Of a stretch of 34,001 nucleotides of DNA, positions 1 to 34,001 are shown piece by piece. This DNA comes from Muribaculum sp. (GTDB taxonomy: Bacteria; Bacillota; Clostridia; Lachnospirales; Lachnospiraceae): positions 1 through 34,001 of the forward strand of contig JAMPGV010000032.1 of the NCBI GenBank assembly GCA_023663735.1, read 5' to 3'. The position numbers and the translations under genes are program-made. The notes beneath the pieces were generated by a model that was given only the letters and a program-made list of their open reading frames with translations, was not told where the DNA came from and did no database searches. How positions within the stretch are numbered: the first letter of the stretch is position 1; the number at the start of each line of letters is the position of its first letter.

Positions 1-29
1 AGGTACAAATAAAAATCAATATTTAAAGT

Positions 30-43
30 GTGTCTTTTGACAC
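30..43. terminator. Small hairpin downstream of the trp operon, weak terminator candidate
   Basis: GTGTC and GACAC pair around a four-base loop. Read on the minus strand, the hairpin lies beyond the end of trpGD and the 205-bp repeat and is followed by an A/T-rich stretch without a clean T run. It is the only terminator-like structure visible left of the trp genes, and it is weak. Confidence 0.25.
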
Positions 44-55
44 CCGAATCTTTTT

Positions 56-260
56 AGGTGTTTGTGAAACTCTATTTTTCGGAATCAGAATTGTGCAGAT
101 TGTATATTCATAAGCAGACCCTAGCGAACCGCCGGTACTTAGGCGCTGTACTTTAGCGTCTTATGTACCGTTGCGGTGAGGTTGGAGCGAAAGCGTGTCT
201 GCGTTGAATGTGCAATTTGCACAATGACTCTTTGCAAATTAGTGCGTTTCGCAAATGTCT
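56..260. repeat. 205-bp structured inverted-terminus repeat, copy 1
   Basis: This stretch aligns gap-free with 25566-25770, about 178 of 205 positions identical by my count. Its ends (AGGTGTTTGTGAAAC and GTTTCGCAAATGTCT) pair almost throughout if G-U pairs are allowed. Inside, nested complementary segments follow in order: ATTGTGCA with TGCACAAT, ATTCA with TGAAT, GCAGAC with GTCTGC, ACCGC with GCGGT, CGGTAC with GTACCG, and GGCGCT with AGCGTC at the apex. The element ends five bases before the trpGD stop codon and is non-coding. It could be a MITE-type mobile element or a structured RNA gene; I do not recognise the family. Confidence 0.85.
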
Positions 261-265
261 ATTCT

Positions 266-1933
266 CTATTTTGTCAGTTCCACAAATTTCCGGAGCTGTT
301 CCATCGCCTTGCCGCTGTCCACCGTCTCCGCAGCCAGCCGCACCCCGTCCGCAATGCTCTGCGCGCGGCCCGCCACATAGAGAGCGGCTCCTGCGTTCAG
401 AAGCGCAGCGTCCCTCTTCGGACCCTTCTCCCCGCCAAGAACTGCCTTTGTGATCTCCGCATTTTCCTGCGGGCTTCCCCCCAGCAGATCCTCTTTGCGG
501 CAGCGCTCGATTCCCATCTCCTCGGGCGTGATGACATAAGACCGGATATCACCGTGATCCAGCTCGCATACACTGGTCGGTCCTACCGCGGAGATCTCAT
601 CCAGTTTCTCCTGACCGTACACCACCAGTCCGCGCTTGATGCCCAGTCTGGAAAGCACCTCGGCCATAGGTTTCAGAAGCGCCTCATCATACACACCCAT
701 CACAATATAAGACGGATAGGCAGGATTTGTCAACGGTCCCAAAATATTAAACACGGTCCGGATACCCAGCTCCTTGCGGATCGGTCCCACATATTTCATC
801 GCCGTATGATACTTCTGGGCGAACAGGAAACAGATGCCGATGTTCTCCAAAACCGCTCTGCTCTGTTCCGGTTCGATGCCGATGTTTACGCCCAGCGCCT
901 CCAGACAATCCGCCGCGCCGGACTTCGAGCTGGCGGCCCGGTTGCCATGCTTTGCCACCGGAACCCCCGCCGCAGAGATAATCAGGGAAGCGGTTGTGGA
1001 AATATTAAAAGAATTGGATCCGTCTCCTCCGGTTCCCACAATTTCCAGACAGTCCACATCCGCATCCAACCGCAGCGCGTGCGCCCGCATCGCCTCCGCG
1101 GAACCGCTGATCTCCTCGATGGTCTCCCCCTTCATGGAAAAGGCGGTGAGATAGGCGCTCTTTTGCACGTTCGTGGCTTCGCCGCTCATAATTTCATTCA
1201 TGACGGCCTTGGCCATCTCATAACCAATGTCCTCTTTCTTGCTCAACTTTACAATCGCTTCCTGAATCATGTGTACATCCTCCTTCTTTTGTATCCTGTT
1301 TTCTCCTAATCTCCCATTTTCGTTTGCTGCGCCGCTCTCTCCCCGGCCGCTTCCGGCTGCCAAAGCCTTCCCCGACAGGAAATTCTCTATGATTTTCCGG
1401 CCGTCCGGCGTCAGCACCGACTCCGGATGGAACTGCAGACCGTATATGGGGTATTCTGTATGTTCGACCGCCATGATCTCCCCGTCCGCAGTCCGCGCCG
1501 TGACCCTCAGGCAGTCCGGCATCGTCCCCGGATCCGCCGCAAGGGAGTGGTACCTTGCCACCACCAGCTCCCGCTCCATACCGTCAAACAGCGCACTGTC
1601 GGTATCGACGGACACTGCGGACTGCTTGCCGTGCATCAGCTCTTTCGCATAAGTGATATCTGCGCCGAAGACCTCACAGATGGCCTGATGCCCCAGACAG
1701 ATGCCGAGAATCGGCTTCTTCCCGGCAAGCCGCCGGATGACCTCCTCACAGACGCCCGCCTGTGCGGGTCTCCCGGGTCCGGGCGACAAAATCACGAAAT
1801 CCGGATCAAGGGCTTCAATTTCCTCCACCGTCAGCTCGTCGTTGCGAATCACTCGGATGTCCGGATTCACGGAACCCACCAGCTGATACACATTATAAGA
1901 AAAACTGTCATAATTATCGATCAAAAGTACCAT
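266..1933 (-). CDS. trpGD: Anthranilate synthase glutaminase fused to anthranilate phosphoribosyltransferase (TrpGD)
   Basis: This bifunctional enzyme supplies ammonia for anthranilate synthesis (TrpG part) and transfers phosphoribose to anthranilate (TrpD part), two cytoplasmic steps of tryptophan synthesis. Residues 1-186 are a class I glutamine amidotransferase with nucleophile Cys79 in GICLGHQ and the His169/Glu171 pair in QFHPES. Residues 222-555 are a full-length TrpD with the [14 protein letters not shown] phosphate-binding loop. A Gly/Glu-rich linker of about 35 residues joins them. The start at 1933 is chosen because AAAGGAG lies just upstream and the family begins with LLIDNYDSF; an extension to 1993 would overlap trpE. 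The gene lies 50 bases after trpE. A good ribosome binding site precedes Met222, so free TrpD may also be made. Confidence 0.93.
1268..1285 (-). promoter_or_regulatory. Internal ribosome binding site and start codon for trpD inside trpGD
   Basis: AAGGAGG at 1279-1285 is followed, after exactly eight bases, by an ATG at 1270-1268 that is in frame with the fusion and opens the canonical TrpD sequence MIQEAIV. This is as good as any start site in the window and would give a separate 334-residue TrpD. Confidence 0.6.
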
Positions 1934-1983
1934 GCTTTTTCTCCTTTCCCCTGCTTCCCTGCGATTCGATGTCTGCGCTGCGC

Positions 1984-3459
1984 TTATGCCCATTCCGTCC
2001 CGGCCAGCTCAATGGCGTTTCTCACCGCCGCGGCCTTTTGGATGCATTCCTGATACTCTTTCCCGGGAACGCTGTCCGCCACGATTCCGGCTCCGGACCG
2101 CACAAACACTTTTCCGTTCTTGGAGAACGCCAGCCGGATGGCGATGCAGGTGTCCAGATCGCCCGTAAAAGATAGGTAGCCGATCGCGCCGCCGTAAATC
2201 CCTCTCTTGTTGTTCTCCAGCTCGTTGATGATCTCACAGGCTCTGAGTTTCGGCGCGCCGGATAAGGTTCCCGCGGGCAGAATCGCATCCACCGCATCCA
2301 CTGCGTCCTTATCTGCCCCAAGCTGCCCGCTCACCGTGGAACCGATGTGCATCACATGGGAATAACGCTCCACGGACATATAGTTTTCCACTTGCACCGT
2401 GCCGATCCGGCTGATTTTGCCGATATCGTTCCGTCCCAGATCCACCAGCATATTGTGTTCCGCCCGCTCCTTCTCATCCGCGAGAAGCTCCCGTTCCAGC
2501 GCCTCGTCCTCCTCGGGCGACCCGCCTCTGGGTCTGGTTCCCGCGAGGGGAAACGTATACAGCTTCCCCTGTTCCAGCTTTACCAGCGTCTCCGGGCTTG
2601 CACCCGCAATTTCCCCGTCCGCGCCGGAGAAATAAAACATATACGGCGAGGGATTGGTCGTCCTAAGCACCCGGTAAGCATCCAAGAGACTTCCCTCCAT
2701 CTGCGCTTCCAGACGGTTGGAAAGCACCACCTGAAAGATATCTCCCTCTCTGATATAGCGCTTGCCCCGCTCCACCATTTGACAATACTGCTCCCTGTCA
2801 AAGAGCGGCTTGAATTCGCTTTTCAGCAGGAGCGGCAGATGCGGGGCTTTCTCCCCTTTTTGCAGGAGCTGCCGCATATTCTCCAGCTCCAGAACCGCCC
2901 TGTTGTAGTTGGTTTCCAGATCATCCGTGGACGCATTCACGATTAAAATGATTTTCTGCCTATAATTGTCAAACGCAACCACCTTATGAAACAGCATCAG
3001 ATTCACATCGGCGAACCCCTCCTCGTCCTCCGCGTCCAGTTTTAAGGTCGGCTCGCTGTACTTGATATAATCGTAGGAAAAATATCCCACCAGCCCGCCC
3101 GTGAAAGTGGGCAGTCCGGGAATCCGGGGACTCCTGTTCTCCGCCAGCACCTCCCGGATCAGCCCCCGCACGTCCTCCGTGGTCGTCCGGCTGTTCATGG
3201 GCGATTTGACCGTACTCGTTCCGTTATGGCAGGTGATCTCCAACACCGGGTCATATCCCAGAAACGAATAGCGCCCCCAGCGTTTGTCGGCCTCCGCACT
3301 CTCCAAAAGATACACATGCCTGCTGACCTTCTTCAGGATCCGCAGCACTTCGATCGGCGTGGTGCTGTCGGAATAGAGTTCGCAGCTCACCGGAACCACG
3401 CCGTAGGTTCCCTCTTTCGTCAATTCCTGACAGGTCTCCAGACTTGGGATAATCTTCAT
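1984..3459 (-). CDS. trpE: Anthranilate synthase component I
   Basis: TrpE converts chorismate to anthranilate using ammonia from the TrpG domain encoded next door, the committed step of tryptophan synthesis. The 491-residue length is normal. The N-terminal domain carries the LLES segment (residues around 52-55) that forms part of the tryptophan feedback site in this family. The C-terminal chorismate-binding domain has LAGTRPRGG and the [18 protein letters not shown] block, and closes with [10 protein letters not shown]. The start has GGAGG six bases upstream. The gene is first behind a T-box leader and promoter, so it should be expressed when uncharged tRNA-Trp accumulates; the protein is probably feedback-inhibited too (known for the family). 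Confidence 0.96.
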
Positions 3460-3586
3460 AACGTCTCCTCCTTCACTTCATGATCCTCAGCGTTTTAAAA
3501 GGCTTTTCCCGCAAGTCAATACCCTCGCGGCATTCGCCGACTGTCCATAACAACGGATGTCAGGCTCCGCCAAACATCCTTATGTT

Positions 3587-3627
3587 AAAAAAAACGTCCT
3601 TGACAAATCTTTCAATCTGTCAAGGAC
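3587..3627 (-). terminator. Rho-independent terminator of the trp T-box leader
   Basis: On the minus strand a perfect ten-base stem (GTCCTTGACA paired with TGTCAAGGAC at 3618-3627 and 3596-3605) is followed by a run of eight T at 3594-3587. It lies directly after the T-box sequence, where the regulated terminator of this riboswitch class belongs. Confidence 0.9.
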
Positions 3628-3893
3628 GGGTTCGACAAAACTTCCCGCGGTGCCACCTTGCTTTACGATTTCTCGTACTCTCACCGGATACCATCATATC
3701 CATGACCGCTCACGCGGGTCTGACGTCGCAGGATACTCGGAACGGAAAATACTCTTTCTTCCACATTCCTTTCATTGCGCCCTCCGTGGTCCATTTGGCA
3801 GCCTGCGTTCCCAACCTTTCTCAGCATCCGGTCTCTCTGTAAGTGCATGAACTGTCGTTATCTCCACATCTATGGTTTGTTTACCTATGAAAT
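3587..3893 (-). ncRNA. T-box riboswitch, tryptophan-specific leader of trpE
   Basis: The conserved T-box core AAGGTGGCACCGCG is present on the minus strand at 3659-3646, immediately before the regulated terminator. The upstream stem I region carries AGAGAG and GGATGCTGAGAAAGG motifs typical of the class. In the place expected for the specifier loop the sequence reads AAATGGACC, so the specifier is TGG (3793-3791), followed by a purine as usual. Uncharged tRNA-Trp would pair with the specifier and the T-box, and favour the antiterminator. About 127 bases between the terminator and trpE hold no gene I can identify. Confidence 0.92.
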
Positions 3894-3900
3894 TTATTAT

Positions 3901-3929
3901 ATTCTAACTCTGTCGATCACAAATGTCAA
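3901..3929 (-). promoter_or_regulatory. Promoter of the trp operon
   Basis: A perfect -35 TTGACA (3929-3924) and a -10 TAGAAT (3906-3901) are separated by 17 bases. The predicted transcript starts close to the 5' end of the T-box leader. Confidence 0.8.
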
Positions 3930-3994
3930 TACTTTTATTTTGACGTTAGGCCGCACCCCACAGATGTATGCTATCAGAAAGTGCCGCACTCCCC

Positions 3995-5491
3995 TCAAAA
4001 CTGTATCGGCTCTACCTCCTCGGACAAAGGCAGCATCCGGTACTCCGGGAACTGTTCCAAAACCTCCTCCAGACAAAGGGTTGTGTTGTACACCACATCA
4101 TGCGCCAGCATCACGATCCTGCGGCGTCCCAGCGTACTCTCCTTGGCATTTCGCACCAAAAGCTCCGGCTCGTTGTGCTTCGTTGCGTCCTCCAGACTGG
4201 CGTTCCAGTCAAAATAGATATAGCCTCTGTCCGTCATCTCCTCGATAATATCTTTGTAAACCTTTTTGTTATAGGCATTGATGCTCCCGCCGGGGAAGCG
4301 GAACAGTTTCGCCTCCACCCCGGTGGTCTCATACACCACGTTCCATGCCTTCTCGAAATCCTCCACATAACTGTCCACGCTCTCGTACAGCCGGTCATAG
4401 GCATGGTTATAGCAATGGATCCCGATGGTATGCCCCTCATCGGCAATGCGTTTCGCCATCTCGGGATGCTTCTCCACATTCTCCCCTACCAAAAAAAACG
4501 TAGCCTTGATATTGTGTTCTTTCAAAATATCCAGCACTGCCGCCGTATTCTCCTCGGACGGACCGTCGTCAAAGGTCAGATACATGGTTTTTGGGAAAAA
4601 ATAGAGATCAATGCCGGAAGCAATCCCTTCCGCCAGTTTGTCTTGATAGTCCTGCGTGGCAAGCAGTTCCCGCTCCTGTCTGTTCGACAGAAATCCCGTC
4701 TCCACCAGACAGGCGGGCATCTGGGTCTCTCGGATCACATACAGCGACTCGTCCGCGATGCAGTCTCTGTCCTTCGCGCCGCTGTATTGAATCAAATTGT
4801 TATGTATCAATCTGGCAAGCCTCTCGCTGCCGTCCCCGCCCTTCGTCGCATTATACCAGACTTCGATGCCGGACACCTTGGAATCCTGCTCCTCACAGGC
4901 GTTCTGATGGATGCTCACATAAAGATCCGCATTCCGGCGGTTGGCGCGGTTCACGCGCTCCTCCAGCGTCAGACTCTCGTCTCCCTCCCGCAGAAGCAGC
5001 ACCTGATATCCCTGCTCTGTAAGCCGCTGTTCCACGGCCTGTGCGATCTGCAGATTGATCTCCTTCTCCAGCACATCCTTGCGGCTGCAGCCCTCGTCCT
5101 CCCCGCCGTGTCCGGGATCGATGGCCACCAGAATATCGCACCGCTCTTTGACCGTATCCGCCTGTATCGTCTCCGGCAGTTCCGATGTGAATCCCGCGAG
5201 CAGCATTTCGTTTGCAATCTCCACGGACTCCGCCGAAAATTCACTCTGAATCCCCGCGCCCGACACATCCGTATCCACCGTTTCCACCCGGATCTCCGCC
5301 GCCTGTACCTGCGGCCTCTCCCAGAAGGCCAGCGATTGCAGCATCGTCCCTGCAAGCGCAAACGCAAATCCGGCGGTCACCGCCCGGCGCATCCGCATCT
5401 TCCTCCCGATCCGCGTATCCTTTTCCCCACAGCGCACCAAACGATATTCTTTCTTTTTTATATGATTTCTGATCTGACGTCTTTTGTGCAT
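3995..5491 (-). CDS. Exported N-acetylmuramoyl-L-alanine amidase / polysaccharide deacetylase fusion
   Basis: This cell-wall enzyme has two catalytic domains. Residues 1-65 hold a basic N-terminus and a hydrophobic segment ending near VQAAE, an export signal. Residues 118-298 are an Amidase_3 zinc amidase: IDPGHGG (His128), Glu142 of LEKEINL, SIHQNA (His195) and LVETGFLSN (Glu264). Residues 302-490 are a NodB-type deacetylase: TFDDGPS (Asp308-Asp309), the metal pair His359/His363, RFPGG (398-402), DWN and the LAHD motif near 462. All ligands needed for both reactions appear intact. It would cut peptidoglycan stem peptides from MurNAc and deacetylate a glycan, perhaps the same strand. The start is backed by GGGGAGG; the long basic n-region leaves Met32 or Met34 as less likely alternatives. 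It appears to be monocistronic. Confidence 0.92.
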   Translation of the reverse strand: MHKRRQIRNHIKKKEYRLVRCGEKDTRIGRKMRMRRAVTAGFAFALAGTMLQSLAFWERPQVQAAEIRVETVDTDVSGAGIQSEFSAESVEIANEMLLAGFTSELPETIQADTVKERCDILVAIDPGHGGEDEGCSRKDVLEKEINLQIAQAVEQRLTEQGYQVLLLREGDESLTLEERVNRANRRNADLYVSIHQNACEEQDSKVSGIEVWYNATKGGDGSERLARLIHNNLIQYSGAKDRDCIADESLYVIRETQMPACLVETGFLSNRQERELLATQDYQDKLAEGIASGIDLYFFPKTMYLTFDDGPSEENTAAVLDILKEHNIKATFFLVGENVEKHPEMAKRIADEGHTIGIHCYNHAYDRLYESVDSYVEDFEKAWNVVYETTGVEAKLFRFPGGSINAYNKKVYKDIIEEMTDRGYIYFDWNASLEDATKHNEPELLVRNAKESTLGRRRIVMLAHDVVYNTTLCLEEVLEQFPEYRMLPLSEEVEPIQF

Positions 5492-5541
5492 TGTCCGTGT
5501 CCTCCCCTATCCGTCCTATATCGAGCTATCCGTCGCTCCAT

Positions 5542-5570
5542 ATATTAAAGATACAGGGGAGAACCATCAA
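5542..5570 (-). promoter_or_regulatory. Probable promoter of the amidase-deacetylase gene
   Basis: TTGATG (5570-5565) and TAATAT (5547-5542) stand 17 bases apart on the minus strand, about 50 bases before the start codon. Confidence 0.5.
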
Positions 5571-5631
5571 ACATTCAACATTTCTGCATAGAAATGACAT
5601 ATTTTTTGCATGTTTTTTGCATCATGCCCGA

Positions 5632-6465
5632 TCACCGGGTAATCTTCAGATACAGCTCGTTGATTCCCTCATAGAATCCCACGGTCACCACCGTGCTGCC
5701 GTCCTCTATGCCCGCGAATCGGAATTTTTGATAATAGGGAGTGTTCTCCAGAAGCGGGTTGTCGGAATCATACGCCTCGGGCGGCGTAAGCTCCATATAT
5801 TCCGACCATGCGGTGATGATCTGCTCCGGATCCATATCCTCCCAGACCGTCTGGGTGCGCACATAAAACTCATAGATTTTTCCTGTGTCCGCATCGATAT
5901 AGGCGTCCAGAAGCCGCCCGGATTTGTCCGCATTCTGCTTGCCGGTGGACAAACTCACCTTCCACACGGACACATTGTTGCGCGGCTCCAACACGTCGAT
6001 AGCCGAATACAGCGTCGCGCTGTACCCCTCCGCCGCCACTTCCTTCACCGCATCCGGCAGGATTCCCTGTTCCTGTAGTTTCAGCACTTCCTCGTTGCAG
6101 ATCCTAAAAATGTCCTCCTGCGTGATTTCCCTATCCGAAGGCCCCTGTCTGTTGACCACAAAGGCATATGTCCCCGTCAGTTCCTCATAATTCAAAGCGT
6201 CCGCATCCTCTTTGAGCATACTGCTCCGCTCGCTCTGCGGCTGGCTCTGGCTGTTTAAACATTTGGCAAGAATATAGAGCTTCTCATTGCTTCCCAGCGT
6301 ATAGCGGTACCCCTCCCCGGAGGACTCCACCGCCTCCACCGTCACATGGTTGAGCGTATTGAGATCCAGATAGCCGGAGATCCATTCCGGCGCCCACAGC
6401 GCAAGTGCAAGCACCAGAACCGCAGCGGTTATAATCACAAAATTGCGGATTTTATGTTTCATCAT
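5632..6465 (-). CDS. Membrane-anchored extracytoplasmic protein of the two-component operon
   Basis: The product is about 277 residues. One hydrophobic segment (residues 7-25) after a short basic start should anchor it in the membrane with the rest outside. The C-terminal half contains VWKVSLSTGK and YIDADTGKIYEFYV, which resemble PepSY-like or YycI-like folds; I infer this from pattern only. It is the last gene after a sensor kinase, which recalls WalI/YycI proteins that tune the kinase WalK in Bacillus, but sequence alone does not establish homology. The start is ATGATG after AAGGGGG; either Met (6465 or 6462) fits. A 219-bp repeat-like spacer separates it from the kinase gene. Confidence 0.75.
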   Translation of the reverse strand: MMKHKIRNFVIITAAVLVLALALWAPEWISGYLDLNTLNHVTVEAVESSGEGYRYTLGSNEKLYILAKCLNSQSQPQSERSSMLKEDADALNYEELTGTYAFVVNRQGPSDREITQEDIFRICNEEVLKLQEQGILPDAVKEVAAEGYSATLYSAIDVLEPRNNVSVWKVSLSTGKQNADKSGRLLDAYIDADTGKIYEFYVRTQTVWEDMDPEQIITAWSEYMELTPPEAYDSDNPLLENTPYYQKFRFAGIEDGSTVVTVGFYEGINELYLKITR

Positions 6466-6477
6466 ATCAGCCCCCTT

Positions 6478-6684
6478 ATCAGCCTCCTGCCGGCATCCCG
6501 CCAACCTCCCGGCAGTTTCCTGTCAATCTCCCATCAGTCTCCAGACAGGCTCCCATCTCTTTCCCGGCACTCTCTCATCAATCTCCAGACAGGCTCCCGT
6601 CGTTTTTCCGGCAATCTTTACCAGTCTCCCGGCAGTTTTCCGTCGTTTTCCCGGCACTCTTCACCAGCCTCCCGCAGTTTCCCG
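6478..6684. repeat. Degenerate tandem repeat between kinase gene and anchored-protein gene
   Basis: The spacer is made of imperfect units of about 43 bp built from blocks such as TCTCCAGACAGGCTCCC (seen twice), CCCGGCAGTTTTCCGTC and TTTCCCGGCACTC. At least four units are recognisable. It contains open frames on both strands, but their residue patterns only reflect the repeat, so I treat it as non-coding. Confidence 0.65.
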
Positions 6685-8112
6685 TCAATCTTCTGCCGCC
6701 TCTGCCTCCGTCTCGTCCGGCAGAAGAAAACCGATACAGCTTCCCTCTCCCAAGGTACTCTCGATGACCAGCTCGCTCCCGTGGAGTTTGAGAATCTCCG
6801 CGCACAGCGCAAGCCCGAGACCCGCGCCGTTTTTGCTGCGGGAGCGGGACTTGTCCACCATATAGAACGCCTCCGTAATCTTGCGGCACTCCTCCGCTGG
6901 GATTCCCACCCCGTAATCTTTCACCGCAAACCAATAACCGTCCTCCCGCTTCCTGCCGATCACTTCCACCGTGTCGCCCGGTTCCGACGCCTTGCATGCA
7001 TTGTCCACCAGATTGATCAGCACGGTCTTCATCAGATTCTGCTCCGCGTAGATCTGCCCCGGCTCATAGTCGTACACAAACTGCATTCCCGTATCTACAT
7101 ACGCCCCGTACATCTCCTTCAGATAGGCGAACAGGCTCTCCGCCTCCATGCTCTGCATCATCGTCTCGCCCTGTTTGGTGACGATCAAATCCAGCAGTCT
7201 GAAAGACATGGTCTCCAGCCGCTTGCCTTCTGTATAAATGTAATTGGCCGAGAGAAACGCCTTCTCCTCATCCAGCTTATGGGAACGCAGCAGGTCGGCA
7301 TACCCGATAATCGCCGTGAGCGGGGTCTTTAACTCATGGGAAAAAGCGGCGATAAATTCTTCTCTGGCGCGCACTTCCTCCTCCAGCTTATGGATATTCT
7401 CCTCCAGCGCATTGGCCATCTGGTTAAAATCGCGCGTGAGCTGCCCCATCTCATCATTGCTGATCTGTCTGGCCCGGTAACCGTAATCCCCGCGGCTCAT
7501 CTCCTTGGTGGCCCGGGTCAGAATGCGGATGGGATTCGTCAGCCAGAGCGATAGAAAGAGCATCACCACACTGCTGCAGATCAGCATCACCAGCGTCACC
7601 CGGCGGTACATCACAAACCCTTCCGTGCGCTCCTCGAACACCGCCGTCACATCCTTCATGGTCTCCAGATAGACGATACGGTTCAGCGCATTGATCCGCG
7701 TCCCCGTCTGCACATAATAATGTTCTCCCTGCCGGATCACTTGGTAAATGCGGGTCTGTGCGTCGATCTGCGCCAGAAATTCCGTCTCCGTCACAAAGCC
7801 GTCGCTGGCATAGAGTATCTTCCCATTCTGATCGGACAGTCGCAGCAGACGGGTGTTCTCGGCTCCCCCCGTCTCCAGATTCACGCCGATCTGCTCGATG
7901 GTGCCGTCCTGCAGCACATCATATTTGGAGGGAATGTTCAGCGCCGCCGTCTCGAAAGCAAACTGCAGGATGCTGCTCTCGTTCAGCGCCTGCCCGATCT
8001 CGCGCTCCATGGACATGTCGAACACGAAATTGACAAAGAAGAATCCGCTGACGCCAAACGCGACCGCCATGATCGTAATCGTCATTAACAAGATTTTGTA
8101 AGAAAATTTCAT
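6685..8112 (-). CDS. Membrane sensor histidine kinase
   Basis: A 475-residue two-component kinase. TM1 is residues 7-30, an extracytoplasmic sensor region runs about 31-170, TM2 is 171-191, and a HAMP linker follows to about 245. The HisKA motif FSHELKTPLTAIIGY carries phospho-accepting His259. The ATPase domain shows the N box LINLVDNACKAS (366-376), G1 DYGVGIP (399-405) and G2 GAGLGLALC (429-437). The start at 8112 is ten bases after the response regulator stop and opens a proper membrane segment; the longer open frame to 8289 reads through the regulator gene and is not credible. It should phosphorylate the neighbouring response regulator. The signal is unknown. Confidence 0.94.
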   Translation of the reverse strand: MKFSYKILLMTITIMAVAFGVSGFFFVNFVFDMSMEREIGQALNESSILQFAFETAALNIPSKYDVLQDGTIEQIGVNLETGGAENTRLLRLSDQNGKILYASDGFVTETEFLAQIDAQTRIYQVIRQGEHYYVQTGTRINALNRIVYLETMKDVTAVFEERTEGFVMYRRVTLVMLICSSVVMLFLSLWLTNPIRILTRATKEMSRGDYGYRARQISNDEMGQLTRDFNQMANALEENIHKLEEEVRAREEFIAAFSHELKTPLTAIIGYADLLRSHKLDEEKAFLSANYIYTEGKRLETMSFRLLDLIVTKQGETMMQSMEAESLFAYLKEMYGAYVDTGMQFVYDYEPGQIYAEQNLMKTVLINLVDNACKASEPGDTVEVIGRKREDGYWFAVKDYGVGIPAEECRKITEAFYMVDKSRSRSKNGAGLGLALCAEILKLHGSELVIESTLGEGSCIGFLLPDETEAEAAED

Positions 8113-8122
8113 CCCGCTACCT

Positions 8123-8779
8123 CTACTGGATCTCCAGACGGTAACCAACCTTATACACCGCCACCAGATTTTTCTCCCATCCCATCTTCTTGCGCAGTCT
8201 CTGCACATGCAGCTCCAAGGTCCGGCTGTCCGAAATATATTCGTCGCCCCAGACCTTCTCGTACAGCGTCTCCTTAAACAGCGCCACATTTTTATTCCGG
8301 ATAAAAAGCACCAACAGCCCGTACTCCTTGTTGGTGAGTACCACGCTCTGCCCGCCTTTCGTCACCTTGCGAGCCTCCACGTCCACCACCACGTCCCCGG
8401 CCTGTAAAAGTTTCTTGGTCTTATTGAAACGCCGCAGCACCACTTCCACTCTGGCTACCAGCTCCACCACCTCGAAGGGTTTGACCAGATAGTCCTCTGC
8501 GCCCAGCCGAAGCCCCTTGACCCGGTCTCTCACCTCATGTTTGGCGGTGATGAAAATCACCGGAATTTTCAAAGGCCGGATGTATTCCATAATGTCATAG
8601 CCGTCCGCCCCGGGCAGCATGACGTCCAGCAGAATCAAATCAAAATTCTCCTGCTCAATCAAATCAATCGCCTGAAGGCCGTCCTGTACAGCCTTGCACT
8701 GATAGCCTGCCGCCGTCAGATTGATGTCTATCAGATCACAAATCGGTTTCTCGTCGTCCACAATCAGTATCTTTATCAT
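8123..8779 (-). CDS. OmpR/PhoB-family response regulator
   Basis: A 218-residue DNA-binding regulator. The receiver domain (1-120) has the acidic pair in VDDE, phospho-acceptor Asp52 in LLDVMLPG, Thr78 in ITAKH and Lys100 in LVKPFE. The C-terminal winged helix (about 125-218) has the family pattern LTNKEYGLL and SRTLELHVQRLRKKMG. The start overlaps the stop of the upstream exported-protein gene as ATGA, which indicates translational coupling, and the kinase starts ten bases after its stop. It presumably controls its own operon and unknown envelope genes. Confidence 0.95.
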   Translation of the reverse strand: MIKILIVDDEKPICDLIDINLTAAGYQCKAVQDGLQAIDLIEQENFDLILLDVMLPGADGYDIMEYIRPLKIPVIFITAKHEVRDRVKGLRLGAEDYLVKPFEVVELVARVEVVLRRFNKTKKLLQAGDVVVDVEARKVTKGGQSVVLTNKEYGLLVLFIRNKNVALFKETLYEKVWGDEYISDSRTLELHVQRLRKKMGWEKNLVAVYKVGYRLEIQ

Positions 8780-10029
8780 TGCCCTTTCACTTCCTCCAAA
8801 ACACCCCATCCCCAATAAGAACGAATCTCGTTGACCAGCTCCTCCACCGTACAGTTCTCCCGGTAGGGATGCTCCTTCACATATTCCTCGTCCGTGTCGA
8901 ATCCGTCCGTCCGCTGGTAATACACGGAATACTGTCCCTCTACAATCAGCTCTCCGTTTTCGCCCTCCCGGCTGTAACGGGCTGCCACCAGCAGATCCTT
9001 CATGCCGTCACCGTCCAGATCCTTGCCGCTCATGCCCCGCAGGGAATAGAGATTGTCATACTCTCCCATGGGCTGGAAACTCCAGACGATATCTCCCTGC
9101 TCGTTAATCATATAGATCATAAAAATATCATAATCCGCCATGTACAAGACACCCGGCAGCACTTTCAGATTTCCCAATTTTTCATAATTGCGCCAATAGC
9201 TCTGTTCCTCGATCACCGAAAAACCGTTGTCCAAAAGCTCCTGCTCCGTCGTCGCCGTATACAGAAATTCCGTGGAACGTCCGTCGCGCACAAAACTGCG
9301 GATAAACTTGGCGCTCTTATTCATATCAAAGCGGTTGATCTTGTCATTGACGCGCCAGTCCCGGTAGAAGGACGGCGCATCGCCCGCGCCCTCCGCCTGA
9401 AACAGCACCTCGCCCACTTTATAACTCTTGCCCGCGTAATTCCCGCCGTCGTTGACACAGCCCGCAATCAGGATGATATCCATCCGCCCGTCCCCGTTCA
9501 AGTCCTGGAACGCCACGGAAATCATATCCGTAATGGGCTGTTCCAACTCTCCCAGAATTGTGTAATTACACTCCAGCCGGTTGGTCTTATAGACGATATT
9601 GCCCTGCCCGTCCGCCAGAAACACCGCCGCCCTGTGGCATTCCCGCTCGATGGCGGAGAAGAAGCGCACGGTCGGCACCTGCTGCAGCGCCACCGGATCC
9701 TCCGCCTGAATGCGGTACAGCTCCTCCGGCCGGACCACCTCGGCAGGTTCCGCCTCCTTTCCCTCCTCCGGCGGCAGAAACGTCACCAGCGGCACATCAA
9801 ACACATGCTTCTCCACCACATCGTATCCCTTCGCCGGGATATCCCAGATGGTTGCAATCTCCGCAAAACGCGCCTCGTAGGACTCATACGCCGCCAGCAC
9901 ATTCTCCGAACTCTCCGCTCTTGCGCCGCTTCCCCAGCAGAGTGACACGCAGAAAACGCCTGCGGACAACATCCCCAAAAGCCGCTTTGCTATGCGATTT
10001 TTCCGTACCGTTTTCTCTGTCCGTCTCAC
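8776..10029 (-). CDS. Exported FG-GAP/VCBS-like protein, first gene of the two-component operon
   Basis: The 417-residue product has a basic N-terminus, a hydrophobic core at 16-33 and a likely signal-peptidase site after ARA (residue 38), so it is probably secreted. Two calcium-binding-like loops, DLNGDGRMD (176-184) and DLDGDGMKD (337-345), match FG-GAP/VCBS repeats that form beta-propeller blades. The start codon is GTG with GGAGGAGC upstream. It overlaps the response regulator by four bases. Co-transcription with a kinase suggests that it acts in signal input or is an output at the surface, but its molecular role is not known to me. Confidence 0.85.
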   Translation of the reverse strand: MRRTEKTVRKNRIAKRLLGMLSAGVFCVSLCWGSGARAESSENVLAAYESYEARFAEIATIWDIPAKGYDVVEKHVFDVPLVTFLPPEEGKEAEPAEVVRPEELYRIQAEDPVALQQVPTVRFFSAIERECHRAAVFLADGQGNIVYKTNRLECNYTILGELEQPITDMISVAFQDLNGDGRMDIILIAGCVNDGGNYAGKSYKVGEVLFQAEGAGDAPSFYRDWRVNDKINRFDMNKSAKFIRSFVRDGRSTEFLYTATTEQELLDNGFSVIEEQSYWRNYEKLGNLKVLPGVLYMADYDIFMIYMINEQGDIVWSFQPMGEYDNLYSLRGMSGKDLDGDGMKDLLVAARYSREGENGELIVEGQYSVYYQRTDGFDTDEEYVKEHPYRENCTVEELVNEIRSYWGWGVLEEVKGQ

Positions 10030-10103
10030 GATTCACAGCTCCTCCGTTTTCCGTCCCTGCGGATCCGTCCCCTATCCTCTGTCCCTATCACAACCATGCC
10101 CGT

Positions 10104-10117
10104 TACTGATATCAGTA
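10104..10117. promoter_or_regulatory. Perfect 14-bp palindrome overlapping a -10 box
   Basis: TACTGATATCAGTA is a perfect palindrome and overlaps the -10 box of the promoter before the FG-GAP/two-component operon. A repressor or the operon's own regulator could bind here. OmpR-type regulators usually prefer direct repeats, so another protein is equally possible. Confidence 0.45.
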
Positions 10118-10142
10118 TAACATTGCGTTTTCGGAAGCTCAA
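10114..10142 (-). promoter_or_regulatory. Probable promoter of the two-component operon
   Basis: TTGAGC (10142-10137) and TATACT (10119-10114) are 17 bases apart on the minus strand, about 85 bases before the GTG start of the FG-GAP-like gene. Confidence 0.6.
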
Positions 10143-10239
10143 TTATTTTTGCGGAAAAATGTCAAATGATGCAGATATGATGCATCCCGGTATCTGATCT
10201 GAGAGCATCCGATCTACCGCATCGCCCCGCAGCATAAAA

Positions 10240-10281
10240 TGTCCCCGGAGACTGGCTTGGAAGCCGGCCGCCGGGGAGACA
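10240..10281. terminator. GC-rich terminator hairpin after ackA
   Basis: TGTCCCCGG (10240-10248) pairs with CCGGGGAGACA (10271-10281), with an inner GGCTT/AAGCC stem. On the minus strand it follows ackA and is trailed by a short ATTTTAT; on the plus strand it is trailed by a C/T-rich tract. It separates pta-ackA from the two-component operon promoter. The rest of 10030-10353 holds nothing else I can identify. Confidence 0.65.
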
Positions 10282-10353
10282 CTTTCTTCTTTGATCTCAA
10301 TCTTTCTGATCTAAAGCTTTCTCAAATTTTTTATCCTGAATTTCCGCTCAATC

Positions 10354-11547
10354 CTACACCAGACGGACGGTCTCTCTGGCGATGGCCAGCTCTTCGTTGG
10401 TGGGAATCACCATCACCGTAGTCTTGCTGTCGGGCGTGGAGATGGCGATATCCTCTCCCCGCTTGCCGTTTGCCTCCGCATCAAGCGTCACGCCCAGATA
10501 GCCCAGATAGCCGCACACCATGCTTCTGACCAGCGCAGCGTTCTCACCCACGCCCGCGGTGAAGCAGATCACGTCCACGCCGTTCATGGCGGCTACATAG
10601 GAACCGATATATTTTGCCACACGATAACAGTAGGTCTTCAAGGTTCTGGTAGCGTTCTCGTCGCCCTTGTTGTGTCCCTCCTCCAGATCACGGAAATCCG
10701 AAGAAAGATTATCGGACAGTCCCAGCACACCGGACTTTTTGTTCAGCACGGTCATGATCTCGTCAATGGACTTGTTCTCTTTATGCGCGATAAACTCCAT
10801 AATGGCCGGGTCGATATCGCCGGAGCGGGTTCCCATGATCAGACCCTCAAGAGGCGTCAGCCCCATGGAGGTGTCCACACATTTTCCGCCCTTCACCGCG
10901 GAAATGCTGGCGCCGTTCCCCAGATGGCAGACAATGATTTTCAGGTCTTCATACTTCTTGCCGAGTACATCCGCAGCCCGCTTGGACACATACGAATGGC
11001 TGGTGCCGTGGAAGCCGTAACGCCTGATCTTATACTTCCGGTAATACTCGTAGGGAAGGCCGTACATATAGGCTTCCTCCGGCATGGTCTGATGGAATGC
11101 CGTGTCGAATACAGCCACCATGGGTGTGCCGGGCATCAGCTTCTTGCAGGCGTTGATTCCGATGATATTGGCCGGATTGTGCAGGGGCGCAAGATCGTTG
11201 CACTCCTCAATCGCCGCCATGACCTCGTCCGTAATCAGCGTGGAAGCCGCAAACTTCTCGCCGCCGTGTACCACGCGGTGGCCTACCGCCCCGATCTCGT
11301 CAAGGCTCTTTACCACGCCCGTCTTGTCATTGGTCAGCGCCTCCAGAACCAGTCTGATCGCCTCGGTATGATCCGGCATGGGCGTCACGTTCACTTCTTT
11401 CTCACCGCCCGCGGGGGAATAGGTGATCTGGCTTCCGTCAATGCCGATTCTCTCGCAAAGCCCCTTGGCAATGCACTGTTCCGTGTCGGAGTTAATCACC
11501 TGATATTTCAGGGAAGAACTGCCGCAGTTGATCACTAAAATGTTCAT
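10354..11547 (-). CDS. ackA: Acetate kinase
   Basis: AckA transfers phosphate from acetyl phosphate to ADP, giving acetate and ATP, the energy-yielding end of anaerobic acetate formation. The 397-residue length is typical. It begins with the family signature [15 protein letters not shown], carries GHRVVHGG near residue 120, [20 protein letters not shown] (catalytic His) and HLGNGAS, and closes with [13 protein letters not shown]. The start is preceded by AAAGGA. It follows pta in the same direction after a 227-bp T-rich spacer, so the two are probably co-transcribed. Confidence 0.97.
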
Positions 11548-11569
11548 GATGTTGATATCCTTTCCGCTT

Positions 11570-11715
11570 TCTGTTTCTATTGTTTCTATAATTTCTGGCT
11601 TTTCCCGATTTATTTCTTAATTTTTTACTTTTTTATTTCTTATTTTTCCCTATTTCCATTTTTTCCTAATGCCATTTTCCCTATTTCCAATTTTCCTATT
11701 TCCATTGCCTCAAAA
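11570..11715. repeat. T-rich low-complexity spacer between ackA and pta
   Basis: The spacer is almost free of G on the plus strand and repeats blocks such as CCCTATTTCCA and TTTCTTATTT. As minus-strand RNA it is a purine-rich leader ahead of ackA. No gene or clear hairpin is visible in it. Confidence 0.6.
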
Positions 11716-11774
11716 ATCGTTTGGAATTTTTCTATTAGAAATCCGGTATTTGGAAATCGGCATTGAAATACGTT

Positions 11775-12776
11775 TTATACCAGCTGTGCCTGAACCGCCG
11801 TCAGCGCCACAACGCCCACGATATCCTGCCAGGAACATCCGCGGGACAGATCGTTTACGGGTTTGGCAATGCCCTGCAGCATGGGACCGTAGGCTTCCGC
11901 ACCGCCCAGTCTCTGCACCAGCTTGTAGCCGATATTGCCCGCATCCAGATTCGGGAAAATCAGAATATTTGCATTGCCGCCCACGGGACTGCCGGGCGAT
12001 TTGGTCTTGGCCACGGAAGGCACCAGCGCTGCATCCAGCTGCAGTTCGCCGTCCAGCACCAGATTGGGATACTGCTCATGGGCGATGCGGGTAGCTTCCA
12101 CCACCTTGTCCACCAGCGCATGTTTGGCGCTGCCCTTCGTGGAATGGCTGAGCATGGCGATCACAGGCTTGGGACCGATCAACGCCTTAAAGCTTCTGGA
12201 GGAGGAATCTGCGATGGCTGCCAGCTCCTCGGCAGAGGGATCCTGATTCAGGCCGCAGTCCGCAAAGAGAAACGCCCCGTTCTCCCCCAGCTCCTTAAAC
12301 TGTGTGTCCATGACAAAGAACGCGGACACCAGTTTCACGCCGGGCGCGGTCTTCAGAATCTGCAGCGCAGGCCTGAGCGTATCCGCCGTGGAGTGGCAGG
12401 CTCCCGCCACCATGCCGTCCGCATCGTTGGCTTTTACCATCACGATTCCGAACGTGAGATAATCCTTTAACAGAATCTCTCTGGCGGCCTCGGGCGTCAT
12501 GCCCTTCGCCTTCCGGGTCTCATATAACAGGTTCACATAATCATCCATTTTCTCGGTAGTCTTGGGATTCACTACCTTCACGCCGGTGAGATCGACTTCC
12601 AGCCATCCGGCACCGTCCATGATCTTCTCCTCATCGCCGACCATGATAATGTCCGCAATGCCTTCTTCCATCAGTTTCGCCGCAGCCAGCAATGTTCTTT
12701 TGTCATTGGACTCGGGCAGTACGATTGTTTTTCTGTCGAGCCTTGCTCTCTCCTTGATGACATCAATGTATGACAT
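11775..12776 (-). CDS. pta: Phosphate acetyltransferase
   Basis: Pta converts acetyl-CoA and phosphate to acetyl phosphate, the substrate of AckA next to it. The 333-residue length fits the short single-domain class. The sequence starts MSYIDVIKERA, has IVLPESNDKRTL near residue 20, VAGACHSTADTLRPALQ, and the C-terminal SPGSPVGGNANILIFPNLDAGN stretch typical of the family. The start at 12776 is supported by AAAGGAG; the longer frame to 12824 would run into the promoter. A sigma-A-type promoter lies 60-90 bases upstream. Confidence 0.96.
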   Translation of the reverse strand: MSYIDVIKERARLDRKTIVLPESNDKRTLLAAAKLMEEGIADIIMVGDEEKIMDGAGWLEVDLTGVKVVNPKTTEKMDDYVNLLYETRKAKGMTPEAAREILLKDYLTFGIVMVKANDADGMVAGACHSTADTLRPALQILKTAPGVKLVSAFFVMDTQFKELGENGAFLFADCGLNQDPSAEELAAIADSSSRSFKALIGPKPVIAMLSHSTKGSAKHALVDKVVEATRIAHEQYPNLVLDGELQLDAALVPSVAKTKSPGSPVGGNANILIFPNLDAGNIGYKLVQRLGGAEAYGPMLQGIAKPVNDLSRGCSWQDIVGVVALTAVQAQLV

Positions 12777-12838
12777 CTGTATTTCTCCTTTCCGTGATAC
12801 AAATTTTTTAAAACATCTTAACAAAATTCGATACTTGT

Positions 12839-12867
12839 ATTATACTAAATTTGTAAATGATTAACAA
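12839..12867 (-). promoter_or_regulatory. Promoter of pta-ackA
   Basis: TTGTTA (12867-12862) and a perfect TATAAT (12844-12839) are separated by 17 bases on the minus strand. The 215-bp gap to the divergent tmcAL gene holds no other clear element. Confidence 0.75.
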
Positions 12868-12991
12868 GTCATAATCTGGGTTTTGCCATACGTTATTTTT
12901 TTCACAATAAAAATGTGCCGCCATGGCACAAAACGATCCGGGAAACCCCTTATCCGCAGCAGACCGCGTTCAGACATCGGGAGGATATTTT

Positions 12992-14260
12992 ATGAAGAAA
13001 TCAGACGTCCGTCCAGATAAGACATTCACAGTAAACGGCATTGTGGCAGAGTACAATCCGTTCCACAACGGCCACCGCTATCAGCTCGAGGATGCGAAAA
13101 GGCAGTCCGGCGCCGATTATACCGTGGTGGTTCTGAGCGGCAATTTCATGCAGCGGGGGACTCCCGCCCTCTTCGACAAATACAAGCGCGCCGAGATGGC
13201 GCTTCGGGGCGGGGCTGATCTGGTGCTGGAACTTCCTGCGTTCTACTCCGCCTCCAGCGCGGAATATTTTGCCACGGGCGCCGTGACACTGTTGGACAAG
13301 CTCGGCGTGGTGGACTATCTCTGCTTCGGAAGCGAATGCGGGGATCTGGACACGATGCGGCGGATTGCGGGGATCCTGCTTGAGGAACCCGCCGGATACG
13401 TCGCCTACTTAAAGCAGTATCTGCGTCAGGGGGCCTCCTATCCCACCGCCCGCACCGCCGCTCTGGTACAGTTCTGCCCGGAGCTGAGCGGCCAGCGGGA
13501 TGTGCTGAAATCCGCCAACAATATTCTGGGCATCGAATATCTCAAAGCCCTCCTGAGAAGAAACAGCGCCATGAAGCCTGTCACCAGTCTCCGGAACGGC
13601 TCCCAATACCATGACCGGATGCTGCGGGCGCAGTTCAGCTCCGCCATGGCGCTCAGACAGGCGCTCTATGACACGCAGGATCCGTCCATGCTCTCCTCTC
13701 AGATTCCGGAGCCGGTCTATACGGTTCTCCGCTCTGCCCTGACCCAAAAACGTCCGCTTCAGCTGGACGATTTTTCCGCGCCGCTGCACTATAAGCTCCT
13801 GATGGAGGCGGATGCGGGATACGCCGATTATCTGGATGTGTCGGTCGAGCTTTCCGACCGCATCCGCAACAAGCTCTATGATTTCACCAGCTTTCAGGCT
13901 TTCTGCGATCTGTTAAAGACCAAGGACATGACCTATACCCGCATCAGCCGCTGCCTGATGCACATTTTATTAGATATGAAAACCGCCGACATGGAGAGCT
14001 ATCGTCAGGCGGACTACATCGGTTATATCAGGGTGCTGGGATTCCGCAGGGAGGCGGAAGAACTGCTCTCCGCCGCCAAGAAACAGGCCAAAGCCCCTAT
14101 TTTGTCCAAGCTTGCGGACGCAGCGCAGATTCTGGACGAGACAGGGCTTTCTATGCTGCAAAAAGAGCTTCGTATCAGCGCCGTCTATGAGAGTACCGCC
14201 GCGCTAAAATCCGGCTGTCCCATGACGAACGAATACCGAAGCCCTCTCGTCATCTTATAG
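12992..14260 (+). CDS. tmcAL: tRNA(Met) cytidine acetate ligase (TmcAL/YlbM family)
   Basis: Characterised members use ATP and acetate to make N4-acetylcytidine at the wobble base of elongator tRNA-Met. The 422-residue product has the nucleotidyltransferase signature HNGH at residues 25-28 (YNPFHNGHRYQ) and the family block SGNFMQRGTPALFDKYKRAEMAL just after it, followed by ELPAFYSASSAEYFA. The start at 12992 follows GGGAGG; the upstream Met at 12923 lacks a site. It is divergent from pta and ends 12 bases from the convergent UPF0210 gene. Its placement beside the acetate-producing genes is functionally suggestive. Confidence 0.9.
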   Translation: MKKSDVRPDKTFTVNGIVAEYNPFHNGHRYQLEDAKRQSGADYTVVVLSGNFMQRGTPALFDKYKRAEMALRGGADLVLELPAFYSASSAEYFATGAVTLLDKLGVVDYLCFGSECGDLDTMRRIAGILLEEPAGYVAYLKQYLRQGASYPTARTAALVQFCPELSGQRDVLKSANNILGIEYLKALLRRNSAMKPVTSLRNGSQYHDRMLRAQFSSAMALRQALYDTQDPSMLSSQIPEPVYTVLRSALTQKRPLQLDDFSAPLHYKLLMEADAGYADYLDVSVELSDRIRNKLYDFTSFQAFCDLLKTKDMTYTRISRCLMHILLDMKTADMESYRQADYIGYIRVLGFRREAEELLSAAKKQAKAPILSKLADAAQILDETGLSMLQKELRISAVYESTAALKSGCPMTNEYRSPLVIL

Positions 14261-14272
14261 TTTTATTCTTCG

Positions 14273-15637
14273 CTAATTCTTAAAGCTGTGGATCGGGGCG
14301 GGAATCCTTCCGCCGCGATTCACAAATGCATCGCAGGAGAAAGGATTCACGGGCATGATGGGCGCATAGCCCAGCAGGCCGCCGAATTCCACAGTCTCTC
14401 CCGTTCCCTTTCCGACCACCGGAATAATCCGCACCGCCGTCGTCTTCTGATTGACCATGCCGATGGCCATCTCATCTGCGATAATGCCGGAGATGGTGGT
14501 GGCTTTCGTGTCTCCCGGCACAGCGATCATATCCAGCCCCACGGAACACACGCAGGTCATTGCCTCCAGTTTCTCAAGGGTCAGCGCCCCCGCGGACACC
14601 GCGTCGATCATGCCCTGATCCTCGCTGACAGGGATAAACGCGCCGCTTAGTCCACCCACATAGGAGGACGCCATGACGCCGCCTTTTTTCACCTGATCGT
14701 TTAAGAGCGCCAGCGCCGCCGTCGTCCCCGGAGCGCCCGCATATTCCAGCCCGATCTCGCAGAGAATATCCGCCACGCTGTCCCCGATGGCAGGGGTGGG
14801 CGCCAGCGACAAATCCACGATTCCAAAGGGAATGTCCAGCATTCGGGAAGCTTCCTGCGCCACCAGCTGTCCCACGCGAGTCACTTTGAAGGCCGTCTTT
14901 TTGATCGTCTCGCAGAGTACCTCAAAGTTTTCTCCCCGCACTTTTTCCAGCGCGGTCTTCACCACGCCGGGGCCGCTGACCCCTACATTGATAATCTTAT
15001 CCGCCTCTGTGACGCCGTGGAACGCCCCTGCCATAAACGGATTATCGTCGGGAGCGTTGCAGAACACCACGAGCTTGGCGCAGCCGAGGGAATCCTGCTC
15101 CTTGGTGCGCTCCGCCGTCTCCTTGACGACCTCGCCCATGAGTTTCACCGCATCCATATTGATTCCGGTGCGGGTGGAACCGAGATTGACGGAACTGCAC
15201 ACCCGTTCCGTGGAGGACAGCGCCAGCGGGATGGAGCGGAGCAAAAGCTCGTCCGCAGGGGTCGTCCCCTTGCTCACCAGCGCGGAATAACCGCCGATAA
15301 AGTTCACGCCCACCTCGTGAGCCACGTCGTCCAAAACCTTCGCCAGATAGGCGAAATCCTCCTCTGATTTGCACGCCGCGCCGCCCACCAGCGCGACGGG
15401 CGTCACGGAGATACGCTTGTTCACAATGGGAATCCCGAACTCTCTGGAAATCTCCTCCCCGGTCTGTACCAGATTGTGCGCCGCCCCGTAAATCTTTTGC
15501 CGCATCTTCTCCCCCAGACGGCGCAGATCAGAATCAATGCAGTCCATCAGGCTGATGCCCATGGTGATGGTGCGCACGTCGAGATTTTCCTTCTCGATCA
15601 TCTCGTTTGTCTCAAGCACTTCATATTGATTAATCAT
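14273..15637 (-). CDS. UPF0210 (PFL-family) protein
   Basis: The 454-residue product matches the UPF0210 family, whose biochemical role is unsettled; members are related to the glycyl-radical enzyme fold by sequence classification. Recognisable blocks are [15 protein letters not shown] near the N-terminus, [56 protein letters not shown] and [21 protein letters not shown] at the end. It does not show the RVxG glycyl loop in its usual context, so I do not claim radical chemistry. The start at Met-Ile-Asn-Gln matches family N-termini; an ATG at 15649 is possible but sits directly against the AAAGGA. It follows an ACT-domain gene, a pairing conserved in many Firmicutes. Confidence 0.85.
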
Positions 15638-15670
15638 AGTGAAAGCCATGTCCTTTCTGATGTGAATCTT

Positions 15671-15703
15671 GCTGATAGAAATTCTGCCGATAGGAATTCT
15701 GCC
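15671..15703. repeat. Short 15-bp tandem repeat
   Basis: GCTGATAGAAATTCT is followed directly by GCCGATAGGAATTCT and a further GCC, in the gap between the ACT-domain and UPF0210 genes. No function is evident. Confidence 0.5.
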
Positions 15704-15709
15704 AATCCT

Positions 15710-15982
15710 TTAGATCCTGTGCATTTTGTCGAAGATCTCTTCCTTCTGGCACTTGATGACCACCCCGATCTCCTCCCCCAGCGCGGCCAGATCGTCCGCC
15801 ATATCACCGAAGACTTTTGTGGAATTGTTGGTGTCCACGATCATCATCATATTAAAATAATCCTGCACGATGGTCTGGGAGATGTCCAGAATATTGATTC
15901 CGTTCTCCGCCAGATATGTACATACCTTTGCGATAATGCCTACTGTGTCTTTTCCTACTACCGTGATAATGGTCTTTTTCAT
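15710..15982 (-). CDS. ACT domain protein (UPF0237 family)
   Basis: The 90-residue protein is a small ACT-domain regulator: KKTIITVVGKDTVGIIAKV opens the fold, then ENGINILDISQTIVQDYFNMMMIVD. ACT domains bind amino acids or other small ligands and often form dimers. The start at 15982 has ACGGAGA upstream; the longer frame overlaps the upstream metallo-beta-lactamase gene and is rejected. It precedes the UPF0210 gene, suggesting that it senses a ligand for that protein, though this is inference. Confidence 0.9.
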   Translation of the reverse strand: MKKTIITVVGKDTVGIIAKVCTYLAENGINILDISQTIVQDYFNMMMIVDTNNSTKVFGDMADDLAALGEEIGVVIKCQKEEIFDKMHRI

Positions 15983-16043
15983 ATTCTCTCCGTTTCCGTA
16001 CCCGCAGGTACTTGTCTCGATTGTCCGAGCTGCCGTCTGCTTC

Positions 16044-16844
16044 CTACGCAATCCTGATCGCCGGCGTAGGTTCATTGCGCTTTGCCACCTGCATGGGGAA
16101 ATCGTCGGCGCGGTAGGGATTGTCCCCCAGCGTGATCTCCATGCGCACCGCCTCGTAGGCCAGTTCCGGCAGATTGTTCTCCTGACTCAAATGTCCCAGC
16201 AGAATCGCCTGAAGGCCGTCATGCAGCACGCGGCTCAAAAGCCTGCCCGAATTTTCGTTGGACAAATGTCCTCTGTCCCCCAGAATCCGCTGTTTTAAAT
16301 AATAGGGATAAGAGCCGACCTGCAGCATGTTCACGTCGTGGTTTGCCTCCAGCAGAAGCACGTCCATCCCCCGCAGACAGTCCACCGTATAATCCGTAAA
16401 ATGCCCCAGATCCGTACAGATTGCCGCCTTCTTTCGCCCATAGGACACGCGGTAGGCCACCGGCTGCGCCGCGTCATGGGAGATTTTCATGGGATTGACC
16501 GTGAGGTCTTTGATGGCCAGCTTCTCGTCCTCTTTGACTTCCCGAAACAGCGCTTCGTCTATCCTGCCCACAGAACTCATGGAGCGGATGGCGTCTATGG
16601 TTCCTCTGGTAGCGTAAATGGGAATCCCGTATTTGCGGGCCATAACGCCTAAACCGTTAATGTGATCCGCATGTTCATGGGTCACCAGAATGCCGTCGAT
16701 ATCCCGCCCCGTGAGTCCCAGTTCATTCAAACCGCTCTCCGTCCTCTTGCCGCTGATTCCCACATCCACCAAAAGATGCGTGGCGTCGCTTCCCACATAG
16801 ATACAGTTTCCGCTGCTCCCGCTGGCGATACTGCATAGTCTCAT
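16044..16844 (-). CDS. walJ: Metallo-beta-lactamase-fold protein, WalJ/YycJ type
   Basis: The 266-residue protein starts with MRLCSIASGSSGNCIYV and has the zinc motif THEHADH (55-61), then HGLG-like NGLGVMARKYGIPIYAT, a CTDLGHFT block and the ANHD and GHLS/NEN stretches of this family. Such proteins are predicted metal-dependent phosphodiesterases or nucleases acting on nucleic acids; in Bacillus the relative WalJ influences coordination of division with replication. Its start overlaps the FtsA-like gene stop as ATGA, so the two are translationally coupled. The gene symbol is by similarity only. Confidence 0.88.
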   Translation of the reverse strand: MRLCSIASGSSGNCIYVGSDATHLLVDVGISGKRTESGLNELGLTGRDIDGILVTHEHADHINGLGVMARKYGIPIYATRGTIDAIRSMSSVGRIDEALFREVKEDEKLAIKDLTVNPMKISHDAAQPVAYRVSYGRKKAAICTDLGHFTDYTVDCLRGMDVLLLEANHDVNMLQVGSYPYYLKQRILGDRGHLSNENSGRLLSRVLHDGLQAILLGHLSQENNLPELAYEAVRMEITLGDNPYRADDFPMQVAKRNEPTPAIRIA

Positions 16845-19033
16845 GATTTTTTCCCGCTTTCCTCCCAGTAGATTTCAATGACGTCCCCGTCCGCCAACAC
16901 TTCCATATAATCCGCATTGTGGCCGTTTAGGCGCGTCATGATCGTTCTTCCTCTGGAATCTTTCAAATCAAAGTCGATATAATCAAACACATCCACAAAC
17001 ACATATTCCTGCTTGCCGTTCATCGTCACGAACTGGCCGTTCGCCATGACCTTCACTTCCCGGCCCGCCGCAGTCCCGCCTCCCGGGGAAGCGCTCCCCG
17101 CATCGGTTCCGCCTGCATTGACGGCTCCGCCCGCCGCATGTCCCGGATCCTCTCCCGCCGCTTCCTCTTGATCGTCCGTCCGGGAATCCTCAGAAGAACC
17201 GGACGCTTCCGCAAACGCCTCCCCTTCCTCCTGAATATCCCGCCTAAACGCCGCCGTCTCCATGGCCCAGCCGCCGTCCATATCCCAGCTCACCGTAAAG
17301 TTTTCATAAACTCTGGTATCGGATCCCGCCGGCGTATCGTTGACCCGGATGCCGCTGCCGAGCGGCACATCCAAGAGACCCGCCACCTCCGCCACGGTAT
17401 AAGAATTCTGCACCCGGATCTCGTCGTCTTCCCGAATCTGATAGAACTCGTTCTCCCGGACGCCGTTTACCTCCGCCGTCTTGGGCAGATCAATTTTGGC
17501 GCCGTTTACATAGACATGCAGCTGCTCGGAGAGTTCCGGGAGCCTTCCGAGTTCCTGCGTCCCCGGCTCGCCCACGGTGGAAGCGGTTACCCGGATCACG
17601 TCGCCGCTGTGGATCTGGGTGTGGAGATCCGCCGGATCCCCGTTTAATTGAATGACTGCCGCCTCGCCCTGACTGCCGCGGGTCATGCGGGATTTTCCGT
17701 TGACCGTATAAGTCAGTGCTTTTCCCCGCTTGGGGAAGAGATCCTCATTGGTAAACTGCGCCTGCATGGCGGCGTCCGCCACGGACAGCCGCCCGTTATC
17801 GTAAAGTTTCATGCGGATATCGTTAAACTCTACAAAAATAAAATTATTGCTCTGTTCGTAAAAGCTCAGACAGATTCCGATGGGCGTCACCATCAGGGAA
17901 TCCGCCTGTGCGTTCTCCAGTTCAAAGACGATGTTCTGCATCACTTCCCTGCCCCGGATGGCCACGCGTTCCTTGGCAATGCCGAGATCCTTGGCCAGCG
18001 CCTCCGTATAGCCGGAAATCATGCCGCCGCCGCCCACCACGAACACCGCGCTGACCGACTTATCCCCGTTTAATTCCTTGATACACCGAGAGACTTGATG
18101 GGTCATGTCTTCCACGGCGTCCCGCAGAACCTCCTCCACCTCCTCGGCGCTGATGCGCTGCGGCAGTCCCATAATATCCTGATATTCGATCCACTCCTCG
18201 GTCCCCGCCTGCCGCTTGATCCTCTCCGCCGTCTCAAAATCCACCAGACAGTGCTGCACCAGAAGATCCGTCAGGCTGTCCCCCGCCACGGGAATCATGC
18301 CATAGGCCGTGATGGTCCCCTCCTTCGTGACGGAGATATCGCTGGTACCCGCCCCCACGTCCACGAGAGCCATGTTCAGCATCCGGAACTTTTCCGGAAT
18401 GGCCACCTGAATGGCGGCGATCGGCTCCAGCGTCAGATTGGCCACATGCAGCCCCGCGGACTCCACCGCCTTATACAGTCCGTCCACCACGTCGTCAGGC
18501 AGGAACGTGGCAATCAGATCTGCCGCGATAGTCTTGGCCTTATGCCCCTCCAGATTACCAATCTGATAACCGTTCATATAATAGCGCATAGGCGTATAAC
18601 CCACACAGTAAAACTTCAGATCCGTGTCGTTGGTCTTCTGAAACTCCTCATAGGCCAGCTCCACACCCAGCGTGGACAGGGCATAAATATCCTCATCCGT
18701 GATCTCTTTCTCGCTCTCGAAACCGATTTCCGCCGTGATCGTGACCGTTCGCAGCACACGCCCCGCCGCGGCGATGCACACCTCCGTGAGACTGCGGTTT
18801 AAATCCTCCTCCAGCTGCCTTTTCACGGCCTGTACGGTCTCTCCTACCTTGCCGATGTCATGGATCTGGCCGTCCAGCATCGCTCTGGTCTCATGTTCCC
18901 TCGCTCGCTGCGCCAGCACATGAAATTTGCCGCCATTTAAATACCCGACGGTTCCCACGATACTCCGCGTGCCGATGTCCAGACCGAATACCAGTTGTCC
19001 CTGATTTTCCCTGAGTTCATTTAATCCCGCCAT
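16841..19033 (-). CDS. Long FtsA/PilM-like actin-fold ATPase with C-terminal beta-grasp-like extension
   Basis: The 730-residue protein has an actin-type nucleotide fold in residues 1-390: phosphate-1 loop FGLDIGTRSIVGTVG (16-30), phosphate-2 loop ALVDVGAGTSDISV (222-235) and adenosine loop VVGGGGMISGYTEALA (332-347). Residues 35-130 fit the SHS2-like insert of FtsA. Beyond about 400, where a normal FtsA ends in a membrane helix, there is an extension with Ile/Val strands, YVNGAKIDLP, a motif VAEVAGLLDVPLG, an acidic Gly/Ala-rich linker (about 612-665) and a final small domain ending EIYWEESGKKS. No membrane helix is visible. GGAGGA precedes the start, which overlaps coaE by 13 bases. The role is probably in division or envelope assembly; the partner is unknown. 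Confidence 0.85.
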   Translation of the reverse strand: MAGLNELRENQGQLVFGLDIGTRSIVGTVGYLNGGKFHVLAQRAREHETRAMLDGQIHDIGKVGETVQAVKRQLEEDLNRSLTEVCIAAAGRVLRTVTITAEIGFESEKEITDEDIYALSTLGVELAYEEFQKTNDTDLKFYCVGYTPMRYYMNGYQIGNLEGHKAKTIAADLIATFLPDDVVDGLYKAVESAGLHVANLTLEPIAAIQVAIPEKFRMLNMALVDVGAGTSDISVTKEGTITAYGMIPVAGDSLTDLLVQHCLVDFETAERIKRQAGTEEWIEYQDIMGLPQRISAEEVEEVLRDAVEDMTHQVSRCIKELNGDKSVSAVFVVGGGGMISGYTEALAKDLGIAKERVAIRGREVMQNIVFELENAQADSLMVTPIGICLSFYEQSNNFIFVEFNDIRMKLYDNGRLSVADAAMQAQFTNEDLFPKRGKALTYTVNGKSRMTRGSQGEAAVIQLNGDPADLHTQIHSGDVIRVTASTVGEPGTQELGRLPELSEQLHVYVNGAKIDLPKTAEVNGVRENEFYQIREDDEIRVQNSYTVAEVAGLLDVPLGSGIRVNDTPAGSDTRVYENFTVSWDMDGGWAMETAAFRRDIQEEGEAFAEASGSSEDSRTDDQEEAAGEDPGHAAGGAVNAGGTDAGSASPGGGTAAGREVKVMANGQFVTMNGKQEYVFVDVFDYIDFDLKDSRGRTIMTRLNGHNADYMEVLADGDVIEIYWEESGKKS

Positions 19034-19626
19034 GAAAAATCCTCCAATTTTTTATCGATTTGGCGAAAACTTTCCTCCAGTCCGCCGCTATTGTCGATCA
19101 CAAAATCACAGCTTGCCCGGAACTGCTCCTCTGAGAGCTGTCTGTCCATAATGCGGGCGGTCCTCTCCGCGCTGTACTGCCTGCTCCGGGCCAGACGGCT
19201 CCGCCGCACATCCTCATCCGCGTAGACATACCAAAGCTCGTCCGCAAGCTCCCGGTAACCCGCCTCGATCAACAGCGCCGCCTCCACAAAAAACAGCTCC
19301 ACCGCCGGGTTCTTCCGCGCCTCCTCCAGCCTCTGCAGCAGATACGCCCGCACCGCCGGGTGGAGAATGCCGTTCACCTGCTCTAAAAGGATCTCGTCCC
19401 CAAAGATCCGCTCCGCCATGGCCGCTCGGTCAATCTCCCCGTCGGGGCGCAGAACGCCGTCCCCGAGAAGCGCCGTCAGCCGCTCATAGCAGGGCGTTCC
19501 CTTCTTTTTTACCAGATGTGCCACCTCGTCCGCCAGATAGATCTCGCAGAGATAATGTTTTTGAATATATGCCAACAGCTCCGATTTGCCGGCTCCCACA
19601 CCGCCGGTAATGCCGATAAAGCGCAT
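19021..19626 (-). CDS. coaE: Dephospho-CoA kinase
   Basis: CoaE phosphorylates dephospho-CoA with ATP, the last step in coenzyme A synthesis. The 201-residue protein begins MRFIGITGGVGAGKS, the P-loop, followed by the LADEVAH block with the substrate-binding Asp, EVNGILHPAVR and VEAALLIEAG, and later RLARSRQYSAERTARIMDRQLS. The start has AGGGGG upstream. It sits 18 bases after polA and overlaps the FtsA-like gene; polA-coaE linkage is common in Firmicutes. Confidence 0.95.
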   Translation of the reverse strand: MRFIGITGGVGAGKSELLAYIQKHYLCEIYLADEVAHLVKKKGTPCYERLTALLGDGVLRPDGEIDRAAMAERIFGDEILLEQVNGILHPAVRAYLLQRLEEARKNPAVELFFVEAALLIEAGYRELADELWYVYADEDVRRSRLARSRQYSAERTARIMDRQLSEEQFRASCDFVIDNSGGLEESFRQIDKKLEDFSWRD

Positions 19627-19644
19627 GGTTTTCCCCCTGTCAGG

Positions 19645-22332
19645 CTACTTGGCCTCATACCAGCTCGCGCCGGTGTGTACGTCCACCTCCAGCGTCACCG
19701 AAAGTTCCGCCGCGGCTTTCATATGATGCACCAGAAGCTCCCGCACCTGCTCCACCTCGTCCTCCGCCGTCTCGATCAGCAGTTCGTCATGCACCTGCAG
19801 AATCAATCTGGAGCGGAGTCCCGCGCTGCGCAGCGCTTCCCAGACCCGGATCATGGCGATTTTGATGATATCCGCCGCGGTTCCCTGAATGGGCGAATTC
19901 ATGGCCACGCGCTCCCCGAAGGAACGCTGCATGAAATTGGAGGAAGAAAGCTCCGGCACCGGACGCCGTCTGTGGAACATCGTGACCGCATACCCGTCCC
20001 GCTTGGCGTCCTCCACCAGCCGCTCCAGAAACTCCTTGATCCCGGGATAGGTGGCAAAATACTGTTCGATATACGCGGCGGCTTCCTTTCTGCTGATGCT
20101 CAGATCCTGACTCAGCCCAAAGGAACTGATGCCGTACACGATGCCGAAATTCACCGCCTTGGCATTGCGCCGCTGAAGCTCCGTGACCTCCTCGAACGGG
20201 GTGTGGAACACCTTGGAGGCTGTGATCCGGTGGATGTCCTCGTCCATCCGGTAAGCCTCGATCAGCTGCTCGTCCCCGGACATATGCGCCAGCACGCGAA
20301 GCTCGATCTGCGAGTAATCCGCGTCCAGAAAGACAAATCCCTCCCGGGGGACAAACACCTTGCGCAGTTTCTTGCCAAGCTCCGTTCTGGTGGGGATATT
20401 CTGCAGATTCGGTTCCGTGGAACTGATACGCCCCGTGGCCGTGATGGTCTGGTTGAAATTGGTGTGGATCCGTCTGTCCGCACCGATATAAGCCGAAAGT
20501 CCGTCCGCATAGGTGGACTTTAATTTCACAAGGCCGCGGTATTCCAGAATGTCCTTTACGATGGGATAATCCACGGAAAGCTTTTCCAGCACATCCGCCG
20601 CCGTGGAATATCCGGTCTTGGTTTTCTTCCCGCCGGGCATCCCCAATTTGTCAAACAGGATTTCCCCGAGCTGCTTGGGCGAATTGATATTGAACGTCCC
20701 CCCTGCCTGTTCATGGATGGAACGCTCCAGTTCGCCGATCCGGTCCACCAGCGCTTCCCCGTAGGCCGCAAGCTCCTCCTTGCGAACCTCCACGCCCTCG
20801 CGCTCCATATCGTAGAGAACCAGCGAAAGGGGCATCTCGATCTGATGCATCAGCTCGTCCATCTGTGTCTCCGCAAGCTTCCGCTCCAGAAGCTCCGCCG
20901 CCTGCAGCGCCACATAGGCTCCGCGCCCGCAATAATTCTTGCAGGTTTCCGGCTCCTCTTCCATGACCTCGGAGATCCTTCTTTTGCCGAAAAGCTCCGA
21001 CGCCGCGGGCATCGGCCGGTGCAGGTACTCTACGGCCACAGCCTCGTAATCATAGTCGTTTTTCAAAGGATTTAACAGATATGCCGCAATTAAAATATCA
21101 AAATACCGCTGTGTCCCATCCTGCGCAAGATACGCATATTCCCGCTTGATGTCAGGGGTGGCGATCCGAGTGCGGGCCGACAATGTCTTTAAGATCTCCC
21201 GCATCTTTTCCGTCTCGTCCCGCTCCTCCACAGGCTCGTCAAATAGAGACAGTTGTCCCTCTTTGACCGTCTGCGCGGACGGCGCATAAAAATACGTCTC
21301 CTCCCCGGAAAGAGAAACCGCCGCGCCAAGCAGCCTTCCCTCCTCCTGTAACAGAAACAGACCGACCTGCGGAAGCCCTCCCGCCCGCCCGGCCAGCTGT
21401 TCAAACTCCTCCAGCCCGGACAGCGTCCGAATCCCCGGATCCGTCTGTTCCCCTGCAGCCCGTCTGGCTTTGTCAAAACGCCCCAGCAGATTCTTGAATT
21501 CCAGTGTGCGGAACAGCTCATACGCCTCGGGCGTATCATAGTCTCCCACCTGCGCCGCCTTATAGTCAAGCTCCAGCTCGCAGTCCGTCTTGATGGCCGC
21601 AAGCTTCCTGCTCAAATCGGCCAGCTCCCGGTTGGCCTCCAACGATTCCCGCACGGATTTCTTGGACACCTCCGCCACATGGGCATACAGATTTTCCAGC
21701 GAACCGTACTCCACCATCAGCGCCGTGGCGGTCTTCTCCCCCACCTTGGGTACGCCGGGAATATTGTCCGCGGTATCTCCCATCAACGCCTTCAGGTCAA
21801 TAAACTGCTCCGGCGTCACCTGATAGGCGGCAAGCACATCCGCCGCATAATAATCCTCTATCTCCGTGCCGTTTCTCTTCGTCTTGGGAATCCTGATTTT
21901 GATGCGCTCCGTGGCGATCTGCAGAAGATCTCTGTCGCCCGACACTAAAGACACCGCCATGCCGTCCCGCTCCGCCTTCTTCGCCAGCGTCCCCAGTATG
22001 TCGTCCGCCTCCAGCCCGGCCTGCTCCATAATGACAATGTGCATGGCGCGCAGCACCTCTTTCATCACGGGCACCTGCTCCCTTAGTTCCTCGGGCATCG
22101 GCTTTCTCGTACCCTTGTACGCCTCGTACATCTGATGCCGGAACGTGGGCGCATGGACGTCAAAAGCCACCGCCAGATACTCCGGCTTCTCCTCCTCCAG
22201 AATTTTGAACAGAATGTTCAGAAACCCATAGACCGCGTTGGTGTGAAGCCCCGCGGCGTTGCTTAAGTCCGGCACCCCGTAAAACGCCCTGTTCAAAATA
22301 CTGTGTCCGTCTATCAAAACAAGTTTTTTCAT
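19645..22332 (-). CDS. polA: DNA polymerase I
   Basis: PolA fills gaps and removes RNA primers in replication and repair. The 895-residue protein has a complete 5' nuclease domain at residues 1 to about 290 (LVLIDGHSILNRAFYG, EADDILGT, VSGDRDLLQ, GDTADNIPGV). The middle exonuclease domain (about 300-480) lacks the acidic residues of proofreading enzymes: the usual DTET position reads LFLLQ and the third motif YxxxD reads YCGRG. The polymerase domain is intact with motif A DADYSQIELR (about 670), motif B RRNAKAVNFGIVYG (about 721) and motif C QVHDE (about 845). It should therefore polymerise and do nick translation but not proofread, as in Bacillus PolA. It is second in the operon, 39 bases after a small zf-HC2 gene. 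Confidence 0.97.
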   Translation of the reverse strand: MKKLVLIDGHSILNRAFYGVPDLSNAAGLHTNAVYGFLNILFKILEEEKPEYLAVAFDVHAPTFRHQMYEAYKGTRKPMPEELREQVPVMKEVLRAMHIVIMEQAGLEADDILGTLAKKAERDGMAVSLVSGDRDLLQIATERIKIRIPKTKRNGTEIEDYYAADVLAAYQVTPEQFIDLKALMGDTADNIPGVPKVGEKTATALMVEYGSLENLYAHVAEVSKKSVRESLEANRELADLSRKLAAIKTDCELELDYKAAQVGDYDTPEAYELFRTLEFKNLLGRFDKARRAAGEQTDPGIRTLSGLEEFEQLAGRAGGLPQVGLFLLQEEGRLLGAAVSLSGEETYFYAPSAQTVKEGQLSLFDEPVEERDETEKMREILKTLSARTRIATPDIKREYAYLAQDGTQRYFDILIAAYLLNPLKNDYDYEAVAVEYLHRPMPAASELFGKRRISEVMEEEPETCKNYCGRGAYVALQAAELLERKLAETQMDELMHQIEMPLSLVLYDMEREGVEVRKEELAAYGEALVDRIGELERSIHEQAGGTFNINSPKQLGEILFDKLGMPGGKKTKTGYSTAADVLEKLSVDYPIVKDILEYRGLVKLKSTYADGLSAYIGADRRIHTNFNQTITATGRISSTEPNLQNIPTRTELGKKLRKVFVPREGFVFLDADYSQIELRVLAHMSGDEQLIEAYRMDEDIHRITASKVFHTPFEEVTELQRRNAKAVNFGIVYGISSFGLSQDLSISRKEAAAYIEQYFATYPGIKEFLERLVEDAKRDGYAVTMFHRRRPVPELSSSNFMQRSFGERVAMNSPIQGTAADIIKIAMIRVWEALRSAGLRSRLILQVHDELLIETAEDEVEQVRELLVHHMKAAAELSVTLEVDVHTGASWYEAK

Positions 22333-22371
22333 ATTCTCTTCTTATTTCCTTCCGAATTCCGCCTTCTCAAA

Positions 22372-22692
22372 TCACAAAAAAATCCAGAGGAGAAATCCCA
22401 CAACCAGCGCAATGGCAAGCGTCTTCAGCCCGGCTCCCAGATAGAGGACTACCGAGCGGAACTTCACACGGTTTTTCGCCTCCGCCAGTCGGCTCTCCAG
22501 CTCCGTCTGCAGATCAAACGCGTCGCCCTCCTCCAGACGCAGCATTCCCTCCGTCACAAGGAACTGGATCACCAGCTCTTCATGACACTCGCTGCAAGTC
22601 TCCATATGCTCGCAAAATTGTTTTAATGTGAGAAAATCCAGCTCCCGTTCCAGAAAGGCGGGAATCTGTTTCTCAAAATCTTTACAAGTCAT
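22372..22692 (-). CDS. Small membrane protein with zf-HC2 (anti-sigma-like) motif
   Basis: The 106-residue product has Cys3, then His29, Cys33 and Cys36 (EHMETCSECHEE), the pattern of the zinc-binding anti-sigma domain zf-HC2, and a single C-terminal membrane helix (about 85-105) ending in LLWIFL. Anti-sigma factors of this class hold an ECF sigma factor at the membrane, but no sigma gene is next to it; the neighbour is polA. The N-terminus would be cytoplasmic. The first gene position in the polA operon is notable. GGGGGAG lies close to the start. Its partner, if any, cannot be inferred here. Confidence 0.75.
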   Translation of the reverse strand: MTCKDFEKQIPAFLERELDFLTLKQFCEHMETCSECHEELVIQFLVTEGMLRLEEGDAFDLQTELESRLAEAKNRVKFRSVVLYLGAGLKTLAIALVVGFLLWIFL

Positions 22693-22789
22693 ATCTCCCC
22701 CTGCGTGGTTTCAGAATCAATGCACATATATTTATACTATACAACAATTTCCATGAAAAATAAACATGAAAAAGCGAAGAAAAAATATC

Positions 22790-22818
22790 TTGCCAAGAAT
22801 AGCATTCTGTGTTAAAAT
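22790..22818 (+). promoter_or_regulatory. Promoter of tRNA-Leu
   Basis: TTGCCA (22790-22795) and TAAAAT (22813-22818) stand 17 bases apart, ending 34 bases before the tRNA 5' end. Confidence 0.65.
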
Positions 22819-22852
22819 ATTTCTTGTTCTTGGAATATCTGTCCTACCCTGA

Positions 22853-22935
22853 GCCGGCGTGTCGGAATGGCAGACGAGGCAGACTCAAAATCTGTTGTGG
22901 GCAACCACGTGCGGGTTCAAGTCCCGCTGCCGGCA
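22853..22935 (+). tRNA. tRNA-Leu, anticodon CAA
   Basis: The gene folds as a class II tRNA. The acceptor stem GCCGGCG pairs with TGCCGGC and discriminator A follows; the anticodon loop CTCAAAA gives CAA, which reads TTG leucine codons. A long variable arm (GTGG-GCAA-CCAC) and a T arm GCGGG-TTCAAGT-CCCGC are clear. CCA is not encoded. It has its own promoter and terminator. Confidence 0.97.
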
Positions 22936-22946
22936 GTTTACGATGT

Positions 22947-22974
22947 GAAATCAGCCTTTGGCTGGTTTCTTTTT
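22947..22974 (+). terminator. Rho-independent terminator of tRNA-Leu
   Basis: GAAATCAGCC (22947-22956) pairs with GGCTGGTTTC (22960-22969) across a three-base loop, with one G-T pair, and five T follow. Confidence 0.92.
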
Positions 22975-23000
22975 ATTCTCTTTTGATTGTCTATACATCC

Positions 23001-23037
23001 AAAAAAGCCATTGCACCTCTCGTTCCGCGCAATGGCT
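23001..23037 (-). terminator. Terminator of the lysA-S66 peptidase operon
   Basis: On the minus strand AGCCATTGC (23037-23029) pairs with GCAATGGCT (23014-23006), and six T follow at 23006-23001. It lies 44 bases after the S66 peptidase stop and faces the tRNA terminator. Confidence 0.9.
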
Positions 23038-23080
23038 CTCCCGTCAGACCGTCTTAGGATCTGTTTCCGGCCGCTCTATC

Positions 23081-24118
23081 CTATATCCGCCGCATCCGCA
23101 CGGTGATATCGTTTCCCGCAGCCTCCACCTCTCCCATGCTTCCCACAATCAGTGGCATCATAGGCGGCAGATGCCCCAGATCCACGTCCATGACCACGGG
23201 TACCTGTTTCTTCCCCGCCACTTCCAGCACGGCGTCGTAGGCGTCCAGTCCCATCAGCTCCTGCCCTATACACAGCGGCCTGCCGATCAGGAATCCGTTC
23301 ACATGCTCAAACCATCCGGCCTCCTCCATCTGCCACATGGCTCTGCGAATGCCGAACACATTCAAATCGCAGGACTCCAGAAACCAGATAATTCCGTCCT
23401 CCCTGTACCGCTCCACAAACGCCTTCGTCCGGTCGAACCGCGTTCCCAACAGATTGACCAGACAGTCCATGCAGCCGCCCAGAAGCCTGCCGCTCATCCG
23501 CACGCTCCCCGCGCCCGCCGCCTCCCGGCCCACAAACGTTTTCAAAACCCGCCGCTCGGTCACATGATAGGGTGTAAGCGGATCTTCCCCCTCTTCCGAT
23601 TCCCGCTCCCATTTCTCATATCCGGCCACCGCATCCTGCTTCCCCGCAAGAAGCGCCATGGCGTCCCATAAGGAATCATGCCACGGCACACGGCCGAACG
23701 CCGGGGCGCAAGGCCCGTAGACCGACGCCGTATCGCACAGCGTCGCCAGCAGATAAGTAAAATTTGTATTGTCCGAATATCCCATATACCACTTCGGCTC
23801 GGCCGCCTTGATGCGCGCAAAATCCAGCTGGGACAAAACCTCGCACATCAGCTCCCCTCCGCCGCAGGAAATCAGACAGTCATTCTCCCCGCTGCAATAA
23901 TATGCCGCCAGCTCCTCCGCACACTTTGCCGGTGTGCTGCTGATCCCCACGCCGTCTCCCGCATAGCAGTTCGGCCCCAGATCCAGCGCATAGCCCTGCT
24001 CCCGGAATTGTTTCTGCGCATTTTCAAACCGACTCCGGTAAGGCTCGGTTCGGCAGCCGAAGGAAGGCGCCACAAACCCGATGGTCCCGCCCGGGGAAAG
24101 ATTTTTGGGATATCTCAT
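23081..24118 (-). CDS. S66-family LD-carboxypeptidase
   Basis: These enzymes remove the terminal D-amino acid from tetrapeptide stems, cutting an L,D bond at the carbon of meso-diaminopimelate, or a similar amide. The 345-residue protein has PGGTIGFVAPSFG near the start, the nucleophile Ser115 in GYSDNTN, the Glu region WFLESCDLN and the His of DLGHLPP near residue 315. No signal peptide is seen, which fits a cytoplasmic recycling role. Its start overlaps the lysA stop (ATGA), tying diaminopimelate use in lysine synthesis to peptidoglycan recycling. Related self-immunity enzymes of the MccF type share this fold, so the exact substrate is uncertain. Confidence 0.88.
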   Translation of the reverse strand: MRYPKNLSPGGTIGFVAPSFGCRTEPYRSRFENAQKQFREQGYALDLGPNCYAGDGVGISSTPAKCAEELAAYYCSGENDCLISCGGGELMCEVLSQLDFARIKAAEPKWYMGYSDNTNFTYLLATLCDTASVYGPCAPAFGRVPWHDSLWDAMALLAGKQDAVAGYEKWERESEEGEDPLTPYHVTERRVLKTFVGREAAGAGSVRMSGRLLGGCMDCLVNLLGTRFDRTKAFVERYREDGIIWFLESCDLNVFGIRRAMWQMEEAGWFEHVNGFLIGRPLCIGQELMGLDAYDAVLEVAGKKQVPVVMDVDLGHLPPMMPLIVGSMGEVEAAGNDITVRMRRI

Positions 24119-25395
24119 ACGCTCTCCTTTTGCAGTTTTTCAAAAATATCAAAACAGTCAAACGTGGCAAAGTAGTCCTTGGGCGTCTCCGCGCGACGGA
24201 TCAGTTCCACGCTGCCGTCCTCCTTGAGCAGAAGCTCCGCAGATTTTAATTTGCCGTTATAATTGTATCCCATGGCAAAACCGTGGGCGCCGGTGTCGTG
24301 AATCGCCAGATAATCGCCCACCGCGATCTCGGGCAGTTCCCGGTCAATGGCAAATTTGTCGTTGTTCTCGCACAGTGAACCCGTCACGTCATACAGATGG
24401 TCGCAGGGCCGGTTTTCCTTGCCCAGCACCGTAATGTGATGATAGGCTCCATACATGGCGGGGCGCATGAGATTTACCGCACAAGCGTCCACACCGATAT
24501 ACTCTTTGTGGGTGTGTTTTTCGTGTAATACCCGCGTCACCAGATGCCCGTAAGGCCCCGTCATGAAACGCCCCAGCTCCGTGTAAATCGCCACATCCTC
24601 CATGCCCGCGGGAACCAGAATCTCCTCGTACACCTGCCGCACGCCCTCGCCGATGGCCCGGATATCATTCGGCTCCTGATCCGGCCGATAGGGAATGCCG
24701 ATGCCTCCGGACAGATTGATAAACGCTATATGCGCCCCCGTCTCCTCCTTCAGCTTGACGGCCGTCTCGAACAGGGTTCTCGCCAGCGTGGGATAGTATT
24801 CGTTGGTCACGGTGTTGCTGGCTAGAAACGCATGGATCCCGAAATGCTCCACACCTTTCTGCTTCAAAATTCGGAACCCTTCAAACAGCTGCTCCGTGGT
24901 AAAACCGTATTTGGCGTCCCCGGGATTGTCCATGATGCTGTTGCTGATCGAGAAATATCCGCCTGGATTGTATCGGCAGCTTAAAGTCTTGGGCAGAGCG
25001 CCGATGGTCTTCTCCAGAAACGCAATATGGGTGATGTCGTCCAGATTGATGGTCGCGCCGATTCTGGCCGCATAGGCAAACTCCTCCGCAGGCGTGTCGT
25101 TGGAAGAAAACATGATATCCTCCCCTTTGACTCCCATGGCGTGCGCCAGCATCAGCTCCGTCTTGGAGGAACAGTCACAGCCGCAGCCGTACTCCCGCAA
25201 AATATTGATCAAAAAGGGATTGGGCGTCGCCTTGACCGCAAAAAATTCCTTGTAGCCCTTATTCCACGAAAACGCCTCCCGCAGAGCCTGCGCGTTGGCG
25301 CGGATTCCCTTCTCGTCATAGATATGGAACGGCGTGGGATAGGTCTTCACGATCTCCTCAATCATCTCTTTTGTGACAAACGCTTCTTTTTTCAT
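24115..25395 (-). CDS. lysA: Diaminopimelate decarboxylase
   Basis: LysA removes CO2 from meso-diaminopimelate to give lysine, using PLP. The 426-residue protein is a group IV decarboxylase: YPTPFHIYDEKG at the start, PLP lysine Lys55 in FFAVKATPNP, CGCDCSSKTELMLA, FINLSGGIGIPY for the phosphate loop, ELGRFMTGPYG and the ACAVNLMRPAMYGAYHHI block that forms the shared active site. The sequence is somewhat unlike the classical short LysA, but the neighbouring diaminopimelate dehydrogenase gene supports the assignment. AGGAAGG lies ahead of the start. It is coupled to the S66 peptidase. Confidence 0.88.
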   Translation of the reverse strand: MKKEAFVTKEMIEEIVKTYPTPFHIYDEKGIRANAQALREAFSWNKGYKEFFAVKATPNPFLINILREYGCGCDCSSKTELMLAHAMGVKGEDIMFSSNDTPAEEFAYAARIGATINLDDITHIAFLEKTIGALPKTLSCRYNPGGYFSISNSIMDNPGDAKYGFTTEQLFEGFRILKQKGVEHFGIHAFLASNTVTNEYYPTLARTLFETAVKLKEETGAHIAFINLSGGIGIPYRPDQEPNDIRAIGEGVRQVYEEILVPAGMEDVAIYTELGRFMTGPYGHLVTRVLHEKHTHKEYIGVDACAVNLMRPAMYGAYHHITVLGKENRPCDHLYDVTGSLCENNDKFAIDRELPEIAVGDYLAIHDTGAHGFAMGYNYNGKLKSAELLLKEDGSVELIRRAETPKDYFATFDCFDIFEKLQKESV

Positions 25396-25550
25396 GGCGT
25401 ACCTTCCTGATTTTATCTTGTTGTTTCTTTTTGTTTCTTTATTTCCCTATGATTTCTTTGTTTCTCTTTGTTTTCTTTATTTCCCTTTGATTTCTTTGTT
25501 TCCTTTGCTTCCTTTATTTTCTTTTGTTTTTTATTTTCTTTGTCTCACTT
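25396..25550. repeat. Pyrimidine-rich low-complexity leader region before lysA
   Basis: The plus strand consists almost wholly of T and C, with recurring TTTCTTTGTTTC and TTTATTTCCCT blocks. As minus-strand RNA it is a purine-rich leader directly before the lysA ribosome binding site. No gene, riboswitch core or clear promoter is visible in it. Confidence 0.65.
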
Positions 25551-25565
25551 TATCTCTTTTTATTC

Positions 25566-25770
25566 AGGTGATTGCGAAACGATATTTTTCGGAATCCAAA
25601 TTGTGCAGATTGTATATTCATAAGCAGACCCTAGCGAACCGTTGGCACTTAGGCGCTGTATTTTAGCGCCTTATGTGCCACTACGGTGAGGTGAGAGCGA
25701 AAGCGTGTCTGCGTTGAATGTGCAATTTGCACAATGACCCTCTACGAAATGTAGCGTTTCGCAAACATCT
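25566..25770. repeat. 205-bp structured inverted-terminus repeat, copy 2
   Basis: This is the second full-length copy of the element at 56-260, in the same orientation and of the same length with no gap. Its ends AGGTGATTGCGAAACG and CGTTTCGCAAACATCT are complementary over most of 16 bases, with a perfect ten-base core. The apical stem ACCGT-TGGCAC-GGCGCT pairs fully with AGCGCC-GTGCCA-ACGGT. The identical 13-mer TATCTCTTTTTAT lies at 25551-25563 and 25770-25782, flanking the copy, which looks like a target-site duplication although the context is T-rich. It lies between ddh and lysA; 25783-25879 holds nothing else I can name. Confidence 0.87.
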
Positions 25771-25879
25771 ATCTCTTTTTATCTTGAAGATGCTGTCGAT
25801 CTTTTCGTCTGCTTTCCGCAGGCTTTGTTTTAGCTTTATGGATTTAGGGATTTTTTAAGTTTGGGTTTCCCCGTCCCGC

Positions 25880-26857
25880 TCACAGGAGATGCGCCCGCAG
25901 CTCCTCGCCAGACAGCGGACTCAGATCGGCGGGAGCCACGTCGAACACCGTCTTACAGCCGCTGACGCCCCGCTGGTTCATGCGGTAGGCCGCTCTGGCA
26001 TAGGCTGCCAGCACACAGGCCGTGAACTCCGGATTGGAATCCAGCTTCAGGCTGTACTCAATCACATGATTATGCTCTCCGTTCTTTCCGGTTCTCCCCG
26101 TGCGCAACACGAAACCGCCGTGGGGAATCCCCGCGTGATCCCGCTCAAGCTCCTCCTCGGAAATAAAGTGTACGGTGGTATCATAATCCGCAAAATAGTT
26201 GGGCATCGTTTTGATCTGCTCCTCAATCCGGCTCAGATCCGCACCGTCCTCCGCCACCACAAAACACTCTCTTGTATGCTTCTGTCTGGTAGTCAGCTCA
26301 GGATTCTCACAGGCTCTCACGGACGCCAGCGCCGCATCCACGGGAATCGTGTACTGCTTGGCGTTCTTCACCCCCGCAATCCGGCGGATAGCGTCGGAAT
26401 GTCCCTGGCTCACGCCCTTGCCCCAGAACGTATAGTCGTTGCCGTCCCGCAGAATGGCATTGGCATACAGCCGGTTTAAAGAGAACATCCCCGGATCCCA
26501 GCCCACGGAGATCATGGCGACCTTGCCGCCCGCCTTGGCCGAAGCGTCCACCTTCTCAAAATGTTCGGGAATTCTGGCATGGGTGTCAAAACTGTCCACC
26601 ACATTGAAGAGCTTCGCATACTCCGGCGTCTGTCCGGGCAGATCCGTGGCGGAACCGCCGCAGAGAATCAACACATCCAGCTTCCCCTGCATATTTTTCA
26701 GCTCGTCCGCATGATACACGGGTACACCGCTCTGCGTCTTCACGCTCTCCGGCTGTCTGCGGGTGAAAACCGCTGCAAGCTCCATGTCGTCGTTTTGAGC
26801 TACGGCGCACTCCACGCCCCTGCCCAGATTTCCATACCCCAAGATTCCGATTTTCAT
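25880..26857 (-). CDS. ddh: meso-Diaminopimelate D-dehydrogenase
   Basis: Ddh makes meso-diaminopimelate in one NADPH-dependent step from tetrahydrodipicolinate and ammonia, a short cut to the lysine and peptidoglycan precursor. The 325-residue length is typical. The dinucleotide-binding loop GILGYGNLGRGVE is at residues 4-16, followed by FTRRQPESVKT, the SFDTHARIPEHF substrate region, ISVGWDPGMFSLNR and GKGVSQGHSDAIRRI. AAAGGAAAC precedes the start. LysA, encoded next in the same direction, consumes the product. A short relative of the 205-bp repeat occupies the 5' flank. Confidence 0.96.
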   Translation of the reverse strand: MKIGILGYGNLGRGVECAVAQNDDMELAAVFTRRQPESVKTQSGVPVYHADELKNMQGKLDVLILCGGSATDLPGQTPEYAKLFNVVDSFDTHARIPEHFEKVDASAKAGGKVAMISVGWDPGMFSLNRLYANAILRDGNDYTFWGKGVSQGHSDAIRRIAGVKNAKQYTIPVDAALASVRACENPELTTRQKHTRECFVVAEDGADLSRIEEQIKTMPNYFADYDTTVHFISEEELERDHAGIPHGGFVLRTGRTGKNGEHNHVIEYSLKLDSNPEFTACVLAAYARAAYRMNQRGVSGCKTVFDVAPADLSPLSGEELRAHLL

Positions 26858-26890
26858 ATTTTGTTTCCTTTCTTCTATTCTTCTATGCTA

Positions 26891-26949
26891 GGCAATTGCG
26901 AAACTTCAGCTTAAGTAATCCGAATTGTGCAAATTAGAGCGTCTCTCAA
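26891..26949. repeat. Short derivative of the 205-bp repeat
   Basis: The left part AGGCAATTGCGAAAC matches the 5' end of the 205-bp element (AGGTGATTGCGAAAC), then AATCCGAATTGTGCA matches its next block, and GCAAATTAGAGCGTCTC matches its 3' end (GCAAATTAGTGCGTTTC in copy 1). It looks like an internal deletion joining both ends. It fills the ung-ddh gap and reaches the ung stop codon. Confidence 0.6.
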
Positions 26950-27623
26950 CACGAAATATTTTCAATCTGCCAGTCTATAGGTTCCACGCCCCTCTCCCGC
27001 AGAAACGCATTGGTTCTGCTAAAGGGCCTGCTCCCAAAAAATCCTCTGTATGCGGAGAGCGGACTCGGATGAGGCGCCTCCAGAATCAGATGATTGGGAT
27101 TGTCCAACATACTCTTTTTCGCCTGTGCGGGCTTTCCCCACAAAATAAACACAATGGGCCGGTTCTGCGCATTCAGCGCGCGGATCGCCGCATCCGTAAA
27201 CTCCTCCCAGCCCTGTCCGTGATGGGAGTTGGCTCTGTGCGCCCGCACCGTCAGCACGGTATTGAGCAACAGAACACCCTGTTCGGCCCATTTTACCAGA
27301 TAGCCATTGTTGGGGATATAACACCCCAGATCGTCCTGCAATTCCTTATAAATATTCACCAAGGACGGCGGGATATCCACTCCGGGCTTCACCGAAAAAC
27401 ACAGCCCATGCGCCTGTCCCGGCTCATGATAGGGATCCTGCCCGATGATCACCACCTTCACATCGCCGAGAGGCGTCAGATGAAACGCATTAAAAATATC
27501 GTCCGAGGGCGGAAAAATCTGCGTGGTATTGTATTCCTGTTTGACGAATTCATACAGTTTCCGATAATAGGGTTTCTTAAATTCCGCTCCCATGGCGGGA
27601 AGCCAGTCATTGTCTATCATCAT
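26946..27623 (-). CDS. ung: Uracil-DNA glycosylase
   Basis: Ung excises uracil from DNA to start base-excision repair. The 225-residue protein is a family-1 enzyme: the water-activating motif [18 protein letters not shown] near residue 61, [23 protein letters not shown], and the DNA-intercalating [13 protein letters not shown] loop near 185-197. The ATG overlaps the hisF stop, so it is translated as part of the his operon, a chance or regulatory linkage with no metabolic logic that I can see. Its last codons abut the short repeat. Confidence 0.97.
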
Positions 27624-28381
27624 AGCCGAACCGCCACCCCCTGTCCGCGCAAATACTCTTTCACCTGCCGGATTTCCAGTTCCTTATAGTGAAAGAGGGA
27701 CGCCGCCAGCGCCGCATCCGCTCCCGCATCCACAAGCGCCTCCTTAAAATGTTCCGGGCGGCCCGCCCCGCCGGAGGCGATCACCGGAATGCCCACGGCC
27801 TGTGCAATGGATTTGGTCAGTTCGATGTCGTATCCTTCCTTGGTGCCGTCGCCGTCCATACTGGTGAGCAGAATCTCTCCCGCCCCCAGACGCTCCGCCG
27901 TCATCGCCCATTCCACGGCGTCCATCTTCATATCCACCCGTCCGCCGTTTTTATAGACTGTCCAGCCGCTCTGATCCGCCCGCTTTCTGGCGTCGATCGC
28001 CACGACCACGCACTGGCTGCCGAACTTGTCCGCCGCATCACTAATCAGCTGCGGATTCATAATGGCGGCCGAATTGACGGACACTTTGTCCGCACCCTCC
28101 CGCAGAATCATCTTAAAATCTTCCACAGTGCGGATGCCGCCGCCCACGGTGAAAGGGATAAACACTTTCCCCGCCACCTGCCTCACCCACGCAAGCTGCG
28201 TGGAACGGTTGTCCGAGGATGCGGTGATATCCAGAAACACCACTTCATCCGCGCCCTCCTTGTCATATGCCGCCGCCACGTCCGCCGGATCTCCCGCATC
28301 CCGCAGATTTACAAACTGAACGCCTTTTACCACCCGACCGTCCTTCACGTCCAGACAGGGAATGATCCTCTTTGTATGCAT
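27620..28381 (-). CDS. hisF: Imidazole glycerol phosphate synthase, cyclase subunit
   Basis: HisF uses ammonia passed from HisH to convert PRFAR into imidazole glycerol phosphate and AICAR, the branch point of histidine and purine metabolism. The 253-residue TIM barrel shows catalytic Asp in [15 protein letters not shown] near the start, [15 protein letters not shown], and the second catalytic Asp in [11 protein letters not shown], with IASGGAG near the end. The start at 28381 is chosen because family members begin there and AAGGAAGG lies upstream; the longer frame to 28414 overlaps hisH. It follows hisH by one base. Confidence 0.97.
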
Positions 28382-28382
28382 G

Positions 28383-29006
28383 TCAGTCCCGTCCTTCCTT
28401 TGCCACACGGACAAAATTTTGCAATATTTTAAGCCCCGTCCCGGAACTTTTCTCCGGGTGGAACTGGCAGGCGAACAAATTTCCCTGCTCCACCGCAGCG
28501 TGAATCAAAGTGCCGTACTCCGTGACCGCAGCCACCGCCGCGTCCTCATCGGCTTTTAAATAATAAGAATGCACAAAATAGACATAGCAGTCCTGCGGCA
28601 GTCCCTGAAACAACCTGCTCGGGCGGGGAAAATGCAGATTGTTCCATCCGATATGAGGTACCTTCAATCCGCCGTCGCCGGGAATTCTGAGGATTTTCCC
28701 CTTCAAAAGGCCAAGACCCTCCACCCCCGGGCATTCCTCGCTCTCCTCAAACATCAGCTGCAGCCCGAGACAAATGCCCAGAAAGGGAATCTGCCTGTCC
28801 ACACATTCGCGGATCACCGATACAAGATCGTAATCACATAGTTTCCCCATCGCGTCGCCAAAAGCGCCCACCCCGGGCAGAATCACACCGTCCGCCGAGA
28901 GAATGATCTCCCTGTCTCTCGTGATGACCGCCTCTTCCCCCAGATATTGCAGCGCCTTTTCCACGCTTCGTATATTTCCCGCATCATAATCTATGATCGC
29001 AATCAT
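28383..29006 (-). CDS. hisH: Imidazole glycerol phosphate synthase, glutamine amidotransferase subunit
   Basis: HisH hydrolyses glutamine and feeds ammonia to HisF, its complex partner encoded next. The 207-residue class I amidotransferase shows the start motif [24 protein letters not shown] (oxyanion region), nucleophile Cys in [13 protein letters not shown] and the His-Glu pair in CQFHPEKSS. The start has GGAGG inside the end of the upstream 792-codon gene and is one base beyond its stop, so it is probably coupled to it. No other his gene is in the window. Confidence 0.96.
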
Positions 29007-29007
29007 C

Positions 29008-31386
29008 CTACCGGCCTCCGTTATTCTCCGGAAACTGTTGCTCCTCCGGCAGCATATGGGGCAGATTCACCGTCTCGGGGACTGCGTCTGCGCCTCCCGC
29101 AGTAAATCCTTTTCCCTCCGCCGCGGCCGTCACCATCTTTGTGTACTCCACATCGTCCGGCTCCGCTGCAATGGCCTGTGCCTGCGCCTCCGTCAATCCA
29201 TACTCCTCCTGCAAAATGCCGAGCATCCGGCTGTATACCGCGCTTACCTCTCCGGCGGCATTCCACTGTTCCGCATAACGATACAATGCCTCATAATCAT
29301 TCACCGCCTGCACCAGAACATCCAAGGCTTCCACCCGCTGTCCTTCGCCGATGAACAATTCATACTCCCGCATCCACAGTCTGATACACAGGATACTCTC
29401 CGATTTCCCGAACATTACCTGCTCGGTCTCGTTCAAATTTTTGCCATAAAGCCCCTTGTAGCAGGTCTCGTAATCTTCCTGATAATAAGCCTTTCTGGCA
29501 GCCTGCTTCACCGTGAAATCGCCGCCCAGATTCACCAACAGCAGGATCGCCAGCATCACGGTCAGGCAGGCGGCCGCAACGGGAAGAATCTTCTTGAGGG
29601 TAATCCGGTTCTTCAGTTCTTCCGGCGTTTTCTCCGGTTTTTCCTTTGGAACTTTCTCCTTTTTCGGCTTCTTGGCCTTCTTCTTTTTGTCGTCCGCAGC
29701 TTCGCCTTCTTCTCCGTCTGCGTCCTCGCCGCCGTCCGGGTTCTGGCCTTTTTTGCCTTTCTTGGCCTTCTTGCCTTTCTTTCCCTTCTTGCCGGCCTTT
29801 TCTTTATCCATCTCGTCGAGAATATTCTGATTCTCCTCGGAGAGCGGCACATCTTCCGTGCCTTTCTGCGTCTCCTCCTCGTCTTCATCCTCCTCGGTCA
29901 GGAAATCCAGAATCTTGGCGAACAGGCCTTTCTTTCCCTGTCCCGCAGGATCTTTTGGCTCCTCAATCTCCTTCTCCCGGATGAGATTTTCCACTTCCTC
30001 GCTCCCGGCCACTCCCAGCAGACTGTCCATGTCGGACATGTCGTCGGCCTCTATGTTTTCCGGAATCGGCTGGCGGTTCTGCGCCGCCTCATCCGGCGGC
30101 GCGCCGTCCGGGCTTTCTGCCGAAGCGGGCGGGACATCTGTTTTCTTTCCCTGCTTTTTCGTCTTTTTGGCCTCTTTGGCAGCTTTCTTGGCAGCGGCTT
30201 TCTCCTCTTTCGCCCGCTTCTTTTCCAAGGCTTTCTTCTGGCGTTCGCTCATTTCCGCATTCTCTTCTGCCGCATCTTCCGCGCTTCCGGCGTCCTCCGG
30301 CACACCCTCCCCGCGTTCGGCTGCGTCCGCATCCTCCCGCATCAGGGAAGCCACGCTCTCGTCCACCGCTTCATTGTTATCCGATTTGAGAAGCAGATTC
30401 TGAATATCCTGCAGATCGTCGTCTCCCGGCGTCGTTTCCGCCAAAAGACTCATCAGATCATCCTCCGGGGCATTCTGATCCACCGCCTGAGCAGCTTCCT
30501 CCCGGCTCGCTTGAAGCAGACGCTCAATCTCCTCCTCGGACATTGCGCCGCCCTCCTCGAAATCCGTCTCGTCCTGATCCAGATTGCGCAGCAGCTCCTG
30601 AACCGACGCCGTCTCCTGATCCGGTTCGAGATCAGCCGATAACGGATCCTCATCCGGCGCTTCCATTGCGGCAAGTTCTTCCATTGCAGATTCTGTCACT
30701 ACGGCATGCTCTTCCGGAATAGGAATAACGGGCGTTTCTTCCATAACAGGTGTTTCTGTTAGACCAACCCCTTCCATAACAGCCGTTTCTTCTATAATGG
30801 GGCCTTCTTCCATAACAGGTGTTTCCGCCACAGCAGGCTCATCTGGGATAACGGGTGTTTCTGCTATAACGGGTTCTTCTTCCATAACGGGTGTTTCCGC
30901 CACAATGGGTTCCTCTTCCATAACAGGTGTTTCTGTTATAATAGGCTCCTCTATCATAACAGGTGTTTCCGTTATAACGGGTTCTTCCGGAATAACAGGC
31001 GTTTCTGTTACAACCGGTTCCTCCGCCATCTTCCACGCCGCATCATCCTCCGGCAGATCCGCCACCATTCTCTCCAGCATGGTTTCTGGATTTTCTCCGG
31101 CTGTCAAGATTCCCGGCATATTTCCGGCGGCGCCCATATCGCCCCATACATCTCCCGCCACATTTCCCATGCTTGTGACGCCCGGGATTCCCGTACTGCC
31201 CATACCGCTCTGATTGAGCATATTCTCAATCTCCTGCAGGCTGCTCATGTCCAACAGGCTCTCAATATCGGGCATATCCTCCATTTCCAACAGGGCGTCG
31301 CCGTCCTGCAGCGTTTCCTGACTGCCGGAACTCTTCCCCATCATCTCATTTAACATCTGCTCTAAACGTTCTTCCTGCGAAGGCAT
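29008..31386 (-). CDS. Large acidic repeat-rich single-pass membrane protein
   Basis: I do not recognise this 792-residue protein. It can be divided as follows. Residues 1-120 are acidic with helices such as ESLLDMSSLQEIENMLNQ. Residues 123-222 are 12-residue repeats of the form TPVMEEEPIVAE. Residues 230-345 include SEEEIERLLQ (283-292), close to the CheY-binding peptide of FliM. Residues 385-415 and 530-590 are Lys/Ala-rich stretches around further acidic helices (MDSLLGVAGSEEVENLI). A single membrane helix lies at 600-620. The C-terminal 170 residues are helical and Tyr-rich, TPR-like. The first 600 residues should be cytoplasmic. GAGGA precedes the start. It lies between a sirtuin-like gene and hisH; cheV is two genes upstream. 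It may be a scaffold. A shadow frame on the other strand is rejected. Confidence 0.85.
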   Translation of the reverse strand: MPSQEERLEQMLNEMMGKSSGSQETLQDGDALLEMEDMPDIESLLDMSSLQEIENMLNQSGMGSTGIPGVTSMGNVAGDVWGDMGAAGNMPGILTAGENPETMLERMVADLPEDDAAWKMAEEPVVTETPVIPEEPVITETPVMIEEPIITETPVMEEEPIVAETPVMEEEPVIAETPVIPDEPAVAETPVMEEGPIIEETAVMEGVGLTETPVMEETPVIPIPEEHAVVTESAMEELAAMEAPDEDPLSADLEPDQETASVQELLRNLDQDETDFEEGGAMSEEEIERLLQASREEAAQAVDQNAPEDDLMSLLAETTPGDDDLQDIQNLLLKSDNNEAVDESVASLMREDADAAERGEGVPEDAGSAEDAAEENAEMSERQKKALEKKRAKEEKAAAKKAAKEAKKTKKQGKKTDVPPASAESPDGAPPDEAAQNRQPIPENIEADDMSDMDSLLGVAGSEEVENLIREKEIEEPKDPAGQGKKGLFAKILDFLTEEDEDEEETQKGTEDVPLSEENQNILDEMDKEKAGKKGKKGKKAKKGKKGQNPDGGEDADGEEGEAADDKKKKAKKPKKEKVPKEKPEKTPEELKNRITLKKILPVAAACLTVMLAILLLVNLGGDFTVKQAARKAYYQEDYETCYKGLYGKNLNETEQVMFGKSESILCIRLWMREYELFIGEGQRVEALDVLVQAVNDYEALYRYAEQWNAAGEVSAVYSRMLGILQEEYGLTEAQAQAIAAEPDDVEYTKMVTAAAEGKGFTAGGADAVPETVNLPHMLPEEQQFPENNGGR
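30721..31020. repeat. 36-bp coding minisatellite
   Basis: About eight units of 36 bp encode the 12-residue TPVMEEEPIVAE-type repeat in the large acidic protein. The units differ at a few bases, mostly keeping Thr-Pro-Val, acidic pairs, and Pro-Val/Ile. All are in frame, so unit number can change without breaking the gene. Confidence 0.88.
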
Positions 31387-31468
31387 TATGACGTCCTCAT
31401 CTTTCTCTGTTTTTATGAAATATTTGATGCCGTAAGCCCTTCTAAAAACAAAGGGTCTTCTTTATAGT

Positions 31469-32269
31469 TTAACACAGGTTTCGCAGCCAATCAATCGCAT
31501 TCTTTGGAATTGCCTCTCCTTTTTCCGCCAATTCCTCCGTCAGCTGATACAGATTCTCGTTTATCCGGTAGAATTTCGCCTTTTGATTAAAATACGCCGC
31601 CTTCTCAAAAGGAAAACGAATCACCGAAGGAAACTGCATCCCCACGCCCAATTCCAAAACCGTCAGCTTTTTGTTCAGCGTTCCCTGCAGCCATTTCATA
31701 TAGCGGCTCCATTCCGTCAGATACCCGTTTTCATCGTAACGCACCGCATAAATATTATTCGGTTCCCGCCGCTCCCCGCAGACGCCGCAGACTCCCACAC
31801 AGCGGGGCGCTTCCCGCTCCTCTCCGGCCGTCAACGCTTCACGCCAGCCCGCAAGTTTCCTCAGCATCTCCTGCCGCTCCGCATCATCCACCGCCTGCAG
31901 ATTCCGCTCACAGGAACTGCCGCACTGCATCCGCAGATCCGAGCCGCACGGCATCACCAGCCTTCCCTCCCGCCACGGCGCCTGTGCTACAACGGCATTG
32001 GTGGACACCGACACCACAAAATAGTTTTTCTGCTCCAACAATTCGGAAAGCTTTTGCAGTCCCGCCGCACAGTTCCCGACCGTTTCCCCTCGAAACAGGC
32101 GCTGCCATACCGGAATCAGGGAACGCTGTCCGGAATCGGCGAGCAGTTCCCGCCCGCGAAGGTATTCCGGCCTCTTGCGGAACGCTTCCGTGTCGTCAAA
32201 TTCCTCTCCCAGCCCCACCAGAATCATTTCCGCCTCTTCAAGATCATCCCAAAACGCCGTTCCCGCCAC
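31469..32269 (-). CDS. Atypical sirtuin-like (Sir2-fold) protein
   Basis: The 266-residue product resembles Sir2 NAD-dependent enzymes in its second half: FVVSVSTNAVV (about 84-94) like the NAD-binding VSTN segment, MQCGSSC and CVGVCGVCG giving four zinc-type cysteines (116, 120, 161, 164), EPNNIY, and TVLELGVGMQFPSVIRFPFEKA (about 203-224) as the C-terminal Rossmann strand. However, the GAGxSxxSGIPxFR loop is replaced by VGLGEEFDD and the catalytic His position seems to read Cys in PCGSD. It may be a non-standard ADP-ribosyl-transferring or non-catalytic member. The start is GTG at 32269 after AGGGGAGG; the longer frame to 32377 would translate through the cheV terminator. It precedes the 792-residue protein gene. 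Confidence 0.72.
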   Translation of the reverse strand: MAGTAFWDDLEEAEMILVGLGEEFDDTEAFRKRPEYLRGRELLADSGQRSLIPVWQRLFRGETVGNCAAGLQKLSELLEQKNYFVVSVSTNAVVAQAPWREGRLVMPCGSDLRMQCGSSCERNLQAVDDAERQEMLRKLAGWREALTAGEEREAPRCVGVCGVCGERREPNNIYAVRYDENGYLTEWSRYMKWLQGTLNKKLTVLELGVGMQFPSVIRFPFEKAAYFNQKAKFYRINENLYQLTEELAEKGEAIPKNAIDWLRNLC

Positions 32270-32331
32270 CTGCTCTACTCCTCCCCTGCGGCAGTTCACA
32301 CCGCCGCGTCTTCTGTTCAGGCAATTCCGCC

Positions 32332-32360
32332 AAAAAAGCTGGGAAGCATCCCAGCTTTTT
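32332..32360. terminator. Bidirectional terminator after cheV
   Basis: AAAAAGCTGGGA (32333-32344) and TCCCAGCTTTTT (32349-32360) form a perfect 12-base stem with a four-base loop, A-rich on one side and T-rich on the other. It ends cheV transcription on the minus strand and isolates the sirtuin-like gene. Confidence 0.92.
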
Positions 32361-32426
32361 GTTCCGTTCCACACCATGCCGCCCTGTGGTACGCATCCGG
32401 CTTTCCCATGGCGCCCCCGTCTGCGA

Positions 32427-33338
32427 TCAGTCAGTTAAGTGTCTCGTCATCACCAGTTCGTCAACCACTCTCACCAGATTGCCGATCTCCGGCTTGGAAA
32501 GCTGGGCGTCCGCTCCCAATGCGTTTCCTTTCCTCTTCATCTCCTCGTTTACAAGGGAGGAGAAAATAATCACCGGAATATCCGCCGTCTCGGGATCTTC
32601 CTTCATCAGTTTCGTGAGATGATGTCCGTCCATCTCCGGCATCTCAATATCCGTAATCAAAACCCGCACATGCTCATGCAGCGTGCCGTCGTTCTTGCAC
32701 TGGCACACAACGTCATATGCCTTCTGCCCGTTCTCCGTATGGATCAAATTGTCATATCCCGCATTCTTCAGGGAATCCACAATCAATTTGTTCAGAAGCG
32801 GCGAATCCTCCGCAATCAAAATCGGCACATCGCTTCTGCCTCGCTCTCCCAGATCCGCAATCTCCGAAAGTTTCAGCCCCGTCTCCGGATTGATATCCGT
32901 GACAATCTTCTCGAAATCCAGAATAATAATCAGCTTGCCGTCCTGCTTGATGATACCGGTGGCCACGCTCTCCTCAGTGGTGGAAATGGTCGCGTCGGGC
33001 TTGATGATGTCCCTCCAGGAAACGCGGTGGATGCCCTTTACCTCTTCCACATGAAAAGCAATGTCCAATTTATTAAAGTTCGTGATAATGAACAGTCCGC
33101 TGGACGCCGACTCACCCCGCCCAAGACAGTTCTTTAGGTCGATCGCCGTAATCATGATATCGCGGGGCATAAAGATTCCCTCGATACTCGGATGGGAATT
33201 GGGAACCGGCGTCACGGGTTGATAGGTGATGATTTCTTTAATTTTGGCAACATTGATACCATAGGAGTTGCCGTCCAATGTAAATTCAAGAACCTCCAGC
33301 TCATTTGTTCCGTTTTCCAGCAATATCTTTGTATCCAT
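32427..33338 (-). CDS. cheV: Chemotaxis coupling protein CheV
   Basis: CheV couples chemoreceptors to the kinase CheA and has a receiver domain for adaptation. The 303-residue protein has a CheW-like domain (about 12-150: LEVLEFTLDGNSYGINV, VTPVPNSHPSIEGIFMPRD, IDLKNCLG) and a CheY-like domain (172-300) with LIAEDSP, phospho-acceptor Asp230 in LITDIEMPEMDG, Ser256 in IIFSSLV and Lys284 in QLSKPE. AGGTAGG precedes the start. Its presence implies a motile, chemotactic host, although no other chemotaxis gene lies in the window. A terminator follows. Confidence 0.96.
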   Translation of the reverse strand: MDTKILLENGTNELEVLEFTLDGNSYGINVAKIKEIITYQPVTPVPNSHPSIEGIFMPRDIMITAIDLKNCLGRGESASSGLFIITNFNKLDIAFHVEEVKGIHRVSWRDIIKPDATISTTEESVATGIIKQDGKLIIILDFEKIVTDINPETGLKLSEIADLGERGRSDVPILIAEDSPLLNKLIVDSLKNAGYDNLIHTENGQKAYDVVCQCKNDGTLHEHVRVLITDIEMPEMDGHHLTKLMKEDPETADIPVIIFSSLVNEEMKRKGNALGADAQLSKPEIGNLVRVVDELVMTRHLTD

Positions 33339-33341
33339 TTC

Positions 33342-33389
33342 CTACCTATCCGCGCGCTGCGACACGCTAATCAGCGGTTGAATACGCAT
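33342..33389 (-). CDS. Possible 15-codon leader peptide before cheV
   Basis: An ATG at 33389 with GGAGG ten bases upstream opens MRIQPLISVSQRADR, with its TAG inside the cheV ribosome binding region. The start lies in the loop of a hairpin formed by GGTTGAAT and ATTCAACC (33376-33383, 33394-33401). It could be a leader peptide or translational coupler; evidence is limited to this layout. Confidence 0.3.
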   Translation of the reverse strand: MRIQPLISVSQRADR

Positions 33390-33401
33390 TTTTATTCAAC
33401 C
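33376..33401. promoter_or_regulatory. Hairpin in the cheV 5' leader
   Basis: An eight-base perfect stem, GGTTGAAT with ATTCAACC, with a ten-base loop, lies 37 bases before the cheV start. It borders a GGAGG and encloses an ATG, so it could gate translation. There is no T run, so it is not a terminator. Confidence 0.5.
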
Positions 33402-33457
33402 TCCGGCTGCGCCCTCGCAGGCACAGGCCATTCCGTTTGTGAGATATCCTTTCGTTC

Positions 33458-33463
33458 ATTATA
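33458..33463 (-). promoter_or_regulatory. Probable -10 box of cheV promoter
   Basis: A perfect TATAAT lies on the minus strand in an AT-rich region. No good -35 TTGACA is visible at 17 bases, and I see no clear SigD-type flagellar promoter. Confidence 0.45.
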
Positions 33464-33501
33464 ACATATTTCGCAAAAAATGGAACTATAAAATCCATAA
33501 A

Positions 33502-33533
33502 TTTGTGAAAAATTGTGTAAATTAGAGATTCTC
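33502..33533. repeat. Fragment related to the 205-bp repeat
   Basis: AATTGTGTAAATTAGAG at 33511-33527 matches the short derivative at 26923-26939 (AATTGTGCAAATTAGAG) with one change, and TTTGTGAAA just before it resembles the element's 5' end. It is too short to be sure of common origin. Confidence 0.4.
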
Positions 33534-33565
33534 GTTTTGAATGGTCTGAATTAAGTTTTTTCCCT

Positions 33566-33680
33566 TTATTGCCGTGTCTGTTCCGCATTTCCCGCAACAT
33601 CCACTCCATATCCTTCGGACTCCAGCAGATATGTCAACCCCAGCACGATGCTTCATTGTCTTCCACAAGTAAAACGCACA
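33566..33680 (-). pseudogene. Broken response-regulator receiver fragment
   Basis: On the minus strand the sequence reads VLLVEDNEAS in one frame and then, after a one-base shift, LGLTYLLESEGYGVDVAGNAEQTRQ followed by a stop. Together these match the first 35 residues of an OmpR-type receiver domain (acidic pair VEDNE, then helix 1 and strand 2). The rest of the gene is absent. No ribosome binding site is evident. Confidence 0.65.
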
Positions 33681-33805
33681 CAAAATACCGCTCAACCAAA
33701 TAAGCCGCCAAACATGTCAGTCAGGTTCTGAACCTGATGCCCGGGTTAGTCCATTTGCAAATAACAATTCATAGAATATACGTAAACGATTTAACATATG
33801 TGCTA

Positions 33806-33847
33806 AAAAACAAAACAAAAGAAAACGAGGCAGCCAAAACTGTCTCG
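33806..33847 (-). terminator. Terminator-like hairpin with long T-rich tail
   Basis: On the minus strand CGAGACAG (33847-33840) pairs with CTGCCTCG (33833-33826) with one G-T pair, followed by TTTTCTTTTGTTTTGTTTTTT. It implies transcription entering from the right, from a gene beyond the window edge. Confidence 0.6.
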
Positions 33848-33872
33848 CTACGAGATCCTATCGAGGATTATT

Positions 33873-33966
33873 CTATGCTATACTTTACGCTATGCTATAC
33901 TTTATGCTATGCTATACTTCATGCTATGTTATACTTCATGCTATGTTATACTTCATCCTATGCTTC
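33873..33966. repeat. 17-bp tandem repeat array
   Basis: Five units of CTATGCTATACTTTACG-type sequence (CTATGYTATACTTYAYS) and a partial sixth lie end to end. An open frame crosses it, but its product only mirrors the repeat. Each unit contains TATACT. Confidence 0.9.
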
Positions 33967-34001
33967 GATCTTTCCCGCCTAGACAAAACTTCCGCCTGCG
34001 C

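Follow-up and report, generated by a model that had tools for sequence, protein, structure and literature searches.

Two copies of a 205-bp repeat in the window, that is, in the whole 34,001-nucleotide stretch of DNA analysed here, raise a simple question: is this repeat a MITE-like element moved in trans, or is it a dispersed structured RNA? The initial annotation had left these two alternatives side by side, and our results support both together, in the form of a MITE shell around a structured core. The sequence observations on which it relied were reproduced. A gap-free alignment of the two copies gave 27 differing bases out of 205, and the joint changes described for the apical stem (C-G to T-A twice, T-A to C-G once, and G-T to G-C) are all present, as are the identical stretches that flank this stem in both copies. 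The tetraloop hairpin GCGAAAGC is indeed found at 187-194 and at 25697-25704. The two copies could not reveal that the shell can be separated from the core, or that the two differ in their rate of evolution. The features of the two copies are given below, together with their scores against R1, a covariance model built from 32 aligned cores.

56-260, plus strand: copy 1, 205 bp; the plus strand is the folding strand, with the GNRA loop
56-72, plus strand: left terminal inverted repeat of copy 1, diverged, AGGTGTTTGTGAAACTC
104-209, plus strand: structured core of copy 1, R1 match of 111.2 bits, with GCAGAC...GTCTGC at 114-202
187-194, plus strand: mini hairpin P5 of copy 1 (GC-GAAA-GC), GNRA-capped
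246-260, minus strand: right terminal inverted repeat of copy 1, AGACATTTGCGAAAC
25552-25563, plus strand: left target-site duplication of copy 2, ATCTCTTTTTAT; the bases TC lie between duplication and element
25566-25770, plus strand: copy 2, 205 bp
25566-25580, plus strand: left terminal inverted repeat of copy 2
25614-25719, plus strand: structured core of copy 2, R1 match of 107.6 bits, with GCAGAC...GTCTGC at 25624-25712
25697-25704, plus strand: mini hairpin P5 of copy 2, GNRA-capped
25756-25770, minus strand: right terminal inverted repeat of copy 2
25771-25782, plus strand: right target-site duplication of copy 2, ATCTCTTTTTAT, identical to the left one
26890-26956, plus strand: relic of this MITE shell that lacks a core; its left end AGGCAATTGCGAAAC is intact and its right end, judged by eye, is decayed

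Copy 1 ends 5 bp short of the stop end of a trpGD-like ORF (266-1993, minus strand). Copy 2 is flanked by an nspC-like decarboxylase gene (24115-25395, minus strand) and a diaminopimelate dehydrogenase gene (25880-26857, minus strand). The core-less relic at 26890-26956 lies upstream of ddh. Two mechanically called ORFs, 176-1309 and 25373-25666, overlap the copies, the former on the strand opposite the trpGD-like gene; no protein belonging to the element itself was seen, either there or, by eye, beside the copies at 149 loci, and no promoter or terminator was evident by eye. In RNA folding, the plus strands of the two copies reached -89.3 and -98.0 kcal/mol, and their complements -58.4 and -74.5 kcal/mol. 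Elsewhere in the window, a tRNA match (RF00005, 52 bits) is situated at 22853-22935, between an ORF ending at 22692 and an ORF starting at 23081. Nearly the same stretch as window positions 1-55 opens four contigs of the window's own genome (G000), namely C55, C41, C49 and C12 (L004, L170, L168 and L167), and in these near-identical starts, the window included, GACACCCGAATC shortly precedes a shell end; perhaps the assembly broke within a longer repeat.

How widespread is the element? The initial annotation had proposed a search for further copies, and R1 found many, both in the same genome and in relatives. G000 is 2.65 Mb long and 87% complete. BLAST with copy 1 identified at least 41 places in it at E <= 2.5e-50, copy 1 included (40 of 134 first-look candidates scored), and R1 gave at least 57 matches (64 of 704 candidates scored). 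Within the genus, R1 had matches in 26 of 37 genomes; among 299 sampled Lachnospiraceae genomes it had matches in 123, corresponding to 122 of 298 genera, and many of these core-bearing genomes had 13 or more copies; a genome counted as being without core is one with no R1 match among the 11-64 candidates scored for it. None of 24 genomes from other families of the order had a match, and all four matching genomes in a sample of 348 across the phylum belong to Lachnospiraceae. The hosts among the matches listed include records of Acetatifactor, Marvinbryantia, Butyrivibrio and Mediterraneibacter. The matches listed further comprise two records of a single MAG that bear the name Candidatus Gastranaerophilales; this label, which would place the element outside the family, is probably an error. 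Phage or plasmid carriage was considered and set aside: one IMG/VR viral contig matches the element, and the plasmid and phage records searched gave no match.

No Rfam 15 family covers either copy at gathering score. Below threshold, copy 1 had a single hit, with an E value of 4.7, and no hit overlapped the element at nine loci from other genomes. No description of the element came up in our searches of the open literature, which is weak evidence of absence, since subscription papers were mostly outside its scope. The initial annotation knew of no named family that fits; this was borne out for Rfam and did not hold for insertion elements, as the shell matches an IS1182-like family (see below). 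We conclude that the element family is real, large, mobile and structured, that conservation of its folded part goes beyond its means of movement, and that it is, as far as searched, undescribed.

The core, of about 130 bp, folds into a three-way junction with a GNRA-capped hairpin: a long stem P1 leads to the junction, from which emerge a branch P2-P3-P4 with a conserved two-base bulge and the short GNRA hairpin P5. Covariation was assessed on 116 copies from 100 of about 150 loci, an alignment from which duplicates and most G000 copies had been left out. Standard pairs made up 93.1% of 4066 pair cells, and double changes were seen in 35 of 36 pairs. The initial annotation had called for a comparison with shuffled alignments, and the covariation proved far above these: the score was 0.607, against 0.196 for shuffled and at most 0.120 for slid versions, the shuffles being of a kind that does not keep the relatedness among copies. 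The observed value was reached by 0 of 500 shuffles for all five measures; with 32 sequences this was the case for four of the measures, and 1 of 500 shuffles reached the fifth. Slid versions were far lower with either set.

Is the folded molecule RNA, or could it be single-stranded DNA? G-T or T-G combinations occupy 235 pair cells and A-C or C-A combinations 35, and the excess persists, at 76 versus 35, when two mostly-G-U pairs are taken out. The P5 loop is of the GNRA type in 114 of 116 copies, spread over six sequence variants, and in all 30 of the G000 copies. Such strictness for GNRA is a habit of RNA. The folded strand is the plus strand of the window, and the G-T excess together with the GNRA rule suggests that the core is most naturally taken for RNA and not for single-stranded DNA. 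The notion of a tertiary contact between the GNRA loop and a receptor was also considered, and no clear co-variation between loop type and internal-loop type was found. Two of six shell-bounded forms that we read (L173 and L174) have no GNRA hairpin. In longer forms, of 263-287 bp, the apical core stem contains an additional large hairpin (L171:201-487, L172:190-458 and L173:169-431).

The shell has terminal inverted repeats AGRYRWTTGCGAAAC at both ends, the left end of copy 1 being diverged. This pattern occurs 117 times in G000, and its reversed control pattern does not occur at all. With a relaxed motif, both shell ends were recognized in 38 of the 152 copies, which come from all the genomes examined. 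Most of the 37 shell copies listed lie between direct repeats, with a best length of 12-14 in 26 of them, and by eye these target duplications have no palindromic look; palindromes are reported targets for some members of the IS1182 family. Copy 2 has an exact 12-bp duplication; no recognizable one was found at copy 1. Among 112 copies without the strict shell motif, a flanking match of at least 12 bases was found in 12, compared to 5 of 327 swapped pairs, two of the 152 copies having been dropped from this test for their short flanks. Judged by eye, four of these 12 are shell copies that the motif had missed (L006, L016, L062 and L129), five belong to nested, paired or tandem arrangements (L010, L110, L113, L121 and L155), and three have no explanation (L053, L106 and L142). 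The genes that flank copy 2 are adjacent in eight relatives (L380-L387); R1 finds nothing between them in any of these, and this insertion is lineage-specific. A search for ancient insertion sites common to several genera produced one candidate, downstream of glgB (L026 and L142), with ends that differ.

What moves the shell? In other genera, facing shell ends bound two IS-like stretches, one measuring 1762 bp (L369) and the other 1809 bp (L370), that hold pieces of a transposase, and the same transposase family recurs in five further genomes at the shell-bearing loci L343, L344, L356, L364 and L371. The two frames scanned, both incomplete, matched NF033551 (IS1182) with E values of 2.3e-21 and 1.4e-9, at 76.3 and 37.3 bits against a cut-off of 270, and they also matched the domains DUF772 or DDE_Tnp_1. 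Having missed the curated family cut-off, the putative mover may be called IS1182-like only. When 435 loci were searched by tblastn with IS1182-like proteins, matches were confined to the IS-bearing loci of other genera and a weak one at locus L198 of G112; the examined loci of G000 and of G236, another genome, gave none. An IS4-type transposase (PF01609) was rejected as the mover, with 0 matches in the whole of G000 and G236. This absence does not exclude an IS1182-like enzyme, since one of the two scanned members has no PF01609 match itself. An autonomous copy in G236 was likewise looked for in 20 stretches around shell ends, five of them shorter than 200 bp owing to contig ends, and no transposase ORF was seen by eye. 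By four features, namely terminal repeats, target duplications, lack of coding capacity and an autonomous element sharing its ends, the shell is an ordinary MITE.

The same shell ends occur in 86 of the 299 family genomes, 41 of which have no core match, and in 16 shell-bearing loci, some of them IS copies, R1 did not find a core. Of the 123 core genomes, 104 have at most three shell ends and 19 have at least four, and 14 genomes have four or more shell ends without a core match. At least one shell end was present in 45 of 123 core genomes versus 41 of 176 others, a weak association (p = 0.014). Shell and core are separable, and the core is far wider spread than the shell. In G000 itself, core-less shells of 57-88 bp and the 263-287 bp forms coexist with the 205-bp form. 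Two genomes, G225 and G208, contain 103 and 43 shell ends, respectively, and no core match.

In other genomes the core is found in other settings. It sits on simple long stems in G120, in inverted pairs in G334 and G160, and in tandem arrays with periods of 137-182 bp in G164, where the repeats at L417:637-1232 and L416:801-1041 have periods of 164 and 137 bp. In G160, both at L404:801-1224 and at L405:801-1372, two inverted cores together form an apparently non-coding composite, with inverted TAAATTATGGTTTA-like ends by eye. In G334, unlike cores are paired in inverted order at L120, L121 and L125, and the pairs at L121 and L125 lie inside long outer inverted repeats with GGGGACAGYCCC-AAATTGCAC.

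If shell and core are separable, do they also fare differently once inserted? Terminal-branch changes per site and copy were counted for 30 G000 copies, on a tree dominated by core sites, which may inflate the counted shell changes: the values were 0.090 and 0.073 for the terminal inverted repeats (TIRs), 0.081 and 0.065 for the spacers, 0.015 and 0.013 for P1, and 0.0195 for the core. On the same tree the GNRA hairpin behaved like the rest of the core (7/330 = 0.021). Target duplications showed 21 differences over 198 sites, which is about 5% per copy, near the shell and unlike the core; this figure comes from 18 of the 21 listed G000 copies, three without a recognizable repeat having been left out. 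Singletons, which are independent of the tree, amounted to 2.8 and 1.8% in the TIRs, 1.1 and 0.9% in the spacers, 0.5 and 0.7% in P1 and 0.6% in the core; those of the GNRA hairpin were not below the spacers (4/330 = 0.0121 versus 0.0105 and 0.0094). Broken pairs made up 2.1% in the core, 1.1% in P1 and 12.9% in the TIR stem. Since core and P1 change more slowly than the shell and the target duplications, the core seems to be kept under constraint after insertion while the shell drifts, which would mean selection on the core where it has landed.

A regulatory role in cis was examined on the orientation of 152 copies with respect to flanking genes, based on crude longest-ORF calls: 42 were sense, 59 antisense, 18 convergent, 16 divergent, and for 17 one side could not be determined. 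A role in the sense orientation was rejected, and a plain cis-regulatory role in mRNA is unsupported, because the orientation is not biased towards sense. Nor did inspection by eye reveal a recurrent partner protein beside the copies at 149 loci. The two largest neighbour clusters, covering 15 and 10 loci, appear by eye to consist of paralogous transporters and two-component proteins, and another recurrent "protein" at these loci was the G106 sequence of the repeat itself. At L008, L047 and L054, copies lie near genes of one protein family, which we take to resemble Rpn-type nucleases; this is possibly a coincidence.

Taken as a whole, these findings make it probable that the element is mobile, non-autonomous and equipped with a conserved module of structured RNA: the shell is moved in trans, and the core folds, is kept and is functional. 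The ends common to shell and IS suggest that an IS1182-like transposase, acting in trans, would insert the shell by its AGRYRWTTGCGAAAC repeats and leave target duplications of about 12-14 bp. When a plus-strand transcript crosses the element, the core of about 130 bases would fold into P1, the three-way junction, P2-P3-P4 and the GNRA hairpin. The core and not the shell would then be kept after insertion; the difference in rate is an observation, and we infer selection rather than gene conversion as its cause. The core would be the functional part, most likely a platform on the read-through transcript for binding or processing by a host protein or nuclease. Such a platform would account for the retention of the core at many sites, in either orientation, and for its presence within different shells in different genera.

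The main alternative to selection for the slow rate is gene conversion limited to the core, which could also keep the copies alike. In its full form this explanation holds that conversion, or copying limited to the core, homogenizes copies none of which is functional. Genomes with many copies at about 85-95% identity are what one would expect of such a process, and palindromes are prone to template switching. We nevertheless regard it as unlikely: the pattern of constraint tracks the fold from genus to genus, a range over which conversion would be implausible, it extends to unpaired positions (the GNRA loop, the bulge and the internal loop), and the shell palindrome, which is equally repetitive, stays un-homogenized. 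A different explanation would do away with RNA altogether. REPINs and attC sites are recognized as folded single-stranded DNA by a transposase or recombinase, and the plus strand of our element might similarly fold during replication and serve as a mobility signal at the DNA level, with no RNA function. Folding of single-stranded DNA would also produce covariation and a strand-biased G-T excess, and the random orientation to genes, the repetitive and lineage-specific nature of the element, and the multicopy cores in genera with few or no IS1182-like ends are all compatible with this. However, the GNRA strictness (114 of 116) speaks for RNA, and in G000 it is the terminal repeats that decay and the core that does not, the opposite of what is predicted for dead insertions moved by these ends. 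Moreover, no Y1 transposase (PF01797) was found in G000, and such enzymes are no more frequent in core genomes (63 of 123) than in the others (109 of 176; p = 0.075). On balance we find a DNA-level signal somewhat unlikely.

It is also conceivable that the core is a mobile unit in its own right. It would then be a replicator, a structured nucleic acid of about 130 bases present family-wide, spreading by a hairpin-based mechanism of its own and, at each insertion, either writing or acquiring a pair of palindromic arms peculiar to the locus, or homing into palindromes; shells, such as the MITE shell in G000, would be secondary vehicles on which it hitch-hiked, and selection as an RNA would have followed. 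This idea draws on a comparison of the 45 bp outside the core, in which pairing was scored within and between copies for nine sets comprising 80 copies. In the eight copies of G120 (genus g84), the mean score was 17.0 for a copy's own arms, 7.9 between copies and 8.0 when shuffled, and in seven of the eight own pairing exceeded every cross pairing. Own pairing was best in 4 of 7 copies of G334, 4 of 10 of G115, 2 of 5 of G106, 4 of 7 of G017 and 12 of 14 single copies from many genomes; by contrast, G000 (0 of 15), G236 (0 of 9) and G141 (0 of 5) are without copy-specific arms. At one G120 site, three sister species have neither an R1 match nor the G120 arms, and in two of them about 30 bp separate the genes. 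In the third sister, G702 (L427), the intergenic stretch is longer and contains a palindrome whose sequence is unrelated, with no core. Terminators or pre-existing palindromes were considered as targets in G120, and at this one site its palindrome was not seen in the three sisters; as G702 has another palindrome in the same place, palindromes may still pre-exist at such sites and act as targets, which counts against arms made by the core itself. The sister species are also diverged, with identities around the site of 76-78% in the right flank and 66-69% in the left, and at such low identity the formation of arms upon insertion is a lead and not a proof. The tandem arrays of G164 and the inverted pairs of G160 and G334 would suit an independent unit, the lack of a partner protein recurring beside the copies would not, and we hold this reading to be quite unlikely. 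If it were true, the core would represent a new class of bacterial mobile element.

Returning to the mobile element with a functional RNA module, why should it matter? Lachnospiraceae are major gut commensals, and an element present, frequently at high copy number, in about four out of ten of the sampled genera has, as far as searched, no name. Its moving part, the shell, decays, and its folding part, the core, is kept, although the two are usually taken together. If the core is functional, genomes are being seeded by a mobile element with an RNA module ready for use; should it have no function, strong structural conservation will have to be explained by mobility or conversion alone. Either outcome is directly testable, because copies, copy-less sites and core-less copies exist side by side. 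We consider the element a good candidate for a functional mobile RNA of a new kind.

How does it compare to known systems? Like the families of Rfam 15 it is covarying and intergenic, and unlike them it corresponds to none at gathering score. ERIC, NEMIS/Correia and RU repeats are small elements with inverted repeats that lie between genes and can be co-transcribed with their neighbours. To our knowledge, their sequences and folds are unrelated to those of our element, and we know of no description, for any of them, of family-wide structural conservation with separable shells. Y1 elements insert without target duplication, whereas our element has duplications of about 12-14 bp. This, together with the absence of Y1 matches from G000 (87% complete) and the lack of Y1 enrichment in core genomes, led us to reject a REPIN moved by a RAYT (Y1) transposase, an origin that we judge highly improbable. 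The resemblance is real nonetheless: REPINs, like our element, are intergenic and palindromic, have many copies and compensatory changes, and occur in tandem and inverted clusters (PMC3116915). The three-way junction and GNRA hairpin set our element apart from REPINs/BIMEs, in which REPINs consist of two short REPs. As for IS1272, of the IS1182 family, it reportedly recognizes stem-loops as its targets and replaces them without duplicating the target site (PMC5678879), which differs from the duplications of about 12-14 bp seen here. With the MITEs of IS1272 and its relatives in the IS1182 family, our element shares its ends, its non-coding nature, its target duplications and the existence of core-less derivatives of 57-88 bp; what distinguishes it from these MITEs, and from the IS copies that we read, is that it carries a conserved folded core.
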